64,000 nucleotides of DNA from contig NZ_JAMHFY010000006.1 of NCBI RefSeq assembly GCF_023897015.1, positions 62,001-126,000 on the forward strand, written 5' to 3'. Source of the stretch: Desulfosporosinus nitroreducens (lineage in GTDB: Bacteria > Bacillota > Desulfitobacteriia > Desulfitobacteriales > Desulfitobacteriaceae). A model generated the notes under the pieces. The model did no database searches, was not told where the DNA came from, and saw only the letters and a program-made list of their open reading frames with translations. The position numbers were made by a program, and so were the translations under genes. Shown here piece after piece: positions 1 to 64,000 of the stretch (position 1 is its first letter; every line of letters starts with the position of its first letter).

Positions 1-588
1 TGGACAGAACATTACCTTCCGCTTCGGGAATGGATAGAGCCTGTAATTTATCGGACTCTGCTTCCCTCTGTAGAGTCTAAGGCCTTAACTTTACAACAAA
101 AAGTACTAGGTAACATAATAGGCGTAATACCCGAAGAATGGCGCAGTATGCTCCCTTCTGCAGAATTACCTGGTGTAGAAATTCCTCAAACTATTGAACA
201 AATGACTCATAGCCTAGCTGGAACGATTACTGACAGTATCTTAAGCCTAATAGCCTTTGGCTTTGTGTTTTATTGTGTGGTGTTAGCAATGCAGTTATTA
301 GTATTTATTCTCCTTCGCCCATTAGGCATTTGGAGTGGGTCGTTTAATCGCGGAGGGGGACTTTTGTTTGGTGGACTAAGCTCCCTTATTGGTTTATCTG
401 TATTGGCAGGTATATTGACACCACTGTTACAAATAGATGTGAATCATAGCTTTAGTGGGCTCGTCCTGAACTCATACCTTTACCCCTATTTGGTAGAGAC
501 TTTTAACGCCTTAGACCAGATATTTTCGGCACAACTTAGGGAAAAGCTCCTTGAACCACTATCAATGGGTAAGGGAGTTTGGTTTTAA
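1..588 (+). CDS. CvpA-like membrane protein, 5' end outside window
   Basis: The reading frame is open from base 1, so the start lies upstream; the visible part is 195 residues. A long hydrophobic segment (FGFVFYCVVLAMQLLVFILL) is followed by a glycine-rich loop (FNRGGGLLFGGLSSLIGL) and another hydrophobic stretch, the layout of CvpA-type multi-pass membrane proteins. CvpA proteins in Firmicutes often stand alone and their exact role is unsettled. The assignment rests on topology and the G-rich loop and is moderate. No clear terminator follows. Confidence 0.5.
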   Translation, partial: WTEHYLPLREWIEPVIYRTLLPSVESKALTLQQKVLGNIIGVIPEEWRSMLPSAELPGVEIPQTIEQMTHSLAGTITDSILSLIAFGFVFYCVVLAMQLLVFILLRPLGIWSGSFNRGGGLLFGGLSSLIGLSVLAGILTPLLQIDVNHSFSGLVLNSYLYPYLVETFNALDQIFSAQLREKLLEPLSMGKGVWF

Positions 589-776
589 GCGCTAATTAAT
601 GTCTGCTTAGGAAGCGGGGATTTAGGCAGCCGTTAGTCATGGTATATTAGGAAAGCTACTTCAGGCAACTGGAGTTTAGCTGGACATACTATCGTATAAA
701 TCAAACGAAGAAGAAGAAGACTTAGAGTATCTGGCAGCATAATCTTGCCAAGTTAATTCAGGTAGGGGTGATTCTC

Positions 777-2153
777 GTGGGCTTTAAAAAGGTAAAATTA
801 GCGTGGGATGAACTAGGGATGTCGGAGCAAGAAGATCAAGCGATGATTGAATACCTCTCCTTTTTGAGTAAGGGAAAAACGGAGAGGGAATCTTGGCAGA
901 TCATAGAAGGGTGGGCTCATCAAAGCGGGTTTATACCTCTTGATAAAGTGGATAACTTTAAGCTTGGTCAGAGGGTTCGTCTGGCTGTTCGGGGAAAAGC
1001 CGGCATTTTAGCTATTGCAGGGCTCCGACCATTAAATGAAGGATTCCGTTTAATTGCGAGCCATATTGACGCTCCCAGGTTAGATATTAAGCAACGCCCT
1101 CTCTATGAAGAAGAAGGATTAGCTTTTCTAAAAACCCATTACTATGGAGGGATCAAGAAATATCAATGGATGGCCTTGCCTCTGGCTCTTCATGGTGTTG
1201 TCATCCTGCGCGATGGGCATAAGGCTGAAATTGTGATTGGGGAAGATGAAGAAGATCCAATCTTCACAATTTCGGACTTACTCCCACACCTTTCTAAGGA
1301 TCAATATAACAAGAAATTACGCGAGGCTATAGCTGGAGAAGGACTTAATCTTTTGTTAGGACACAATCCTTCCCCGGGAGAGGGTGATGAACGGGTTAAA
1401 TCAGCGATACTCCTCTTTCTTAAGGACAAATATGGTATCGAAGAGGACGATTTTGTAAGTGCAGAGTTAGAGGTCGTACCTGCCGGAAAGGCTCGTTATG
1501 CAGGATTGGACCGCAGCTTTATTGCCGGATATGGACAAGATGATCGAATCTGTTCTTTTGCTGCTTGGAAAGCGATTGAAGAAATAAAGCAACCGGAGTG
1601 GACAACGATTGTTCTTTTTGCGGATAAAGAAGAGATTGGCAGCGATTCCAATACAGGTATGAAAGCTCGTTTCTTAGAAAACTTTATTGCGGAACTTATC
1701 ACATTGCAAAATGGAAACTACGACGGGTTAATGGTCAGGCGCTCTCTGGCTCGAGCTAAAGCACTTTCCGCGGATGTCACAGGTGGATATGATCCTAATT
1801 ACGCCGATGTTATGGATAAACGTAATTCAGCCTTTTTAGGACGAGGTTTGGTTATCAGTAAATATACTGGTTCTGGAGGGAAATATGGTACGAGTGATGC
1901 CAACCCAGAATTTGTTTCTGAAGTTCGCAGAATTTTCGATAATGCTAAGATCTCGTGGCAAACAGCCGAATTAGGGAAAGTTGATCAAGGGGGCGGTGGG
2001 ACAATTGCCCAATATATGGCCATATACGGAATGGAAGTCTTGGATTGTGGTGTGGGAATTCTAAGTATGCATGCTCCTTGGGAAATCTCCTCGATTGCTG
2101 ATTTAGTGATGATGATACGTGGGTATCATGCATTTCTGAAATATCAGAGCTAA
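777..2153 (+). CDS. M18 family aminopeptidase
   Basis: Cytosolic zinc aminopeptidase removing N-terminal residues from peptides. M18 metal-ligand regions are all present: SHIDAPRLD near residue 96, DKEEIGSDSNTGM near 283, LSADVTGGYDPNYAD near 330, GTSDANPEF near 371 and the C-terminal SMHAPWE near 431. The length (458 aa) fits the family. The frame is open from a GTG at 768, but I prefer the GTG at 777 because an AGGGGTG ribosome site sits about seven bases before it. Product assignment is secure; the exact start is not. Confidence 0.92.
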   Translation: MGFKKVKLAWDELGMSEQEDQAMIEYLSFLSKGKTERESWQIIEGWAHQSGFIPLDKVDNFKLGQRVRLAVRGKAGILAIAGLRPLNEGFRLIASHIDAPRLDIKQRPLYEEEGLAFLKTHYYGGIKKYQWMALPLALHGVVILRDGHKAEIVIGEDEEDPIFTISDLLPHLSKDQYNKKLREAIAGEGLNLLLGHNPSPGEGDERVKSAILLFLKDKYGIEEDDFVSAELEVVPAGKARYAGLDRSFIAGYGQDDRICSFAAWKAIEEIKQPEWTTIVLFADKEEIGSDSNTGMKARFLENFIAELITLQNGNYDGLMVRRSLARAKALSADVTGGYDPNYADVMDKRNSAFLGRGLVISKYTGSGGKYGTSDANPEFVSEVRRIFDNAKISWQTAELGKVDQGGGGTIAQYMAIYGMEVLDCGVGILSMHAPWEISSIADLVMMIRGYHAFLKYQS

Positions 2154-2181
2154 CCGATTAACTGAAAGGGAAGACTTATAC

Positions 2182-3057
2182 ATGAATAGTGCATGGATTC
2201 AGAGTAGCTTGAACCACTTTGATTGGCAGCAATTCGGAACTGCTGCCTTAAATTCGATATTATATATTGTAATAATACTTGTTATTTCGCGTGTCGCTTA
2301 TTGGTTAATAATTTATTTATTACGAAGAACGTTACTGGATCACAAAGGAAAAAAAATCCTCGATGAACGTAAGGCTAATACAATGTTCTCGCTTCTTAGA
2401 AGTATGTCGTTTTATTTAATTACCTTTACTGCTATTCTACATACGCTTAAACACATATTTAATTTTGACACTGGGACTCTTCTAGCCTCGGCTAGTGTCT
2501 TGGGTGTAGCATTAGGTTTTGGTTCGCAAAGCCTGGTTAAAGATATAATTGGCGGATTTTTCATCCTTTTCGAAGATCAGTTTTCCGTTGGAGATTATAT
2601 ACAAACTGGACAATTTGCGGGAGTTGTAGAAGAGACTGGGATTCGGGCAACACATCTAAGGGACTGGGGCGGCGAACTTCATATTATTCCTAATGGCAGC
2701 ATTACAGCCGTTACCAATTTCAGCCGTGGCAAGATGAGGGCTTTAGTTGATATACTGGTTCCCTATGATGAAGACTTAGACAGGGCCATGAAAGTAATGC
2801 ATTCTGTTTGCGAGACAGTCAGTACGGAGTTTGAGGATAAAATTATTGATCCCCCTGCAGTGCAGGGTGTCATCCAGTTTGGAGAACGAAATGCTGTTTT
2901 GAGAGTGATTGGATTTACTCAACCTAATGAACAATGGAGCTTGGAGCGAGAACTGCGTCGTCAAATTCACAGCGCTTTTTTAAAAGAAGGAATTCGAACA
3001 CCACAACAAAATATTTTTATGTCTGATCCCTTGAAACGCGATAAAGAAAAGACGTGA
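2182..3057 (+). CDS. MscS family small-conductance mechanosensitive channel
   Basis: A 291-residue membrane channel releasing solutes on hypo-osmotic shock. Two N-terminal hydrophobic segments precede the pore helix, seen as the Ala/Gly-rich run LLASASVLGVALGFGSQSLVKD near residues 94-115. The soluble beta domain follows with the family signatures FFILFEDQFSVGDYI and HIIPNGSI. The start ATG lies 28 bases after the aminopeptidase gene with a GAAAGGGAAG site, so the two are probably cotranscribed. The short size matches the YkuT/MscS subgroup. Confidence 0.93.
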   Translation: MNSAWIQSSLNHFDWQQFGTAALNSILYIVIILVISRVAYWLIIYLLRRTLLDHKGKKILDERKANTMFSLLRSMSFYLITFTAILHTLKHIFNFDTGTLLASASVLGVALGFGSQSLVKDIIGGFFILFEDQFSVGDYIQTGQFAGVVEETGIRATHLRDWGGELHIIPNGSITAVTNFSRGKMRALVDILVPYDEDLDRAMKVMHSVCETVSTEFEDKIIDPPAVQGVIQFGERNAVLRVIGFTQPNEQWSLERELRRQIHSAFLKEGIRTPQQNIFMSDPLKRDKEKT

Positions 3058-3193
3058 TAAAACATATTCTTAACTGACATATAAAAATTGTTTTATAAAA
3101 GTTTAAGTTTATTCAAGGTGAGAAATGATGTGCGATTTTCATATCCGTGCTTCGTGCCTCGAACTTCGAACCTCGATTTAGAGAGGGGAATTA

Positions 3194-3391
3194 GTGATGA
3201 TTCCGTTAAATGTGGGAGATATTGTTCGTCTTCGTAAGCCTCATCCCTGTGGCAGTCTAGATTGGAAAGTAATGCGAACAGGGATGGATTTTCGTATCCA
3301 GTGTTTAGGATGTCAGCATCAAGCTTGGATTCCCAGAGTAAAACTCGAACGCAATTTAAAGGAAATTCTTCAGCGTGCTGATGAAAAATGA
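3194..3391 (+). CDS. DUF951 family protein
   Basis: A 65-residue protein with the conserved DUF951 pattern: IPLNVGDIVRLRKPHPCG at the N-terminus, a middle WKVMRTGMDFRIQC and a second cysteine pair in CLGCQHQAWIPR. The cysteines could bind zinc; no function is established for the family. It commonly lies next to ychF, as here. GTG at 3194 and ATG at 3197 are both possible starts behind GAGAGGGGAA. Confidence 0.88.
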   Translation: MMIPLNVGDIVRLRKPHPCGSLDWKVMRTGMDFRIQCLGCQHQAWIPRVKLERNLKEILQRADEK

Positions 3392-3471
3392 GCAGAGTGG
3401 TTGCAGAGTAAGAAAACATCACATATAATCGGTTAAGATAGCTCGTCAGTGTATTATGAGGAGGTTCAGTC

Positions 3472-4572
3472 ATGACTTTACATGCAGGAATTGTTGGCTT
3501 GCCGAATGTTGGTAAGTCGACGTTGTTTAACGCCATTACTCAAGCGGGTGCCGAAGCCGCAAATTACCCATTTTGCACGATAGATCCAAATATTGGAATG
3601 GTAGAAGTACCTGATTCCCGTTTACAAAAACTCGCGGATATGGTTCATCCTAAGAAGATTGTTCCTGCAACTGTTGAGTTTGTAGATATTGCCGGACTCG
3701 TTAAGGGAGCAAGTAAAGGGGAAGGCTTGGGGAACAAGTTCTTGTCCCACATTCGCGAGGTCGATGCAATTGTGCATGTCGTGCGCTGTTTTGAAGATGA
3801 GAATGTTATCCACGTTGAAGGTAATGTAAACCCTAAGCGGGACATTGAGACGATTGACCTTGAGTTAGTCTTAGCGGATATGGAGAGTATAGAGAAGCGT
3901 TCTGAGCGTACATCGAAACTCTTGAAAACGGGAGATAAAAAGGCTCAAGGGGAAATTGCACTCTTAGAACGCTTGAAGGAAGTGTTCAATCAGGGTAAAG
4001 GGGCTCGTTCATTGACCTTTACAGATGAGGAACGGGATATTCTAAAGGGATTTTCGCTCTTGACTCTAAAACCGGTGCTCTATGTAGCGAATGTTAGTGA
4101 AACTGGACTAGCTACAGCAGCTGATAATCCCTATGTTCAACAGGTTAAGGCGATTGCTGCCGAAGAGGGTGCCGAAGTTGTTGTAGTCTGCGCACAGATT
4201 GAAGCGGAAATTGCAGAGCTTGAGGCAGATGAAAAGGATGCTTTTCTGGAAGACCTGGGGCTCGAAGAATCAGGACTAGACCGATTAATTCGAGTAGCCT
4301 TCCATTTATTAGGCCTCATGACGTTTTTTACAGCTGGACCTATCGAAGTCAAAGCCTGGACGATTTACCAGGGAACAAAGGCTCCTAAAGCTGCAGGGGT
4401 AATTCATACTGATTTTGAACATGGATTTATTCGCGCAGAAGTAGTCTCTTACAAGGACTTCGTGGAGTACAACGGTATAAATGGTGCAAGAGATAAAGGA
4501 CTGGTTCGTTTAGAGGGTAAGGAATATATTATGAACAATGGAGATATTGTTCACTTCCGCTTTAACGTATAA
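3472..4572 (+). CDS. ychF: YchF family GTPase/ATPase (Obg group)
   Basis: A 366-residue P-loop NTPase. The G1 motif [12 protein letters not shown] is near residue 8 and the G3 region [16 protein letters not shown] near residue 66. The C-terminal TGS domain has the expected tail (DIVHFRFNV). YchF prefers ATP over GTP and associates with ribosomes and stress responses. ATG start with GAGGAGG eight bases upstream. The gene has its own spacing from DUF951 and is followed by the ribosomal-protein promoter. Confidence 0.96.
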
Positions 4573-4616
4573 ACTTAAGAAGTATTTTCACCAATAAAGA
4601 AATTGAAACAGAAAAG

Positions 4617-4645
4617 TTGCTTTTTAAGGGATAGAATGGTATAAT
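4617..4645 (+). promoter_or_regulatory. sigma-A-type promoter for the rpsF operon
   Basis: TTGCTT and TATAAT separated by 17 bases lie just upstream of rpsF and downstream of ychF. Strength is inferred from match to consensus. Confidence 0.72.
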
Positions 4646-4651
4646 TTCTGC

Positions 4652-4706
4652 TTGGTAGTCTAAATATCCCTGCTCCGTAAAATCGGGGCCGTTTAGTCCG
4701 AGGGGA
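4652..4706 (+). promoter_or_regulatory. possible S6:S18 autoregulatory leader
   Basis: The rpsF leader contains paired GC-rich segments (TCCGTAAAATCGGGG and CCGTTTAGTCCGAGGGG) with exposed CCG elements. Bacterial rpsF leaders are known to bind the S6:S18 pair through such a motif, and both genes are in this operon. I have not folded it. Confidence 0.35.
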
Positions 4707-4715
4707 GGTGCAAAT

Positions 4716-5003
4716 ATGAAAGCGTATGAATTACTTTATATCATCAGGCCAGATCTAGATGAGGAGGCAACCACGGCACTAGTTGATCGTTTAGGAGGGC
4801 TCGTTGCCAGCAATGGCGGAGCAAATCTAACCGTCGAAAAGTGGGGTAAACGTCGGTTAGCCTATGAAATCAATGATTACAAAGAAGGCCAGTATATCCT
4901 GATGAATTTTGAAGGCGAAGGCCGTACATCTCAGGAAATTGAGCGGGTTATGAAAATATCTGACGATGTAATCCGTTTCCTAACCGTTAGAAAAGATGAC
5001 TAA
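4716..5003 (+). CDS. rpsF: 30S ribosomal protein S6
   Basis: A 95-residue S6 protein; the N-terminal MKAYELLYIIRPDLDEE and internal VEKWGKRRLAYEIN are diagnostic. S6 binds 16S rRNA in the 30S platform with S18, encoded two genes downstream. GGGGAGGTG lies in front of the ATG. First gene of rpsF-ssb-rpsR, which ends at a terminator at 5682. Confidence 0.98.
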   Translation: MKAYELLYIIRPDLDEEATTALVDRLGGLVASNGGANLTVEKWGKRRLAYEINDYKEGQYILMNFEGEGRTSQEIERVMKISDDVIRFLTVRKDD

Positions 5004-5021
5004 AAGGACGGTGGGGCATAT

Positions 5022-5426
5022 ATGTTAAATCGTGTCGTTTTGATTGGCCGTTTGACGAAAGACCCCGAATTGCGTTATACGCCAACAGGTGTAGCGGTCG
5101 CCAATTTTACATTAGCGATTGATCGCAATTACAAAAATGCTCAAGGGGAAAGAGATACAGACTTTATTAATTGTGTGGTCTATCGACAACTTGCTGAACT
5201 CTGTGCTAATTATTTAGCGAAGGGAAAACTGGCAGCGGTAGATGGACGAATTCAAGTGCGTTCGTACACTGGACAAGACGGTCAAAAACGCTGGGTTACA
5301 GAGGTTATTGCTGAAGATGTTCGTTTCCTGAGTCCTAAAGACGGAGGAAGCACAGAATCAAAATCTTCAGGCGGAAATAGTTCGTTTGGACATGAAGTAA
5401 ATTTGGATGATGACATCCCATTCTAA
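5022..5426 (+). CDS. ssb: single-stranded DNA-binding protein
   Basis: A 134-residue SSB: an OB-fold domain beginning [20 protein letters not shown], a Gly/Ser-rich linker ([16 protein letters not shown]) and the acidic C-terminal tip DDDIPF that recruits repair and replication proteins. Classical position between rpsF and rpsR, 18 bases after rpsF. Confidence 0.98.
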
Positions 5427-5447
5427 CAGGGGAAGGGGAGAATTAGT

Positions 5448-5678
5448 ATGAAACGTGAACGCGGACGTCGCCCACGTAAACGGGTATGCAGTTTTTGTGT
5501 AGACAAAGTGGAGTCAATGGATTACAAAGAGACTCATAAAGTGCGTAAGTATGTTACTGACCGCGGCAAGATATTGCCTCGTCGTATTTCTGGAAACTGC
5601 GCTATGCATCAGCGCCAAGTAACCTTGGCTATCAAACGGGCTCGCAGTATTGCCTTATTGCCATATAGTGTAGAGTAG
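5448..5678 (+). CDS. rpsR: 30S ribosomal protein S18
   Basis: A 76-residue basic protein with the S18 core ([46 protein letters not shown]). It keeps a CxxC pair at residues 14-17 plus a later Cys, as in zinc-binding C+ forms of S18. Strong AAGGGGAG site. Last gene of the operon. Confidence 0.98.
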
Positions 5679-5681
5679 ATA

Positions 5682-5707
5682 AAAGGGAGCGAGAGCTCCC
5701 TTTTCTA
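5682..5707 (+). terminator. rho-independent terminator after rpsR
   Basis: Stem AAAAGGGAGC / GCTCCCTTTT with a GAGA loop, followed by a T-rich stretch, starting four bases after the rpsR stop. Confidence 0.88.
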
Positions 5708-5716
5708 TTTTATAAT

Positions 5717-5752
5717 AGTAAAGAGTATAAAATTAGTAAAGAGTATAAAATT
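5717..5752 (+). repeat. 18-bp exact tandem duplication next to a 14-bp palindrome
   Basis: Two head-to-tail copies of an 18-mer beginning AGTAAAGAG (5717-5734 and 5735-5752). A perfect palindrome, TTACGGTACCGTAA, overlaps the second copy at 5751-5764. The gap 5708-5990 otherwise shows no gene. Confidence 0.75.
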
Positions 5753-5902
5753 ACGGTACCGTAAAAAAATATAACTTTCTGGAAGGTTCCTTGGTTAAAT
5801 TTTCATTCAATAAAGGTGCAGGAGATTCGTAGGTTTATCACGAACTGTATTCGATAGGCACAGTTTGTTTCTTAGAGAGTATAACGTACAAAAAGGTAAC
5901 TT

Positions 5903-5970
5903 GTTTAGCTCAAGCTGAACATCGGAAGCAGAGAACAAAAACTCTCACTTAAAAGAAGTGGGAGTCTCTG
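5903..5970 (+). repeat. dispersed palindromic element, copy A
   Basis: A hairpin (GTTTAGCTCAAGCTGAAC followed by ATCG) and a second hairpin with arms ACTCTCACTT and AAGTGGGAGT. The same two-hairpin layout occurs at 62707-62797, and the first hairpin recurs inverted at 57511-57554. The style matches subterminal hairpins of IS200/IS605-type elements, but no transposase is present. Confidence 0.5.
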
Positions 5971-5999
5971 AAGTGGATAGAGATTAGGAGGGGGCATCC

Positions 6000-6308
6000 C
6001 TGGATATTGAAGTAGATGTTGTTAAAGGCTTAAAAGCTATTGATGAACTCAAGGTTAATCTAATTCAGGCTCAGTGGCTTGTTCAACATGGAACTCTGAG
6101 CGGTTCTGAGGATGAAATGATTCAGGGCTTGGCAGACCTTGTAGGAATGAGCTATTTATTAGCAAGAAGGTTGGGTTTTGACTTTTCTCGACTTGATCGT
6201 ATGTTGTTGCAACGCTTGGAAGGTCTAAAAAATACGGACGAAATGAATCTTGAAAAGCAATGGGGAGATTTGAGCTTATTATTAAGTTATCTAGCCCCTG
6301 AGGATTAA
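6000..6308 (+). CDS. MazG-like protein, probable non-ATG start
   Basis: The conventional start (ATG 6117) would give only 63 residues, but the frame is open and protein-like upstream to 5988 (LDIEVDVVKGLKAIDELK...). A strong AGGAGGGGG site ends at 5994, six bases before CTG 6000, making CTG the best initiation candidate (102 residues). The sequence (LLARRLGFDFSRLDRMLLQRL) resembles the all-alpha MazG-like family in this position before the DUF2232 gene in related clostridia. MazG-type proteins hydrolyse nucleotides, but the acidic metal motif is not obvious, so enzymatic function is open. Confidence 0.6.
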   Translation: MDIEVDVVKGLKAIDELKVNLIQAQWLVQHGTLSGSEDEMIQGLADLVGMSYLLARRLGFDFSRLDRMLLQRLEGLKNTDEMNLEKQWGDLSLLLSYLAPED

Positions 6309-6325
6309 CTTTTAATAGGAGAAAG

Positions 6326-7270
6326 TTGGAGATAATGTTTATAAGTGATGAATTGGCACGAGATTACTTAGCGAGAATGATTCTTTTGACCTTTCCCGGG
6401 GTGGGAATCGCGATGGGAACATGGGGTTTTTTTTGGGAAGTATTTTTGTTATTCAGTGTGTTTATTGTGGGTCGTCGAAAAGGAGTGTTTACTGTTGCAT
6501 TCTTTTTGGCGATTGGCTATATTGCAGCCTTGGTGATTTTTAAGATTGAAGCTATTAATTACCTTGGCTTTGTACCATTAGCGGGATTGCTGGGCGTTTT
6601 TGGGTGGCAAAAGGGTTGGCCGATACGTGTAAACTTTTTTTGGAGTGCTGTCGTGGCAGCAGTTTTAGGTATGGTACAAACTCTGCCGTTTGTTTTACAA
6701 GGATTTGATGCTGATACGGCAAATGTCATGATTAATACAACAGTTCAACAATACCACGCGTCTGGATTGTTGGAAATAATGAAACAACAAGGCATAAACG
6801 AGGTGCAGATCCGAGATTTGTTGCAACAAGGAATTGACATTTATGCTTTAGTCATTCCAAGTATTGCCGCGATTCTCGCCATAATTGAGTTTGGGTTTGT
6901 CTTCTATGTTATGAGGCGTTTGTTTAAAGGGGACATGGAATGGATTCCATTCACCCGTTGGCGCCTCCCTTGGTATGCGGTTTGGGGAGCGGTTTTGGGA
7001 ATCGCATGCTATCTCTTAGGGGATCAGTTTTCCTGGCCTGTTATTCGTGGAATAGGAATTAACCTTATGGTTGTTTACGCTGCATTTACCCTGGTGTTGG
7101 GGATTTCTGCGTATCTCTATTTGTTACAATCCCCAAGGATTCCCAGGTTTCTTAAATGGGCCTTAATTCTTGTTAACTTCATATATTTCATGTTTAGTTT
7201 TGTCAGTATAATTATATTTGGACTGTTTGATTTAGTAATGAATTTTCGGCGCTTACCGGAAGAATCGTAA
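6326..7270 (+). CDS. DUF2232 (YybS-like) membrane protein
   Basis: A highly hydrophobic protein of about 314 residues with roughly eight membrane segments, located just before rplI, the usual place of YybS/DUF2232 proteins in Firmicutes. Function is not established. A TTG at 6326 follows AGGAGAAAG at short distance; ATG 6335 is the alternative start. Cotranscribed with the MazG-like gene and rplI (14 bases to rplI). Confidence 0.82.
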
Positions 7271-7283
7271 GGAGGAATTTTAT

Positions 7284-7730
7284 ATGAAGGTTATTCTTCA
7301 AGCAGATGTCAAAGGAACCGGTAAAAAAGGACAAATTTTAGAGGTTGCAGATGGATATGCCAGAAATTTTCTTTTCCCTAAGAAATTAGCTATTGAGGCT
7401 ACTACAGGCAATATTCAGGATATTTCACATAAGAAAGCTCTGGAAGATCGCCGCAAAGTAAAGGAAAAAGAAGATGCAATTCAATTAGGTAATAAACTTA
7501 ATGCCCTTCAAATCGAAGTTAAGACAAAAACAGGTGAAGGCGGTCGCTTGTTTGGGTCTGTGACAAGTAAAGAAATTGCCGATGCCTTAAAGAAACAGCA
7601 TAGTGTAGAAATAGATAAACGGAAATTGGATATTAAAGAGCCTATTAAAGCTCTTGGCAGCTATGAAGTGCATGTGAAGATCCATCCGGAAGTGATTGCG
7701 AAGCTCCAGGTACATGTAAGTGCTATCTAA
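7284..7730 (+). CDS. rplI: 50S ribosomal protein L9
   Basis: A 148-residue L9. The N-terminal domain [18 protein letters not shown] with [13 protein letters not shown] is diagnostic, followed by the long connecting helix and the C-terminal RNA-binding domain ([17 protein letters not shown]). AAGGAGG in front of ATG. Followed by lonC and dnaB, the conserved Firmicute order. Confidence 0.98.
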
Positions 7731-7786
7731 AAGAAGACACAAAACATGACCAACGATAATCTGTTCTCGTGAAAGGGGTCCCCTCA

Positions 7787-9691
7787 ATGAAAGGGATTTT
7801 GACAAAATGGTTAAATCAAACAAATCTCGGCGATCGGTTACAAGATGAGGAAGAGTGGATTCGAGAAGTAGAAGCACTTTATGTACTGCTTTCAAATTAT
7901 TATGGAACTGACAAGCTAGTTCTTAAGGCCAGTCGATTGGAAGCACTAAAGCTCATGCGCTCGGATGAACTTGTTGAACGTGTCGCCGGATTACGAAAAA
8001 TCGTATCTGATGATCCTACGGCTCAACAGATACCAAAAATGCAGGAGATACCCCAGATATTAGATGAAATTGAGGAACAAATAGCAGATCTTATTGCTCG
8101 ACGTGCAGTTGAAGATCGACTTGAACGGGTAGTTTCAGAAAAGATGCAGGAACGTCATCAGGATTACGTTAAAGAAATTAAAATGAATGTGCTAAAAGAA
8201 ACTGCTGGACCGGAAAATGCTCAAACACTAAAGAAGTTAGCCATTCTCGAGAAGATGAATACTGTTTCACTTAAACGATCGGCGTTTGATGTATTACGGC
8301 CCCAAACTGTGGAAGAAATTGTAGGGCAGGAAAGCTCTGTACAAGCACTTTTGGCCAAATTAGCAACACCCTATCCTCAACATATGTTGATATATGGTCC
8401 ACCCGGAGTTGGTAAAACTTCGGCAGCCAGGGTTGCTTTAGAAACGGTTAAAAACCGGCCCTACTCTCCCTTTACTAAGGATGCACCCTTTATTGAGGTG
8501 GATGGTACAACCTTAAGATGGGATCCCAGGGATGTAACCAATCCTCTCTTAGGTTCGGTACATGATCCGATCTATCAAGGTGCGAAGCATGACCTGGCAG
8601 ATACGGGTATACCAGAACCTAAAATGGGTCTGGTGAGCGATGCTCATGGAGGGATTCTTTTTATCGACGAAATTGGGGAAATGGATCCTTTACTTTTAAA
8701 TAAGTTGCTTAAAGTGCTCGAGGATAAGCGTGCATTCTTTGATTCTTCCTATTATGATCCCGGAAACAGTCAAGTTCCTCAATGGATAAAGAAACTCTTT
8801 GATGAGGGAGCACCCGCTGATTTTGTTCTGATTGGGGCAACCACGCGGGATCCGGCTGAACTTAATCCTGCCTTGCGTTCTCGCTGTTCAGAAGTTTTCT
8901 TCGTGCCATTAGAACCGAGAGATGTTCAACACATTATACGTCAAGCAGGGGATAAGCTTGGCGTGAGCTTGGAAGATAATGTCCCTGAAATTATTAGTGA
9001 ATATGTGATAGAGGGGCGCAAGGCTAATAGTATTCTGACAGATGCTTACGGTCTGGCCAGGTATCGCAACCCAGAACAAGAGGAAGTTAGAGTAACAAGT
9101 GAGGATGTCTATGAAGTCCTGCGCTCTGCTCGGCTGACCCCTTTTATTTTTAGAAAAGTCCAAAGCAACGTGGAAATCGGACGAGTTTTAGGGCTGGGGG
9201 TAGCTGGATTCTTAGGCTCAGTATTGGAAATTGAAGCGATTACCTTTACAGGACAAGATGGAAAAGGCACGATCCGGTTTAATGAAACTGCTGGAAGTAT
9301 GGCTAGAGATGCTGTATTTAATGCCGCCGCTGTTATTCGTGATCTTACAGGGGAAGATTTACGTAATTACGATGTGCATGTTAACATAATTGGCGGGGCA
9401 AAAATTGACGGTCCATCAGCAGGACTGGCAACAACCTTGGCCATTTACAGTGCATTAAAAAAACAACCGCTCAGGCAGGATGTTGCTGTGACTGGAGAGA
9501 TCTCTATTCAAGGGAAAGTTAAACCAGTCGGCGGGATTTATGAAAAGATTTTTGGTGCTAAGCAGGTTGAAGTTCGGAAGGTTTTGATCCCCTTTGAAAA
9601 TATGGCGGACGTACCTCTAAGTTTACAGGGCATTGAAGTGGTGCCTGTCAGGACGATCGAAGAGGCTATGAGCCATGTTTTTGATATTTAA
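7787..9691 (+). CDS. lonC: LonC-type ATP-dependent protease
   Basis: A 634-residue Lon-family protease without the Lon N-terminal substrate domain. A helical N-terminal region is followed by an AAA+ module with Walker A GPPGVGKTS near residue 203 and Walker B ILFIDEIGEMD near 289. The C-terminal peptidase has a Ser-Lys dyad: Ser in DGPSAGLATT near 543 and Lys in VGGIYEKIFGAKQ near 586. I chose ATG 7787 with GAAAGGGGT eight bases upstream over the in-frame GTG at 7769. Position between rplI and dnaB supports LonC rather than the cell-cycle or sporulation Lon paralogues. Confidence 0.88.
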   Translation: MKGILTKWLNQTNLGDRLQDEEEWIREVEALYVLLSNYYGTDKLVLKASRLEALKLMRSDELVERVAGLRKIVSDDPTAQQIPKMQEIPQILDEIEEQIADLIARRAVEDRLERVVSEKMQERHQDYVKEIKMNVLKETAGPENAQTLKKLAILEKMNTVSLKRSAFDVLRPQTVEEIVGQESSVQALLAKLATPYPQHMLIYGPPGVGKTSAARVALETVKNRPYSPFTKDAPFIEVDGTTLRWDPRDVTNPLLGSVHDPIYQGAKHDLADTGIPEPKMGLVSDAHGGILFIDEIGEMDPLLLNKLLKVLEDKRAFFDSSYYDPGNSQVPQWIKKLFDEGAPADFVLIGATTRDPAELNPALRSRCSEVFFVPLEPRDVQHIIRQAGDKLGVSLEDNVPEIISEYVIEGRKANSILTDAYGLARYRNPEQEEVRVTSEDVYEVLRSARLTPFIFRKVQSNVEIGRVLGLGVAGFLGSVLEIEAITFTGQDGKGTIRFNETAGSMARDAVFNAAAVIRDLTGEDLRNYDVHVNIIGGAKIDGPSAGLATTLAIYSALKKQPLRQDVAVTGEISIQGKVKPVGGIYEKIFGAKQVEVRKVLIPFENMADVPLSLQGIEVVPVRTIEEAMSHVFDI

Positions 9692-9738
9692 ATATTAATG
9701 TAGAATATTAGAGTTAGTATGACCGGAGGAGAGAAGAT

Positions 9739-11073
9739 ATGGAACTCATAAAAGTTCCACCACAGAATTTAGAGGCCGAACAAGCGGTCTTGGGCGCAAT
9801 GATGCTCGATCCGGAGGCTGGGAGTTCTGTCTTTGAAATACTTCAACCGGATGATTTTTATAGAGATAATCACCGTTTGATTTTTTCAGCAATTCAAGAT
9901 CTCTCTGAAAAGGGAGACCCGGTTGACTTAGTAAGTGTTGCAGAAGTTTTACGTCGTCAGGGGCGTCTGGAACAAGTGGGCGGAATAGCGACAATCTCTG
10001 AAATTGCCCGTTCTGTACCTTCTGCAGCAAATGTAGAATATTACGCTAAACTTGTAACGGAAAAGGCTCTGTTGCGTCAACTTATTCGAGCAACAAGCAG
10101 TATCCTGGAACGGGGATATGAGCCGGGGGAAGAGGCTCGCAGCCTTCTGGAAGAAGCAGAAAAATTAATTCTGGATCTTTCTCGCCGACGTGTTAAAGAT
10201 GGGTTTAGTATTATTCGTGACGTTCTATTAGAGACCTTTGAAAAGATAGAGTATCTCTATGCTCATAAAGGAAATCTAACGGGTGTTCCAACCTTTTTTA
10301 CGGAATTAGATCGAATGACTTCGGGTTGGCAACCTTCTGATTTGGTGATTATTGCAGCTCGGCCCTCCATGGGAAAAACGGCGCTTGTTTTAAACATGGC
10401 ACAAAATGCGGCAGTTCGGGCGAAGGTCCCGGTTGCAGTTTTTAGCTTGGAAATGTCCAAAGAACAATTAGTACAACGAATGCTTTGTGGAGAAGCGATG
10501 GTTGATCAACAGCGTGTAAGGACGGGAGACTTACTGGATGCAGACTGGCCGAAGTTGACGAGAGCAGTGGGGCCTCTTTCGGATGCCCCGATCTTTATTG
10601 ATGATACCGTAGGGATCTCCTTGGCAGAGCTTCGTTCGAAGGCTCGCAGATTGAAGACAGAACATAATTTAGGGATGATCATTATTGATTATCTGCAGCT
10701 TTTGTCTGTAGGGAAAAAGTCTGAAAGCCGCCAACAGGAAGTTGCACAAATCTCCAGATCTCTCAAAGGGCTTGCTCGTGAACTAAAAGTGCCAGTCATT
10801 GCTTTGTCACAGCTTAATCGAGGGGTTGAACAACGCCAAGATAAACGGCCTATGATGTCAGACTTGTTGGAGTCAGGAGCAATTGAAGCGGATGCAGACG
10901 TGATCTCATTCATTTATCGGGATGATTATTATCATCCGGAGTCAGAAAAAAAAGGAATAGCAGAGTTGATTATTGCAAAACACCGTAACGGTCCAGTAGG
11001 AACCGTTGAATTAGGGTTTCTTAGAGAATTCACCAAGTTTGTAAACCTGGATCGACAACATCAAAGTGCTTAA
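9739..11073 (+). CDS. dnaB: replicative DNA helicase
   Basis: A 444-residue hexameric helicase that unwinds DNA at the fork. N-terminal domain opens VPPQNLEAEQAVLGAMM; RecA-like domain has Walker A ARPSMGKTAL near residue 205, the EMSKEQLVQRML segment and the Walker B/H3 region IIIDYLQLL. DnaB signatures LSQLNRGVEQR and IAKHRNGPVGT are present. Start ATG with GGAGGAGAG. The transcript ends at the terminator at 11079. The equivalent gene is called dnaC in Bacillus subtilis. Confidence 0.97.
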   Translation: MELIKVPPQNLEAEQAVLGAMMLDPEAGSSVFEILQPDDFYRDNHRLIFSAIQDLSEKGDPVDLVSVAEVLRRQGRLEQVGGIATISEIARSVPSAANVEYYAKLVTEKALLRQLIRATSSILERGYEPGEEARSLLEEAEKLILDLSRRRVKDGFSIIRDVLLETFEKIEYLYAHKGNLTGVPTFFTELDRMTSGWQPSDLVIIAARPSMGKTALVLNMAQNAAVRAKVPVAVFSLEMSKEQLVQRMLCGEAMVDQQRVRTGDLLDADWPKLTRAVGPLSDAPIFIDDTVGISLAELRSKARRLKTEHNLGMIIIDYLQLLSVGKKSESRQQEVAQISRSLKGLARELKVPVIALSQLNRGVEQRQDKRPMMSDLLESGAIEADADVISFIYRDDYYHPESEKKGIAELIIAKHRNGPVGTVELGFLREFTKFVNLDRQHQSA

Positions 11074-11078
11074 CAATC

Positions 11079-11108
11079 CCCCTTGCCATTTGTCGGCGAG
11101 GGGTTTTT
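11079..11108 (+). terminator. terminator after dnaB
   Basis: Inverted repeat CCCCTTGCC ... GGCGAGGGG followed by TTTTT. The remaining gap to 11382 holds no gene I can support; a minus-strand frame there (11162-11383) is low-complexity. Confidence 0.75.
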
Positions 11109-11382
11109 CTGCACTAGTCAGAGCCACATGCCGCTTGCAGGTACTAGAATACATCCATTGACTAGCACATGAAGGAATTTTTATAAGTATAGATATTATA
11201 ATTGTTATGGCAAGTTCTGTTTTGGCGAAATAGAGAAACGAGAATGTCGAATGTTTTATGTATTTTTTTGATTAATGTTCGGTTATTAGATTGACAAGGG
11301 GGAGCTGGATTGTTAAGATAAAATTGTTTGCGACTGGGGTTTTTTATATTTAGAAAAGAAAACGGCTCTAGGAGGGAAAACA

Positions 11383-12798
11383 ATGAAACATAATGTAGAT
11401 GTCTTAATTATCGGAGCCGGTCCGGCCGGAATTTTTACGGCCTTAGAGTTAACAAAGCACGATAAAGATTTGAAGATTCTTATTGTTGATAATGGTCGAA
11501 GCATAGAAAAGCGAAAGTGCCCCGCTCGTACGACTGGGGTTTGTGCAGGATGTAATCCTTGTGCTATCACTAGGGGATGGTCGGGTGCCGGAGCTTTCAG
11601 TGATGGTAAACTGTCTTTGAGTCCTGCGGTAGGCGGTCGTTTGGTTGAGTATATGAAAGAGGAACAGGCTCAAGAGTTGATTGATTATGCTGATTCAATT
11701 TACCGTCAGTTTGGTGCTCAGGAAACAGTATATGGCTTAGATAACCGCCGGGTGGAAGAAATTCAGTATGAAGCATCTCGTCACAATATTGCGCTAATTC
11801 ATTGTCCAGTACGGCATTTGGGTACGGAGCTGGCCTATGATGTCTTAAAGGGGATGTATGAACATCTCATGCAAAAAACAAACACGATTTTCTGGGAACT
11901 TGCCGAAGTTAAGAATATTTTGGCCGACTCAGAAGGAGCAATAGGGGCTGCTATCCAACGTCGAGATGAACAAGAGCTGGATGAAGTGTTTGCTCGTTAT
12001 GTGGTTGCTGCCCCCGGTCGAGGGGGAGCAAATTGGCTCGCGGATCAGACTGTTCGCTTAGGCGTTGTAACAGAAAACAATGAAGTCGATATTGGAGTAA
12101 GGGTCGAAGTGCCAAACTCAATTCTTGACAATTTAACGCGTGAACTTTACGAACCTAAACTGGTATATTATTCAGATACTTATGACCTCAAAACACGGAG
12201 TTTCTGCGTCAATCCGGGCGGAGTGGTATCAGAGGAACACTACGACGGAGATATTGCTGTAGTAAATGGGCATAGTTATGCGGATCCTGAGAAGAAGACC
12301 AAGAACACGAATTTTGCTTTATTGGTTTCTACTCGCTTTACAGAACCCTTCAATCAACCCATTGAATATGGACGATATATTGCCCGGCTGGCGAACATGC
12401 TAACAGGTGGAGGAGTAATGGTACAGCGCCTGGGAGATCTTCTGCAGGGCAGGCGGACGACGGAAAGTCGTTTGCGAAAATCTACGACTATTCCTACGCT
12501 TCTCTCTGCTGTTCCGGGAGACCTTAGTTATGTGCTCCCGGAGCGGTACTTGACTTCCCTTATTGAGACTCTCAAGGCGTTCGATAAGATCGCACCCGGT
12601 ATGTATTCTAAGAATACGTTATTATACGGAGTGGAGGTTAAATTTTATTCTTCTAAAGTAAAGGTAAAATCAAACTTTGAAACAGCAATACCTAGGTTAT
12701 ATGCAATTGGGGATGGAGCGGGAATCACACGCGGGTTAATGCAAGCTTCGGCGACAGGGATTGTTGTTGCCCGAGATATTGTGGCCAAGGTAAAATAA
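11383..12798 (+). CDS. FAD-dependent dehydrogenase-like protein (COG2509 type)
   Basis: A 471-residue flavoprotein. The N-terminal dinucleotide-binding motif is DVLIIGAGPAGIFTALEL (residues 5-22). The cysteine-rich CPARTTGVCAGCNPCAI and GWSGAGAFSDGKLSL segments are characteristic of this uncharacterised family, and a second FAD contact, YAIGDGAGITRG, lies near the C-terminus. Substrate and partner are unknown. ATG start behind TAGGAGGG. The next gene is purB, but no metabolic link is evident. Confidence 0.88.
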   Translation: MKHNVDVLIIGAGPAGIFTALELTKHDKDLKILIVDNGRSIEKRKCPARTTGVCAGCNPCAITRGWSGAGAFSDGKLSLSPAVGGRLVEYMKEEQAQELIDYADSIYRQFGAQETVYGLDNRRVEEIQYEASRHNIALIHCPVRHLGTELAYDVLKGMYEHLMQKTNTIFWELAEVKNILADSEGAIGAAIQRRDEQELDEVFARYVVAAPGRGGANWLADQTVRLGVVTENNEVDIGVRVEVPNSILDNLTRELYEPKLVYYSDTYDLKTRSFCVNPGGVVSEEHYDGDIAVVNGHSYADPEKKTKNTNFALLVSTRFTEPFNQPIEYGRYIARLANMLTGGGVMVQRLGDLLQGRRTTESRLRKSTTIPTLLSAVPGDLSYVLPERYLTSLIETLKAFDKIAPGMYSKNTLLYGVEVKFYSSKVKVKSNFETAIPRLYAIGDGAGITRGLMQASATGIVVARDIVAKVK

Positions 12799-12872
12799 AT
12801 TAATATTTACACTCCCTTGTGGAAGATAATCAAAATTATCATTTAAGAGGAAAGAATGACTGGGGGCGAAGT

Positions 12873-14174
12873 TTGTTGCTCGATCGATATACTCATCCTG
12901 AAATGGGAAAGTTATGGCAGGACGGATATGAATATGATCGCTGGCTAGAAGTTGAACTGGCTGTTGCTGAAGTTATGGCAAAACGTGGGGAAATCCCTCA
13001 AAAGGCCATGGAAGATATTAGAGCTAAGGCAAAAGTGAATTCCGAACGGATTTTAGAAATTGAGGCCGTAGTGCGTCATGACCTAATTGCTTTTCTGCAA
13101 GCAGTTGTAGAGGAGGTTGGAGAATCCGGAAAATACTTACACCTGGGATTGACTTCTTCAGATGTTAAAGACACTGCGTTAAGCCTGGTGTTAAAAGATT
13201 CAGGTCTTCTGCTGAAAAAAGACTTAATAGAGTTCCGAGAGGCATTGGTTAAACGAGCCTTGGAGAGCAAATATACAGTGATGGTCGGTCGGACTCATGG
13301 TATACATGCTGAGCCACTAACGTTTGGCTTAAAGCTGGCACTATGGATTGCCGAGATTGATCGTCAAATCGAACGTCTTGATCAGGCTATAGTTTCTGTA
13401 AGTGCTGGGAAGATCTCAGGAGCAGTGGGAACGTATGCCAACGTCTCACCAGAAGTAGAAGAGGCTGTTTGTCAACATCTGGGTCTGGAGACTGCTTTGG
13501 TGAGCAATCAAATTTTGCAAAGGGATAGACACGCTCATTTTGTGACAACCTTAGCTTTAATTGGGGGCTCTATCGAAAAAATCTCAACAGAAATTCGCAA
13601 TTTACAACGCACAGATATCCTTGAAGTAGAGGAACCTTTTGCAGACGGACAAAAGGGCTCCTCTGCAATGCCGCATAAGCGGAATCCGATCATTTGTGAG
13701 CAAGTATCAGGAATGTCGAGGCTTCTTCGAGGCAATGCGGTGGCCGCTATGGAGAATATTGCGCTCTGGCATGAACGGGATATGACTCATTCTTCTGTTG
13801 AACGGATCATACTTCCGGACAGTTGCATTCTGTTAGATCATATGCTTCGACAGATGACAAAAGTTATTTCCGGGCTTAAGATTCGTGAAGATCACATGAA
13901 GCGAAATCTCCAGAAAACCTTTGGACTGACATCCTCCCAGCGCGTTCTCTTGGCCTTAGTCGAACATGGTTGTATGAGAGAAGAGGCTTATGCCTGGGTT
14001 CAACAGAACGCATTTGAAGCCTGGGATCAAGGGTTGGACTTCATAGAAGTTGTTTCCAAGGACGCTCGTGTTCTAAACTATTTGACCATAGTAGAAATTC
14101 AGGGCTTGTTTGATTTAAGATATCATCTACAGCACGTGGATAATATCTTTAAACGACTGAAATTAGAAAATTAG
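12873..14174 (+). CDS. purB: adenylosuccinate lyase
   Basis: Cleaves SAICAR and adenylosuccinate in purine synthesis. Signature GSSAMPHKRNP near residue 263, catalytic His region GRTHGIHAEPLTFGLK, and TSSDVKDTALSL. The frame extends to a GTG at 12819, but the extra N-terminus is not family-like. TTG 12873 or 12876 gives the normal beginning LLDRYTHPEMG and about 433 residues, with GGGGG 6-9 bases upstream. It directly precedes purA, so both enzymes of the IMP-to-AMP branch are together. Confidence 0.95.
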   Translation: MLLDRYTHPEMGKLWQDGYEYDRWLEVELAVAEVMAKRGEIPQKAMEDIRAKAKVNSERILEIEAVVRHDLIAFLQAVVEEVGESGKYLHLGLTSSDVKDTALSLVLKDSGLLLKKDLIEFREALVKRALESKYTVMVGRTHGIHAEPLTFGLKLALWIAEIDRQIERLDQAIVSVSAGKISGAVGTYANVSPEVEEAVCQHLGLETALVSNQILQRDRHAHFVTTLALIGGSIEKISTEIRNLQRTDILEVEEPFADGQKGSSAMPHKRNPIICEQVSGMSRLLRGNAVAAMENIALWHERDMTHSSVERIILPDSCILLDHMLRQMTKVISGLKIREDHMKRNLQKTFGLTSSQRVLLALVEHGCMREEAYAWVQQNAFEAWDQGLDFIEVVSKDARVLNYLTIVEIQGLFDLRYHLQHVDNIFKRLKLEN

Positions 14175-15488
<1,314 letters not shown>

Positions 15489-15496
15489 GAAAAACA

Positions 15497-15525
15497 TTGA
15501 CACTTCTAATACTTTCGTGTAAAAT
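15497..15525 (+). promoter_or_regulatory. promoter of tRNA-Lys
   Basis: TTGACA, 17-base spacer, TAAAAT, 22 bases before the mature tRNA-Lys 5' end. Confidence 0.82.
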
Positions 15526-15547
15526 TCTAATTCGTGGTACAAATATT

Positions 15548-15624
15548 GGGCCATTAGCTCAGTCGGCTAGAGCACCTGACTTTTAATCAGGGTGTCCCGC
15601 GTTCGAGTCGCGGATGGCCCACCA
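15548..15624 (+). tRNA. tRNA-Lys(TTT)
   Basis: Complete cloverleaf: acceptor GGGCCAT/ATGGCCC, anticodon loop CTTTTAA with TTT at 15582-15584, T arm CCGCG/CGCGG with TTCGAGT. CCA is encoded in the DNA. Confidence 0.97.
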
Positions 15625-15639
15625 TAACAGAATTGAACG

Positions 15640-15732
15640 TTTTAGCCATGTTGGCATCGCAAATGATTTACGGCAGTGAGAAATTCTAATCTCACTCTAT
15701 AAAGTCGGAAGCTTTGTCCAGCATGGCTAAAA
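15640..15732 (+). repeat. inverted-repeat structure at the junction of the broken receptor gene
   Basis: Arms TTTTAGCCATGTTGG (15640-15654) and CCAGCATGGCTAAAA (15718-15732) pair with one G-T-type mismatch. An inner hairpin (AGTGAG / CTCACT, 15675-15696) sits between them. It lies between tRNA-Lys and the point where homology to the receptor gene begins (about 15777); it could be a small non-autonomous element or a processing/terminator structure. Confidence 0.5.
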
Positions 15733-15776
15733 TTGCATTAAGGGCTCAACGAACAATATTTCTTAGGGCAGACTCC

Positions 15777-17261
15777 TTGGATTGATACCACTGAGGGAAT
15801 AAATGTTGTTCTTCTTGGGCGCGATACTGAGGGGAAATCGCGCTATGATGCCAAAGACAGCGAGGGTAAACCTTTTATTCAAGAGATCATTACTAATGGA
15901 GCTCAAGTCGGAGGCGACTTTACGGATTATACATTCCCTAAGCCAAATGAAACCGAACCGTTACCGAACCGTTACCGAAGAGGTGTTATTCTTTGCTATT
16001 TGAACCCTATAATTGGGTGATCGGGACTGGGAACTGGGTGGATGATATCGATAAACTTGTTCAAGCAAAGCAACTTGAATATCATCAAAAGGGTAGAGTA
16101 ATTATGATTTATACCCTAGTATCCATCTTATCAGCCTTAGGAATTGCACTCGTATTAGGGACGATCATGAGTAAAAAAATATCTGATCAGATTGTTGCGA
16201 TAGCGAATAACGCAGATGAAATTGCAAAGGGTAATCTGAAAGTAAAAAGTCTCAATATTAGTTCTAAAGATGAATTAGGACAACTAGGCAGAGCTTTTAA
16301 AACTATGACCGAAAATTTAATTAATCTTGTTGAACAAGTGTTATCGTCCTCAAGGCAAGTTGCTGCCTCATCCCAACAATTGAGTATAGGAGCAGAACAA
16401 TCTGCACAAGCCTCTCAGCAAGTTGCATTATCAATATCGGAAGTTTCCTTGGGGGCTGAAAAACAGCTGAGTGCAGTTAATGAGACATCCGCAAGCGTGG
16501 AGGAGATGTCAGCAGGAATCCAGCATATGTTAGAGAATGCCAAAGTAGTCGTTAAGTCCTCGGAAAAAACTGCCCATTCTGCTTCTGCGGGAAGTCAAGC
16601 CATTGACAAGACGATTCAGCAAATGGTTAATATTGAAAGAACAGTAATAGGGTCAGCAGATATGGTTACGAATTTAGGAGAGCGGTCTAAAGAAATTGGA
16701 CAAATTGTAGATACCATTTCTGGTATAGCAGCACAGACAAACCTTCTCGCCCTAAATGCAGCGATTGAAGCTGCGAGAGCAGGTGAACAAGGGAGAGGGT
16801 TTGCTGTAGTTGCGGATGAGGTCCGAAAATTAGCAGAACAATCGCAAGAGGCGTCCAAACAAATTGCCACGCTGATCAGTGGAATTCAACAAGACACGCA
16901 AAAGGCAGTTTTATCGATCAATGAAGGAACTCATCAAGTCAAACTTGGAACAGAGGTTGCTGAAACTGCTGGCCAAGCATTTAACGAAATAACGTCACTA
17001 ATTAACCAGGTTTCGTCTCAGATTGAGGAGATCTCAGAAGAGATTAGACAGATGGCTGCAGGCAGCGAAAGAATAGTCTCATCCATATCGGATATTAATG
17101 AGACTAGTAAAGAAATCACTGGACAGACACAAACTGTGTCTGCAGCAACGGAAGAACAATCAGCCTCAGTTGAGGAAATAGCCTCCTCAAGTCAGGTATT
17201 AGCTAATATGGCGGAAGAATTACAGGAAACTTTAAAGAAGTTTAGTATTAAAAACTATTAA
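15777..17261 (+). pseudogene. 5'-truncated, frameshifted methyl-accepting chemotaxis protein
   Basis: Closely similar to the intact receptor at 17794-19563 but lacking its first ~100 codons (membrane anchor and start of the Cache domain). An 11-bp tandem duplication (15953-15963, 15964-15974) shifts the frame in the Cache domain; removing one copy restores [16 protein letters not shown] in line with the paralogue. Downstream, HAMP and the signalling tip ([21 protein letters not shown]) are intact, and a TTG at 15993 could start a receptor fragment of 422 residues. Probably nonfunctional as a sensor. Confidence 0.85.
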
Positions 17262-17489
17262 ATCTAGTTAAAGCCAAAAGATAGGGACTAAACAATCACG
17301 TAGGAATGAATAAGTGATGCGTATTAATTTGTAATTATAAGAAGACGTGATTAAACAGAAAGTGTTTAGTGACTGTCTTCTTAAGTTTTCCTTAAAACCA
17401 ACATCGAATAAACTGAAGTGAAAACAATATATAATTATTGTTCGTGCAAAATGCCTTCTTTTGGGCTCATATCATAAAAAAAGCAGAAT

Positions 17490-17518
17490 TTGATGAAATT
17501 TGGGAAAATATATAGAAT
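17490..17518 (+). promoter_or_regulatory. candidate promoter for the riboswitch-controlled receptor
   Basis: TTGATG, 17-base spacer, TAGAAT, about 80 bases upstream of the riboswitch core. Moderate consensus match. The rest of 17262-17489 shows nothing I can assign. Confidence 0.4.
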
Positions 17519-17597
17519 TATTGTTTTCCTTGTGCTATAGTCAGATAAAAGGAACAATAAAATATCGAAAAGGATCTTTCCGATATTACATAAGGCT

Positions 17598-17684
17598 ATT
17601 GACAAAGGCAAACTTAGCGAAAGCTGAGGACGCAAAGCTACGGGTCTTCCACGTAAGGGTGATGATAGCCGAGCTGCCAATCAG
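17598..17684 (+). promoter_or_regulatory. cyclic di-GMP-I (GEMM) riboswitch
   Basis: The conserved core is readable by eye: AAAGGCAAACTT, a GCGAAAGC tetraloop hairpin, then GAGGACGCAAAGCTACGGG and a second helix ending GATAGCCGAGCTGCC. GGCAAAC, GAAA loop and GGACGCAAAGC are hallmarks of class I c-di-GMP aptamers. It lies in the leader of the chemotaxis receptor at 17794, so receptor synthesis is probably tied to the motile/sessile second messenger. Confidence 0.9.
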
Positions 17685-17691
17685 GGACTCT

Positions 17692-17719
17692 GTCGTGCCT
17701 TAAGGGGGGCGATTTTTTT
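17692..17719 (+). terminator. expression-platform terminator of the c-di-GMP riboswitch
   Basis: Imperfect stem TCGTGCC TTAA GGGGGGCGA followed by seven T, immediately after the aptamer and 75 bases before the receptor start. Confidence 0.65.
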
Positions 17720-17793
17720 GTAGTCAAAACAATTATGAGGCCTTTTTATTTAGGTTATTTTAAATTAAATTAATAAAGGGGGACGGGAGAGAA

Positions 17794-19563
17794 ATGACGA
17801 AAATAAAGTACCGCATTATTCTTTTGTTAGTGATAACAGCACTTATTATGGGTTCAATTCTCGGAGGGTACAGTATTTATAGTTTAGTAGCAGCAGAACA
17901 AACTAACCTAAAACAATATCGAGATACACTGTACGAACAGTTTGATCGAAATATTAAGCTTCAAGTTCAGACTGCTCACAGTTTAGTTCAAGATATTTAT
18001 GCCAGTCAGCAAAGAGGAGAATTAACTCCTGAAGAGGCAAAGAAGAAAGCAGCCGATTTAGTGAGAAATTTACGGTTCGATAATGGCAACTACTTTTGGA
18101 TTGATACCACAGAGGGGGTAAATGTTGTTCTCCTCGGGAGAGATACTGCCGAGGGTAAATCGCGTTATGATTCCAAAGACGGTGATGGCAAACTATTCGT
18201 ACAGGACTTTATCAAGAATGGTACACAGGTCGATGGAGGCTATTCGGATTATAAATTTGCAAAACCAAATGAAACTGAAGCGTTACCAAAGAGAAGTTAT
18301 ACTTTGTTATTTCAACCCTATAATTGGGTGATCGGAACTGGGAACTGGGTTGATGATATTGATAAACTTGTTGCGGCGAAGGAACTTGATTATCAGCAAA
18401 AGGGCAGAGTAAGTATAATCTATACTTTAATATCAATCTTATTGGCCTTAGGAATAGCAATCGTCTTAGGGACGATTATGAGTAAAAAGCTTTCCAATCA
18501 GATCGTTGCGATGGCAACTAGTGCAGAGGAGATTGCCAAAGGGAATCTTAAAGTAGAGGGTCTCAATATTAGTTCTAAAGACGAATTAGGTCAACTAGGA
18601 AGAGCTTTTAAAACTATGACTGAAAACCTAATTCAGCTTGTTGAACAAGTGTCATCGTCCTCAAGGCAAGTTGCTGCCTCATCCCAACAATTGAGTATAG
18701 GAGCAGAACAATCTGCACAAGCCTCTCAGCAAGTTGCATTATCAATATCGGAAGTTTCCTTGGGGGCTGAAAAACAGCTGAGTGCAGTTAATGAGACATC
18801 CGCAAGCGTCGAGGAGATGTCAGCAGGAATCCAGCATATGTTAGAGAATGCCAAAGTAGTCGTTAAGTCCTCGGAAAAAACTGCTCTTTCTGCTTCTGAG
18901 GGAACTCAAGCCATTGACAAGACGATTCAGCAAATGGTCAATATTGAAAGAACAGTAACAGGGTCAGCAGATATGGTTACCAATTTAGGAGAGCGTTCTA
19001 AAGAAATCGGACAAATTGTGGATACCATTTCCGGTATAGCAGCTCAGACAAACCTTCTCGCATTAAATGCAGCAATTGAAGCTGCGAGAGCAGGTGAACA
19101 AGGAAGAGGATTCGCTGTAGTAGCTGATGAGGTCCGGAAATTAGCAGAACAATCGCAAGAAGCGTCTAAACAGATTGCCACGCTGATCAGTGGTATTCAA
19201 CAAGATACGCAAAAGGCGGTTTTATCGATCAATGAGGGCACACAACAAGTTAAATTGGGAACACAAGTAGCTGAGACCGCAGGCCAAGCATTTAATGAAA
19301 TAACGTCATTAATTAATCAGGTTTCGGCCCAGATTGGAGAGATCTCGGAAGAGATCCAACAAATGGCTATGGGTAGTGAAAGAATAGTCGCATCGGTTTC
19401 AGATATATATGAGACGAGTAGAGATATTACTGGCCAGACACAAACTGTGTCTGCTGCGACGGAGGAACAGTCGGCCTCGGTAGAAGAAATTGCCTCTTCG
19501 AGTCACGTGTTAGCTAATATGGCGGAGGAACTGCAACAAACCTTGAAGAAATTTAATTATTAA
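17794..19563 (+). CDS. methyl-accepting chemotaxis protein with single Cache domain
   Basis: A 589-residue inner-membrane receptor. N-terminal TM segment (residues 7-28), extracellular single-Cache (sCache_2) sensor about 35-190 with the family pattern [11 protein letters not shown] and [15 protein letters not shown], second TM about 205-228, HAMP about 229-280, then a long coiled signalling domain with the conserved tip near residue 413. Ligand unknown; sCache_2 domains often bind small carboxylates. ATG with GGGGGACGGGAG. Controlled by the upstream c-di-GMP riboswitch. A broken paralogue lies directly upstream. Confidence 0.94.
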
Positions 19564-19587
19564 GCAACTTATGTTCAAGACCTAAAG

Positions 19588-19622
19588 AGATAGGAACGAT
19601 ATGTGGTATCGTTCCTATTCTA
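19588..19622 (+). terminator. hairpin after the chemotaxis receptor
   Basis: Stem GATAGGAACGAT / ATCGTTCCTATT, but only a weak T tract follows. The rest of the gap to 19762 shows no gene. Confidence 0.55.
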
Positions 19623-19762
19623 GTAATGTCGTTCCTGAGTAGTTTCTTGACATTTAAGAGTGTATTTAGACGAAAAAAATAGATGACCTAGTGAATTCTG
19701 TTTTTCAAAAAAGGTAGAAATTTAAAATTTACTATAAAGCTCGATAGAATTATAGAAAAGTC

Positions 19763-19791
19763 TTGACAGAGATAGCAACATAGTGTAATAT
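19763..19791 (+). promoter_or_regulatory. promoter of tRNA-Glu/tRNA-Phe
   Basis: TTGACA, 17-base spacer, TAATAT, 88 bases upstream of tRNA-Glu. Confidence 0.72.
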
Positions 19792-19878
19792 TCATATTTG
19801 TGAGTGTCCTTTAAATATTTCTTTACTTTAAGTCGGTTTTAAAAGTATTTTAGAGTATTGAGATTCTGACATTTATAA

Positions 19879-19954
19879 GGCCCGTTGGTCAAGCGGTCTA
19901 AGACACCGCCCTTTCACGGCGGTTACACGGGTTCGAATCCCGTACGGGTCACCA
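19879..19954 (+). tRNA. tRNA-Glu(TTC)
   Basis: Cloverleaf with acceptor GGCCCGT/ACGGGTC, anticodon stem CCGCC/GGCGG and loop CTTTCAC (TTC at 19913-19915). CCA encoded. Confidence 0.96.
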
Positions 19955-19965
19955 AAAACTTTAAT

Positions 19966-20041
<76 letters not shown>

Positions 20042-20097
20042 TAATGTCTAGCTAAGGAAATTAAGTCAAGTTGTTTATACTATAAAAAATAGCTCTC

Positions 20098-20139
20098 AAG
20101 GTTCTGTAATTTCCGCTGGGAAATAACAGAACCTTTTTT
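20098..20139 (+). terminator. terminator after the tRNA pair
   Basis: Long stem AAGGTTCTGT ... ACAGAACCTT with an inner ATTTCC/GGAAAT stem, then TTTTTT. The remaining gap to 20348 shows no gene. Confidence 0.88.
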
Positions 20140-20348
20140 GTCGTAATTTGAAGTTTTAAGGTGTTTACCATTGGTTTGTAGCATTTACCTTATCAGAGTG
20201 CCCCCCGCTTCTTAAGTTTATAGCAATCTTGAATTAAGTTTGCTTTATGAGAAATACTAGAATGATCGTCTTTAAGTGCGGGAAAGCCGACAAAGTTTTA
20301 TTGAATATTTAATTTAAGATTTTCCGTAATCAGACTTATAGAATAAGG

Positions 20349-21035
20349 TTGGTGAAATCTGTGCCATTACCTGAGAATAATTTACTGTTTGGGTTCGCGC
20401 CAAGATTGACGGTAGAACAACGGGAATATGTTGATGCGATATTCGATTATCAATTAGTGATGGTCAATGCTAAAGCAGGAACTGGAAAGACAACTCTTGC
20501 GGTTGCTTGTGCTAAACTCTTTAAGCAACCACTAACATATATTTTTAATCCAGTTCAAGAATCTGCGATGGGTTTCAGACCGGGAACCCAATCTGAGAAG
20601 GAAAGCATCTACCATCAACCATTGATGGATGCTCTCTTAGAGATCAATGAGAATCCTGCTCAGTGTGTATATAATGAAGAGGCACTGGTCAATGAAGCTA
20701 TTCGCAGGAAGGTAAGTATGAAACGGGTAATGGATAGCATTTGGTGTTATCCTAAAACTCCCTTATTTCTTAGAGGCACTAATCTTAAGGAAATGACTAT
20801 AATTATCGATGAGTGCCAGAATTTTACGGTTCAAGAATTAAGAAAAATATTCACTAGAGTGCATGATTCATGCAAAGTTATATGTATTGGCCATTCAGGT
20901 CAAATTGACATTCCTGTTGCTAAAAGTGGTTTTGTCCCATATATGGAACACTTTAAGAGTCAACCTTATTGCAAGATTCTAACACTGACGAAAAACTTTC
21001 GTGGAGATCTTGCAAATTGGGCAGACTCAATTTAG
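20349..21035 (+). CDS. PhoH-like P-loop ATPase
   Basis: A 228-residue PhoH-domain protein: Walker A NAKAGTGKTTLA near residues 35-46, Walker B TIIIDECQNFTVQEL, and the LTKNFRGDLANWAD C-terminal pattern. PhoH proteins are RNA-linked ATPases; short single-domain forms are frequent in phages and hosts, and no partner gene is visible. Possible starts are TTG 20349, GTG 20352 and GTG 20361; none has a strong ribosome site. It sits just outside the tRNA-Gly island. Confidence 0.82.
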   Translation: MVKSVPLPENNLLFGFAPRLTVEQREYVDAIFDYQLVMVNAKAGTGKTTLAVACAKLFKQPLTYIFNPVQESAMGFRPGTQSEKESIYHQPLMDALLEINENPAQCVYNEEALVNEAIRRKVSMKRVMDSIWCYPKTPLFLRGTNLKEMTIIIDECQNFTVQELRKIFTRVHDSCKVICIGHSGQIDIPVAKSGFVPYMEHFKSQPYCKILTLTKNFRGDLANWADSI

Positions 21036-21121
21036 AGTAACTGAAAGTGAACTAGAGACGAAATACAATAACAGGAATAGCGCTTATTGTTTTAAGTGCT
21101 AACTTCATAAAATAGTATGAG

Positions 21122-21150
21122 TTGACATATTCGGTCCTAGCGCTTATAAT
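21122..21150 (+). promoter_or_regulatory. promoter of tRNA-Gly
   Basis: TTGACA, 17-base spacer, perfect TATAAT, 69 bases upstream of tRNA-Gly. Confidence 0.85.
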
Positions 21151-21218
21151 TTTCTTTGTTGGGAAAAGGGCCTGATGGTCTAAAAGAGGCTCAAAGGATT
21201 AACCCTTTATAAAATTAA

Positions 21219-21293
21219 GCGGACGTGGCTCAGCGGTAGAGCATTGGCTTCCCAAGCCGAGGATCGCGAGTTCGAATCTCGTCGTCCGCTCCA
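21219..21293 (+). tRNA. tRNA-Gly(CCC), integration target
   Basis: Acceptor GCGGACG/CGTCCGC, anticodon loop TTCCCAA (CCC), T arm GCGAG/CTCGT, CCA encoded. Its 3' part from 21249 is duplicated at 33832-33878, marking it as the attachment site of a genomic island. Confidence 0.95.
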
Positions 21294-21295
21294 TA
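21249..21295 (+). repeat. attL: 47-bp direct repeat in tRNA-Gly
   Basis: The 47 bases from the anticodon loop to two bases past CCA are identical to 33832-33878. Similarity continues imperfectly for about 100 bases beyond, including a terminator hairpin and the motif TTGACTGCAA ... CTGCAAC. Confidence 0.92.
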
Positions 21296-21302
21296 AGAAA
21301 AC

Positions 21303-21336
21303 GTAGACATCGCAAGGGATTGCGGTGTTTTTATTA
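21303..21336 (+). terminator. terminator after tRNA-Gly
   Basis: Stem ACATCGCAA / TTGCGGTGT with a short GGGA loop and a TTTTTA tail. A diverged copy follows the attR repeat at 33888. Confidence 0.7.
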
Positions 21337-21505
21337 TTTACTGCAACAGTATATCAAAATCCTTTTGACTGCAATTTTACTGCAACGGGGAAAAATAGTA
21401 AGCGTCTAGTAAGATAGTGTATAGAAACAATCCTAAAACTGTGGGACAATCCTCTAAACTAAAGTTTTTCAAGTAACTTGAAAAACTTCAAAGGAGGTTT
21501 AGAGT

Positions 21506-21597
21506 TGAACGCAAGGGAAGTTACTAGTCAATATCGATTAAGCGAGTGGACTGAGATTGTCCGTCAATGCCGCAGTAGTGGCCCAAATTGTCCTTGA
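21506..21597 (+). pseudogene. IS66 TnpA remnant
   Basis: TTG start behind AAAGGAGG, then NAREVTSQYRLSEWTEIVRQ, the beginning of IS66 TnpA, for about 25 codons before the frame runs into unrelated residues and a stop at 21597. The rest of tnpA and all of tnpB are deleted. Confidence 0.78.
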
Positions 21598-22607
21598 CAT
21601 GGGGTACACATCAATGAAACCAGTAGAAAACGCTAAAGGAACTGGATTCATGAGCGCAGAAGAGCAGGTAATCGTACTCGAAAAACGCATAGATGAATTG
21701 GAGCTAGAAAACAAACGACTCCACGATAGTGTTGACTATTTGACGCGCAAGCTCTTCGGCAGAAGTACGAGAAGACATCGTCCCTTGCTTTGGGGCAGAT
21801 GTCTCTTTTTGATGAGGCTGAAACCCAAGCCGATCCACTGGCGCCAGAGCCTGACCTTAAGGAAGTACAGGGTTACCGGAAAAAGAAATTCAAAGGTCAG
21901 CGTAAGGAACTTTTGAAGGATATACCTCATGTTAAACGTCTTTGTACCCTTGATGAACGAGACCGCCTTTGTGAAACGTGCAACACCGCTCTTGTGTCGG
22001 TCGGTGAAGAATTCATCCGTAATGAGATCGAGTTCATTCCTGCCAAAGTTAGGGTGATCGATTACTACCGCGAAACCTTCGAGTGCCGAACCTGTCGTAA
22101 AAACGGGGAACCCTACATGGAGCCATCACCCATGCCTTACCCGGTCATCCAACATTCCATGGCTTCACCTTCCACCGTGGCATGGGTCATGCATCAGAAG
22201 TTCGTCAACGCCCTTCCCCTTTACCGTCAGGAAAAGGAGTGGAAGACACTGGGGGTGAACCTAAGTCGTGCTACCATGGCCAATTGGATTCTAGCCGCAT
22301 CCCGCGACTGGTTGGTGCCCCTGGTAGAGCTCATGCATCAGAAGCTCTTGCAAGAAAATTATCTACATGCGGATGAAACAACCGTTCAAGTTATGAATGA
22401 AGAGGGACGGAAGAATACCACCGATTCCTACATGTGGGTATACAGCACAGGCCAGTATTGCAAACACCCCATCAGAATCTTCGAGTACCAGCCAGGCAGG
22501 AGCGGCAAATACCCTCAGAAGTTCCTAAAAGGGTTCAAAGGATACCTTCACTCGGATGCATACTCTGTGTACAAGAAGATTCCAGACATCACAAGGTGCC
22601 TCTGTTG

Positions 22608-22614
22608 GACACAT
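22608..22614 (+). repeat. GACACAT left flank of the RIT element
   Basis: GACACAT recurs at 26097-26103 where the IS66 reading resumes, consistent with a target-site repeat. On the right it lies 24 bases beyond the inverted repeat, so the duplication reading is tentative. Confidence 0.45.
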
Positions 22615-22663
22615 TATCCAAGAGAAATGATTATCCGAGAAGAATCTCTGCATGTAGCATAAA
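22612..22663 (+). repeat. left 52-bp terminal inverted repeat of the RIT element
   Basis: Begins CATTATCCAAGAG and ends GTAGCATAAA; reverse complement of 26021-26072 with a single C/T difference. Contains GATTATCC twice-over structure and leads into a palindromic region. Confidence 0.93.
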
Positions 22664-22759
22664 TGCAGGATTTTTTCTTGCTTTTCTCAAATAAATATAT
22701 TTCCCTGTACAATGAATTAGAAACCATATAATACCATTTCGTTGTACAGGAGGTACCCC

Positions 22760-23984
22760 ATGAAAAAAGAAGAACTAAGAACCCCGTCGATTGTTGATTT
22801 GAAACAGGGATTGTTGGCGATACTCCAGGCCAAATCCTACACAGAAAGAACTTTAAATAATTACAGGCGTACGCTGACAATACTCGAATCATATATGTAT
22901 GATAATGGAATTGCTACATACACACCGGTGGTCGGAACTGCATTCATCACGGATTATCTTTCAAAACATAATCTTGGCATTTCGCGGCAAAAAGCCATTG
23001 CTACTATGGTAAATCGGTTAAACGATTATTACAATGGCACTGATTATGCCATACAAAGGAAACAGGAAATAGTACTCCTTCCGGGAAGCTATGAAGGTTT
23101 GTTGAAGTCTTACCTGTCGTACTGCAGGAAAAATGGGAATAAGGAAGGAACCATTGTAGCGAAAAGATCATTCTGTAGCCGATTTCTTATGTATTTGTCC
23201 GATTTAGGATGCCAAGAACTCAGTGAATGGACTTCTTCATACATATGCAAAGCTTGAGAACAAGGACGAATGGGCTGTCATCCGTATGTTCCTTAAATTT
23301 TTGAATCTGAGTGATCTGGTTGATGCAGACTATTCCACACTGGTTCCTCATTATAAGAAAGCAACAATTATACCCGTTACATATTCCGAAAATGAAGTTC
23401 ATAGGTTTGAATCAGCGATTGACAAAACCATTGCCACCGGCAAAAGAGACTATGCAATGCTACTCCTTGCCACCAGACTAGGGATGCGTTCCGGCGACAT
23501 TGCAAAACTATCGCTGGATAAGTTGGACTTTGAGCAGGATACAATTCATCTGATACAAGAAAAGACCAGCCAGCCTCTGGATCTGCCTATGTTGCCGGAA
23601 ATAAAAGAGGCTCTCGATGATTACATTGAAAACGGCCGCCCCAAAGTTGATGAGAATTATGTTTTCTTACGGATGAATGCGCCTTACCAGCGGATTACCA
23701 CGTCTGCCTTAAGGTTTGCTACAACGAGATATTTCAAGGAAGCAGGAATTGATATATCCGGTAAAAAGCATGGCCCCCATACTTTCCGTTCATCATTGGC
23801 CAGCTCTATGGTCAATGATGACATTCCGTATGATGTTGTCCGTAGTATTCTCGGACATACAGATCCGGATGCAGTCAAACACTATGCAAAACTGGATATA
23901 GAAAGGCTGCGAGAATGTGCCATAGAAGTGCCAGAGCCATCCGGCATCTTCAAGGAATTCCTTGATGGAGGGATACAATCATGA
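22760..23984 (+). pseudogene. ritA: RIT tyrosine recombinase A, apparent frameshift
   Basis: ATG behind CAGGAGG. The N-terminal SAM-like DNA-binding half reads to about 23257 (ends SYICKA then stop). The catalytic half continues in another frame from about 23223-23256 with LENKDEWAVIRMFLKFL onward and holds the tyrosine-recombinase residues: Arg in LGMRSGDIAKL, HxxR in HTFRSSLAS, and GH...Y in LGHTDPDAVKHYAKL. One extra base (or two missing) near 23250 explains the break. Together about 407 residues. Could be real decay, sequence error or recoding. The last codons overlap ritB. Confidence 0.8.
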
Positions 23985-24964
23985 TTCGGTTTGAAAGTAT
24001 CCTTAAAAATGAACTGTCGGAATTCCTGTCAATCAGGGAAGTATCCTTAAGTAAAAACGCCTTTGACCATGACTGCCATTACCTAAAAAAATTTGACGAT
24101 TATCTTGTACGTTGCGGATGCTACATTAAAGAACTTACAGAAGATACGATCATGGGATGGGTGAGTTCCCTGACTGGAAAAAGCAGTTCCATTGCAAATG
24201 AAGTGATTGTTATCAGGATTTTTCTCAGTCGTCTCAACAGCATTGGAATGCAGGCGTACATTCCACCGGTTCCTAAAGTTGCTGATGACTATGTTCCATA
24301 TATTTTTTCAGATATAGAGTTGGATAGGATTTTTATACTTGTAGACAACATTACAATGACGAAAAGTCAACCGAATCCCTATATCCAGCTTGAATATCCT
24401 ATGGTTCTCAGACTCATGTATGGCTGTGGACTCCGCATAGGAGAAACACTTGCGTTAAGAATGAAGGACGTTGATCTTGATAACGGGGTGCTCACACTGA
24501 GACATACCAAAGGAGACAAACAACGCCTTGTGCCGATGCATATATCCCTGGTTTTAATTCTGCGAAGCTATTGCATGGCAATGGGATTGATAGGAAAAAC
24601 AGATTCATTCTTGTTCCCGAGTACCTCTTCGGACACTCCTATGTCAACAAAAACTGCGCTCCATAGGTTTGAGAACATCTTAAAGCTGTCCGATATCTCA
24701 TTACCTGGGAGAAGAAAACATCAAAGAGGTCCATGCCTACATTGCTTGCGCCACGTTTTTGCTTTCAAATCGTTTGCAAAGGCAGAGAAGGATGGCCGTG
24801 GGATAAACGATTCGGTTCCTTACCTGTCCATTTATCTTGGACATGACAGTTTGAAGGAAACAGAAAAATATCTTAAATTCAGTAGCGAACTGTATCCTGA
24901 AGCAATGGAATTGTTTGAAGATTACACTGCACAGATTTTTCAGGAGGTTGACTATGAAGAATAA
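23981..24964 (+). CDS. ritB: RIT tyrosine recombinase B
   Basis: A 327-residue tyrosine recombinase. Catalytic residues are intact: Arg in YGCGLRIGETLAL, HxxR in CLHCLRHVFAFKSF, and the GH...Y region LGHDSLKETEKYLKF. A CxxC-like LHC precedes the second Arg. The ATG overlaps the ritA stop (ATGA) and its end overlaps ritC, so the three are translationally coupled. The name follows the order used for RIT elements. Confidence 0.88.
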   Translation: MIRFESILKNELSEFLSIREVSLSKNAFDHDCHYLKKFDDYLVRCGCYIKELTEDTIMGWVSSLTGKSSSIANEVIVIRIFLSRLNSIGMQAYIPPVPKVADDYVPYIFSDIELDRIFILVDNITMTKSQPNPYIQLEYPMVLRLMYGCGLRIGETLALRMKDVDLDNGVLTLRHTKGDKQRLVPMHISLVLILRSYCMAMGLIGKTDSFLFPSTSSDTPMSTKTALHRFENILKLSDISLPGRRKHQRGPCLHCLRHVFAFKSFAKAEKDGRGINDSVPYLSIYLGHDSLKETEKYLKFSSELYPEAMELFEDYTAQIFQEVDYEE

Positions 24965-25979
24965 TTCCTCTGGATTTCTGGAACTCCTTAATGCTTATAT
25001 CTCCAGTTATCTTCCACGTGCTGTCGGAGCAAGCGCTAACACTGTGAAATCCTATAAATATGCCTTTCGTCTGCTGATTGAATTTATGTACCAACAGAAG
25101 GAAATCCAGGCTGATAAGATCGCTTTCGAAAATCTTGATTATGAGACGTTAATGGAGTTTTTTACGTGGATCGAAGAAGAACGTGGCTGTAGCGTATCTA
25201 CAAAGAACCAGAGGCTGTCAGCGTTGGCATCTTTCTCTGAATACGCCCAGAACCGTGACTTTGCGGCAGCATCGGTTTTCAGGAACAGTATCAATAAGAT
25301 TCCTATGAAAAAAGCATCAAAAAAGAAAAGGGCTGTTTTTTCAATGCAAGAGGTCACAATACTACTAAAGTTACCAGATAGCTCTAAAGAAACATGTCTC
25401 AGAGACAAAGTCCTTCTCAGCCTGATGTATGCAAGCGGAGCCAGGGCTCAGGAAATCTGCGATCTTACAGTAGGAAACATACAGTTCCATCCGAAGAGGG
25501 CCTCACTAAATATAAAGGGCAAAGGCGGAAAGACCAGGAGGATTGGTATTCCCAATGCATGTGCAGTCATGCTAAAACGTTATATGGCCCATAGAAATCT
25601 CAACGACAAACCTGAAAGACATGTTTTTTCCAGTCAGACACATGAGCAGATGACGGTCTCCTGTATCGAAGAGATATTTAAGAAATATGTAAGCATTGCC
25701 AAAAAGGGAAATCCATCGTTGTTTCAAGAAGACAGTTATCCACCCCACTCTATGAGACATTCAACGGCAAGCCACATGTTGGAAGCTGGAGTTCCTTTGG
25801 TTGTTATTAAAAATTTCTTAGGACATGCCTCCCTCCAATCAACTCAGATTTATGCGGAGATTTCTCAAAATACCGTAGACAAACATTTAAAAGAGTGGAA
25901 TGAAAAATGGTTTCCTCGTAACATGACGAACGAAGAAGAACATACCAAAAAGGATAATATACCTGATTTTTTAAAATGA
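24954..25979 (+). CDS. ritC: RIT tyrosine recombinase C
   Basis: A 341-residue tyrosine recombinase, XerC/D-like. N-terminal SAM-like domain (VKSYKYAFRLLIEFM) and catalytic domain with Arg in YASGARAQEICDL, Lys in KGKGGKTRRIGI, HxxR in HSMRHSTASHML and LGHASLQSTQIYAEI with the nucleophile Tyr. Start ATG 24954 has CAGGAGG; it overlaps ritB by 11 bases. Ends 42 bases before the right inverted repeat. Confidence 0.9.
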   Translation: MKNNSSGFLELLNAYISSYLPRAVGASANTVKSYKYAFRLLIEFMYQQKEIQADKIAFENLDYETLMEFFTWIEEERGCSVSTKNQRLSALASFSEYAQNRDFAAASVFRNSINKIPMKKASKKKRAVFSMQEVTILLKLPDSSKETCLRDKVLLSLMYASGARAQEICDLTVGNIQFHPKRASLNIKGKGGKTRRIGIPNACAVMLKRYMAHRNLNDKPERHVFSSQTHEQMTVSCIEEIFKKYVSIAKKGNPSLFQEDSYPPHSMRHSTASHMLEAGVPLVVIKNFLGHASLQSTQIYAEISQNTVDKHLKEWNEKWFPRNMTNEEEHTKKDNIPDFLK

Positions 25980-26020
25980 CCGTGTATGATTATCCAAGAA
26001 AAAGAGAAGAATCTCTGGCA

Positions 26021-26072
26021 TTTATGCTACATGCAGGGATTCTTCTCGGATAATCATTTCTCTTGGATAATG
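26021..26072 (+). repeat. right 52-bp terminal inverted repeat of the RIT element
   Basis: Reverse complement of 22612-22663. Just inside it, 25988-26020 carries a second, partial copy (ATTATCCAAGAAAAAG..., AGAAGAATCTCTG) that can pair with the repeat to form a large hairpin. Confidence 0.93.
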
Positions 26073-26804
26073 GCTCTTATTCGAGAACTGGAATAAGACA
26101 CATCTTCGAAGGAACTTCGTCGATGCCCTTCCGAAAGATATCCATAACCCGGAAGCCACCCTTCCAAGCCAAGGCATTGCATTCTGCAACAAACTCTTCG
26201 AGATTGAAAAGACTCTCGAGAGTCTTTCGACCGAACAACGCAAATCGGAGCGTCTGAAACAGGAAAAACCCGTTTTAGAGGCTTTTTGGGCGTGGATTGA
26301 TTCGACTAGAGGTGAGGTGCTGCCAAAATCCAAACTGAGTGAGGCTTTGGCTTATGCTCTTAACCATAAGGAAGAGTTTATGAATTATCTTAAGGATGGC
26401 AATTGCTCCATTTCTAACAACCTTGCGGAAAACAGTATCCGGCCTTTTACCATCGGACGGAAAAACTGGTTATTCAGCGGAAGTCCAAAAGGAGCTTCAG
26501 CAAGTGCCGCCGTATACAGCATCATCGAAAGTGCTAAGGCAAATAGTCTCAATCCGTATAAATTCTTCAGTTTATCTTTAGTGAATTGCCGGGGGTGCAG
26601 TTTGGTCCACATCCGGAATTCCTTGAAGATTACCTTCCGTGGAGTCCAGAAGTTCAAGAAGCGTGCCAATAGAGCAAAAACTCAGTTTACACGAGTTTTT
26701 GCTTTTTTTATATCCACCGAGTTATTTGACGCTTACGATCATCCTGAGTCAACACTCCATAATTATGACCATCCGTTCAGCACGTGGTTTTCGTTTAGAC
26801 AACA

Positions 26805-26836
26805 AAATTCCCCGGTTCTTCGAACCGGGGGAATTT
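26805..26836 (-). terminator. terminator of the bacteriocin-like operon
   Basis: Perfect 14-bp stem AAATTCCCCGGTTC / AACCGGGGGAATTT (one G-T type offset) with TTCG loop. On the minus strand it is followed by TTTTG, 70 bases after the VKOR-like gene. Confidence 0.72.
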
Positions 26837-26908
26837 CAATGAACTTTTCATTTTAAGTCTTTTTATTTTCGCCCTAATTCTCATCACTCGGTTCAGAAAA
26901 TAACCTTA

Positions 26909-27328
26909 CTAAGGATTCATTTTCCATATCGGTTTTAGAATAATATCGTAAAGCATTATCACTAGAATAAAGCAATAAAGAATAGAAGAAATCACACAAT
27001 TTGTACAGATAGCTTGATAAAGTTCGTAACGACTGATTTGAAGAAAACTACTAAATCCGACGAAGAAGATACTGAAAAATAGGGATATATAAGCAATAAT
27101 TTTAAATTTATCTGAGAAATAGTATAAAATTAAAAATAATAAAATAGAAGCGATTGCCAGAATAGCTAATGTCTTTTCATTTATAGGTAGGTAAGGAACA
27201 TTATGGCATATAGCACAGCTGCTTGTTCTATATTTATCCCAAGTAGTATAAGCTATAAGAATAATATTGATTAAACAAATAAAAGGAATAAGTAGACTGC
27301 GGAATTTAATTATGCTTTTCATATTCAT
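26909..27328 (-). CDS. VKOR/DsbB-like membrane thiol oxidase (putative)
   Basis: About 139 residues with four or five hydrophobic helices and two cysteine pairs: SSCAICHNVPYLPIN after the first helix and AICTNCVISSILYC in a later helix. A loop cysteine pair plus a membrane CxxC is the layout of VKOR-type enzymes that pass electrons from thiol oxidation to quinone. The frame extends to 27439, but ATG 27328 (or 27322) with TAAGG just upstream fits better. Downstream of a cysteine-rich secreted precursor, it probably helps form its disulfides. Family assignment is by topology and motifs only. Confidence 0.58.
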   Translation of the reverse strand: MNMKSIIKFRSLLIPFICLINIILIAYTTWDKYRTSSCAICHNVPYLPINEKTLAILAIASILLFLILYYFSDKFKIIAYISLFFSIFFVGFSSFLQISRYELYQAICTNCVISSILYCFILVIMLYDIILKPIWKMNP

Positions 27329-27512
27329 AACCTTATATATTACTCCTTTCTTTTGAACCAATAGATGATGAATCCCTTTAGCGAATGGTTGAGCAGTTTT
27401 TTGTATAATCCATTTATAGGAACAAAATTTAACTTGCATTTGGTCTAATCCTTAGTAAAAATAGCCAAGTTCGAAAAGTATATTAAAACAATTAGCTTTT
27501 TCTTGAATATTC

Positions 27513-27707
27513 CTAAAGCAATAATTTTATTACATTTAATAGACCAATTGTTATTAAAATTATTGCTTGCACTTTCCCGGATTTAATAATTACTGAATCC
27601 ATATCGTTAGATAATTTCTTTATAAAGTCAATATAGATCTGTGTATTTGAGAATAAATACAGAAAAATACCGACAACTAGCACTCCGAGCCAAATAAATA
27701 AAGTCAT
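27513..27707 (-). CDS. small two-helix membrane protein (possible immunity protein)
   Basis: A 64-residue protein with an N-terminal hydrophobic helix (LFIWLGVLVVGIFLYLF), a polar middle containing several Lys and Asp, and a C-terminal helix (AIILITIGLLNVIKLLL). ATG 27707 has GGGAG seven bases upstream. I do not recognise a family. Its place between the precursor and the thiol-oxidase gene suggests immunity or export help; that is inference. Confidence 0.6.
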   Translation of the reverse strand: MTLFIWLGVLVVGIFLYLFSNTQIYIDFIKKLSNDMDSVIIKSGKVQAIILITIGLLNVIKLLL

Positions 27708-27731
27708 ATTATTAACTCCCATAATTTTAGA

Positions 27732-28430
27732 TTATAGATTATCACAATACCAAGGGCATCCATAAGTGCACGCTCCCCAAGTGAATCCAGCACACAAAAA
27801 TGCACATGTGAATACTCCTGCACCAAGAGATGCTGAAGTGCAGAAAACATAACATCCTCCCATTGATATTCCCATAGTACACATACCATTACAGAATTCT
27901 TCACAAAAAGAATCTGCATATGCAGGTTTAATGAAATAGCTCAAAATTTTATTTTCTTTTTTCGGAATTCTATTAGTTTCAGTAATAATTTTTTTATTAG
28001 CATCAACATTTATTACAGAAACATTAATCCCTTCTGAATCGCTAGATTCTCCAATGATTGCACCAGCAAAAGATTCCCCATTTTTTGTGGCAATACCCAT
28101 TATTCCAGGTTTGCCGTCTTTAACAAAAATTGTAGACAATACCTGGACAGGTGTATTATCCGAAGTATCAATTATTTCGATCAAACTTGTTTTACCAACT
28201 TTATAATCTCCGACCAGTATGGATTTTTGCAATTCTTTATATTGATCTTTCTCTGATACAGCTTTAAACTTTTGAACATTTTCAGAGATTGAAAGCTCTT
28301 TAATATTTGTATAAGGTGATTTAGAACTCATTTCTTTAGCGCTTAAACTCCCACCAAAAACAGGCGCAACAAATAATACTGTACAAATTAAAACGGCTAT
28401 TACCTTTTTGAATTTTCTTAGATAGTACAT
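27732..28430 (-). CDS. secreted cysteine-rich bacteriocin-like precursor (halocin C8-like layout)
   Basis: A 232-residue protein: signal peptide (about residues 1-31, VIAVLICTVLFVAPVFGGSLSA), a Cys-free middle of ~140 residues, then a 60-residue C-terminal domain with ten cysteines starting SFCEEFCNGMCTMG and rich in Gly, Ala and aromatic residues. An AxA-type site (PAYA before DSFC) would release the tail. Ten Cys in a glycine-rich C-terminal domain after a long propeptide is the organisation of halocin C8-type bacteriocins, in which the N-terminal part acts as immunity protein. No activity is shown here. AAAGGGG precedes the ATG. Confidence 0.62.
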   Translation of the reverse strand: MYYLRKFKKVIAVLICTVLFVAPVFGGSLSAKEMSSKSPYTNIKELSISENVQKFKAVSEKDQYKELQKSILVGDYKVGKTSLIEIIDTSDNTPVQVLSTIFVKDGKPGIMGIATKNGESFAGAIIGESSDSEGINVSVINVDANKKIITETNRIPKKENKILSYFIKPAYADSFCEEFCNGMCTMGISMGGCYVFCTSASLGAGVFTCAFLCAGFTWGACTYGCPWYCDNL

Positions 28431-29286
28431 AGTTAATCCCCTTTCATTTTTAGAAAAAGCTAATTGTTTGAAATAATCATAACATAGAACTTAGTGAATT
28501 ATTTGTAAAATATTCTCTATATATGAAAAATAATCCGGTAAATTCTATGTATCAATGTAATTTGAGTAAAAATATGAATTTTACTTTAGGGTTCATCGAC
28601 TATTTAGGAGTCTAGAACAGGGGCATCTTACATTGGCTGGTCGATTATTGATCTTAATAGTTAATTCTTAATATAGTTTAAAATAATGTTAAAAATGTAG
28701 GATGGAAACTGTTCATAAAGATGCATTCGCTTGACGACAATTTTGACGACAACTACCCCCAAAAAAGCTTCAAAAAGGCATAACATCAATCTTGCCCAAA
28801 GCCTTAAAACGTTTACATAGGGATTTTAGAGGTTAGCCAGTATCAAGATAAATCACAGGAATTGAATTCCCAAGTCGAGGGTGCAAGTTTGATCTTGCTT
28901 TGAGAAGTTGCTGGTATAGGTCACAATGCTTCCGTGCAAATTCACCTTGAAGGTTTTAAGTGGCTCGTAAGCGGTAAAGGCTACAGACGCTCTGGTATGG
29001 ACAAAGTCAATATTAAATATGATGGCGATCCCGGTGCCTTAAGATAATGCCGAGGTTAGAAGGTGGTCTCTCAAAAATTATTTGGTATCAACTGAAGTAG
29101 AAGGAACTGCCTTGTCGTGATGATCATAGACATCATTTTGAGGCAACCCCTTTTTAGCACCAATTGCATTATGTACACTAAACGGGTCTTTAGCGTAGGT
29201 CAGTTGCTAAACAATTCTTAAACGTCGTTATGACAATAGCTCGATAAAATACAATTTAGTATAAAGGGATATCATTTGATAAACTT
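28431..29286. other. intergenic island segment with gene debris
   Basis: No intact gene. Contents: a motif at about 28733-28757 (TTGACGACAA ... GACGACAAC) resembling the motif beside the att repeats; an att-like site at 28857-28898; a short protein-like frame ending at 29046 (HLEGFKWLVSGKGYRRSGMD) that I cannot assign; and AT-rich sequence. Confidence 0.6.
28857..28898 (+). repeat. degenerate internal att-like site
   Basis: Starts AGGAATTGAATTCCCAAG and continues like a decayed copy of the attR region at 33822-33864. It shares the bases upstream of the tRNA-derived part with attR, not with attL. Confidence 0.6.
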
Positions 29287-29532
29287 AACATGGTAATGGT
29301 CACTCATCAAGACCATGTTGGAAGCCTCTCATGCATTCTAAGAGAGTTGCCTAATAGTGTCAAAGTACTTGCCCATAAAGAAGAAAAGCATATCCAGGGT
29401 GAGAAACTCAAAGCCTTTTATGAAAATAGTGAACCCAATGTAAATAAAGCAATTTCCGATGGTGAAGAATTGCCATTTTGCGGAGGAATCACTGTCATAT
29501 ACACTCCAGATCACACGCTAGGTCATATTTGA
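29287..29532 (+). pseudogene. metallo-beta-lactamase-fold hydrolase fragment
   Basis: About 80 codons matching the middle of an MBL-fold protein (VTHQDHVGSLSCIL, ELPFCGGITVIYTPDHTLGHI). The active-site HxHxDH is reduced to THQDHVGS, two residues short, and both the N-terminus and everything after GH(I) are missing. Confidence 0.7.
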
Positions 29533-29840
29533 ACTGGCAAACGGTTAACACATAGTGAAAAATAGTTAATATTTTTGAGTTATTATATAAAATTATTCTA
29601 TTGCTTAGATTCTTACCTTGCATTAGAGTCTTTGACTCAAGTTCATTTCCTCATATTCGCTCAAATTAAGGCTTGAGCGTCCAATTACTGTTTTTGCTTA
29701 CTACTTCTAGGGCTGATTCAAAGCCCTTTTCGAGGGGCTTCCAGATCAGAGAGCGACAATTTGAAAAAAAGGGGGGTATACCTTCTAAATACACGTCGCT
29801 TTTTCGTATTTACACAAATAATATCATTCATTCTGTAGAA

Positions 29841-29914
29841 ATTTTGCAAAATAGAATACAACCATTGACTGTGGGGCAGGATAAGTCATATAATAAAATA
29901 TAATTTTGCAAAAT
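29841..29914 (+). promoter_or_regulatory. promoter flanked by two identical palindromes (putative operators)
   Basis: TTGACT (29865-29870), 18-base spacer, TATAAT (29889-29894). The 12-bp perfect palindrome ATTTTGCAAAAT occurs at 29841-29852 and again at 29903-29914, 62 bases apart, bracketing the promoter upstream of the ATPase gene. The rest of 29533-29840 shows no gene. Confidence 0.65.
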
Positions 29915-29938
29915 TATTGCAGAATGGAGGAAAAAAAT

Positions 29939-31282
29939 ATGTTGCTTGAATTTAAAGCCAAAAATTATAAGTCCTTTAAAGATGAATTGGTTTTTACAAT
30001 GGTTCCTGCGCCTAAACAAAAAGGGCTCAATTATAGCATTTTAAATCAAAAGATTGGTTCTAAAAAATATAAAGGGTTAAGTTCTGCAGTAATCTATGGA
30101 CCTAACGCCTCTGGTAAAACGAATATTATTGGGGCAATGGAGGCTTACAAATCGATTATCCTGAGAGGTAATATTCGTAACGCCGATGTAAAGAATGCCC
30201 CAAACCCGGCGGGAAGCACATTAGAGCTAATACCAAACAGCAGTTTGACCGAACTAAATCCCGTTGATTTTGCAATTAAGTTCATTGAAAACAAACTTTT
30301 AATTCAATATGATCTTTCTATCGATATTGGTAATTTCCTAGATGCTGAATACCCACGGAGGATTTTGTCCGAAACATTAACCGTAAATGAAGAGATGGTT
30401 TTTTCAAGAAAGGAAAAATTAGAATTTGGTTCGCTAAAAACTATAAAAGACTATTTAATCAATGAGTTTGAGGAGAATTCTAATAGTGCAACATCTTTGG
30501 CCAGGAGCAATCTAAATCAAGAAGAGATGTTCCTGACAAATGGATTCAAGGCAATGTTCAGTTCAAAACTTGTAAATCTAATCCTCAATTGGTTAGAAAA
30601 TAAATTCATGGTTATATATCGCGCTGACACTCTTCATTTGATTCAGAAGTTCGCTGATCCTAGAAAGCATACAGTATATATCGAAAAAACAACAAACGAT
30701 GCTGCACAACTGTTTGGTATCAACTCTAACGCCCTTGGATACGTAGTTTCAGAAGATGATCTAGAGGCCAAATTATGCTCGATTTTCAAAAATAAAAAAG
30801 CAGTAATAGCCGCAGAAATGTTTGAGTCCTATGGTACTATTCGATTCGTAAATATGTTTCCGCTTGTTATCAAGGCAATATTAACCGGCGGAACATTGGT
30901 TGTTGATGAATTTGATGCCTCCTTGCACCCAATGGCGCTGATGAGTATTATTAGCATTTTCCACAACGATGATATAAATAGGAAAAACGCACAACTTATT
31001 TTTAATACCCATAATCCGATTTTTTTGAACTCAAATCTATTTAGGCGTGATGAGATTAAATTTGTTGAACGCGATGATGAAACACATTTTAGCAAGCACT
31101 ACTCATTATCTGACTTTGGAACCACTGGAGAAAAAGGGGTACGTCTACACGAAGACTACATGCACAATTATTTCATTAGTCAGTACGGAGCTATTAATGA
31201 CATCGATTTTACTTCTATTTTCGAAAAACTTGTAGATGAAAATGAGGTGTTAGCTAAAGTTGGCAAAGATGAAATCGAATAA
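29939..31282 (+). CDS. AAA ATPase of RloA/AbiLi type (phage defence)
   Basis: A 447-residue ABC/OLD-like ATPase. The N-terminus (LLEFKAKNYKSFKDE) is typical of AAA_15/AAA_21 proteins; Walker A GPNASGKTN at about residues 54-62; Walker B region LVVDEFDASLHP near 319; and a switch His in FNTHNPIFLN near 355. ATG 29939 has GGAGG at ideal spacing. It overlaps the RloB-family gene, the pair known from restriction-linked RloAB and abortive-infection AbiL systems. Location on an island fits defence. Confidence 0.85.
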   Translation: MLLEFKAKNYKSFKDELVFTMVPAPKQKGLNYSILNQKIGSKKYKGLSSAVIYGPNASGKTNIIGAMEAYKSIILRGNIRNADVKNAPNPAGSTLELIPNSSLTELNPVDFAIKFIENKLLIQYDLSIDIGNFLDAEYPRRILSETLTVNEEMVFSRKEKLEFGSLKTIKDYLINEFEENSNSATSLARSNLNQEEMFLTNGFKAMFSSKLVNLILNWLENKFMVIYRADTLHLIQKFADPRKHTVYIEKTTNDAAQLFGINSNALGYVVSEDDLEAKLCSIFKNKKAVIAAEMFESYGTIRFVNMFPLVIKAILTGGTLVVDEFDASLHPMALMSIISIFHNDDINRKNAQLIFNTHNPIFLNSNLFRRDEIKFVERDDETHFSKHYSLSDFGTTGEKGVRLHEDYMHNYFISQYGAINDIDFTSIFEKLVDENEVLAKVGKDEIE

Positions 31283-31928
31283 AAAATACTACTTTACTGT
31301 GGAAGGCGAAACAGAAAGGTGGTACCTACTATGGTTACAGGGTCAAATTAACAATGAGGCTTCTTCAACGCATACAGTTACTTTAAATTGCCCGATCGAA
31401 AAAAATCCTCTGAAGCGGGCTAAGTCATTAATCTTAACTGGCGTAAAAAACAAAACTGTGATTACCCATATTTTTGATCGAGAAAGCGAAGAAGAAGTCC
31501 ACACCAAACAGTTTTATGACACGTTAGACGCAATGAAAAAATCTGAGCGCTTGGGGAAGCAAATTAAATATCAGTTGGGCTATAGCAACTTCACATTTGA
31601 ACTCTGGATGGTTCTACACAAGGTGGATTGCAATCGGTCATTTACACGTAGAAGCCAATACCTTCAATCAATTAATCGTGCGTATATAGAGAATTTCCCG
31701 AATCTAGATCAGTATAAACAAGAAACAAACTTTCATCGTGTCTTAAGCAAACTAACCCTAGCTGATGTGAAGGATGCAATTACTCGTTCAAAATGTATTA
31801 TGCAGAGAAACGCACAAGCTGGTTACACACTCCACGAATACAAAGGGTACAAATATTATAAAGAGAATCCGTCCCTTTCAATTTGGGAATCGATTGAAAA
31901 AATACTTGCCGACTGCCACCTCTTATAA
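31269..31928 (+). CDS. RloB/AbiLii-family protein
   Basis: A 219-residue protein with the RloB N-terminal pattern YYFTVEGETERWYL and the later acidic THIFDRESEEEV, which fits a TOPRIM-like nuclease core with Glu and Asp metal ligands. The middle has the family's YSNFTFELWMVLHK. It overlaps the ATPase gene by 14 bases (ATG 31269; TTG 31260 is alternative), implying coupled translation. Probably the effector of the pair. Confidence 0.82.
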   Translation: MKSNKKYYFTVEGETERWYLLWLQGQINNEASSTHTVTLNCPIEKNPLKRAKSLILTGVKNKTVITHIFDRESEEEVHTKQFYDTLDAMKKSERLGKQIKYQLGYSNFTFELWMVLHKVDCNRSFTRRSQYLQSINRAYIENFPNLDQYKQETNFHRVLSKLTLADVKDAITRSKCIMQRNAQAGYTLHEYKGYKYYKENPSLSIWESIEKILADCHLL

Positions 31929-32085
31929 GTGTTTTGTGAACATTGACACAATATATGCCCAGGAACCAGCTAATTCCATTTGAGGTATTTGATCAAATTG
32001 CAATGCACAATAGATAAACCCCTTAGTAAAAACGTAACATCACGTTTCAAATGACAGATTGAAACAAGTCTAGGAGTAGTTAAGA

Positions 32086-32124
32086 AACGAGCCTTATTAT
32101 CACAATGAGGCTCGTTTATATTTT
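32086..32124 (+). terminator. terminator after the defence pair
   Basis: Stem AAACGAGCCT / AGGCTCGTTT with TTATATTTT tail. The remainder of 31929-32309 holds no gene I can support. Confidence 0.75.
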
Positions 32125-32309
32125 AGCTGGAGTTTAGAAAGGTGAAGGGCTAAATGTTTAAATTCGAAGATGAGCACAAACATAGCATCAATCAGTGAGA
32201 AATTGGTAACGCGTTTTGTTTATTGTTTGTCAATCTATATAGCCAAAGGAGATAATAGAATGGATAAACGATACTAGTTGAAATTTAAATTAGAATATTG
32301 GGAGGCACT

Positions 32310-33449
32310 ATGAATAGTTTAACAGTTGCAAAATTTAAGGATGGTTATATAAGAATTGAAGATTATAATAAGTCAATCCATAGACTAGGAGAAGTCTTTT
32401 GTCCATTTTGCAATCCACCTTTAGAAATAACAGGAGTAGAAAACAAATTTTTTCGTGCTCTTCCTAATCGCGGTGGTCATAATTGTGGTAGAAGAGCTGC
32501 GATTTATTTAGATGCGGATTGGGAAGGTCGTAAACTGGTAGAGACAATAGGTCTCCAAGGTGGAAAAATCGAGGTGAAAATTGACATTAATCAGTTGGGA
32601 TATATGGGAAGAACGCTTCAGAAAACTACTAAGCCTGTTAAACCAAATGATAATTCATCTGGTGAAGAAGAACGATACATCAGATACTTAAAGTATCAAA
32701 GGGTTGTTCGCGATATTGTTCGTACAGTTACTCAGATGAAGAAATTAATTAAGAAAAACACGATTGATGAACTCAATAAGATTAAATTTAAATATAAGAT
32801 GGGTGACGAAGAATTAAGTATCAATGAAGTCGTCAAACTAGTTGATGAATTAGAACCATGCTTACATCGACGTCAGAGGTTTATTATTTATCAAGTTGAA
32901 AGTGTAAAAGTTCAGAAGGGAACAATCTATATAAATTCATATGAATATAGTGGTATAAATTTAGCAACCTCATTTTAATATCCATCAGAAAAAAATAAAA
33001 CAAATATCCGAAAAAATGACTATATAATTGCCTTTGGTACAGTTAATTATTACGAGCCGAAAAATATATACTATCTAAATACATTGAGTGACTTAAGCAT
33101 TGTTAAGATGAAAGAAGAAGAGTTAAAAGAACTCTTTCAATACAAAGTAATGACCCCAAAAATTACAACTAAAAGAGTAAACGAACCCATCAGGCAAATG
33201 AATTTAGAAAAAAGGAACACTGTAGAGAGCCATGCAAGCTTTCGAGAGGGTAGTGCCTATGGGGAAGCAGCTAAAAAGGAAGATCCAACTGTCGGAAAAC
33301 CAGAAAATCAAGAAGAAAAGCATAATGAAAGAGTAGAACAGGTTTATAATACGGCAAAAAATAGTGAATTAAACTCTAAGAAGGTAAATAGATTCATTAC
33401 GCGCTTCAAAAGCATATCTAACAATGTAATAAAAATATTTAAGCTATAA
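32310..33449 (+). pseudogene. unknown island gene with one in-frame stop
   Basis: ATG 32310 behind GGGAGG. The frame runs 222 codons to TAA at 32976, then stays open in the same frame with protein-like sequence (YPSEKNKTNIRKNDYIIAF, NYYEPKNIYYLNTLSDLSIV) to 33449, 379 codons in all. A single nonsense change therefore probably split one gene. The N-terminus has a zinc-finger-like CPFCNPPLEI with a later HNCGRR, faintly like CoiA-type nucleic-acid proteins; the C-terminus is charged and probably disordered. Function unknown. Confidence 0.6.
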
Positions 33450-33831
33450 GCAATTTAATAGGTGGATTGTAACACTTTCAAAGAAGCTGTCGGATAGGAC
33501 GGTCGAGAACAATCGAGACTTTTGTCACTTGCCGGAAAATAGGTAACCAAGAATAATAGAACGGGCGAGATCTTTTTAGGTTACCAGCAGTACCGCCTCG
33601 TTGCCACTCAACCCTGTTCAGCTACGGCTCTTCGTATTTGACGGATTTGCCAGTCCGAGAAATGAAACTACTAATATTGTATTCAATAGAATTTTGACTG
33701 CAAAGAGTACTGCAACCACGACAAAAGAAAGTGAAAAAGGATAGAAGTTAATTGTAGATCAATAGCAGAAAAGCCAGTAATACCAAGGGGCAGAGGATTA
33801 ATTGAAAAACCCCTAAACCATAGGAATCGAA
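33450..33831. other. noncoding end of island
   Basis: No gene. Holds the motif TTTTGACTGCAA ... TACTGCAAC at 33692-33716, matching motifs at 21363 and 33950, and a short repeat GTCGAGAAC/ATCGAGAC near 33500. No integrase gene is present at this boundary. Confidence 0.55.
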
Positions 33832-33878
33832 TTCCCAAGCCGAGGATCGCGAGTTCGAATCTCGTCGTCCGCTCCATA
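33832..33878 (+). repeat. attR: 47-bp copy of the tRNA-Gly 3' end
   Basis: Identical to 21249-21295. Followed by a terminator-like hairpin (GCACTGCAA / TTGCAGTGC, then TTTTTT, 33888-33918) that corresponds to the one after the intact tRNA. Confidence 0.93.
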
Positions 33879-33992
33879 TGTAATGTAGGCACTGCAAGGA
33901 ATTGCAGTGCTTTTTTATTTGTATTTACAAATCTCAAAAATCCCTTTTGACTGCAATTTTCCTGCAACTGGGTAAAAATACGCTTCAAAATG

Positions 33993-34019
33993 AAAAGATC
34001 GGGTTAAAACCGATCTTTT
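33993..34019 (+). terminator. hairpin terminator upstream of the Cfa-like gene
   Basis: Perfect stem AAAAGATCGG / CCGATCTTTT with GTTAAAA loop; usable in both directions. The gap to 34203 otherwise shows no gene. Confidence 0.7.
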
Positions 34020-34203
34020 GTCTCGCCTGTCATCCCGACAGATTGTTTGCATATATTTTGATAGGGATATAAGTAAAAGATATACCATCATGAACGCAAA
34101 TAATAGGAGTTATCATATTCATATTGTTCCACATAGGCCAAGCTATGCATATTATGGACTATCTCTTAAGAGGAACTGGTAGGCCATTTATGGAGGCGGG
34201 AAA

Positions 34204-35379
34204 ATGGATATTGACAAAGTATTTTACCGGTATGTAATGAAGAACCTGTTTGCAGATCCTTGTGAAGTAAGATTTTGGGATGGTGAAGTTGTTAAGTATG
34301 GAGAGGGGATCCCTCAGTTTCGAATTAATTTCAACAAGCCAATTGCTAAATTAGAAGTTTTTAGTGATCCTTATATGGCCTTTGGCGAAGGGTATATGTT
34401 GAAGAAGATTGATATTGTGGGAACTGTCCAAAAGGTCATTGAATCTCTCTATAAGAATCAGAGCAGCTTTCTCCATCAGAAAAAAGGTTATAAAAAGTTG
34501 TTTAAAATTTTCTCGAACAGTATTCGAGAAAGCAAAGAGAATATTCAATTTCACTATGACATTGGAAACGATTTTTACAGTTTATGGCTTGACGAAACTA
34601 TGACTTATTCCTGCGCGTATTTTAAGTCTCCAGAAGATAGTTTGCTTCAGGCTCAACGTAACAAAGTATCGCATATCCTGCGCAAATTGAATTTACAGCC
34701 TGGTCAAACCTTGCTCGATATAGGCTGCGGGTGGGGAGAGCTTATTATTGCTGCTGCAAAAGATTATCAGGTCAAGGCTCTCGGGATCACTCTTAGTTCG
34801 GAACAATACTATAAGACCGCTGAAAGAATTGAAAACGAGGGATTACAAGATATGGTTGAGGTTAAGCTCATCGACTACCGGGAATTAGAGGGCAGAACTT
34901 TTGACCGGGTGGTAAGTGTAGGGATGATTGAGCATGTAGGTAAGGCGCACCTTAATAGTTATTTTTCGGCTGTAAGCGCCCTATTGAATGAAAACGGAGT
35001 ATCTCTCTTACACTGTATTACAGGATATAAAGAATCGGCAATTAATAGCTGGTTTAATAAGTACATTTTTCCTGGCGGATATATTCCTGCAGTGCAAGAA
35101 CTAGTTTCGCTAATGGCCGCCAATGGATTCTATCTCATTGACCTAGAAAGCCTTCGTGAACACTACACTCGAACCTTGGAACACTGGAGCAGGAATTTTG
35201 AGGGTTCCCTCACATTAGCCATGAAGATCAAAGATGAAACTTTTATCCGGATGTGGCGGCTCTATCTAAACTCATGTGCCGCTTCTTTCCATTCGGGTAA
35301 TATCGATCTTCATCAATTCTTGTTTACGAAGGGGGTTAATAATACTTGGCCCCTGACCCGAATAAATATGTATTCTTAA
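34204..35379 (+). CDS. cyclopropane-fatty-acid synthase family methyltransferase
   Basis: A 391-residue SAM-dependent enzyme expected to add a methylene group to unsaturated phospholipid acyl chains. Family markers: FHYDIGNDFYSLWLDETMTYSCAYF at about 115-140, SAM motif LLDIGCGWGELIIAAA near 175, and VSVGMIEHVG. The N-terminal lipid-binding domain is present. ATG with GGAGGCGGG. It is the first gene after the island and has its own terminator at 35450. Confidence 0.88.
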   Translation: MDIDKVFYRYVMKNLFADPCEVRFWDGEVVKYGEGIPQFRINFNKPIAKLEVFSDPYMAFGEGYMLKKIDIVGTVQKVIESLYKNQSSFLHQKKGYKKLFKIFSNSIRESKENIQFHYDIGNDFYSLWLDETMTYSCAYFKSPEDSLLQAQRNKVSHILRKLNLQPGQTLLDIGCGWGELIIAAAKDYQVKALGITLSSEQYYKTAERIENEGLQDMVEVKLIDYRELEGRTFDRVVSVGMIEHVGKAHLNSYFSAVSALLNENGVSLLHCITGYKESAINSWFNKYIFPGGYIPAVQELVSLMAANGFYLIDLESLREHYTRTLEHWSRNFEGSLTLAMKIKDETFIRMWRLYLNSCAASFHSGNIDLHQFLFTKGVNNTWPLTRINMYS

Positions 35380-35449
35380 ATAGTCATCTTAGTCTCTAAT
35401 AGTTTATTTCCATGTGTATCACTGTTCGCATTTGATAAAAAAGGTACAC

Positions 35450-35496
35450 AACAAGAAACACCAGATCAGCGCCTGATTTTGGTGTTTCTGTTGTTT
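35450..35496 (+). terminator. terminator after the Cfa-like gene
   Basis: Long stem AACAAGAAACACC ... GGTGTTTCTGTTGTT with an inner ATCAG/TGAT stem. The rest of the gap to 35700 shows no gene. Confidence 0.8.
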
Positions 35497-35700
35497 GAGT
35501 CTAATACCGAAATGCGAAGTTCAAAGTTTGAGATGATCTATATACATCTCGTTTTATTTTTGATATCTTGGATCTAAGCAAATGAAAGCGATTTGCAATC
35601 TAGAAATAAAAAGTATTACGATGGAAATAGAATACAAGAAATTATTTGGTAAATCTAACGTAGCTAATACCGATAGTCTATTAATGAAACGAGGGTGCGA

Positions 35701-36240
35701 ATGTCCAAAATTGAAGAAATAATTTCTCGAGAAAAAGCTAATCTAAACATTCACGAATATGCTTTTATGAAATCCAATACAGTAATCTTTTCGGATGAGG
35801 TAAGACGATTATGTGAAAAAAACGTCTGTGGCATGTATGGCACTTCTTGGGCTTGTCCCCCTGCTGTTGGAAGTGTCGAAGAGTGTAAAAACAGATGTAC
35901 TGATTTTGAAAATGCTTTCATGTTTACCTCATTAGCCAAACTTAAGAAGAAGTATGATATGGCCGAATGGAGTGAAACCCGTCTAGTTCATGAATTAATC
36001 ACCGAGCAAGTAGCTCGAATTTTTCGAGATGAATTTAGAGAGGCACTAATTCTATCTACTGAAGGATGTAACTTATGCCCTAAATGTACTTATCCAGAAA
36101 AACTATGCAGATATCCGAATCGCATGTTTCCTGCGACAGAGAGTTTCGGGATTATGGTTATTGAACAAGCTCCTCTATGCAATATCAAATATAACAATGG
36201 CGCTAATTCAATAACCTATTTTAGTATGGTGTTTTTTTAG
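35701..36240 (+). CDS. DUF2284 metal-binding protein
   Basis: A 179-residue protein rich in cysteine, matching DUF2284: CEKNVCGMYGTSWACPPAVG, VEECKNRC, and EGCNLCPKCTYPEKLCRYP. The cysteine clusters suggest iron-sulfur or zinc binding; function unknown. ATG 35701 has GAGGG at good spacing; GTG 35695 is less likely. The C-terminal end is somewhat short and unusual (ITYFSMVFF). Confidence 0.82.
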   Translation: MSKIEEIISREKANLNIHEYAFMKSNTVIFSDEVRRLCEKNVCGMYGTSWACPPAVGSVEECKNRCTDFENAFMFTSLAKLKKKYDMAEWSETRLVHELITEQVARIFRDEFREALILSTEGCNLCPKCTYPEKLCRYPNRMFPATESFGIMVIEQAPLCNIKYNNGANSITYFSMVFF

Positions 36241-36262
36241 AAGGCAAAAGCCATTAATATCA

Positions 36263-36309
36263 AAACTCTCACGGTTTTCAGCTGAATGAAAAGCGTGAGA
36301 GTTTTTGTT
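36263..36309 (+). terminator. terminator after DUF2284
   Basis: Stem AAACTCTCACG / CGTGAGAGTTT followed by TTG-TTT. Confidence 0.75.
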
Positions 36310-36390
36310 TAGAACAAGGCTCCTGAATTGGAGCTTAGAGCGCTCTCGAATACTGAGTTCAATCGACAATAGGATCTTTTAAGCGAGCAT

Positions 36391-37086
36391 TTAACTTTCA
36401 TTAATTAATTGATCTTTTTCGATGACAAATAAACCATCTTCCTCCCTCCATTCAGCACAAAAAATATTATCTATATTAACATAACCTTGCTTTTCTAGTT
36501 CAGTTTTTAGCCAAGATTCATCTTTACTTATTTTCAGCAAGTCTTGATAGAGAATTATCCCATCACTTACAAGAAGTATAGGTAGAGATTTAGGGCTTAA
36601 TTTAAGACTAAGATCTTTAAGTGTAGGGGCATCGAATTCGGGTTTTCGTAAAACAGTTAAAGACCCGTTTGCCTCGAGTACAGCATATTCAACCTCTCGA
36701 AACGAAAAAACATCCTTATCCCTTAGTAAACTTTGAAACTCGTTGATGTTCATACGGTTTTTCTTAAGTGCTTGGCGATCGATGACTCCTTTTTTAATGA
36801 CTAAGGAAGGTTCACCCTCTAAAAGCTTTCTAAATGTAATGGATTTCTGACCCACAAGTTGTATAGCAAAAATTAGGAGACCCCAAACAGAAATAGCAAA
36901 CAAAATTTCAACAACGCCCGTATTATCATCATAGATTGCGTTACCTAGAAGCTCACCCATAATTAGAGCCGAGATAAAGTCAAATGCAGTAAGCTGTGTG
37001 ATTTGAGTTTTACCTATTAATCTAGTAAAAAGTAATAAACTAAAAAAGCCCATAATTAGTTCTAATGCCAACTGTCCTAAACCCAT
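36391..37086 (-). CDS. DUF421 (YetF-like) membrane protein
   Basis: A 231-residue protein: three N-terminal membrane helices, the DUF421 motif LTAFDFISALIMGELLGNAIYD, then a cytoplasmic domain with RMNINEFQSLLRDKDVFSFREVEYAVLEANGSL. Family members are linked to spore and membrane functions, with no defined biochemistry. ATG 37086 has GAAGGAG eight bases upstream; the frame reaches a GTG at 37095. Transcribed against its neighbours. Confidence 0.9.
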   Translation of the reverse strand: MGLGQLALELIMGFFSLLLFTRLIGKTQITQLTAFDFISALIMGELLGNAIYDDNTGVVEILFAISVWGLLIFAIQLVGQKSITFRKLLEGEPSLVIKKGVIDRQALKKNRMNINEFQSLLRDKDVFSFREVEYAVLEANGSLTVLRKPEFDAPTLKDLSLKLSPKSLPILLVSDGIILYQDLLKISKDESWLKTELEKQGYVNIDNIFCAEWREEDGLFVIEKDQLINES

Positions 37087-37397
37087 AAAATACACTCCTT
37101 CATTTATCTCTGCTGCTAGATTAAGCGTTATTCGAAGGAATATACATTTTATTGACAGCCAAGCAGGGATTTGATATATATCCCCAAACTTTTATTACAT
37201 TGAGAGGTAAAATATGGGTATTAACGACAGGAAAATAAGGTCATTTAAGTCATCTCGACTATTTATGACACGTTTTTTACTGATTATGTGTAATAATGTT
37301 TTCAGAGATAGGGTGAGCAAACACTCGCTACCCTACGAAATTCTTTTAGGACAAATGACCTCTATGATAAAATTTGCATAGTATTTGATTGGTTGCC

Positions 37398-37484
37398 TTA
37401 ACTGAGAGTAATCGCCATACCTTTATTGAAAATGCAGATATGGAAATGTATAAAGCCAAGAATACAGCTAAGGCACAAATCTAA
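37398..37484 (+). pseudogene. GGDEF-domain C-terminal remnant
   Basis: A 28-codon tail, TFIENADMEMYKAKNTAKAQI then stop, matches the last helix of diguanylate cyclases (AD.AMY.AK pattern). Upstream frame is closed at 37386, so only debris remains. The rest of 37087-37548 shows nothing else. Confidence 0.55.
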
Positions 37485-37548
37485 GTAGACTTGAACTGTC
37501 ATAAAGACCTATAGTCAAGGAATTATCTCTTCTTTTGAACCTAAAACA

Positions 37549-37580
37549 AAAAGCCCTGTAATTAAATTACAGGCCTTTCG
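37549..37580 (+). terminator. terminator-like hairpin upstream of the Spo0E-like gene
   Basis: Stem AAGCCCTGTAAT / ATTACAGGCCTT, then TTCG. Confidence 0.6.
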
Positions 37581-37643
37581 TTAAGAGCTTTTGCTTAATA
37601 GTATATGGTGAAAAGTCAAATCGTAAGAAAGGAGGTGTTAGTT

Positions 37644-37823
37644 GTGATATTCGAAGATATTGAATTCTTGATTCACTTAATTGAAGATGCACGAGTAAAG
37701 TTAAATGCTTCAGCAAAACATCGAAGCCTTACTGATCCTAGTATTATCGAAATGAGCCAAAGACTAGATAGTTTAATCAATAAATATTATTCAATTACTG
37801 AAACACGTCATATCGCGTCTTGA
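37644..37823 (+). CDS. Spo0E-like aspartyl-phosphate phosphatase
   Basis: A 59-residue two-helix protein. The family pattern I..AR..L......L.D....SQ.LD.LIN.YY is clear (LIEDARVKLNASAK, LTDPSIIEMSQRLDSLINKYY). Spo0E proteins dephosphorylate Spo0A~P and delay sporulation. GTG 37644 follows AAAGGAGG at eight bases, so the 13 extra codons from 37605 are unlikely. Confidence 0.85.
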   Translation: MIFEDIEFLIHLIEDARVKLNASAKHRSLTDPSIIEMSQRLDSLINKYYSITETRHIAS

Positions 37824-37857
37824 AAGGGTGAGAATGACAACTAGCAATGCTTCTCAA

Positions 37858-39120
37858 CTAAAAACCCAAGACTTTGAAAACACTGGTTATAAATTCAGGA
37901 AATAAGGTTGATATAAGCAAAAGCAGGGTGAGAAATACTAATATTAAGGTAAAAGTCCAAGAGATGACATTAAAAAATTTAGAATTAACGTACTCGCCCA
38001 TAATACTTTTCTTACTGGCTATTAGAACCATAAAGATGAGTATAGGAGGCAATAGTACTCCATTGACGACTTGGGTTGTTAACATGACGTGGTACAAGGA
38101 TAATCCGGGCCATAAGACAATTGCTGCCCCTAAGACGATAAGGACAGTATAAAGACTAAAGAACACGGGAGCTTCTTTATGGGATTTACTGATCCCATGT
38201 TCAAAGCCGAACGCTTCACAAACAGCATATGCGGTGCTTAGTGGAAGTACAAAGGCAGCTAACATAGATGCGCCAAGTAATCCAAAACCAAACAGTAAAC
38301 TGGCATATTCCCCAGCTAACGGTTTTAGCGCGAGGGCGACATCTTTAGCAGTCTCTATGGGGATATTGTTGGCGAAAAGCGTAGCTGCAGTGGATACTAT
38401 GATAAAGAAAGCGATAAATCCTGTAAAGAAGGTCCCGATGAGAACGTCCCAGCGCGTATAGCGATAATCCAGGGCGGTTATTCCTTTATCAACGACTGAA
38501 GACTGAACATAAAATTGCCCCCAAGGGGTAATTGTGGTTCCGATCACTCCGATCACCATCAGTAAAAAGGCAGGGGTGCCTAGGAGTGTAGGAGTAATGG
38601 ATTCTACAAGAACTTGAGGCCAGGGAGGTTTAACCATAATCCCTGAGATGACATAACTAAAAAAGGTTAAGCAGAGGAACAGTAGTATTTTCTCCATTTT
38701 AGCGTAATCTGTTTTAATGACTAGCCACCAGATGATAAAAGCCATGACAGGTACTGAGATATACTTACTTATTCCAAAAATCTCAAAACTTGTGGCAATC
38801 CCGGAAAACTCAGAAACAGTTGTCCCCAGATTAGCAATCAAGAGGACACTCATAGCAAAGAATGCCCATTTAACCCCATAATTTTCTCGGATCAAATCTG
38901 ATAGTCCCCGACCGGTTACTGCTCCGGTACGGGCTGAGATTTCTTGGGCTATGGCCAGAAGTACCGTGCTAATAAGCATAGTGAAGATAAGCGAATAGCC
39001 ATATTTAGCCCCTGCCGCAGCGTAAGTGGCAATTCCTCCGGCGTCATTATCCGCAAAGGCTGTGACTATTCCTGGCCCCATGATGGCAAAGAATAGTGCA
39101 AAACGTGCTTTTAGGTTCAT
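37858..39120 (-). CDS. NRAMP-family transporter, probably Mg2+ type
   Basis: A 420-residue, eleven-helix metal transporter. The helix-1 metal site, normally DPGN, reads DAGG (AFADNDAGGIATY). In helix 6 the usual MPH reads TPW (GTTITPWGQFYVQ), so the soft methionine ligand of Mn/Fe transporters is absent. Such changes characterise NRAMP-related magnesium transporters. Its start overlaps the MgtE-like gene by four bases, and both lie behind an M-box Mg2+ riboswitch, independently supporting Mg2+. Transport specificity is inferred, not shown. Confidence 0.86.
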   Translation of the reverse strand: MNLKARFALFFAIMGPGIVTAFADNDAGGIATYAAAGAKYGYSLIFTMLISTVLLAIAQEISARTGAVTGRGLSDLIRENYGVKWAFFAMSVLLIANLGTTVSEFSGIATSFEIFGISKYISVPVMAFIIWWLVIKTDYAKMEKILLFLCLTFFSYVISGIMVKPPWPQVLVESITPTLLGTPAFLLMVIGVIGTTITPWGQFYVQSSVVDKGITALDYRYTRWDVLIGTFFTGFIAFFIIVSTAATLFANNIPIETAKDVALALKPLAGEYASLLFGFGLLGASMLAAFVLPLSTAYAVCEAFGFEHGISKSHKEAPVFFSLYTVLIVLGAAIVLWPGLSLYHVMLTTQVVNGVLLPPILIFMVLIASKKSIMGEYVNSKFFNVISWTFTLILVFLTLLLLISTLFPEFITSVFKVLGF

Positions 39121-40415
39121 TCACTATGCCCTCCTTTCGCTTGGCGGCGGCGGGCGATCAAGGTGGAGTAGATTTCGACCCGTGGACGATCAGGCATTAA
39201 TAATTCTAATACATCGTCAACCGTGATGATCCCTAAGATTTGGTCTTGAGCATTTACAACGGGCACTGCCAGTAAACCATATTTATGAATGATATCGGCA
39301 ACCTTTTCGTGATCGTCATACGGAGAGATCTTCACAATTTTTGTGTGCATTAAGTCTCTTAATGTAGTTTCGGGAGAAGCAATAATAAGTTCCCGCAGGG
39401 AAAGAACCCCTTCAAGGGTTTCTTGTTCATCCACAACATATAGATAATAAATTGTTTCTGCCTCGGGAGCTAAGCGTCTTAATTCGTTGATAGCTTGTTC
39501 GGCAGTGATCCAAATCGGTAATCCAATATATTCAGTGGTCATGAGCGAGCCGGCGGTGTCCTCTTCGTATTGCATTAATTCTCGAACATCTTCGGCATCG
39601 TCCGATTCCATTAAGCTCAGAAGTTCTTCGGATTTTTCTGAGGACAATTCGCTTAAAATATCTGCAGCTTCATCTGGGGGCATCTCCTCTAAGATATCTG
39701 AAGCCCGTTCCTCATCCATTTGAGTGATCACTTCAACCTGGACATCCAATTCCATCTCAGCCAATGCATCGATGGCTTGTTGTGAATCAAGAGCATCGAG
39801 GAAAGTCGCTCTTTGTTTATAGTCCATGTCTTCAATAAGGTCTGCGATATCTGCAGGATGAAGTTGACGAAGTTGTTCTTTTTCCCGAGTGAGTTGAAGG
39901 GCAGAAGTTCGATTTTCTAAAGGTTTAATATACTGGCAACCTACAAATTTATTCTCAATCCGACTCAAGAAAAACTCTACACCTAATCGGCGAAATAAGC
40001 CTCGCACACCGATATCTACTGCAACTAAAACGAGATATTTATGATCATCGTGAGAGACCCAGGACAAAGAGATGTCATTGACACGAACTAATCTTGAGCC
40101 TTCTAAGTCGATGATTTGTTTATCTAACAGCCATTTGCCAATAAAAGTTTCGTCCTCGTGTAAAGGGCATGTCAGCAGGGGATTAAAAGTGGTATTAAGG
40201 TGCATCCCGTCATGATCCAAAGAGGCGACAAATTTGATGGGAATTAAATCATGAACCCCTTTGGTATATCGAATCCCTGTAACATGAGGGGAGACATTGT
40301 CCCAACGGATGGCCATGTCAAGTAATCGACCAATCCGACGTCCTTTATCATCTCGAATAGGCTTATTAAGCAATTGACTGAAGTAAAATTCTCCTAGAAC
40401 TTTCAAGTCCTCCAT
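39117..40415 (-). CDS. MgtE-like regulatory protein (PRC-barrel, MgtE_N, CBS pair), no membrane domain
   Basis: A 432-residue soluble protein. N-terminal PRC-barrel-like region (LLNKPIRDDKGRRIGRLLD), a superhelical MgtE_N domain about 180-290 (LHPADIADLIEDMD, MPPDEAADILSEL), then two CBS domains with DTAGSLMTTEYI and TVDDVLELL. The MgtE transport domain is absent. In MgtE the N and CBS domains sense intracellular Mg2+ and gate the pore, so this protein probably regulates the NRAMP partner. ATG with AAAGGAGG; the preceding leader ORF stop abuts it (TAAATG). Confidence 0.9.
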   Translation of the reverse strand: MEDLKVLGEFYFSQLLNKPIRDDKGRRIGRLLDMAIRWDNVSPHVTGIRYTKGVHDLIPIKFVASLDHDGMHLNTTFNPLLTCPLHEDETFIGKWLLDKQIIDLEGSRLVRVNDISLSWVSHDDHKYLVLVAVDIGVRGLFRRLGVEFFLSRIENKFVGCQYIKPLENRTSALQLTREKEQLRQLHPADIADLIEDMDYKQRATFLDALDSQQAIDALAEMELDVQVEVITQMDEERASDILEEMPPDEAADILSELSSEKSEELLSLMESDDAEDVRELMQYEEDTAGSLMTTEYIGLPIWITAEQAINELRRLAPEAETIYYLYVVDEQETLEGVLSLRELIIASPETTLRDLMHTKIVKISPYDDHEKVADIIHKYGLLAVPVVNAQDQILGIITVDDVLELLMPDRPRVEIYSTLIARRRQAKGGHSE

Positions 40416-40517
40416 TTAATTTCCTCCTTTCAGCGACGGAGTCTGGCGCCTAATGTCAAAGCGACTCTGTACGCAATAAATTATTGGATAATACGAATGA
40501 TAAGGGCCAGAATCCAT
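40416..40517 (-). CDS. 33-codon leader ORF between M-box and the MgtE-like gene
   Basis: Reads MDSGPYHSYYPIIYCVQ... and ends LKGGN, where the last codons contain the Shine-Dalgarno of the next gene; its TAA directly abuts that ATG. Its own AAAGGAGGTGG site lies six bases before the ATG and is among the strongest in the window. Perfect coupling geometry suggests a translated leader. No homologue is known to me; the peptide is not strongly hydrophobic. Confidence 0.55.
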   Translation of the reverse strand: MDSGPYHSYYPIIYCVQSRFDIRRQTPSLKGGN

Positions 40518-40563
40518 AAATCCACCTCCTTTATTGAACCTAAAAAAGATAAAATATTGGGTA

Positions 40564-40600
40564 AAATAAAAAAGACCTCTATGGCAAAATAGAAGGTCTT
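40564..40600 (-). terminator. M-box expression-platform terminator
   Basis: On the minus strand, stem AAGACCTTCTAT / ATAGAGGTCTT with TTTGCC loop and TTTTTTATTTT tail, directly after the aptamer. Confidence 0.85.
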
Positions 40601-40611
40601 CAACAAACGTT

Positions 40612-40778
40612 TGACCTCCCTACTCGTTGAGCTTTAGCACTGCATAGCGTAGAGTATTCTCAGCCACCTTAAGTAAAACCTTATGTCGGCAATACCTGTT
40701 CTACCCAATTGGCGTCTCTCGACATTTCTGGGCAGTGGCCTATGTTTATGCAGGAGCCTCACCTAACAGAGATTATTT
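40612..40778 (-). promoter_or_regulatory. M-box (ykoK) Mg2+ riboswitch
   Basis: Read on the minus strand, the aptamer shows conserved blocks in order: GTTAGGTGAGGCTCCTG, CACTGCCCAGAAATGTCGAG, AGACGCCAATTGGGT, TTAAGGTGGCTGAG and GCTAAAGCTCAACGAG. These are M-box hallmarks. High Mg2+ should favour the terminator and switch off the transport operon. Confidence 0.95.
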
Positions 40779-40951
40779 ATGGGACACTTCATTATATGTA
40801 TAACCTAGCAAATTCGTCAACATTTTATGAAAATTTTTAATAACTTAAGGTCTACTTCTAAAGGATTTTCTTTTGACTTACTTTGCAAATATATTGAGAA
40901 TATTTTGAGATAAAATACACTAAGAGAAGACTGTTTGACGAAGGTTAGGCT

Positions 40952-40981
40952 TTGCCTTTCCGCTTAATATTGTGTTATAAT
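40952..40981 (+). promoter_or_regulatory. promoter of the SCIFF gene
   Basis: TTGCCT, 18-base spacer, TATAAT, 48 bases upstream of the start codon. Confidence 0.65.
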
Positions 40982-41028
40982 CGAGAATGAATTAAATGAC
41001 GTGATAGTCTCGAGAGGAGGGTGTTTGA

Positions 41029-41169
41029 ATGGCAAAACACATTCAGACAATTGTGAAAGCAAACTTAAGTTCTACTGCAAAAACTGGAGGATGTGGCAAG
41101 TGCCAGACCTCTTGTCAATCTGCTTGTAAGACGTCGTGCACGGTTGGTAACCAAGTGTGTGTTAAATAA
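41029..41169 (+). CDS. scfA: SCIFF ranthipeptide precursor (six cysteines in forty-five)
   Basis: A 46-residue peptide: leader MAKHIQTIVKANLSSTAKT followed by a core with six cysteines in CGKC, TSC, SAC, TSC and QVC spacing. This is the near-universal clostridial SCIFF. The neighbouring radical SAM enzyme makes Cys-to-Thr thioether crosslinks on such peptides. ATG with GAGAGGAGGG. An attenuator-like hairpin lies between it and the maturase gene. SCIFF products have been linked to signalling, but the role here is not shown. Confidence 0.96.
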   Translation: MAKHIQTIVKANLSSTAKTGGCGKCQTSCQSACKTSCTVGNQVCVK

Positions 41170-41201
41170 GGCCTTCAGGCTTAATTTGAAACATAGGATC
41201 T

Positions 41202-41245
41202 CAGAACCCACCCCGCATACCGGGTTGGGTTCTGTTTCTGTTTTT
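41202..41245 (+). terminator. attenuator/terminator between SCIFF and its maturase
   Basis: Stem CAGAACCCA.CCC / GGG.TGGGTTCTG followed by TTTCTGTTTTT. Partial read-through would give more precursor than enzyme. Confidence 0.78.
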
Positions 41246-41295
41246 ATTTAGAGTAACTGTTGGCAAGGGTCAGAAAAGAGAGGATTTGGATATCA

Positions 41296-42756
41296 ATGTT
41301 AAATTTAGTGTATTTCAAGGATTATTCTATTAAAAAGAATGTACACAGTTATCGCCAAGGAGACTTATTCATCGCACATGATGTCAATTCTGGCTCGTTA
41401 CATGTCCTTGATGAGGGAGCTTATGATGTAATTAAGGCTATTGAGAAGTTGCAGGAGATGTTGGAAACTGTAACCACAGAGGGGATCTGCCAGATCCTTA
41501 GGCAAGCAGGTAAAACAGTAATCGCGGAAGAACTTTCTGAGATTCTTGATGAGCTGGAGGAACTGCGCAAGGAAGGTACACTTTTTTCCGCAGAGGCGGA
41601 GAACGTGCTTCCGATGTACCCAGAAAAGCCAATTGTCAAGGCCATCTGCCTCCACGTGGCTCATGACTGCAATTTACGCTGTGAATATTGTTTTGCAGGG
41701 ACAGGGGCTTTTGGCGGAAGTCGAACGATGATGGATGTGGAGACCGGTAAGAAGGGGATTGACTTTGTTATAGAGTCGTCGGGACATCGGGATCACTGTG
41801 AAGTTGATTTCTTCGGCGGTGAACCATTACTTAATTTTGGGTTGATCAAGTCCTTAGTCGAATACGGCAGAAAGGCTGGAAAAGCCCATGGTAAAACCAT
41901 CAAATTCACTCTGACTACTAACGGCGTATTACTGAATGACAGAATCCAGGAATTTCTTGAGCAAGAGGAAATCAGTGTGGTTTTGAGCTTAGATGGTCGA
42001 CCAGAAGTCCATGACCGAATGAGGCCCTACGCTGATGGTCGAGGGAGCTACGCCAAAGTTACCCCTCTAATCAAACAGTTTGCTGCCAAACGACCAGAAA
42101 GCTCACCTTATGCGCAGGGGACATATTACTATGTTAGGGGCACGTACACCCATTTTAATCTGGATTTCGATCGGGATGTTTTGCACATGGCAGATTTAGG
42201 GATAAAACAAATTTCTGTGGAACCTGTTGTAGCAAGCCCTAAGGACGCTTATGCTTTTCAAGAGGGAGATCTTGAAAAAATACATGAAGCCTATGATCGC
42301 CTCGGTGAGGAGCTATTATTACGCCGTGCTCAAGATAGAGATTTTAATTTCTTCCACTTTAATATTGCCTTAGATCAGGGACCTTGCATGATTAAACGCC
42401 TTTCAGGATGCGGAGCTGGTCATGAGTATGTGGCCATATCTCCGGAGGGAGATCTTTATCCGTGTCACCAGTTTGTTGGGCAGGAGGCCTACAAACTAGG
42501 GTCACTTTACGATGAAAACCCTCATCAACTAAAGGACGAAGTGGTGAAGAGTTTTCGTTCAGCTCATGTATATAGTAAGCCGCTTTGCAGAGAATGTTGG
42601 GCTCGCTTTGCCTGCAGTGGGGGATGCCATGCAGCTAACGTTTCCTTTACTCAAAGCTTAACAGACGTTTATACTTTGGGGTGTGAGCTTCAGAAAAAGC
42701 GTTTAGAAGTAGCATTTTATATAAAGATTAAAGAAATCCAACAAGATTTAATGTAA
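41296..42756 (+). CDS. scfB: SCIFF maturase, radical SAM/SPASM enzyme
   Basis: A 486-residue peptide-modifying enzyme. N-terminal RRE-like winged domain, radical SAM CxxxCxxC in HDCNLRCEYCFAG near residue 125, GGEPLLNF SAM site, and C-terminal SPASM clusters (CGAGHEYVAISPEGDLYPC, CRECWARFACSGGC). It installs thioether bridges on the adjacent peptide. I chose ATG 41296 with AGAGAGG upstream; the longer TTG form adds an unlikely N-terminus. Confidence 0.95.
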   Translation: MLNLVYFKDYSIKKNVHSYRQGDLFIAHDVNSGSLHVLDEGAYDVIKAIEKLQEMLETVTTEGICQILRQAGKTVIAEELSEILDELEELRKEGTLFSAEAENVLPMYPEKPIVKAICLHVAHDCNLRCEYCFAGTGAFGGSRTMMDVETGKKGIDFVIESSGHRDHCEVDFFGGEPLLNFGLIKSLVEYGRKAGKAHGKTIKFTLTTNGVLLNDRIQEFLEQEEISVVLSLDGRPEVHDRMRPYADGRGSYAKVTPLIKQFAAKRPESSPYAQGTYYYVRGTYTHFNLDFDRDVLHMADLGIKQISVEPVVASPKDAYAFQEGDLEKIHEAYDRLGEELLLRRAQDRDFNFFHFNIALDQGPCMIKRLSGCGAGHEYVAISPEGDLYPCHQFVGQEAYKLGSLYDENPHQLKDEVVKSFRSAHVYSKPLCRECWARFACSGGCHAANVSFTQSLTDVYTLGCELQKKRLEVAFYIKIKEIQQDLM

Positions 42757-42892
42757 AAGTTTAAACACCAGCATTATATTTACTCTCAGAGAGGAAAACG
42801 GCATAAGAACACTTTGAAGATTAAAAGTTGGATGGATTAAAAAGACATGGTACAATGGTATTTGGGATTAAATGGTCAAGGAGGCGAACTGT

Positions 42893-43561
42893 TTGAATAA
42901 AAAATCACAACGCATTTTTGCTGGCATTCTTGCTGTACTCGTAAGTATTGCTATGGTTGGTTCAGCTTTTATCGGTTATTTTTTTGATTCTGATACCCCT
43001 TTACCTAATACAGGAGCCTATAGTGCAGCTAATGCTGAAGCAGAATACCAAGCTCAAAAGTTGCGCATAGATGCGATGGTGGAGCAGGCTAAGAAAGACC
43101 CTGAGAATGTTCCGTTACAAACGGCTCTGGGAAATGAATATTATAATGCAGGAATGTCAGCTCAAACGGTTGCTCCTACTGAGATACAAGAAAATTTCAA
43201 AAAGGCTGTTGAGGCTTACCAAAAGGTATTAAAAACAAATAAAGATCCTAATATCATAGTAGATATGGCCACCTCTGCGTTTTATAGCGGGGATTATGAC
43301 TTAGCAGAAAAAAGTTATAATGAGGCATTAGTCATTAAACCGGATTTCATTAATGCCTTGTTTAACTATGGAATTTTCCTGTCTCAAGCAAAGCAAGATT
43401 GGGCTGGAGCCATCAATCAGTGGCAAAAAGCCCTGCCATTGACTCAGAACAGTTCGGAGAAAGAGACTATCGAGGAGATGATTCGTCAAGCTCAAAGCCA
43501 ACTCAATGCTAATCAGACAACGGACGGCGTGTCGAATCCTATCTTAAAAAACGGCGAGTAA
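42893..43561 (+). CDS. membrane-anchored TPR protein
   Basis: About 222 residues. A single N-terminal membrane helix (IFAGILAVLVSIAMVGSAFIGYFF) is followed by several tetratricopeptide repeats (LQTALGNEYYNAGMSAQ, IIVDMATSAFYSGDYDLAEKSYNEALVI). Probably an extracytoplasmic scaffold; partner unknown. TTG 42893 has AAGGAGGCG eight bases upstream, better than the ATG at 42872 that contains that site. Confidence 0.8.
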   Translation: MNKKSQRIFAGILAVLVSIAMVGSAFIGYFFDSDTPLPNTGAYSAANAEAEYQAQKLRIDAMVEQAKKDPENVPLQTALGNEYYNAGMSAQTVAPTEIQENFKKAVEAYQKVLKTNKDPNIIVDMATSAFYSGDYDLAEKSYNEALVIKPDFINALFNYGIFLSQAKQDWAGAINQWQKALPLTQNSSEKETIEEMIRQAQSQLNANQTTDGVSNPILKNGE

Positions 43562-43703
43562 AATCGGCAATGAATAAGGCTGGCGTCACTGATCTTTTTC
43601 TTCTATTAGTGACTATTAGACCCTAATAGGTTCACTAACTTTGCTTAAGAAGAACTTCACCCAAAAAAGGTTTCTTTATATGCTGAAAACGGAGGAACAA
43701 ATA

Positions 43704-44513
43704 TTGCATTTTACAACCTTGGCGAGCGGAAGTTCCGGAAACGCAATTCTTGTTGGAGAGAATAATCGACATTTACTTGTGGATTGTGGAATTAGTGGAA
43801 AGAGTCTGTTACATAACCTCTCCCAGATTCACCTCTCCTGCTCAGACATTGAGGGAATTGTAGTTACGCATGAACATGTAGATCATATACGTGGAGTGGG
43901 TATTCTAGCCAGGAAATTAAAAATCCCAATCTATGCTACAGCTGGACTTTGGAATGTTATGAGTCATTCCTTAGGGAAGATCGAAGAAGGTCAACGAATT
44001 GAGGTTCAAGAATCATTTTCTTGCGCAGGTATGGATGTCTTGCTCTACCCTACATCACATGACAGTCGAGAGAGTTATGGTCTGAAGGTCTCACGACCCA
44101 AGCAGAAGAATAAGAGGGACTTGGCAGTCGGGATTGCCACGGACAGCGGCATGATTACAGAGGAAATGCATCGACATTTGCAAGGGTGTGATGCATTTGT
44201 TGTTGAGGCGAATTATGACGATGAGCGGTTACAGAATGGGCCATATCCGGCCTATCTGAAAAGGCGAATCAGGGGAAAATATGGCCATTTGGAAAATAAA
44301 CAGTTAGCGGAAGGGCTTTTAGAGTGGATTAAGGAAAACACCCAACGAGTTGTGCTGGCCCATTTAAGTCAAGAAAACAATACTCCGGAAATCGCTTTGG
44401 CTACTGTTTTACGTATTCTTCAAGACTCGAAAAGATCGAAAGAGTATTCAAAGCTCCCTGTTGATGTTGCTCCAAGGCATTCCCCGCATGAATTGATTAG
44501 GTTAATGGAATAA
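43704..44513 (+). CDS. MBL-fold hydrolase of the WalJ/YycJ family
   Basis: A 269-residue metallo-hydrolase. N-terminal FTTLASGSSGNAILV and metal motif THEHVDHIRGV (HxHxDH), further ligands in TDSGMI and PRHSPHEL. In Bacilli YycJ lies in the walRK operon with an HtrA protease, which also follows here. TTG 43704 with GGAGG nine bases upstream gives the usual family N-terminus; longer forms from 43641 or 43680 are possible. Confidence 0.88.
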   Translation: MHFTTLASGSSGNAILVGENNRHLLVDCGISGKSLLHNLSQIHLSCSDIEGIVVTHEHVDHIRGVGILARKLKIPIYATAGLWNVMSHSLGKIEEGQRIEVQESFSCAGMDVLLYPTSHDSRESYGLKVSRPKQKNKRDLAVGIATDSGMITEEMHRHLQGCDAFVVEANYDDERLQNGPYPAYLKRRIRGKYGHLENKQLAEGLLEWIKENTQRVVLAHLSQENNTPEIALATVLRILQDSKRSKEYSKLPVDVAPRHSPHELIRLME

Positions 44514-44533
44514 TAGCAATTAGGAGGTAAGTT

Positions 44534-45682
44534 ATGGACTACTATAAGGATAATAATTATTCGCGGAGAGGTCCTGGCTTTTTTTCGACGGTTTTAGTTG
44601 CTTTAGTCAGTGCCTTATTAGGCGGAATTATCGCCGTGGCGCTGGTTCCATCCGTGTACGGGAATAAACAAGTGACGCCCACGAGCCAAGTTAGTTTGAA
44701 TGAAGGCCCAACGACTCCATCCATTCCAACAGACGGTGGCGCAAATTTCCCAGTAACTCAGATTGCTAAAGCCACTGGCCCGGCAGTTGTCGGGATTGCT
44801 AATTTTCAATCCCGAGGATCTTTATTTGGAGGAAGTGGGTCGACTGAAGTAGGCAGTGGCTCGGGGTTTATCGTCGATGCACAACATGGTTACATTGTCA
44901 CTAATAATCATGTAATCTCTGGAGCAGAAAAGATTATCGTAAGTATGGCTGATGGCCGCAATCTTGATGCAAAACTTGTAGGCGGCGATGAACGAACAGA
45001 CTTAGCGGTGGTTCAGATCGCAGATACTAAAGACTTAGTTGCTACGCAAATAGGGGATTCATCAAAACTTCAAGTTGGTGAACCGGTGGTAGCGATTGGA
45101 AATCCTGGCGGACAAGAATTTGCTCGCTCAGTTACTACAGGCGTTGTCTCCGCAACAAATCGAATCTTAAATATTCCGGGAGAAGCAAGTTTTAACCTCA
45201 TCCAAACTGATGCTGCCATAAACCCTGGGAACAGTGGCGGGCCGCTTGTGAACTATCAAGGTCAAGTGATCGGGATAAATTCGGCTAAGAATCAGGAACC
45301 AGGATTTGAGGGAATGGGTTTTGCTATCCCTATTACAGATGCTTTACCAACAATCAAACAACTAATTGAGAAGGGATATGCCAGTCATCCCGGACTTAAT
45401 GTTCAAATTGATCCTAGTTATACTCCTGAATATGCCAGTCAACGAGGATGGCCGAAAGGTGCCTATATTTCCAAAGTTACTCCTGGCGGCCCGGCTGAAA
45501 AGGCAGGAATTCGTGCTGGGGACATCTTGACTAAGATTAATGGAATAGCAGTTAAGAGTTCGCTGGAATTAACCCATCAGTTATTGAAGCATAAACCGGG
45601 TGATACGGTTACAGTCACAGTTTATCGAGATAATAAGACCGTGGAAGTTTCTGTAGTACTTACGGAAATAAAGTCGCAATAG
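44534..45682 (+). CDS. HtrA/DegP-family serine protease (S1C)
   Basis: A 382-residue membrane-anchored protease. N-terminal TM segment near residues 15-36, trypsin-like domain with His in VTNNHVISG (~126), Asp in RTDLAVVQ (~156), Ser in NPGNSGGPL (~233), then one PDZ domain about 285-375 (GGPAEKAGIRAGDILTKING). Degrades misfolded envelope proteins. It follows the WalJ-like gene by 20 bases and ends at a strong terminator. Confidence 0.95.
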   Translation: MDYYKDNNYSRRGPGFFSTVLVALVSALLGGIIAVALVPSVYGNKQVTPTSQVSLNEGPTTPSIPTDGGANFPVTQIAKATGPAVVGIANFQSRGSLFGGSGSTEVGSGSGFIVDAQHGYIVTNNHVISGAEKIIVSMADGRNLDAKLVGGDERTDLAVVQIADTKDLVATQIGDSSKLQVGEPVVAIGNPGGQEFARSVTTGVVSATNRILNIPGEASFNLIQTDAAINPGNSGGPLVNYQGQVIGINSAKNQEPGFEGMGFAIPITDALPTIKQLIEKGYASHPGLNVQIDPSYTPEYASQRGWPKGAYISKVTPGGPAEKAGIRAGDILTKINGIAVKSSLELTHQLLKHKPGDTVTVTVYRDNKTVEVSVVLTEIKSQ

Positions 45683-45695
45683 AGGGATAATTTCT

Positions 45696-45743
45696 TAAGC
45701 CTGTAACTTAGGTTGATAAACAACTGAAGTTACAGGCTTTTTA
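45696..45743 (+). terminator. terminator after the HtrA protease
   Basis: Stem AAGCCTGTAACTT / AAGTTACAGGCTT with 17-base loop and TTTT. The gap on to 46123 holds only a weak hairpin near 46004-46038. Confidence 0.88.
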
Positions 45744-46123
45744 GATTGTACAAATCTACTGTTATTAGGCCTGTGCAACCTGGAAGAGAAAGTTTTATTA
45801 ATGGGGGCTGTACTTTAGTACATTGTAATAAAATGGCGAAAGATATATCATAAAAATCACTACTAAGGATTAATGAAAGAAAAGAGCGATATTTGACGCT
45901 GTTAGACAAAGAAGTGCATTTACTGCTGTCTGCCTAATTTTTTAAAGATCCGGAACCTGCATTGACTCCGGATTTTCCAAATATATAGAGTAAACTAAAA
46001 AGAAAAGGCTCAAGCATACGATTTAGAGCCTTATTTCTTGATGCCTGAATACAAGGACTTCGGCAGTAATTTTGAAAGGAATAATAGGATTGATTTAAAG
46101 AGGGATGGTGAGGGGTAAATTGA

Positions 46124-46432
46124 TTGCAAGTACCGGAGTTAGGATGGAACAAAATAAACTTGACCTTTGCTCGCTGGCTGGGAGAAGTGGATTTATCGGC
46201 CATCTTCCTGCACCCTATAGAATTGAGCCTTGGCCACACGTCGAGGTCGATATTGCTTGCTTTATCGCAGCAATTTCAACCTGATACGATTGTTGGAAGT
46301 ACACTATTTGTTAAAGAAGAGTTACAAGGGACAGGTCGAGGCATCCTTTTCGTGTCAAAGATTGTGTCTGGTTTCTTGTCATATATCTTGTTGAACGAAA
46401 AAAGAGGCGAAGAAGTTGAACTCTCGCCATGA
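46124..46432 (+). CDS. hypothetical small protein
   Basis: A 102-residue frame from TTG 46124, with GAGGGG eight bases upstream, ending shortly before glnS. Mixed amphipathic sequence (LGWNKINLTFARWLGEVDLSAIF) with a hydrophobic C-terminal part. I recognise no family. A second frame from TTG 46120 overlaps for 54 codons, so the choice is uncertain. Confidence 0.4.
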   Translation: MQVPELGWNKINLTFARWLGEVDLSAIFLHPIELSLGHTSRSILLALSQQFQPDTIVGSTLFVKEELQGTGRGILFVSKIVSGFLSYILLNEKRGEEVELSP

Positions 46433-46504
46433 ATGCAGTATTATTTAGGGTAAGGTTAAAATTGGCAGAATTAGGATCAGCATAGTGAGAAAGGTTGATA
46501 ACAG

Positions 46505-48160
46505 ATGGAAAACAAGCCCTCCTCGAATTTTCTTAAGAACATTGTTAACGAGGATCTGAAATCAGGTAAAGTTGATCACATTATCACACGGTTCCCACCG
46601 GAGCCTAACGGTTATTTACATATTGGTCATGCCAAGTCCATCATTTTGAACTTTGAATTGGCGGATGAATTTAAGGGTAAGACTAATCTGCGTTTTGATG
46701 ATACTAATCCGGTGAAAGAGGACACAGAATACGTAGAATCTATCAAGGAAGATGTATTGTGGCTGGGATATGAATGGGACAATTTGTTTTTTGCCTCAGA
46801 TTATTTTGAGGAAATGTATAATCGCGCCGTGCTTCTAATCAAAAAAGGTATGGCCTACGTTTGTGATTCTACAGCCGAGGAAATTCGCAAAATGCGAGGA
46901 TCTCTGATAGAGGTGGGACAAAAAAGTCCTTATCGAGACAGGTCCGCAGAAGAAAATTTGTCATTATTTGAACGTATGCGCAAAGGCGAATTTAAAGATG
47001 GCCAAAAAGTCTTACGCGCTAAGATAGATATGGCTTCTCCCAATATCAATATGCGTGACCCTGTGCTATACAGAATTGCTCATGCAACTCATCATAATAC
47101 TGGAGATAAGTGGTGTATTTACCCAATGTATGATTTTGCACATCCGTTGGAAGACGCTATTGAAGGAGTTACTCACTCTATCTGTACGATGGAATTTGAG
47201 GATCATCGTCCCCTGTATGATTGGGTTATACGAGAATGTGAAATGGAAGAGATACCTCATCAATACGAATTTGCCCGTTTAAACATTACCAATACCGTTA
47301 TGAGTAAGCGGAAGCTTAAGCAACTGGTCGACGAGCATGTTGTAGATGGATGGGACGATCCGAGAATGCCTACCATTTCAGGACTTCGGCGCAGAGGGTA
47401 TACGCCAGAAGCGATTCGCAGCTTCGCCCGTGAAATTGGGGTTGCCAAAGCTGACAGTGTTGTGGACAGCAAAATGCTTGAGTTTTTTATTCGAGAAGAC
47501 TTGAAGCTCAAAGCACCGAGAACGATGGCTGTTCTTGAGCCACTAAAGGTTGTCATTACAAATTATCCGGAAGACCAAGTGGAAATGTTAGAAGCTGAAA
47601 TTAATTCGGAAAACCCGGAAATGGGTACTCGGCAAATTCCTTTTTCACGCGAAATTTATATTGAGCAAGATGATTTCATGGAAAACCCACCTGCAAAATA
47701 TTTTAGGCTTTTCCCTGGAAACGAAGTCCGGCTGAAAAATGCTTATTTTATTAAATGCAATAATATAGTTAAGGATCAGAGTGGGAAAGTCATTGAACTG
47801 CACTGTACGTATGATCCTGAGACCAGGAGTGGATCAGGTTTCACGGGCAGAAAGGTCAAAGGTACGATCCACTGGGTGAATGCTGCGCAAGCCGTATCTG
47901 CAGAGTTTAGATTATATGAACCTTTGATTTTAGATCAAGATGAGGACGACGAGAGCTCATTTATAGAGCATATTAATCCCCAGTCTTTAGAGATAGTTCA
48001 AGGCTTTGTTGAGCCGAATATTAAGGGGTCGAAGCCCCAAGATAAATTCCAATTCTTTAGGCATGGCTACTTTAACGTCGATCCTATAAGTTCTAAACAG
48101 GAGAAGCTTGTTTTCAATAGAATTGTATCCTTGAAGAGTTCCTTTCAATTAACTAAATAA
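46505..48160 (+). CDS. glnS: glutamine--tRNA ligase
   Basis: A 551-residue class I synthetase. HIGH motif in [15 protein letters not shown] (~30-44), KMSKS-like VMSKRKL (~264), the GlnRS/GluRS insert [17 protein letters not shown], and the C-terminal anticodon-binding beta-barrels ([11 protein letters not shown]). Direct charging of tRNA-Gln means this organism need not use only GatCAB for Gln. ATG follows AAGGTTGATAACAG. Confidence 0.96.
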
Positions 48161-48169
48161 AAAAGGCTA

Positions 48170-48206
48170 AAGATTCCCTCGCTTCACTTCATAGCGGGGG
48201 ATTTTA
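48170..48206 (+). terminator. terminator after glnS
   Basis: Stem ATTCCCTCGCT / AGCGGGGGAT followed by TTTTA. Confidence 0.75.
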
Positions 48207-48360
48207 GTGCGATTTTTATGAAATTCTAATTGAGGGTTCTGACAATAAAAATGTCTCCTTTAATCACTTTTATTTAGCATTCCTAACTTTACCCCATAAA
48301 TCAGGTTTTTTTTAGTATTATTGGGGATACTGGAAGAAACTATATTAAAGGGGGTAAGGT

Positions 48361-48513
48361 ATGCCTAACGAAGAATTTGTACTTGATCAGGGCGAAGCCA
48401 AGGTGGATGAAGGCAATGAAAATGGTACTCTAACTAATCAATTAGATGATTCTATCGGGCTCAGTCAGCAGAAACTTAGAAATTCTGAGGTCAAAGAGCT
48501 GACATTTTCTTGA
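48361..48513 (+). CDS. 50-residue acidic small protein
   Basis: ATG behind AAAGGGGGT encodes MPNEEFVLDQGEAKVDEGNE... ending LTFS, Asp/Glu-rich and without cysteine. Its own terminator follows 27 bases later, which supports a real transcription unit. I recognise no family. Confidence 0.5.
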   Translation: MPNEEFVLDQGEAKVDEGNENGTLTNQLDDSIGLSQQKLRNSEVKELTFS

Positions 48514-48540
48514 TTATTTAAAACAGTAAAGTATGTATTT

Positions 48541-48580
48541 AAGAGCAGAGACAAAGAAGAAATTTGTCTCTACTCTTTTG
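48541..48580 (+). terminator. terminator after the small acidic protein
   Basis: Stem AAGAGCAGAGACAAA / TTTGTCTCTACTCTT and TTTT. Confidence 0.82.
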
Positions 48581-48639
48581 CTATTTATAACAGCATTTAC
48601 AAAAGCTTTAATATTGCTTCATTAAGGTAAGAATGTCCT

Positions 48640-49200
48640 AATTAGGGTTTGCTAATTTATCGAAAAGTATAGAGTTTGCAAGGGTTTGCGGGTAGTTTTG
48701 CCTAATATGTGCATGAAAAAATAGCCTTTGGCGTCAAAAACCGTGTACATGGAGTTAAAATCAAATGGTGCACCGGTGCACCATTTGGCCTCTCTTCCCC
48801 GACGGGGGGAGTAACTCACTGATTCAGTCAGCCATTTGAGCCACTCCCCATGGGGTACCAGCTCTTTGGTTCCGTCAAACGCCGTCCGATCCCAACGGCG
48901 TTCTAAGCAGCATTTTGCTGCTTTGTTCCTTGACAAAGTTAACCTCGGACGGGATTTGCTCAGGCGTCCTGTTGGAAATTTCCCTCCTCATACCGGCTGC
49001 CAACCCCTTTATGGAATGTCTTTTCAGATCCCGCTATAGGATATGCCGAGCCCCAGACAAGCGTGAGGGCTATAGCGCCAATCCACCCTTGTCGGATTGC
49101 CCAAAGTCTGAGTTGGATATTAAGGCGGAAAATCGTAATATTCTGGCTGCCTAAGAGAAAAAAAGGGGGTTGGTGTTAGCAAGCCCTAATTAGCTTACAG
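48640..49200. other. palindrome-rich noncoding region with a DUF3102-like fragment
   Basis: Holds a perfect 24-bp palindrome at 48763-48786 (centre GCACCGGTGC), a near-palindrome AAGCAGCATTTTGCTGCTT at 48905-48923, and several GC-rich hairpins. On the minus strand, 48809-48866 reads ELVPHGEWLKWLTESVSYS, similar to the DUF3102 core of phage/plasmid proteins. No convincing full gene. Confidence 0.45.
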
Positions 49201-49223
49201 CTTATTTCAAATCAAATGCACTT

Positions 49224-49256
49224 AAGGTCGCCTGCATCTAAGATGTAGGCGGCCTT
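49224..49256. terminator. hairpin at the end of the TIGR00300-type gene
   Basis: Stem AAGGTCGCCTGCATCT / AGATGTAGGCGGCCTT; no strong T tract in either direction. It lies between convergent units. Confidence 0.5.
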
Positions 49257-49295
49257 TGAATTAGGCTCTGCTGTGAATTTTTAGATATGGTCAAC

Positions 49296-50399
49296 TCAGG
49301 AGCCGACCCCAATTTTAATAAGATTATTTTTTACATGTACTACGAAATCCTGAACATTAGTTACTAAAGTTGTAACCTCCAACGAACCACGGTCTCTAAG
49401 TTTATTTACTGCAAATTCGGCGATATCAATACAGTAAATAAATACCGGCCGGATCTCTCCGTTTCTTTGTGTGTAGGCAGGAGTCATATTTCCGGCTGCG
49501 ATGGTGTGAAGCTGAGTGGCTAAACAAATAAGTGTAGTAGCTTTACGGGTGTGCTTTCGCATCTCATCTTGAGCTTGATATACATCTGCGATAACGGGTG
49601 GGAGCGGACCATCGTCACGTATTGAGCCCGCAAGGACCAAGGGCACGTTATTTGTAATGGCAGAATAGACAACCCCGTCTTTAATGCCTTCCTTTTCCAT
49701 GAGTGCTTTAATTGAACCAGCTCTCCGCGCTTTATTGATTAAGTCTAAGTGGTGGTAATGAGCATTCGGAGGTGATTGTTGGTCATAGGTATTTTGACCT
49801 AAAGCAGTTCCGAACAAAGCGGCTTCAAGATCATGGGTTGCCATGGCATTTCCGGCAAGGATAGCATGAGCAAAACCATTGGATATTAAGCTGGAAAGGG
49901 CTTGCCTTGAATCGAAGTCAAAGACAACCGCTGGACCCAAGACCCAGACAATATAGCCATTATCCTTCTCATAATTTAAGAGTTCATAGAGTTCGTTGTA
50001 ATCCTTGGAATAAGCCGTTTCTCTAGAACGACCAGACCGAAATGCGAATAACTCCGAATCGGTATCGTTCGAACTGAAACCCTTAGCATAAACGAAGATT
50101 CCCTCACGGCCATCTTCAGTTCGACCAACTATTACTTTATCTCCAATTTTCAGATTTCTAAATTCAACAACGTGGATGTTTCCATCTGATCCTAAGACTG
50201 GTACGCCATCCATTCTACTTTCGCTGGCTAAAATCCACTCGCCACTAATTTTAAAATACTCTGGATATATTGAGAGGCCGTGATAGTGCTCTGGCGCCAC
50301 CCCATCGATTTTAACCTCAACAATCTGGACGTCTGGTGCAGATAGAAAAGGTTCTTGCTCAAAATTTGGCTGCTTATATTTCGGTATTTGAAAGTTCAT
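49296..50399 (-). CDS. TIGR00300-type protein (LOR/SDH-domain, possible ornithine cyclodeaminase)
   Basis: A 367-residue protein. The N-terminal part matches the LOR/SDH conserved domain, and the C-terminal part has the Rossmann-like pattern VWVLGPAVVFDFDSRQAL, GFAHAILAGNAMATHDLEAALFGTALG and HYHHLDLINKARRAGSI. Some archaeal and cyanobacterial relatives convert ornithine to proline with NAD; that activity here is inferred from family. No arginine-catabolic genes are adjacent. ATG with AAGGAGGGTGAC. Confidence 0.78.
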   Translation of the reverse strand: MNFQIPKYKQPNFEQEPFLSAPDVQIVEVKIDGVAPEHYHGLSIYPEYFKISGEWILASESRMDGVPVLGSDGNIHVVEFRNLKIGDKVIVGRTEDGREGIFVYAKGFSSNDTDSELFAFRSGRSRETAYSKDYNELYELLNYEKDNGYIVWVLGPAVVFDFDSRQALSSLISNGFAHAILAGNAMATHDLEAALFGTALGQNTYDQQSPPNAHYHHLDLINKARRAGSIKALMEKEGIKDGVVYSAITNNVPLVLAGSIRDDGPLPPVIADVYQAQDEMRKHTRKATTLICLATQLHTIAAGNMTPAYTQRNGEIRPVFIYCIDIAEFAVNKLRDRGSLEVTTLVTNVQDFVVHVKNNLIKIGVGS

Positions 50400-50739
50400 T
50401 TGTCACCCTCCTTACATAGCTCAACTTATTTTACCCAAATATGAAAAATAAAGTAAAAACATGTAAGAATAGTTTGCCTAATAGATTTGAAAACTTGACA
50501 GGTGCCTGAGCTCTAAGCAGTGCCCAAAAGGGCAAAGGGCCCGCCTTCTATGCCTCAAGAGAATATGCCAGGTTTAAGGACGCTTTATTCACACTGTCTC
50601 CTTAGTTGTAAATAACTTGAAAAAGTGGGACATTTTTAGAATGAGATTATACACCATACATTCCGATATAAAAGTAGTGGAGTTTTTCACTCGTAAGATA
50701 TCCGCTAAAAAGTAAGTTTAACAATTAAGGAGGAAAAGA

Positions 50740-51438
50740 ATGAAAAAGAAAATTGTCCTTGTATTCTTTTTAATTTGTCTCATGCTTTCTTTGCCTGGGA
50801 CTGCTAAGGCATCACTTGGGGATGTTTTACTCCAGGTAGGTTCTAGAGGCCCGGATGTTGTGGAGTTACAGACAAAACTTAATTATGTTGGCTTCAATGT
50901 GGGTAAGGCAGATGGTATCTTTGGAAATATGACCAAAGAGGGCGTCATGGATTTTCAAAGAGCAAACAGTCTAGTGGTCGATGGAAAAGTTGGTCCCATG
51001 ACAGTACAGTCACTTTATAAAGTCTACTTACAAAAACAGACCCAAACTCAGCTCCAAACTCAAACTCAGAACAAAGTTAATAGCATTCTGAGTACTGCAA
51101 AACAATATATTGGCGTTTGGTATCAATGGGGGGGGACCTCACCTTCAACAGGTTTTGACTGTTCCGGATTTGTTTACTATGTATTTAAGCAAAATGGAAT
51201 TACGTTGCCGCGGGTTTCACGTGATCAATATACAGTAGGAACTAAGGTATCCTTCGAAAATCTCCAACCAGGTGATTTAGTGTTCTTTTCGTTTTCCGGA
51301 AATGGCGTTGTAGATCACGATGGAATTTATCTAGGGGGAGGGCAATTTATTAATTCTTCTTCATCTAAAGGAGTAACAATCTATACAATTGGACCGTACT
51401 GGAAATCCGTTTATGTAGGAGCCAGACGAGTAATTTGA
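50740..51438 (+). CDS. secreted NlpC/P60 endopeptidase with peptidoglycan-binding domain
   Basis: A 232-residue cell-wall hydrolase. Signal peptide about 1-26, peptidoglycan-binding_1 domain about 33-92 (DVVELQTKLNYVGFNVGKADG), a Gln/Thr-rich linker, then NlpC/P60 with catalytic Cys in GFDCSGFVYYVF (~141) and His in VVDHDGIYLGGG (~193). Cleaves D-Glu/meso-DAP stem peptides. ATG with AAGGAGG. The 340-base gap upstream shows no gene. Confidence 0.93.
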   Translation: MKKKIVLVFFLICLMLSLPGTAKASLGDVLLQVGSRGPDVVELQTKLNYVGFNVGKADGIFGNMTKEGVMDFQRANSLVVDGKVGPMTVQSLYKVYLQKQTQTQLQTQTQNKVNSILSTAKQYIGVWYQWGGTSPSTGFDCSGFVYYVFKQNGITLPRVSRDQYTVGTKVSFENLQPGDLVFFSFSGNGVVDHDGIYLGGGQFINSSSSKGVTIYTIGPYWKSVYVGARRVI

Positions 51439-51616
51439 TCTCTGAAGTTTGTTGTAGTTTTAATAACTCTGCAGGGATGCAATCCGTTTTTTGTATGTAA
51501 TTAACTAAAGAAGTTAAAGTTTTGGGGTGTCGAAAGGTACCCCTTTTTTGATGTTCTTAATTCCCCATTGGGAGCGGTCAATTAACGTGGAATTATGTCG
51601 AAGCTCCTGGGAGTCG

Positions 51617-52096
51617 TCAAAGCGCTGCCGAAATCATTCCTAACTGAGCCTTGGTTATAGAAATTAAATCGTTGGGACTGAGATAGAGTTGAAGCCCGCG
51701 TAAACCAGCACTTACAGAGATTTTCTCTTGTTTAGTTACGGCTAAGTCAATGAAGACGGGATAGTTTTTTTTCATTCCGATGGGAGAAACACCGCCTCGT
51801 ATATAACCAGTCAGAGGTTGAACTTCTTTTAGGGAGACAATCTCAACTTTTTTATTCCTGCTAAGGGTTGCTAATCCTTTGAGATGGAGCTCATGATTTC
51901 CTTGGATACAAGCAACGATGATACCTGTTTTATCGCCGCGGGCGACTAAAGTCTTGTATACTTGTTCAATGCTTAAACCAACCTTTTGAGCAACGGTTAC
52001 CGCAGATAAATCAGATTCATCGACAACATATTCCTTTAATTCATAGGGTATTCTACCCTTATCCAGAATACGAGCTGCGTTTGTTTTATGAGACAT
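51617..52096 (-). CDS. ybaK: YbaK/EbsC-type aminoacyl-tRNA deacylase
   Basis: A 159-residue protein that hydrolyses mischarged Cys-tRNA(Pro). The YbaK fold is seen in QVYKTLVARGD, GNHELHLKGLA and the GYIRGGVSPIGMKK loop with the catalytic Lys region; C-terminal GLRGLQLYLSPNDL. Faces its neighbours. ATG with GGAGCGGAA upstream. Confidence 0.88.
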   Translation of the reverse strand: MSHKTNAARILDKGRIPYELKEYVVDESDLSAVTVAQKVGLSIEQVYKTLVARGDKTGIIVACIQGNHELHLKGLATLSRNKKVEIVSLKEVQPLTGYIRGGVSPIGMKKNYPVFIDLAVTKQEKISVSAGLRGLQLYLSPNDLISITKAQLGMISAAL

Positions 52097-52282
52097 GTTT
52101 TCCGCTCCTTATGATGTAATTAAAAGGGTACTTTTTAAAATCAATTCGATGCAGAGACTAATTCTGCTTTTCTTTTAAGAAGGATATCCCTATAATAGAA
52201 GTTATAATCTTGCGAGCTTGTAAATTTGTATAATTAAATTTTCTCTTGCAAGTTTAAAGGTTGAGGGGAGGTTGTAACAACT

Positions 52283-53422
52283 TTGAAAAAATTAAAGGTT
52301 CTCGTATTTTCCGCTTCGTTCGGAAACGGGCATTTGCGGGCAGCTGAAGCTGTTATCGAAGGAATACGAATTCAGGAACCTTCTGCAATAATTATGCATC
52401 TCGATTTTGGAGATTTTTTGAGTAAACCGATTAATACAATGATCAAAAATATCTATGGTGAAATTATAAACCATATTCCAAAACTTTGGGGACGTTTTTA
52501 TTATAAAACATCTATGGTTCAGCCCCGTTCGCTAAGCCAGCGTTTTTTAAATAAATTGGGAAGAAAAGAATTTCTTAGATATATTAATGTGTTTAAACCG
52601 GATTTTATTATATGTACTTATCCTACCGTTTCTTCAGTTTTGGCCCAACTAAGATACGAAAAGGTCCTAAAGGTTCCGGTGGTTACGATAATCACAGACT
52701 ATACGGTTCACAGTCATTGGGTTCATCCAAGTGTCGATAGATATATAGTTGCTTGCACAGAGGTTAAAGATAGTTTAATAGCGTGGGGGATTGAAGGATC
52801 TCGTATTCATGTGACCGGTATCCCTGTAAGCCCAAAATTTGAAGATCAAACAGATCGTGGGTACATACTTTCCAAGTTAGGCCTAAAGTCAAATCTCCCT
52901 ACCTTTTTAGTGATGGGAGGATCATATGGAGTTTTAAAAAGTGCAAATAGAATCTGCAAAAAGCTTGCAAATTCTAAGGTTCCAGTCCAAGCTATTATCG
53001 TTTGCGGGAAAAATGAAAAGCTGTATCAATCCTTAAAAGAACTGATCGTTCAGGCCCGTAACCCTATAGTAAGGTTAGAATATGTTCATAATGTGGAAGA
53101 ATTGATGTCGGTTTCTGATCTGATTATTACAAAAGCAGGCGGCTTAACGGTTTCTGAGGCACTTACCAAGCACTTGCCGCTTGTTATCTATAAGCCGATA
53201 CCCGGCCAAGAAGAAGAAAATGCACATTATGTACAAAAAATTGGTGCGGGAATAGTCGCTCATACTGAAGCCGAATTGGGACAGCTTATAAACCATTTTC
53301 TAATGAATCCAGGGGAAGTCGAGAAAATGCGGGAAAAGGCAGCGGTTGCCTTACCAGGTCATTCCACTGAACGTGCTGTGGAAGAGATGCTTCAATTAGT
53401 TAATAAAAGAATGCTTGCCTAG
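52283..53422 (+). CDS. MGDG-synthase/UgtP-type glycosyltransferase
   Basis: A 379-residue GT28-like enzyme. The N-terminal acceptor domain begins KVLVFSASFGNGHLRAAEAV and includes DFIICTYP and ITDYTVHSHWVHPSVDRYIVA. The C-terminal donor site is ITKAGGLTVSEALTKHLPLVIYKPIPGQEEENA. Relatives add sugars to diacylglycerol to make glycolipids. TTG start; GGGGAGG lies about eleven bases upstream. Confidence 0.9.
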   Translation: MKKLKVLVFSASFGNGHLRAAEAVIEGIRIQEPSAIIMHLDFGDFLSKPINTMIKNIYGEIINHIPKLWGRFYYKTSMVQPRSLSQRFLNKLGRKEFLRYINVFKPDFIICTYPTVSSVLAQLRYEKVLKVPVVTIITDYTVHSHWVHPSVDRYIVACTEVKDSLIAWGIEGSRIHVTGIPVSPKFEDQTDRGYILSKLGLKSNLPTFLVMGGSYGVLKSANRICKKLANSKVPVQAIIVCGKNEKLYQSLKELIVQARNPIVRLEYVHNVEELMSVSDLIITKAGGLTVSEALTKHLPLVIYKPIPGQEEENAHYVQKIGAGIVAHTEAELGQLINHFLMNPGEVEKMREKAAVALPGHSTERAVEEMLQLVNKRMLA

Positions 53423-53526
53423 CCCCAAGCACACAGGCCCAGGCGCTTATTTGAAATACCTTTGTCTTATAGCGAGAAGGGACTGCTGGCCAAGGACGGC
53501 GAGATGGGACACTGCAAAGTGGATTT

Positions 53527-53576
53527 AAAAAGTGGAAGCCAAAATTGAGTAATCAATTTTGGCTTCCACTTTTTTA
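53527..53576. terminator. bidirectional terminator between convergent genes
   Basis: Near-perfect 20-bp stem AAAAAGTGGAAGCCAAAATT / AATTTTGGCTTCCACTTTTT, with T tracts on both strands. Confidence 0.92.
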
Positions 53577-53584
53577 CGTTGTTG

Positions 53585-54460
53585 CTAGAACCCTCTCCAA
53601 TACTCTGGGCGAAGCCGCTCCGTAGTTTGATTCTTTATGACGCTGTCAAGAGTCTGCAAAAGATCATTTCGGTCTTCAGGAAGTGTAGCCCGCAACGGCA
53701 GGTAGTTTGAGGCATGATTACTCCGAAAGACACAATGGGATACGTTAAGAGCTTCGAGCATAGTTCGAAGCTCTGTTAAAGATTCGAAGGGGTTGAGTTG
53801 TTGAAAGGTGCCTTCTTTAATGGCCTTGGCCAGAGGTGCTTCGCGATCCAACATTAAAGTTAAAGCCCCCAAATATTGGGGATCTATCTCGCTGATAACA
53901 CGTGCTGTATCAACAGCATGCTCGTGTGAACGGGCTTTTCCACCCAAGCCAATAATAACCGTGCAAGATAGGGTTAAACCGCTCGCCTTAACCTTTTGTC
54001 CAGCTGAGATCATCTGATCAGCAGTGACGCCTTTACAAACTGATTTCAAAATACTTTCATTGCCACTTTCAACACCTAAATAGACAATGTTAAGTCCATG
54101 AGCTTTTAAATCGGCTAATTCTTCGGGGCTCTTGGCGAGAATGTCTTTGGGACCTCCATAAATTCCGACTCGCTGGAGATGTGGGAATTTCTTATAAAGT
54201 TGATCAAGAATCTCAATTAGCAATAATGTATCAACTGCGATCGCATCTCCATCTGCCAAGAAGATTCGTTCAGCGTCCGAATCTTGGGCATGTGCTATTG
54301 AAATAATATCGTTGATTTCTTCCCGAGATTTGATCCGAAAGGATTTATCCTTATACATGGTACAGAATGTACAGGCGTTATGCTGACATCCAACAGTGAT
54401 TTGTAAGATGATACTTTTGGCCTCACTCGGCGGACGGAAAATTTTCCCTTCGTAAAACAT
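53585..54460 (-). CDS. radical SAM protein (CX4CX2C subgroup)
   Basis: A 291-residue radical SAM enzyme. The cluster motif is GCQHNACTFCTMY, the CX4CX2C variant common in this COG1032-like subgroup (GC.....CTFC.MY). Further markers: GIYGGPKDIL, GVESGNESILKSV and TVIIGLGGKA. Substrate unknown. ATG 54460 has GGGAGA eight bases upstream; ATG 54478 is the longer option. Confidence 0.88.
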   Translation of the reverse strand: MFYEGKIFRPPSEAKSIILQITVGCQHNACTFCTMYKDKSFRIKSREEINDIISIAHAQDSDAERIFLADGDAIAVDTLLLIEILDQLYKKFPHLQRVGIYGGPKDILAKSPEELADLKAHGLNIVYLGVESGNESILKSVCKGVTADQMISAGQKVKASGLTLSCTVIIGLGGKARSHEHAVDTARVISEIDPQYLGALTLMLDREAPLAKAIKEGTFQQLNPFESLTELRTMLEALNVSHCVFRSNHASNYLPLRATLPEDRNDLLQTLDSVIKNQTTERLRPEYWRGF

Positions 54461-54600
54461 GTTACCATCTCCCAACACTTTTTGTATTTGAATCTTTGTT
54501 CTACAACGGTACGGTAAATACCTGCATGAAATAGCAGATAAACTTAATAGTACAAATCAAATATAGTATTACAGTGATACTGAAAAGCGGAATTATGGTA

Positions 54601-54629
54601 TTGACATATGATCGGAGTGATCGTATAAT
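54601..54629 (+). promoter_or_regulatory. consensus promoter with spacer dyad, for the DUF1836 gene
   Basis: Perfect TTGACA and TATAAT, 17 bases apart. The spacer contains TATGATC-GGAGT-GATCGTA, a dyad that could be an operator, possibly for the MerR-like product itself. Confidence 0.85.
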
Positions 54630-54693
54630 AATGTCATAAAGAACAAGTTGCTTGAACGGCTAAACAAATTAATAATTAACATGAGTAGGTGAG

Positions 54694-55266
54694 ATGATGA
54701 ATTTAAAGCATTTACAAGCAATTCGCAATGTGTTGAATGATTTGGAACCCAAGCAGAAAGCACTTCCTTATCTAGAATTAGATTCCATGATGCTTGCACA
54801 GGTTGTTGAAGTTGCTAAGAGGGTAAGTCAGAACGATATTAATCCTACACATGTTCAGAACTGGGTCAGACGTAAGTACCTTCCTAATCCCTTAAAAAGG
54901 AAATATAATCGGGAACAAGTTGCCAACGTTCTGCTTATGAATGATTTACGCGATATACTGTCATTAGAAGAGGTTTCTCATTTGTTAGGTTATGTCAATG
55001 AAAGCCTTTTAGATACGTCGGATGACCGAATTAATCCTACCAAGCTTTATCGATACTATAGTGAAATTTTTGATTGTTCTCAGCTGGATTGGGAAAAATC
55101 ATTGCATGGCTTAGAAAAAGAAGTCGAAGAAACACTTGCTGAAGAAGAGATGCCTGAGGAAGACCGGGAAAAGGTTGTTACCACGCTGGTTATTCTAAAT
55201 TTATTGGCGAGAGCCAATTTATATAAACAAATTGCTAAGCGTTGGTTGAGTAGTTTAGAGACATAG
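54694..55266 (+). CDS. DUF1836 MerR-like regulator
   Basis: A 190-residue protein. The N-terminal winged-helix-like region ISQNDINPTHVQNWVRRKYLPNPLKRKYNREQVA-type pattern (split here as HVQNWVRRKYLPNP and KYNREQVANVLLMNDLR) is the DUF1836 signature, related to MerR DNA-binding domains. The C-terminus is acidic and helical. Likely a transcription regulator of unknown targets. ATG 54694 or 54697 with GTAGGTGAGATG. Confidence 0.85.
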   Translation: MMNLKHLQAIRNVLNDLEPKQKALPYLELDSMMLAQVVEVAKRVSQNDINPTHVQNWVRRKYLPNPLKRKYNREQVANVLLMNDLRDILSLEEVSHLLGYVNESLLDTSDDRINPTKLYRYYSEIFDCSQLDWEKSLHGLEKEVEETLAEEEMPEEDREKVVTTLVILNLLARANLYKQIAKRWLSSLET

Positions 55267-55314
55267 AACTAAAGTAAGAGAGTACGCTTAGCATAGAAAA
55301 AGGAGGAGAGGGCA

Positions 55315-55797
55315 GTGTCGCAGGGTATTATTATAACGCTGATTCTGATAGGAATTGCTCTGTTGGCTGTCGAGGTGTTCGTCATCCCCGGTTTTGGAGT
55401 TAGCGGAATTCTTGGAATGGCATCCTTAATTACGGGAATCTTTTTGGTAACAGATTCGCTGTTAGAAGGTTTAATGTTCACAGTTGGAGCGCTAACTGTC
55501 TTGGGCATTATAATTTACCTAAGTTTTCGGTTACCCAGGACTAGGCGCTTATGGAAGAGATTCTCGTTAAGCACTCGCCAAACAGCTAAGGAGGGGTATG
55601 TTGCCCCAAAACCTCAGTATGAAATGTATCTGGGGCAAGTAGGAATATCTCTTACTCAGTTACGCCCAGCTGGGACAGGTAGTTTTGATGGCGTAAAATT
55701 AGATGTGGTTACGGAAGGAGGGTATATAGGACTCGGGACCGCAATTAAAATAATTGGAGTTGAGGGTACCCGAATTATTGTCAGGGAAGAAAAATAA
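55315..55797 (+). CDS. NfeD-family membrane protein
   Basis: A 160-residue protein with three membrane helices (IIITLILIGIALLAVEVFVIPG, GVSGILGMASLITGIFLV) and a C-terminal OB-fold (YLGQVGISLTQLRPAGTGSFDGVKLDVVTEGGYIGLGT). NfeD proteins work with flotillins in membrane microdomains, and the floA gene follows. GTG start behind AAGGAGGAGAGG. Confidence 0.92.
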   Translation: MSQGIIITLILIGIALLAVEVFVIPGFGVSGILGMASLITGIFLVTDSLLEGLMFTVGALTVLGIIIYLSFRLPRTRRLWKRFSLSTRQTAKEGYVAPKPQYEMYLGQVGISLTQLRPAGTGSFDGVKLDVVTEGGYIGLGTAIKIIGVEGTRIIVREEK

Positions 55798-55815
55798 AAA
55801 TTATAAGGAGGTGGA

Positions 55816-55833
55816 GCTCGGTTTCGACCGGGC
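55816..55833 (+). promoter_or_regulatory. UUCG-capped hairpin between floA SD and start codon
   Basis: GCTCGGT-TTCG-ACCGGGC can form a seven-base-pair stem. It sits between AAGGAGGTGG (55805-55814) and ATG 55839. Linear spacing is 27 bases from GGAGG to ATG, but folding the hairpin leaves nine. Confidence 0.7.
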
Positions 55834-55838
55834 AATGA

Positions 55839-56837
55839 ATGAACCCATTATATTTAACACTTGCTCTGTTTTTCCTCGGTTTTGTAGTCTTAAGTGTAAT
55901 TCTCACCTTTATCCCTGTTGGACTCTGGATATCGGCATTAGCGGCAGGGGTTAACGTCGGGATTTTCAACTTAATAGGAATGCGTTTGCGACGAGTAGTT
56001 CCGTCAAAAATCGTCAACCCGTTAATCAAAGGACATAAAGCAGGTTTGCCGATTACGACAGATCAGCTTGAAGCTCACTATTTGGCAGGTGGGAATGTCG
56101 ATAGGGTTGTGAATGCTTTGATTGCTGCTGAACGTGCGGCTATTCCCCTCCTTTTTGAACGGGCGGCAGCCATTGATTTAGCAGGGCGGGATGTTCTTCA
56201 AGCCGTACAGATGTCTGTTAACCCAAAAGTGATTGAGACTCCTGTTGTATCTGCTGTGGCACAAAACGGTATTGAGCTTAGAGTTAAAGCCAAGGTAACA
56301 GTACGCGCCAATATCGACAGACTTGTCGGAGGTGCTGGTGAAGAAACAATTATTGCTCGAGTTGGAGAAGGAATTGTGACGAGCATTGGTTCATCTGAGT
56401 CGCATAAAGCCGTCTTAGAAAAGCCAGAATTGATTTCTCAAACAGTGTTAGCTAAAGGTCTGGACGCAGGAACGGCATTTGAAATCTTATCCATTGATAT
56501 GGCGGATGTTGATGTCGGCAAAAATATCGGAGCTCAACTCCAGATGGATCAGGCCGAAGCTGATAAGCGTATCGCCCAAGCTAAAGCAGAGGAACGGCGT
56601 GCGATGGCGGTTGCCAGAGAACAAGAAATGAGAGCAGCTGTTGAAGAGATGAGAGCCAAGGTTGTTGAAGCAGAGTCTGAAGTTCCAAGAGCTATGGCCC
56701 AGGCTCTCAGAGAAGGTAAACTAGGCGTTATGGATTATTACAACATGCAAAATATCATATCGGACACCCAGATGAGAGGAAACATTGCCCAAACAGGAAA
56801 ATGCGAATCAGGCAATGATAGCACAACGAAGAAGTAG
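55839..56837 (+). CDS. floA: flotillin-like protein FloA
   Basis: A 332-residue SPFH-family scaffold of membrane microdomains. N-terminal membrane hairpin ([24 protein letters not shown]), the FloA core ([49 protein letters not shown]) and C-terminal coiled coil rich in Ala/Glu ([18 protein letters not shown]). Follows NfeD by 41 bases. An in-frame TGA precedes the ATG directly, so no upstream start exists in this frame. Confidence 0.96.
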
Positions 56838-56845
56838 GTGAAATC

Positions 56846-57412
56846 ATGTCGTCCTTCACGGTTGTAATTATCATTTGGGTAATATATCAGTTAGGCGTCT
56901 CTCTTTTGAAGAAGAGTAAGCAACAACAAACACCGGGAAATTTCTCTGATCGATTTAAATTACCCGATGGTCGAACAATAAGAGAGGCTTTGCAGGACCC
57001 GCCCCAAGTATCATGGCGGGAACAGATGCAAAAATCGTTAACGAATAGTTCTCGCCAAGAGAGGACTGTTCAAGCAGAATCTTTGGAATTGCCTCAACCG
57101 GGGGGCTCTATAGAGAACTTTGTTCAAATGGAAGGGACTCAAGGAACAGAGGGAACTCAAGGGGTTGAAGGAACTCAGGGAGTTGAGGGGACTCAAGGAA
57201 TCGAAGGAACCAGTGCCTACCAAGGACGGGACAGAGCGGAAACAAATCGTGATGCAGAGAGAGATCGCAGTAAGAGTATACCCAGAGGAACTCAAGTAAT
57301 GAATGGTCTCAGTTTTTCTATCACAAAAAAGGAACTCGTTCAAGGAGTTATTTGGGCGGAAATCCTGGGGAAACCAAGAGCATTGCAACCTTTTAGAGGC
57401 CCTCGTTCTTAA
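56846..57412 (+). CDS. membrane-anchored protein with GTQGxE repeats, downstream of floA
   Basis: A 188-residue protein. N-terminal TM helix (FTVVIIIWVIYQLGVSLL), then a low-complexity linker with four tandem hexapeptides GTQGTE, GTQGVE, GTQGVE, GTQGIE (57134-57211, 18-bp DNA repeats), and a C-terminal segment NGLSFSITKKELVQGVIWAEILGKPRALQPFRG. The last segment resembles the conserved tail of small proteins found after floA. Nine bases from floA, so probably a microdomain partner. Confidence 0.78.
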   Translation: MSSFTVVIIIWVIYQLGVSLLKKSKQQQTPGNFSDRFKLPDGRTIREALQDPPQVSWREQMQKSLTNSSRQERTVQAESLELPQPGGSIENFVQMEGTQGTEGTQGVEGTQGVEGTQGIEGTSAYQGRDRAETNRDAERDRSKSIPRGTQVMNGLSFSITKKELVQGVIWAEILGKPRALQPFRGPRS

Positions 57413-57423
57413 AGAAACGTTCT

Positions 57424-57460
57424 GAGGATAAGCATATTTTAGAGATATGCTTATCCTTTT
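57424..57460 (+). terminator. terminator of the nfeD-floA operon
   Basis: Stem AGGATAAGCATAT / ATATGCTTATCCT with TTTTAGAG loop and TTT tail. Confidence 0.85.
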
Positions 57461-57510
57461 ATACGGAGAGAAGTTCGAGACTTAATACAGTTTTTAGAGT
57501 CCATCCTACG

Positions 57511-57554
57511 TCACTGAAGTCTCTATGTTCAGCTTTAGCTGAACGAGTTCACTG
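57511..57554 (-). repeat. dispersed palindromic element, copy C (inverted, partial)
   Basis: On the minus strand it reads AGTGAACTCGTTCAGC... through the palindrome to GAGACTTCAGTGA, nearly the same as 62697-62740. Only the first hairpin is present. Confidence 0.6.
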
Positions 57555-57557
57555 ATC

Positions 57558-57590
57558 CAGCCACGGGTTAAAACCTTGTGGCTATTTTTT
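57558..57590 (+). terminator. hairpin with T tract upstream of sleB
   Basis: Stem AGCCACGGGTT / AACCTTGTGGCT then ATTTTTT. Confidence 0.7.
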
Positions 57591-57657
57591 ATTGCCAACG
57601 CAAATATTTTCCCCCAAAACCCTAATAATCATATTCGCGGAATAATTAGGGTAATGT

Positions 57658-57687
57658 TGGATAATTTCTATGAACTTTGCCACACTA
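57658..57687 (+). promoter_or_regulatory. candidate sigma-G-type promoter of sleB-ypeB
   Basis: TGGATA, 17 bases, CACACTA resembles the forespore sigma-G pattern (TGAATA / CATACTA). sleB-ypeB operons are known forespore genes. An inverted repeat ACCCTAAT ... ATTAGGGT (57619-57652) lies just upstream. Confidence 0.45.
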
Positions 57688-57716
57688 AAGACTATTAAAC
57701 AAAGTGAGGTGAGGGT

Positions 57717-58409
57717 ATGAAATTACACATTAGACCTTGGGGGATGGTTATCACCATCGGATTATTACTTAGCATAGCTCTGTCTGGGTTTGCCTATGCA
57801 GCTTTAGGGGATCGTTTACTAGGCAGAGGGAGTAAAGGCTCTGAAGTAACTGAGTTGCAAAAGAAATTGGTCCAGTTGGGTTATACTGTTGGAACAGTTG
57901 ACGGAAAGTACGGATCAAAAACAGAAGCTGCGATTCGGCGCTTTCAAAAGGAACATGGGTTAAGAGTAGATGGATTGGCTGGAACACAAACCATCAAGGA
58001 ATTAAAGCGCCTTACAGGGCAGAGCACAAACGCTTCAGGAAAGGCTGTGGGTTATAAAAATATCGACACAAACCTTTTAGCACGCGCTGTGAGTGCGGAG
58101 GCAAGGGGAGAACCTTACATTGGACAAGTCGCCGTGGCTGCCGTGATCTTGAATCGGATTAAGGATCCTGCGTTTCCGAAAACAGTTGCGGATATTATCT
58201 ATCAGCCCAGAGCCTTTTCCAGTGTTGATGATGGACAGATTAATTTAGCACCTTCGGCTTCTTCAATTCGTGCTGCTCAAGAAGCAATAAGTGGATCAGA
58301 CCCTTCTGGCGGAGCAGTCTTCTTTTTTAATCCGGCGAAAACATCCAACAAATATATATGGTCACGCCCACAGATTAAGCAAATCGGTAACCATATGTTT
58401 ACGAAGTAG
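57717..58409 (+). CDS. sleB: spore cortex-lytic enzyme SleB
   Basis: A 230-residue germination lytic transglycosylase. Signal peptide about 1-29, peptidoglycan-binding_1 domain (VTELQKKLVQLGYTVGTVDG), then the hydrolase_2 domain with catalytic Glu in RAVSAEARGEPYIGQVAVAAVILNRI-type motif (positions about 123-148) and YQPRAFSSV. Acts on cortex muramic-delta-lactam. ypeB follows after nine bases. Confidence 0.95.
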   Translation: MKLHIRPWGMVITIGLLLSIALSGFAYAALGDRLLGRGSKGSEVTELQKKLVQLGYTVGTVDGKYGSKTEAAIRRFQKEHGLRVDGLAGTQTIKELKRLTGQSTNASGKAVGYKNIDTNLLARAVSAEARGEPYIGQVAVAAVILNRIKDPAFPKTVADIIYQPRAFSSVDDGQINLAPSASSIRAAQEAISGSDPSGGAVFFFNPAKTSNKYIWSRPQIKQIGNHMFTK

Positions 58410-58418
58410 GGGGACAAC

Positions 58419-59780
58419 ATGCACAGAAAATTTTGGATTGGTGCTTTAGGCTTAGCCTTGTTAATCTCACTGGGCTGGGGATGGAATGAATACCGTCTGG
58501 CGGGGGAATATCGTATTGCTGCAGAAAATAATAACCGCCGAGCATTAAACGATTTTGCGAGTCATCTCGATCAGGTGGAAACAGATATGGCTAAAGGAAA
58601 TGTAGCTAGTAACCCGGCTCAAAAAATTCTCTACTTAAGCCAAGTTTCAAGTAAAAGTGATGCAGCACTTAAAGACTTCGCACAAATTCCGGCTCAGCAA
58701 ACGGGACTCAGTTATGTTGGGCAATTTTTGACACAGTCCGGTGATTTTACCCGAACTATGGCCCAGCGAATTGCTGGGGGAGGAACAATTTCGGCAGAAG
58801 AGGAAAAGACTCTTAGCGATATGCATGAACGCCTTATGCCGGTTAATCAACAGGTTCAGGATTTAATTCTCAGAATGGACACGGAAAAGTTAGTTTGGAC
58901 AGACCCAGATCCATCATTAAGGCAACGGCTTGGTTTAGGCACTCAAGTTGCAGAAGCAGCTGCAGATGGGTCAGAAGCTCCTTCGAAATCCGTACGCTCT
59001 GGCTTAGATCAGTTAGATGCGAGTCTACAGAAGCTTCCACCGTTTTCGTATACAGGAGAGTACGCCACTCGGGTTGTTGAAAAGCCCTTGGGCCTCCCGG
59101 CGGGGGATGTTACACGAGATCAATCCCTTGAAAGAGCACGGGAATTCTTGAACAAAGCAGGCTATGCTGATGCTTCTCCAGAATTTGCAGGGGAATCTCA
59201 GGGGCCACTGGGCGGTTATATTTGGAATTTCAAAGAATCTTATTTGGAAGTTAGCCGTCAAGGCGGTGTTATTACTCTCTACCGTGATCAACGATCAATT
59301 GAGCCCAAGACTCTGAGTGTTGAAGAAGCCTCAAATAAAGCCAAGGCAGTTTTGCAGTCATTAGGCTGGCAGCTTGCGATAACGTCAAGTGAAGAATTCG
59401 GCTCTTATGTTCAATTTGATGCCGTTGTGGAAAAAGACGGGGTAAGGATTTACCCAGACAAGGTGCGTTTAATGATCGCTTTGGACAACGGTCAGCTTGT
59501 CGGATTTGACGCTTCGCCATTTTATGCGTTCCATCACGAACGGACTTTTCCAACGAAACTAACAATGGAACAAGCAGTACGCAAATTACGGCTGAATTTT
59601 CAGGTTCTGGAGAGTCGCTTAGCCGTAATTGCTAAAAGTGGGAACCAAGAAGTTTATTGTTATGAGTTTCGAGGTCGATACCAGGGGGAAGAGTATCTTA
59701 TATACCTAAATGCTTCTAACGGTGCAGAAGAGAAGATCCAACGAATTATTAAGACCCCACGAGGGGAATATCTTAAGTAA
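58419..59780 (+). CDS. ypeB: germination protein YpeB
   Basis: A 453-residue spore protein needed to keep SleB in place and stable. N-terminal membrane anchor (WIGALGLALLISLGWGW), helical domain, and three C-terminal PepSY-type repeats (SLERAREFLNKAG, SVEEASNKAKAVLQSLG, TMEQAVRKLRLNFQVLE). Operon partner of sleB, ending at a strong terminator. Confidence 0.95.
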   Translation: MHRKFWIGALGLALLISLGWGWNEYRLAGEYRIAAENNNRRALNDFASHLDQVETDMAKGNVASNPAQKILYLSQVSSKSDAALKDFAQIPAQQTGLSYVGQFLTQSGDFTRTMAQRIAGGGTISAEEEKTLSDMHERLMPVNQQVQDLILRMDTEKLVWTDPDPSLRQRLGLGTQVAEAAADGSEAPSKSVRSGLDQLDASLQKLPPFSYTGEYATRVVEKPLGLPAGDVTRDQSLERAREFLNKAGYADASPEFAGESQGPLGGYIWNFKESYLEVSRQGGVITLYRDQRSIEPKTLSVEEASNKAKAVLQSLGWQLAITSSEEFGSYVQFDAVVEKDGVRIYPDKVRLMIALDNGQLVGFDASPFYAFHHERTFPTKLTMEQAVRKLRLNFQVLESRLAVIAKSGNQEVYCYEFRGRYQGEEYLIYLNASNGAEEKIQRIIKTPRGEYLK

Positions 59781-59797
59781 CAATCGATTATAAAAAC

Positions 59798-59826
59798 AAG
59801 CGAGAGGGAACTTCCCTCTCGCTCTT
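59798..59826 (+). terminator. terminator after ypeB
   Basis: Perfect stem AAGCGAGAGGGAA / TTCCCTCTCGCTCTT-type arms with minimal loop. Confidence 0.85.
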
Positions 59827-60010
59827 GAATAGATAGAATTAATTTTCTTAATAAGGAAAAAGGATTTTTATAAGTTAACGAGAATAGGCACTTATGCACT
59901 TATACGTTATAATTCATTAGTATCTTGCCGATTATTGGATCTCAGGTTAAGTGGTTGCAAAATTGGTTATCCTAATAGCTCCCCACTTCCTTCAGAAAGG
60001 AGCAATTCTA

Positions 60011-60445
60011 TTGCAAATAAACGCAACTATCCAAATCAACGGTAAACAGAAGTATCCGGAAGGGCATGAGAATCAACAGGAATTGCTTACGGTTGGGAAG
60101 TTTTATGAACGAAACGGGGTTTTCTATGTAGTATATAAGGAAGCTGGAAATGATGCTTCGGATCTTGGTGAAGTGACAACATTTATAACGATTAAAGATG
60201 AGTCGGTGGTATTAAATCGAAAAGGCGCGATCGATCTTACGCAGGAATTTAGAAAGGGTGTACTTAACAACAGTATTTACACCACTTGTTATGGTAAAAT
60301 ATGGTTAAGTGTTATGCCTAACAAAGTAGAGTATGACTTGACAGTCCAAGGGGGACGTATTAGTCTAGAATATGACCTTTTTGTCGATGATAAATTGGTG
60401 AGTCACAATGGTCTGTTGGTAAACGTAAAGGAGGATATCCCCTGA
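60011..60445 (+). CDS. DUF1934 family protein
   Basis: A 144-residue beta-barrel protein of the YwiB type, which normally precedes argS. Visible pattern: INATIQINGKQKYPEG, ESVVLNRKGAIDLTQEFRKG, and GGRISLEYDLFVDDKL. Function unknown. TTG 60011 has AAAGGAG nine bases upstream; the frame extends to 59951 without a better site. Stop and argS start overlap (TGATG). Confidence 0.85.
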   Translation: MQINATIQINGKQKYPEGHENQQELLTVGKFYERNGVFYVVYKEAGNDASDLGEVTTFITIKDESVVLNRKGAIDLTQEFRKGVLNNSIYTTCYGKIWLSVMPNKVEYDLTVQGGRISLEYDLFVDDKLVSHNGLLVNVKEDIP

Positions 60446-62127
60446 TGAGTCTCTACGAGAATATAAAGACAAAGATTACAAGCCAGTTGCTAGAAGCTGC
60501 GAATAAGGCGAAATTGGCAGGAGAGTTGAATTTTGAGGAATTGCCAAGTTTTGTTTTGGAAGAACCGAGGGAAAGGCAGCGCGGAGATTTGGCAACCAAT
60601 CTCGCAATGGTCTTAGCCAAACAAGCGAAACGCTCACCCCGTGATATAGCTGTTGCACTCATAAAACACTTGGAAACGAGCGGAACATGGATAGAATCCT
60701 CTGAAATTGCCGGGGCTGGTTTTATTAACTTTCGTTTAAACCCCGTGTGGCTTACAGGCGTTATTGGTGAGGTGTTAAAAGCCGGTGATGATTACGGTCG
60801 AGTAGATATCGGAAAGGGTCAAAAGATACAAGTTGAGTTCGTGAGTGCCAATCCCACAGGGTTGCTTCATATGGGTAATGCCCGAGGTGCGGCATTAGGA
60901 GACAGCTTAGCTTCGCTATTATCAAAGGCAGGGTATGAAGTTACTCGTGAGTTCTATATTAATGATGCTGGGAATCAAATACATAATTTTGGTTTGTCGC
61001 TGGAATCTAGGTATTTGCAACTGCTTGGTCAAGATGTCCCTTTTCCAGAAGGCGGATATCATGGGGAGGACTTGGTTGATACTGTAAAAGGTTTAATCGC
61101 CAAAGTTGGGGATAAGTATCTATCGGTTGAACAAGGGTTAAGACGGGAGTTTTTGGTGCGGTATGCCTTAGATGAAAAAATGCGTAATATTCGAGAAACA
61201 CTGGAGGATTTTGGTGTCGAATATGATGTTTGGTTCAACGAACAATCTTTACACGATTCTGGAGCTGTTCGTTCTACAATGGAAGAACTCGAGAAAAAAG
61301 GGTACATTTACGAAAAAGAAGGTGCTCATTGGCTCAGGTCTACTCAATTTGGGGATGAAAAAGACGAGGTAGTAATCAGGAGCAATGGATCCCCCACCTA
61401 TTTTGCGGCGGATATTGCCTATCATCGCAACAAGTTTGACCGTGGATTTAATAAAGTTATCAATATTTGGGGAGCTGACCATCATGGTCACGTCGCTCGA
61501 ATGAAAGGCGCGATGTCGGCCTTAGGATATGAGGCGGATAATCTTCAAATTATTTTAATGCAACTCGTGCGTCTTATACAAAACGGCGAAGTAGTAAAAA
61601 TGTCTAAACGGTCAGGTCAGTATATTACTTTGCGTGAATTGATGGATGAAGTGGGAAAAGATGCCGCGCGTTTCTTCTTTAATCTGCGGGATCCGGATTC
61701 CACAGTGGAATTTGATATGGATTTGGCCCGAGCACAGTCATCTGATAATCCAGTTTACTATGTACAGTATGCGCATGCTCGTTTATGCAGTATATTACGG
61801 CAATCCGAGGAACTGGGCGACCTGGGCACTCCGCCCACTGAAGAAGACTTGTTAAGACTTGACAGCACGGAGGAGCGGGATTTGCTCAAGAAGATGGCAG
61901 ATTTGCCGAGCGAGATCATTGTCGCTGCACGTCTCATGGAACCTCATCGCTTAGCTCGTTATGTGCTTGATTTAGCGGGTCTCTTTCATACTTTTTATAA
62001 CAGTCAGAGAGTACTTGTTGAAGATGACGGTTTACGAAGGGCTCGATTGAACTTAGTTCGAGCCGTAAAACAAATTGTTGGAAACGTATTAGCTATATTA
62101 GGTGTATCAGCCCCAGAAAGAATGTAA
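60445..62127 (+). CDS. argS: arginine--tRNA ligase
   Basis: A 560-residue class I synthetase. N-terminal Add1 domain (ERQRGDLATNLAMVLAK), HIGH-like PTGLLHMGNARGAALGDSLA (~138-157), KMSK loop VKMSKRSGQYITLRELMDEVG (~383-403) and the DALR anticodon-binding domain at the end (PHRLARYVLDLAGLFHTFYN). GGAGG precedes the ATG, inside the DUF1934 gene. Confidence 0.97.
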   Translation: MSLYENIKTKITSQLLEAANKAKLAGELNFEELPSFVLEEPRERQRGDLATNLAMVLAKQAKRSPRDIAVALIKHLETSGTWIESSEIAGAGFINFRLNPVWLTGVIGEVLKAGDDYGRVDIGKGQKIQVEFVSANPTGLLHMGNARGAALGDSLASLLSKAGYEVTREFYINDAGNQIHNFGLSLESRYLQLLGQDVPFPEGGYHGEDLVDTVKGLIAKVGDKYLSVEQGLRREFLVRYALDEKMRNIRETLEDFGVEYDVWFNEQSLHDSGAVRSTMEELEKKGYIYEKEGAHWLRSTQFGDEKDEVVIRSNGSPTYFAADIAYHRNKFDRGFNKVINIWGADHHGHVARMKGAMSALGYEADNLQIILMQLVRLIQNGEVVKMSKRSGQYITLRELMDEVGKDAARFFFNLRDPDSTVEFDMDLARAQSSDNPVYYVQYAHARLCSILRQSEELGDLGTPPTEEDLLRLDSTEERDLLKKMADLPSEIIVAARLMEPHRLARYVLDLAGLFHTFYNSQRVLVEDDGLRRARLNLVRAVKQIVGNVLAILGVSAPERM

Positions 62128-62219
62128 ATTTATTATGTTTAAAGTTTCGATAAGCAGGAAATATTTAGGGGTGGGCCGAATATAGTGATATTCAAAACGA
62201 CGAAGGGCGGTGGAGTTTT

Positions 62220-62627
62220 TTGACCCACTCTTTAAGTAAAAAAGACAAGCCGACGGAAGCAGATATAGCTTATGAGGTTTTAAAAGCTCAGGGTAATCCC
62301 ATGCATTATCAAAACTTAATCGAAGAAGTACTTCGACGTTTAGGGATTTCTCAGGAGGCTATACGGATTGCAGCGGCACTCACTCAGATTAATCTGGATA
62401 CCAGATTCACATTTATTGGGCGAGGTGAATGGGGTCTTAAGGTTTGGGAACCTGCGAAAATGCCTCGTCGGTCGCCTGCGGTTGCTTTGATGAACAGAGC
62501 GTCTTTGGATGAAGATGACAAGTTAGATACAGAAGAATTAGAGGAAGATTCCTTAGATGAAGACAGTTCGGAAAGCGATGAAGTATTTGATGAAACCGAT
62601 GAAGGGCAACGCGGAGAAAAGTGGTAG
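62220..62627 (+). CDS. rpoE: RNA polymerase delta subunit
   Basis: A 135-residue Firmicute-specific subunit that improves RNA polymerase recycling. N-terminal HARE-HTH domain (ADIAYEVLKAQGNPMHYQNLIEEVLRR-type, residues 14-80) and a highly acidic disordered tail (EDDKLDTEELEEDSLDEDSS). TTG start with GGGCGGTGGAG upstream. It precedes pyrG, as in Bacilli. Confidence 0.93.
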   Translation: MTHSLSKKDKPTEADIAYEVLKAQGNPMHYQNLIEEVLRRLGISQEAIRIAAALTQINLDTRFTFIGRGEWGLKVWEPAKMPRRSPAVALMNRASLDEDDKLDTEELEEDSLDEDSSESDEVFDETDEGQRGEKW

Positions 62628-62696
62628 TTCATAATCGACAGAAAAGAAAGTTCACTCGGATGGTAAATGTTTAGCACATTTGTAAGGATGCACGGC

Positions 62697-62797
62697 GAGT
62701 GAACTCGTTCAGCTAAAGCTGAACATCGAGACTTCGGTGAGGGAGTCTACTCCCACGAAGTAGAATAAGGAACACCCACTTGAAGTGGGAGTCTCGG
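62697..62797 (+). repeat. dispersed palindromic element, copy B
   Basis: Full two-hairpin version: GTTCAGCTAAAGCTGAAC (62707-62724), GGGAGTCTACTCCC (62741-62754) and CCCACTTGAAGTGGG (62775-62789) followed by AGTCTCGGAA. Related copies lie at 5903-5970 and 57511-57554. Confidence 0.65.
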
Positions 62798-62827
62798 AAT
62801 TAATAAATGAAGCTCAGTCGATGATAA

Positions 62828-62864
62828 AGACCCCTTCAATTTAAGAGAGGGGGTCTTGTTTTTT
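62828..62864 (+). terminator. terminator downstream of rpoE
   Basis: Stem AAGACCCCCTTC-like / GAGGGGGTCTT arms around CAATTTAAGA, then GTTTTTT. Confidence 0.8.
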
Positions 62865-62915
62865 AGCGATAAGTGATTTGAGGAACGACTTTTTTAGTGT
62901 CAAGTGCCCTTTATC

Positions 62916-62944
62916 TTGACATCCTTTATAAGTCTAGCTAAAAT
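62916..62944 (+). promoter_or_regulatory. pyrG promoter
   Basis: TTGACA, 17-base spacer, TAAAAT. A leader of about 225 bases follows. Confidence 0.75.
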
Positions 62945-63040
62945 AGAACAGGAAGATAAAGAAAACTAAGCTAACGCATTGACAGTCGTTTGTCTTGGTT
63001 GCCCCTTACACAAAACATAGTCTTTTCTGACCGAAAAAAT

Positions 63041-63073
63041 AAAGCTAGTGCGGCTCTCGGACTAGCTTTATTT
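63041..63073 (+). terminator. leader terminator upstream of pyrG (possible attenuator)
   Basis: Stem AAAGCTAGT / ACTAGCTTT with GCGGCTCTCGG loop and TATTTATG tail, lying between promoter and gene. AAGCTA at 62968-62973 could compete for the 3' arm. Confidence 0.65.
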
Positions 63074-63159
63074 ATGTGTTTTGTTGCAGAAGATAGTCTG
63101 GTAAGGAATATATCTTCTGCTTGAGAAATAGAGGAACTTGTTTACATTTAAAGGTCTGA

Positions 63160-64000
<841 letters not shown>

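Follow-up and report, generated by a model that had tools for sequence, protein, structure and literature searches.

A candidate disulfide-stapled bacteriocin encoded beside its own VKOR-like oxidase in Desulfosporosinus nitroreducens

What is produced by a short gene unit that encodes a secreted-looking precursor with a cysteine-rich end together with a small membrane protein carrying two CxxC pairs? This question is raised by a locus of Desulfosporosinus nitroreducens lying within a stretch of 64,000 nucleotides, which was analysed at its full length and is named here the window. The answer favoured in this work is that the product is probably an antibacterial peptide, secreted and stapled by disulfides, which comes with its own VKOR-like oxidase; killing, oxidation and immunity are inferred. 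The features of the locus are the following:

28430-26810, minus strand: three-gene unit with its terminator (ORF reading, pattern scan and fold test)
27732..28430, minus strand: precursor gene, 232 aa, with signal peptide, propeptide and ten-cysteine tail (ORF; relatives of like layout beside a VKOR-like gene)
28338..28430, minus strand: predicted Sec-type signal peptide, residues 1-31 (putative cleavage site, placed by eye)
27915..28337, minus strand: propeptide, residues 32-172, with PAYA at its end (sequence; low-confidence beta-rich model)
27735..27914, minus strand: ten-cysteine tail, residues 173-232 (cysteine count; putative cut site)
27513..27707, minus strand: 64-aa protein with two hydrophobic helices, candidate immunity protein (ORF; stretches read by eye)
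26909..27328, minus strand: VKOR-like membrane protein with CAIC and CTNC (ORF; family profiles)
26810..26830, minus strand: intrinsic terminator (pattern scan and shuffle folding)

A sequence-only reading of this DNA had described a three-gene minus-strand unit ending in a terminator, and the ORFs lie as it described them. The VKOR-like gene ends at 26909 and has two candidate starts, 27328 (139 aa) or 27322 (137 aa). Genes 2 and 3 are separated by 184-190 nt, which makes the co-transcription of gene 3 likely, though unproven. The terminator consists of a 9-pair stem with 7 GC pairs followed by a T-rich tail. The pattern scan by itself is not above chance (1 found vs 1.5 expected in shuffles); the stretch folds better than 200 of 200 shuffles (z -3.3). 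Promoter-like sites are not clearly above chance either (17 found vs a mean of 11.7, sd 3.5). The unit contains no exporter, protease or recognisable immunity gene.

Related to the surroundings of the unit, an IS66 transposase at 21790-26505 is split by an element with tandem tyrosine recombinase genes, the first of them apparently split in two frames. This element is flanked by 88-nt inverted repeats (22612-22699 and 25985-26072), and we take it to resemble a recombinase-in-trio element. Next to the bacteriocin-like unit, on its other side, an AAA_21 ATPase (AbiEii-like) followed by an RloB-like protein forms a candidate defence pair at 29906-31928, and an apparent remnant at 29290-29532 gives a weak metallo-beta-lactamase-fold match (PF00753, E 0.0018, below cut-off). 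Besides, a SCIFF peptide maturase is encoded at 41260-42756 (TIGR03974, E 2.3e-175).

The 232-aa ORF bears out the layout proposed earlier, that is, a signal peptide, a Cys-free propeptide and a Cys-rich tail, secretion being read from the start of the protein. This start (MYYLRKFKK, a hydrophobic core and LSA-KE) is lysine-rich and looks secreted by eye. The only further cysteine of the precursor (residue 16) sits in the signal peptide, so that the propeptide proper is Cys-free. The tail has ten cysteines in 60 residues, against five in the best of the 61 other ORFs of at least 100 aa in the window. Their gaps are 3, 3, 8, 3, 11, 3, 7, 3 and 3; the number of ten cysteines given before is right, but the middle gap is 11 and not 10. 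The pattern is nearly symmetrical, most cysteines being spaced by four residues or by multiples of four, which would suit paired helices stapled side by side. The helices are a reading of the spacing, since the AlphaFold model is not usable for the tail: the mean pLDDT of the precursor was 41.9, with values below 30 in the tail and a propeptide that is beta-rich at low confidence. The tail is hydrophobic (GRAVY 0.72) and contains no His, and its calculated mass is 6365 Da, assuming a cut after PAYA and five disulfides. Family-model searches gave no known-family match for the tail, and no match to the precursor was found among plasmids or phages; a PHROG of unknown function matched it weakly (E 0.017). 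In the 44 other genomes of the family no relative was found at E 0.01, a search that overlooked even the relative described below from genome G014.

The CAIC and CTNC pairs reported earlier in a small membrane protein are present in the ORF ending at 26909. By sequence comparison, this third protein appears to be a remote relative of VKOR that scores below the Pfam cut-off. Against PF07884 (gathering cut-off 27.5) it gives 10.4 bits (E 0.72) with most of its length covered, and its best relative, from G014, is also under the cut-off with 19.1 bits (E 0.0015); at E up to 1, 4 of 12 members of this protein family match. Classical VKORs were not found at E 0.001 in any of the 45 genomes of the bacterial family. 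An alignment was made of 18 of the 23 loci collected. Three near twins were left out, L030 (of the Carboxydocella locus) and, by eye, L040 (of L035) and L061 (of L060), and so were the degenerate L039 and the truncated L043, which lacks the second pair. The alignment contains five invariant columns, four of which are the two CxxC pairs. When the resulting profile was compared with the PDB at E up to 10, all four matches were VKORs: three were variants of one Synechococcus VKOR (best E 0.057), and the fourth was a VKOR-like protein of a fish. The second CxxC is aligned to the CxxC of the Synechococcus enzyme at this E value, the first pair lying outside that alignment. A 12-member profile gave a single match, again a VKOR (E 2.7). 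On the other hand, the fold comparison does not set VKOR apart: a two-sequence AlphaFold model (pLDDT 65) does have four long helices and finds VKORs among its neighbours (Z 8.6-9.6), but not above unrelated four-helix bundles (Z up to 10.8). The earlier proposal of a VKOR-like protein is retained on the invariant pairs and the PDB profile search; the Pfam score speaks against it, and the fold search does not separate VKOR from other bundles.

A first scan of genome contigs confirmed no relative. In a genome of the same genus (G014), a VKOR-like relative was found with 31% identity (E 4.5e-19), and the gene directly upstream encodes a precursor that looks secreted, has ten cysteines in its tail and is 26% identical to the window precursor. 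Behind the same VKOR-like gene (L003, 1920-2015), part of the Cys tail seems, by eye, to be present a second time in decayed form. The distribution is patchy: the VKOR-like gene occurs in 2 of 45 family genomes. Profiles matched 5 of the 82 genomes searched in the class, 14 of the 398 in the phylum, and 5 of 20 and 6 of 63 in two related classes, the profiles and E limits differing between searches and the genome sets overlapping. Altogether the relatives amount to 23 distinct loci in 20 genomes, Carboxydocella thermautotrophica strain 41 being one of the hosts.

Cys-tailed precursors are found at 14 of these 23 loci, intact and adjacent in ten, on an overlapping contig in one and broken in three. 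The intact ones, on the same strand and within about 1.1 kb, are those of the window, L003, L011, L031, L032, L033, L034, L041, L042 and L059. In G240 the start of the precursor contig overlaps the end of the VKOR contig by 438 identical bases. The broken precursors are frameshifted with respect to the near twin L031 (L030), interrupted by one in-frame stop with the ten-Cys tail still readable (L038), or split beside a truncated VKOR (L043). The precursor test gave 8 of 23 loci when only the first start codon was used and 10 of 23 when inner starts were allowed; no other of the 227 ORFs examined passed it, and none of 127 ORFs lying beyond 2.5 kb passed its first version. The count of pairings is descriptive and not an independent probability, because the criteria were set after the examples and the loci are centred on the VKOR-like gene.

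The remaining loci are of several kinds. The VKOR-like gene lies beside a thioredoxin-fold protein, without a qualifying precursor, in L009 and L010. In L060 (4705-6260) and L061 (3727-5283), both from one genome, it lies beside a secreted Amidase_6-type protein with several cysteines, assigned by family scan in the former and by similarity in the latter. In L035 (5268-7197) and L040 (4590-6153) the neighbour is a secreted protein that is larger and poor in cysteines; it is split over two frames in L035, has no family match in its intact L040 copy, and is perhaps a second kind of substrate. Finally, the precursor of L062 has only four tail cysteines, the VKOR-like gene of L036 is at a contig end, and that of L039 (the same locus as L045) is degenerate. 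The VKOR-like family, found also beside thioredoxin, amidase-like and other secreted proteins, is thus not confined to bacteriocins. As for the trio of genes, whose co-occurrence elsewhere had been named as a check, the Cys-tailed precursor does recur with the CxxC membrane protein, but the exact trio is not conserved.

The tails themselves were also used for searching. Of the matches that a profile of three tails (window, G014 and G130) gave in 398 genomes, two were its own members (G000 and G130) and one was their near twin (G084); the others were a new precursor in the pairing (G240) and a match of 33 residues in a 43-codon frame (G118). Independent support from this search comes from G240 only. 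A second class of tails contains nine cysteines in L011 and eight in both L041 and L042. Its relatives are found on small plasmids of Bacillus pumilus, B. amyloliquefaciens, B. subtilis, B. siamensis and Levilactobacillus brevis, as well as on a large Streptomyces plasmid. In the L. brevis case (plasmid pUCCLBBS449_G; L076, 3940-5210) the precursor is divided over two ORFs, and the gene next to the Cys-tail ORF is an annotated thioredoxin family protein. No annotated oxidase was seen beside the precursor on the three Bacillus plasmids examined (pBP6000, pMC1 and the B. subtilis PRO35 plasmid). Plasmid searches with the L062 precursor, the window VKOR-like protein and the L033 VKOR-like protein gave no match, and a single plasmid match of the L032 tail (E 7) was dropped as meaningless. 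When the profiles of both precursor classes were compared, only the first 95 columns, mainly signal peptide, could be aligned, so that common descent of the tails is not supported.

The earlier reading had compared the window tail with halocin C8-type domains. The HMM search gave no match of the window precursor to TIGR04449 or TIGR04450 at E up to 10, and its membership in the halocin C8 families was rejected on these curated models. TIGR04449 was found in none of the 82 class genomes, and neither model scored above cut-off in the 398 phylum genomes. The sub-threshold matches in the phylum (TIGR04450 in 4 of 398 and TIGR04449 in 1 of 398) were discarded, the ORFs inspected having no Cys-rich tail. 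Two related precursors do match halocin C8-like families weakly, which makes the halocin comparison a good lead: L062 against the NCBI Gram-positive halocin C8-like model (E 5.6e-5, 22.9 bits vs a cut-off of 27) and L043 against the halocin C8 domain model (E 0.0079, 17.2 bits vs a cut-off of 24). Weaker matches, below cut-off, were given by L032 (E 0.66) and L042 (E 0.17). Judged by these models, the system appears to lie near the halocin C8-like families and is not a member of them.

The most serious competitor of the bacteriocin reading is that the tail is a stapled structural or surface domain, such as a coat, an adhesin or an enzyme cap, folded by a dedicated oxidase and not toxic at all. 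This is considered possible, although rather unlikely. It fits with the company that the VKOR-like family keeps at loci where its neighbours are un-bacteriocin-like secreted proteins, namely the Amidase_6 protein and a protein of 382 residues without family. Nevertheless, oxidases that are 65-66% identical (L033, L034 and L041) serve tails with 12, 6 and 8 cysteines, a pattern expected of fast-changing toxins. The patchiness of the oxidase gene within the family, the presence of related precursors on small plasmids and the contact of two of them with the halocin C8-like models also speak against a structural domain.

Regulatory genes at the related loci raise a second alternative. At least three of these loci carry agr genes: AgrB genes adjoin L011, L033 and L035; kinase and LytTR genes were confirmed by family search in L011 and L033, and L035 contains a separate AgrD-like gene (TIGR04223, E 5.8e-13). 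The tail could accordingly act as a secreted signalling peptide or pheromone, which the oxidase would mature and the agr-type kinases of the relatives would sense; the neighbouring kinase, AgrB or regulator genes would fit this. It is, however, improbable: with AgrB at the agr-bearing loci and an AgrD-like gene of its own in L035, the signal is already accounted for there; no agr or kinase gene was seen beside the window unit among the ORFs listed; and, to our knowledge, 60 residues with ten cysteines are unlike known Gram-positive pheromones. As regards maturation of the peptide, a subtilase motif scan of 24 stretches found a gene or fragment at three loci, L032 (where Pfam agrees), L039 and that of G014, and none in the window. 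Subtilases are therefore candidate cutters of the propeptide.

The small second gene (27513-27707, minus strand) encodes 64 residues with two hydrophobic stretches by eye, as had been described. It has no significant family match and no demonstrable homologue, so the immunity role given to it is a guess. Its place in a conserved trio could not be upheld: the sole candidate match, a likeness between P0003 and L011, was dropped as not significant (E 0.50), and the G014 pair has no small gene between its members. By eye, and not in a systematic count, a small membrane protein lies near the pair in L011, L031, L033, L034, L038 and L041. These proteins differ in kind, that of L033 being PLDc_N-like (E 0.00033, below cut-off) and that of L034 having no Pfam match; such variability might suit immunity. 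Very little probability is assigned to the idea that the CxxC membrane protein itself protects the producer, by reducing the peptide or holding it at the membrane, and that the small protein has another function: it would explain the absence of a recognisable immunity gene and the recurrence of the CxxC protein while small proteins vary, but the relatives that pair with thioredoxins and other secreted proteins fit a folding enzyme better. Equally improbable is a tail that binds copper or zinc through its ten cysteines, many of them in CxxxC pairs, and is kept reduced by the membrane protein, since the tail is hydrophobic and without His, the membrane protein resembles an oxidase family, and neither a metal transporter nor a regulator was seen in the unit.

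According to the bacteriocin reading, the precursor would be exported by Sec, as its signal-peptide-like start suggests. Outside the membrane, the VKOR-like protein would pair the ten tail cysteines into five disulfides, the electrons passing, by homology with VKOR, through two CxxC pairs on the outer face to the membrane quinone. A protease might then free the hydrophobic tail of roughly 60 residues, perhaps at PAYA-DS, and the producer could conceivably be protected by the 64-residue two-helix protein. Beyond this locus, we give even chances to a wider proposal, in which undescribed, multiply stapled bacteriocins are widespread in Bacillota-type lineages, probably anaerobic, with a private miniature VKOR that uses the quinone pool, agr quorum sensing in some of them and thioredoxin in place of VKOR elsewhere.

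No description of a VKOR-bacteriocin pairing was found in the open-licence library searched. If true, the pair would point to unexplored stapled antibacterial peptides. Disulfide formation in exported proteins of anaerobic Clostridia is described as an open question (PMC12453122). If the hosts are anaerobes, as seems likely, one multi-cysteine substrate with one tiny oxidase, in a family whose 45 searched genomes gave no classical VKOR, would make a clean test system.

The third protein resembles VKORs in where its cysteines lie, one pair following helix 1 and a CxxC preceding the last helix; its low-confidence model has four long helices. In classical VKORs the first Cys pair is wider than CxxC. 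The window protein differs in that its first pair is a CxxC, in its sub-cut-off Pfam score and in having no thioredoxin beside it in the window. VKORs from Clostridia function in E. coli, where one of C. difficile complements dsbB (PMC12453122).

The window precursor (232 aa; 10 cysteines in 60 aa) is, like that of halocin C8, long, secreted-looking and Cys-rich in its C-terminal domain. Halocin C8 has ten cysteines in the C-terminal domain of a long precursor. The latter, ProC8, is a protein of 283 aa that yields HalI and a 76-aa halocin and is exported by Tat (PMC11509114). In contrast to this Tat export, the window precursor starts with MYYLRKFKK and, by eye, without a twin arginine; other differences are that an oxidase gene is part of the window unit and that its precursor has no model match.

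Secreted precursors that need both proteolysis and a disulfide are also exemplified by EntV of Enterococcus faecalis, which depends on GelE and DsbA (PMC6606811). EntV differs in its single disulfide and in that DsbA belongs to the core genome and is encoded away from the EntV gene.

Sublancin is an established case of a bacteriocin with a dedicated oxidase (PMC6391423). There, the operon (sunA, sunT, bdbA, sunS, bdbB) includes BdbB, which closes the disulfides of sublancin, and the peptide has its leader cut by SunT and carries a sugar and two disulfides (PMC6391423). The likeness is a bacteriocin with a dedicated thiol-disulfide oxidoreductase, whose counterpart in the window would be the VKOR-like protein. 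The unit at 26810-28430 encodes neither an ABC transporter-peptidase nor a glycosyltransferase, and in this lack of a transporter and a glycosyltransferase it departs from the sublancin operon. Compared with sublancin, its precursor starts in Sec-type fashion, carries a propeptide of about 140 aa and has ten cysteines, and its oxidase is VKOR-like.
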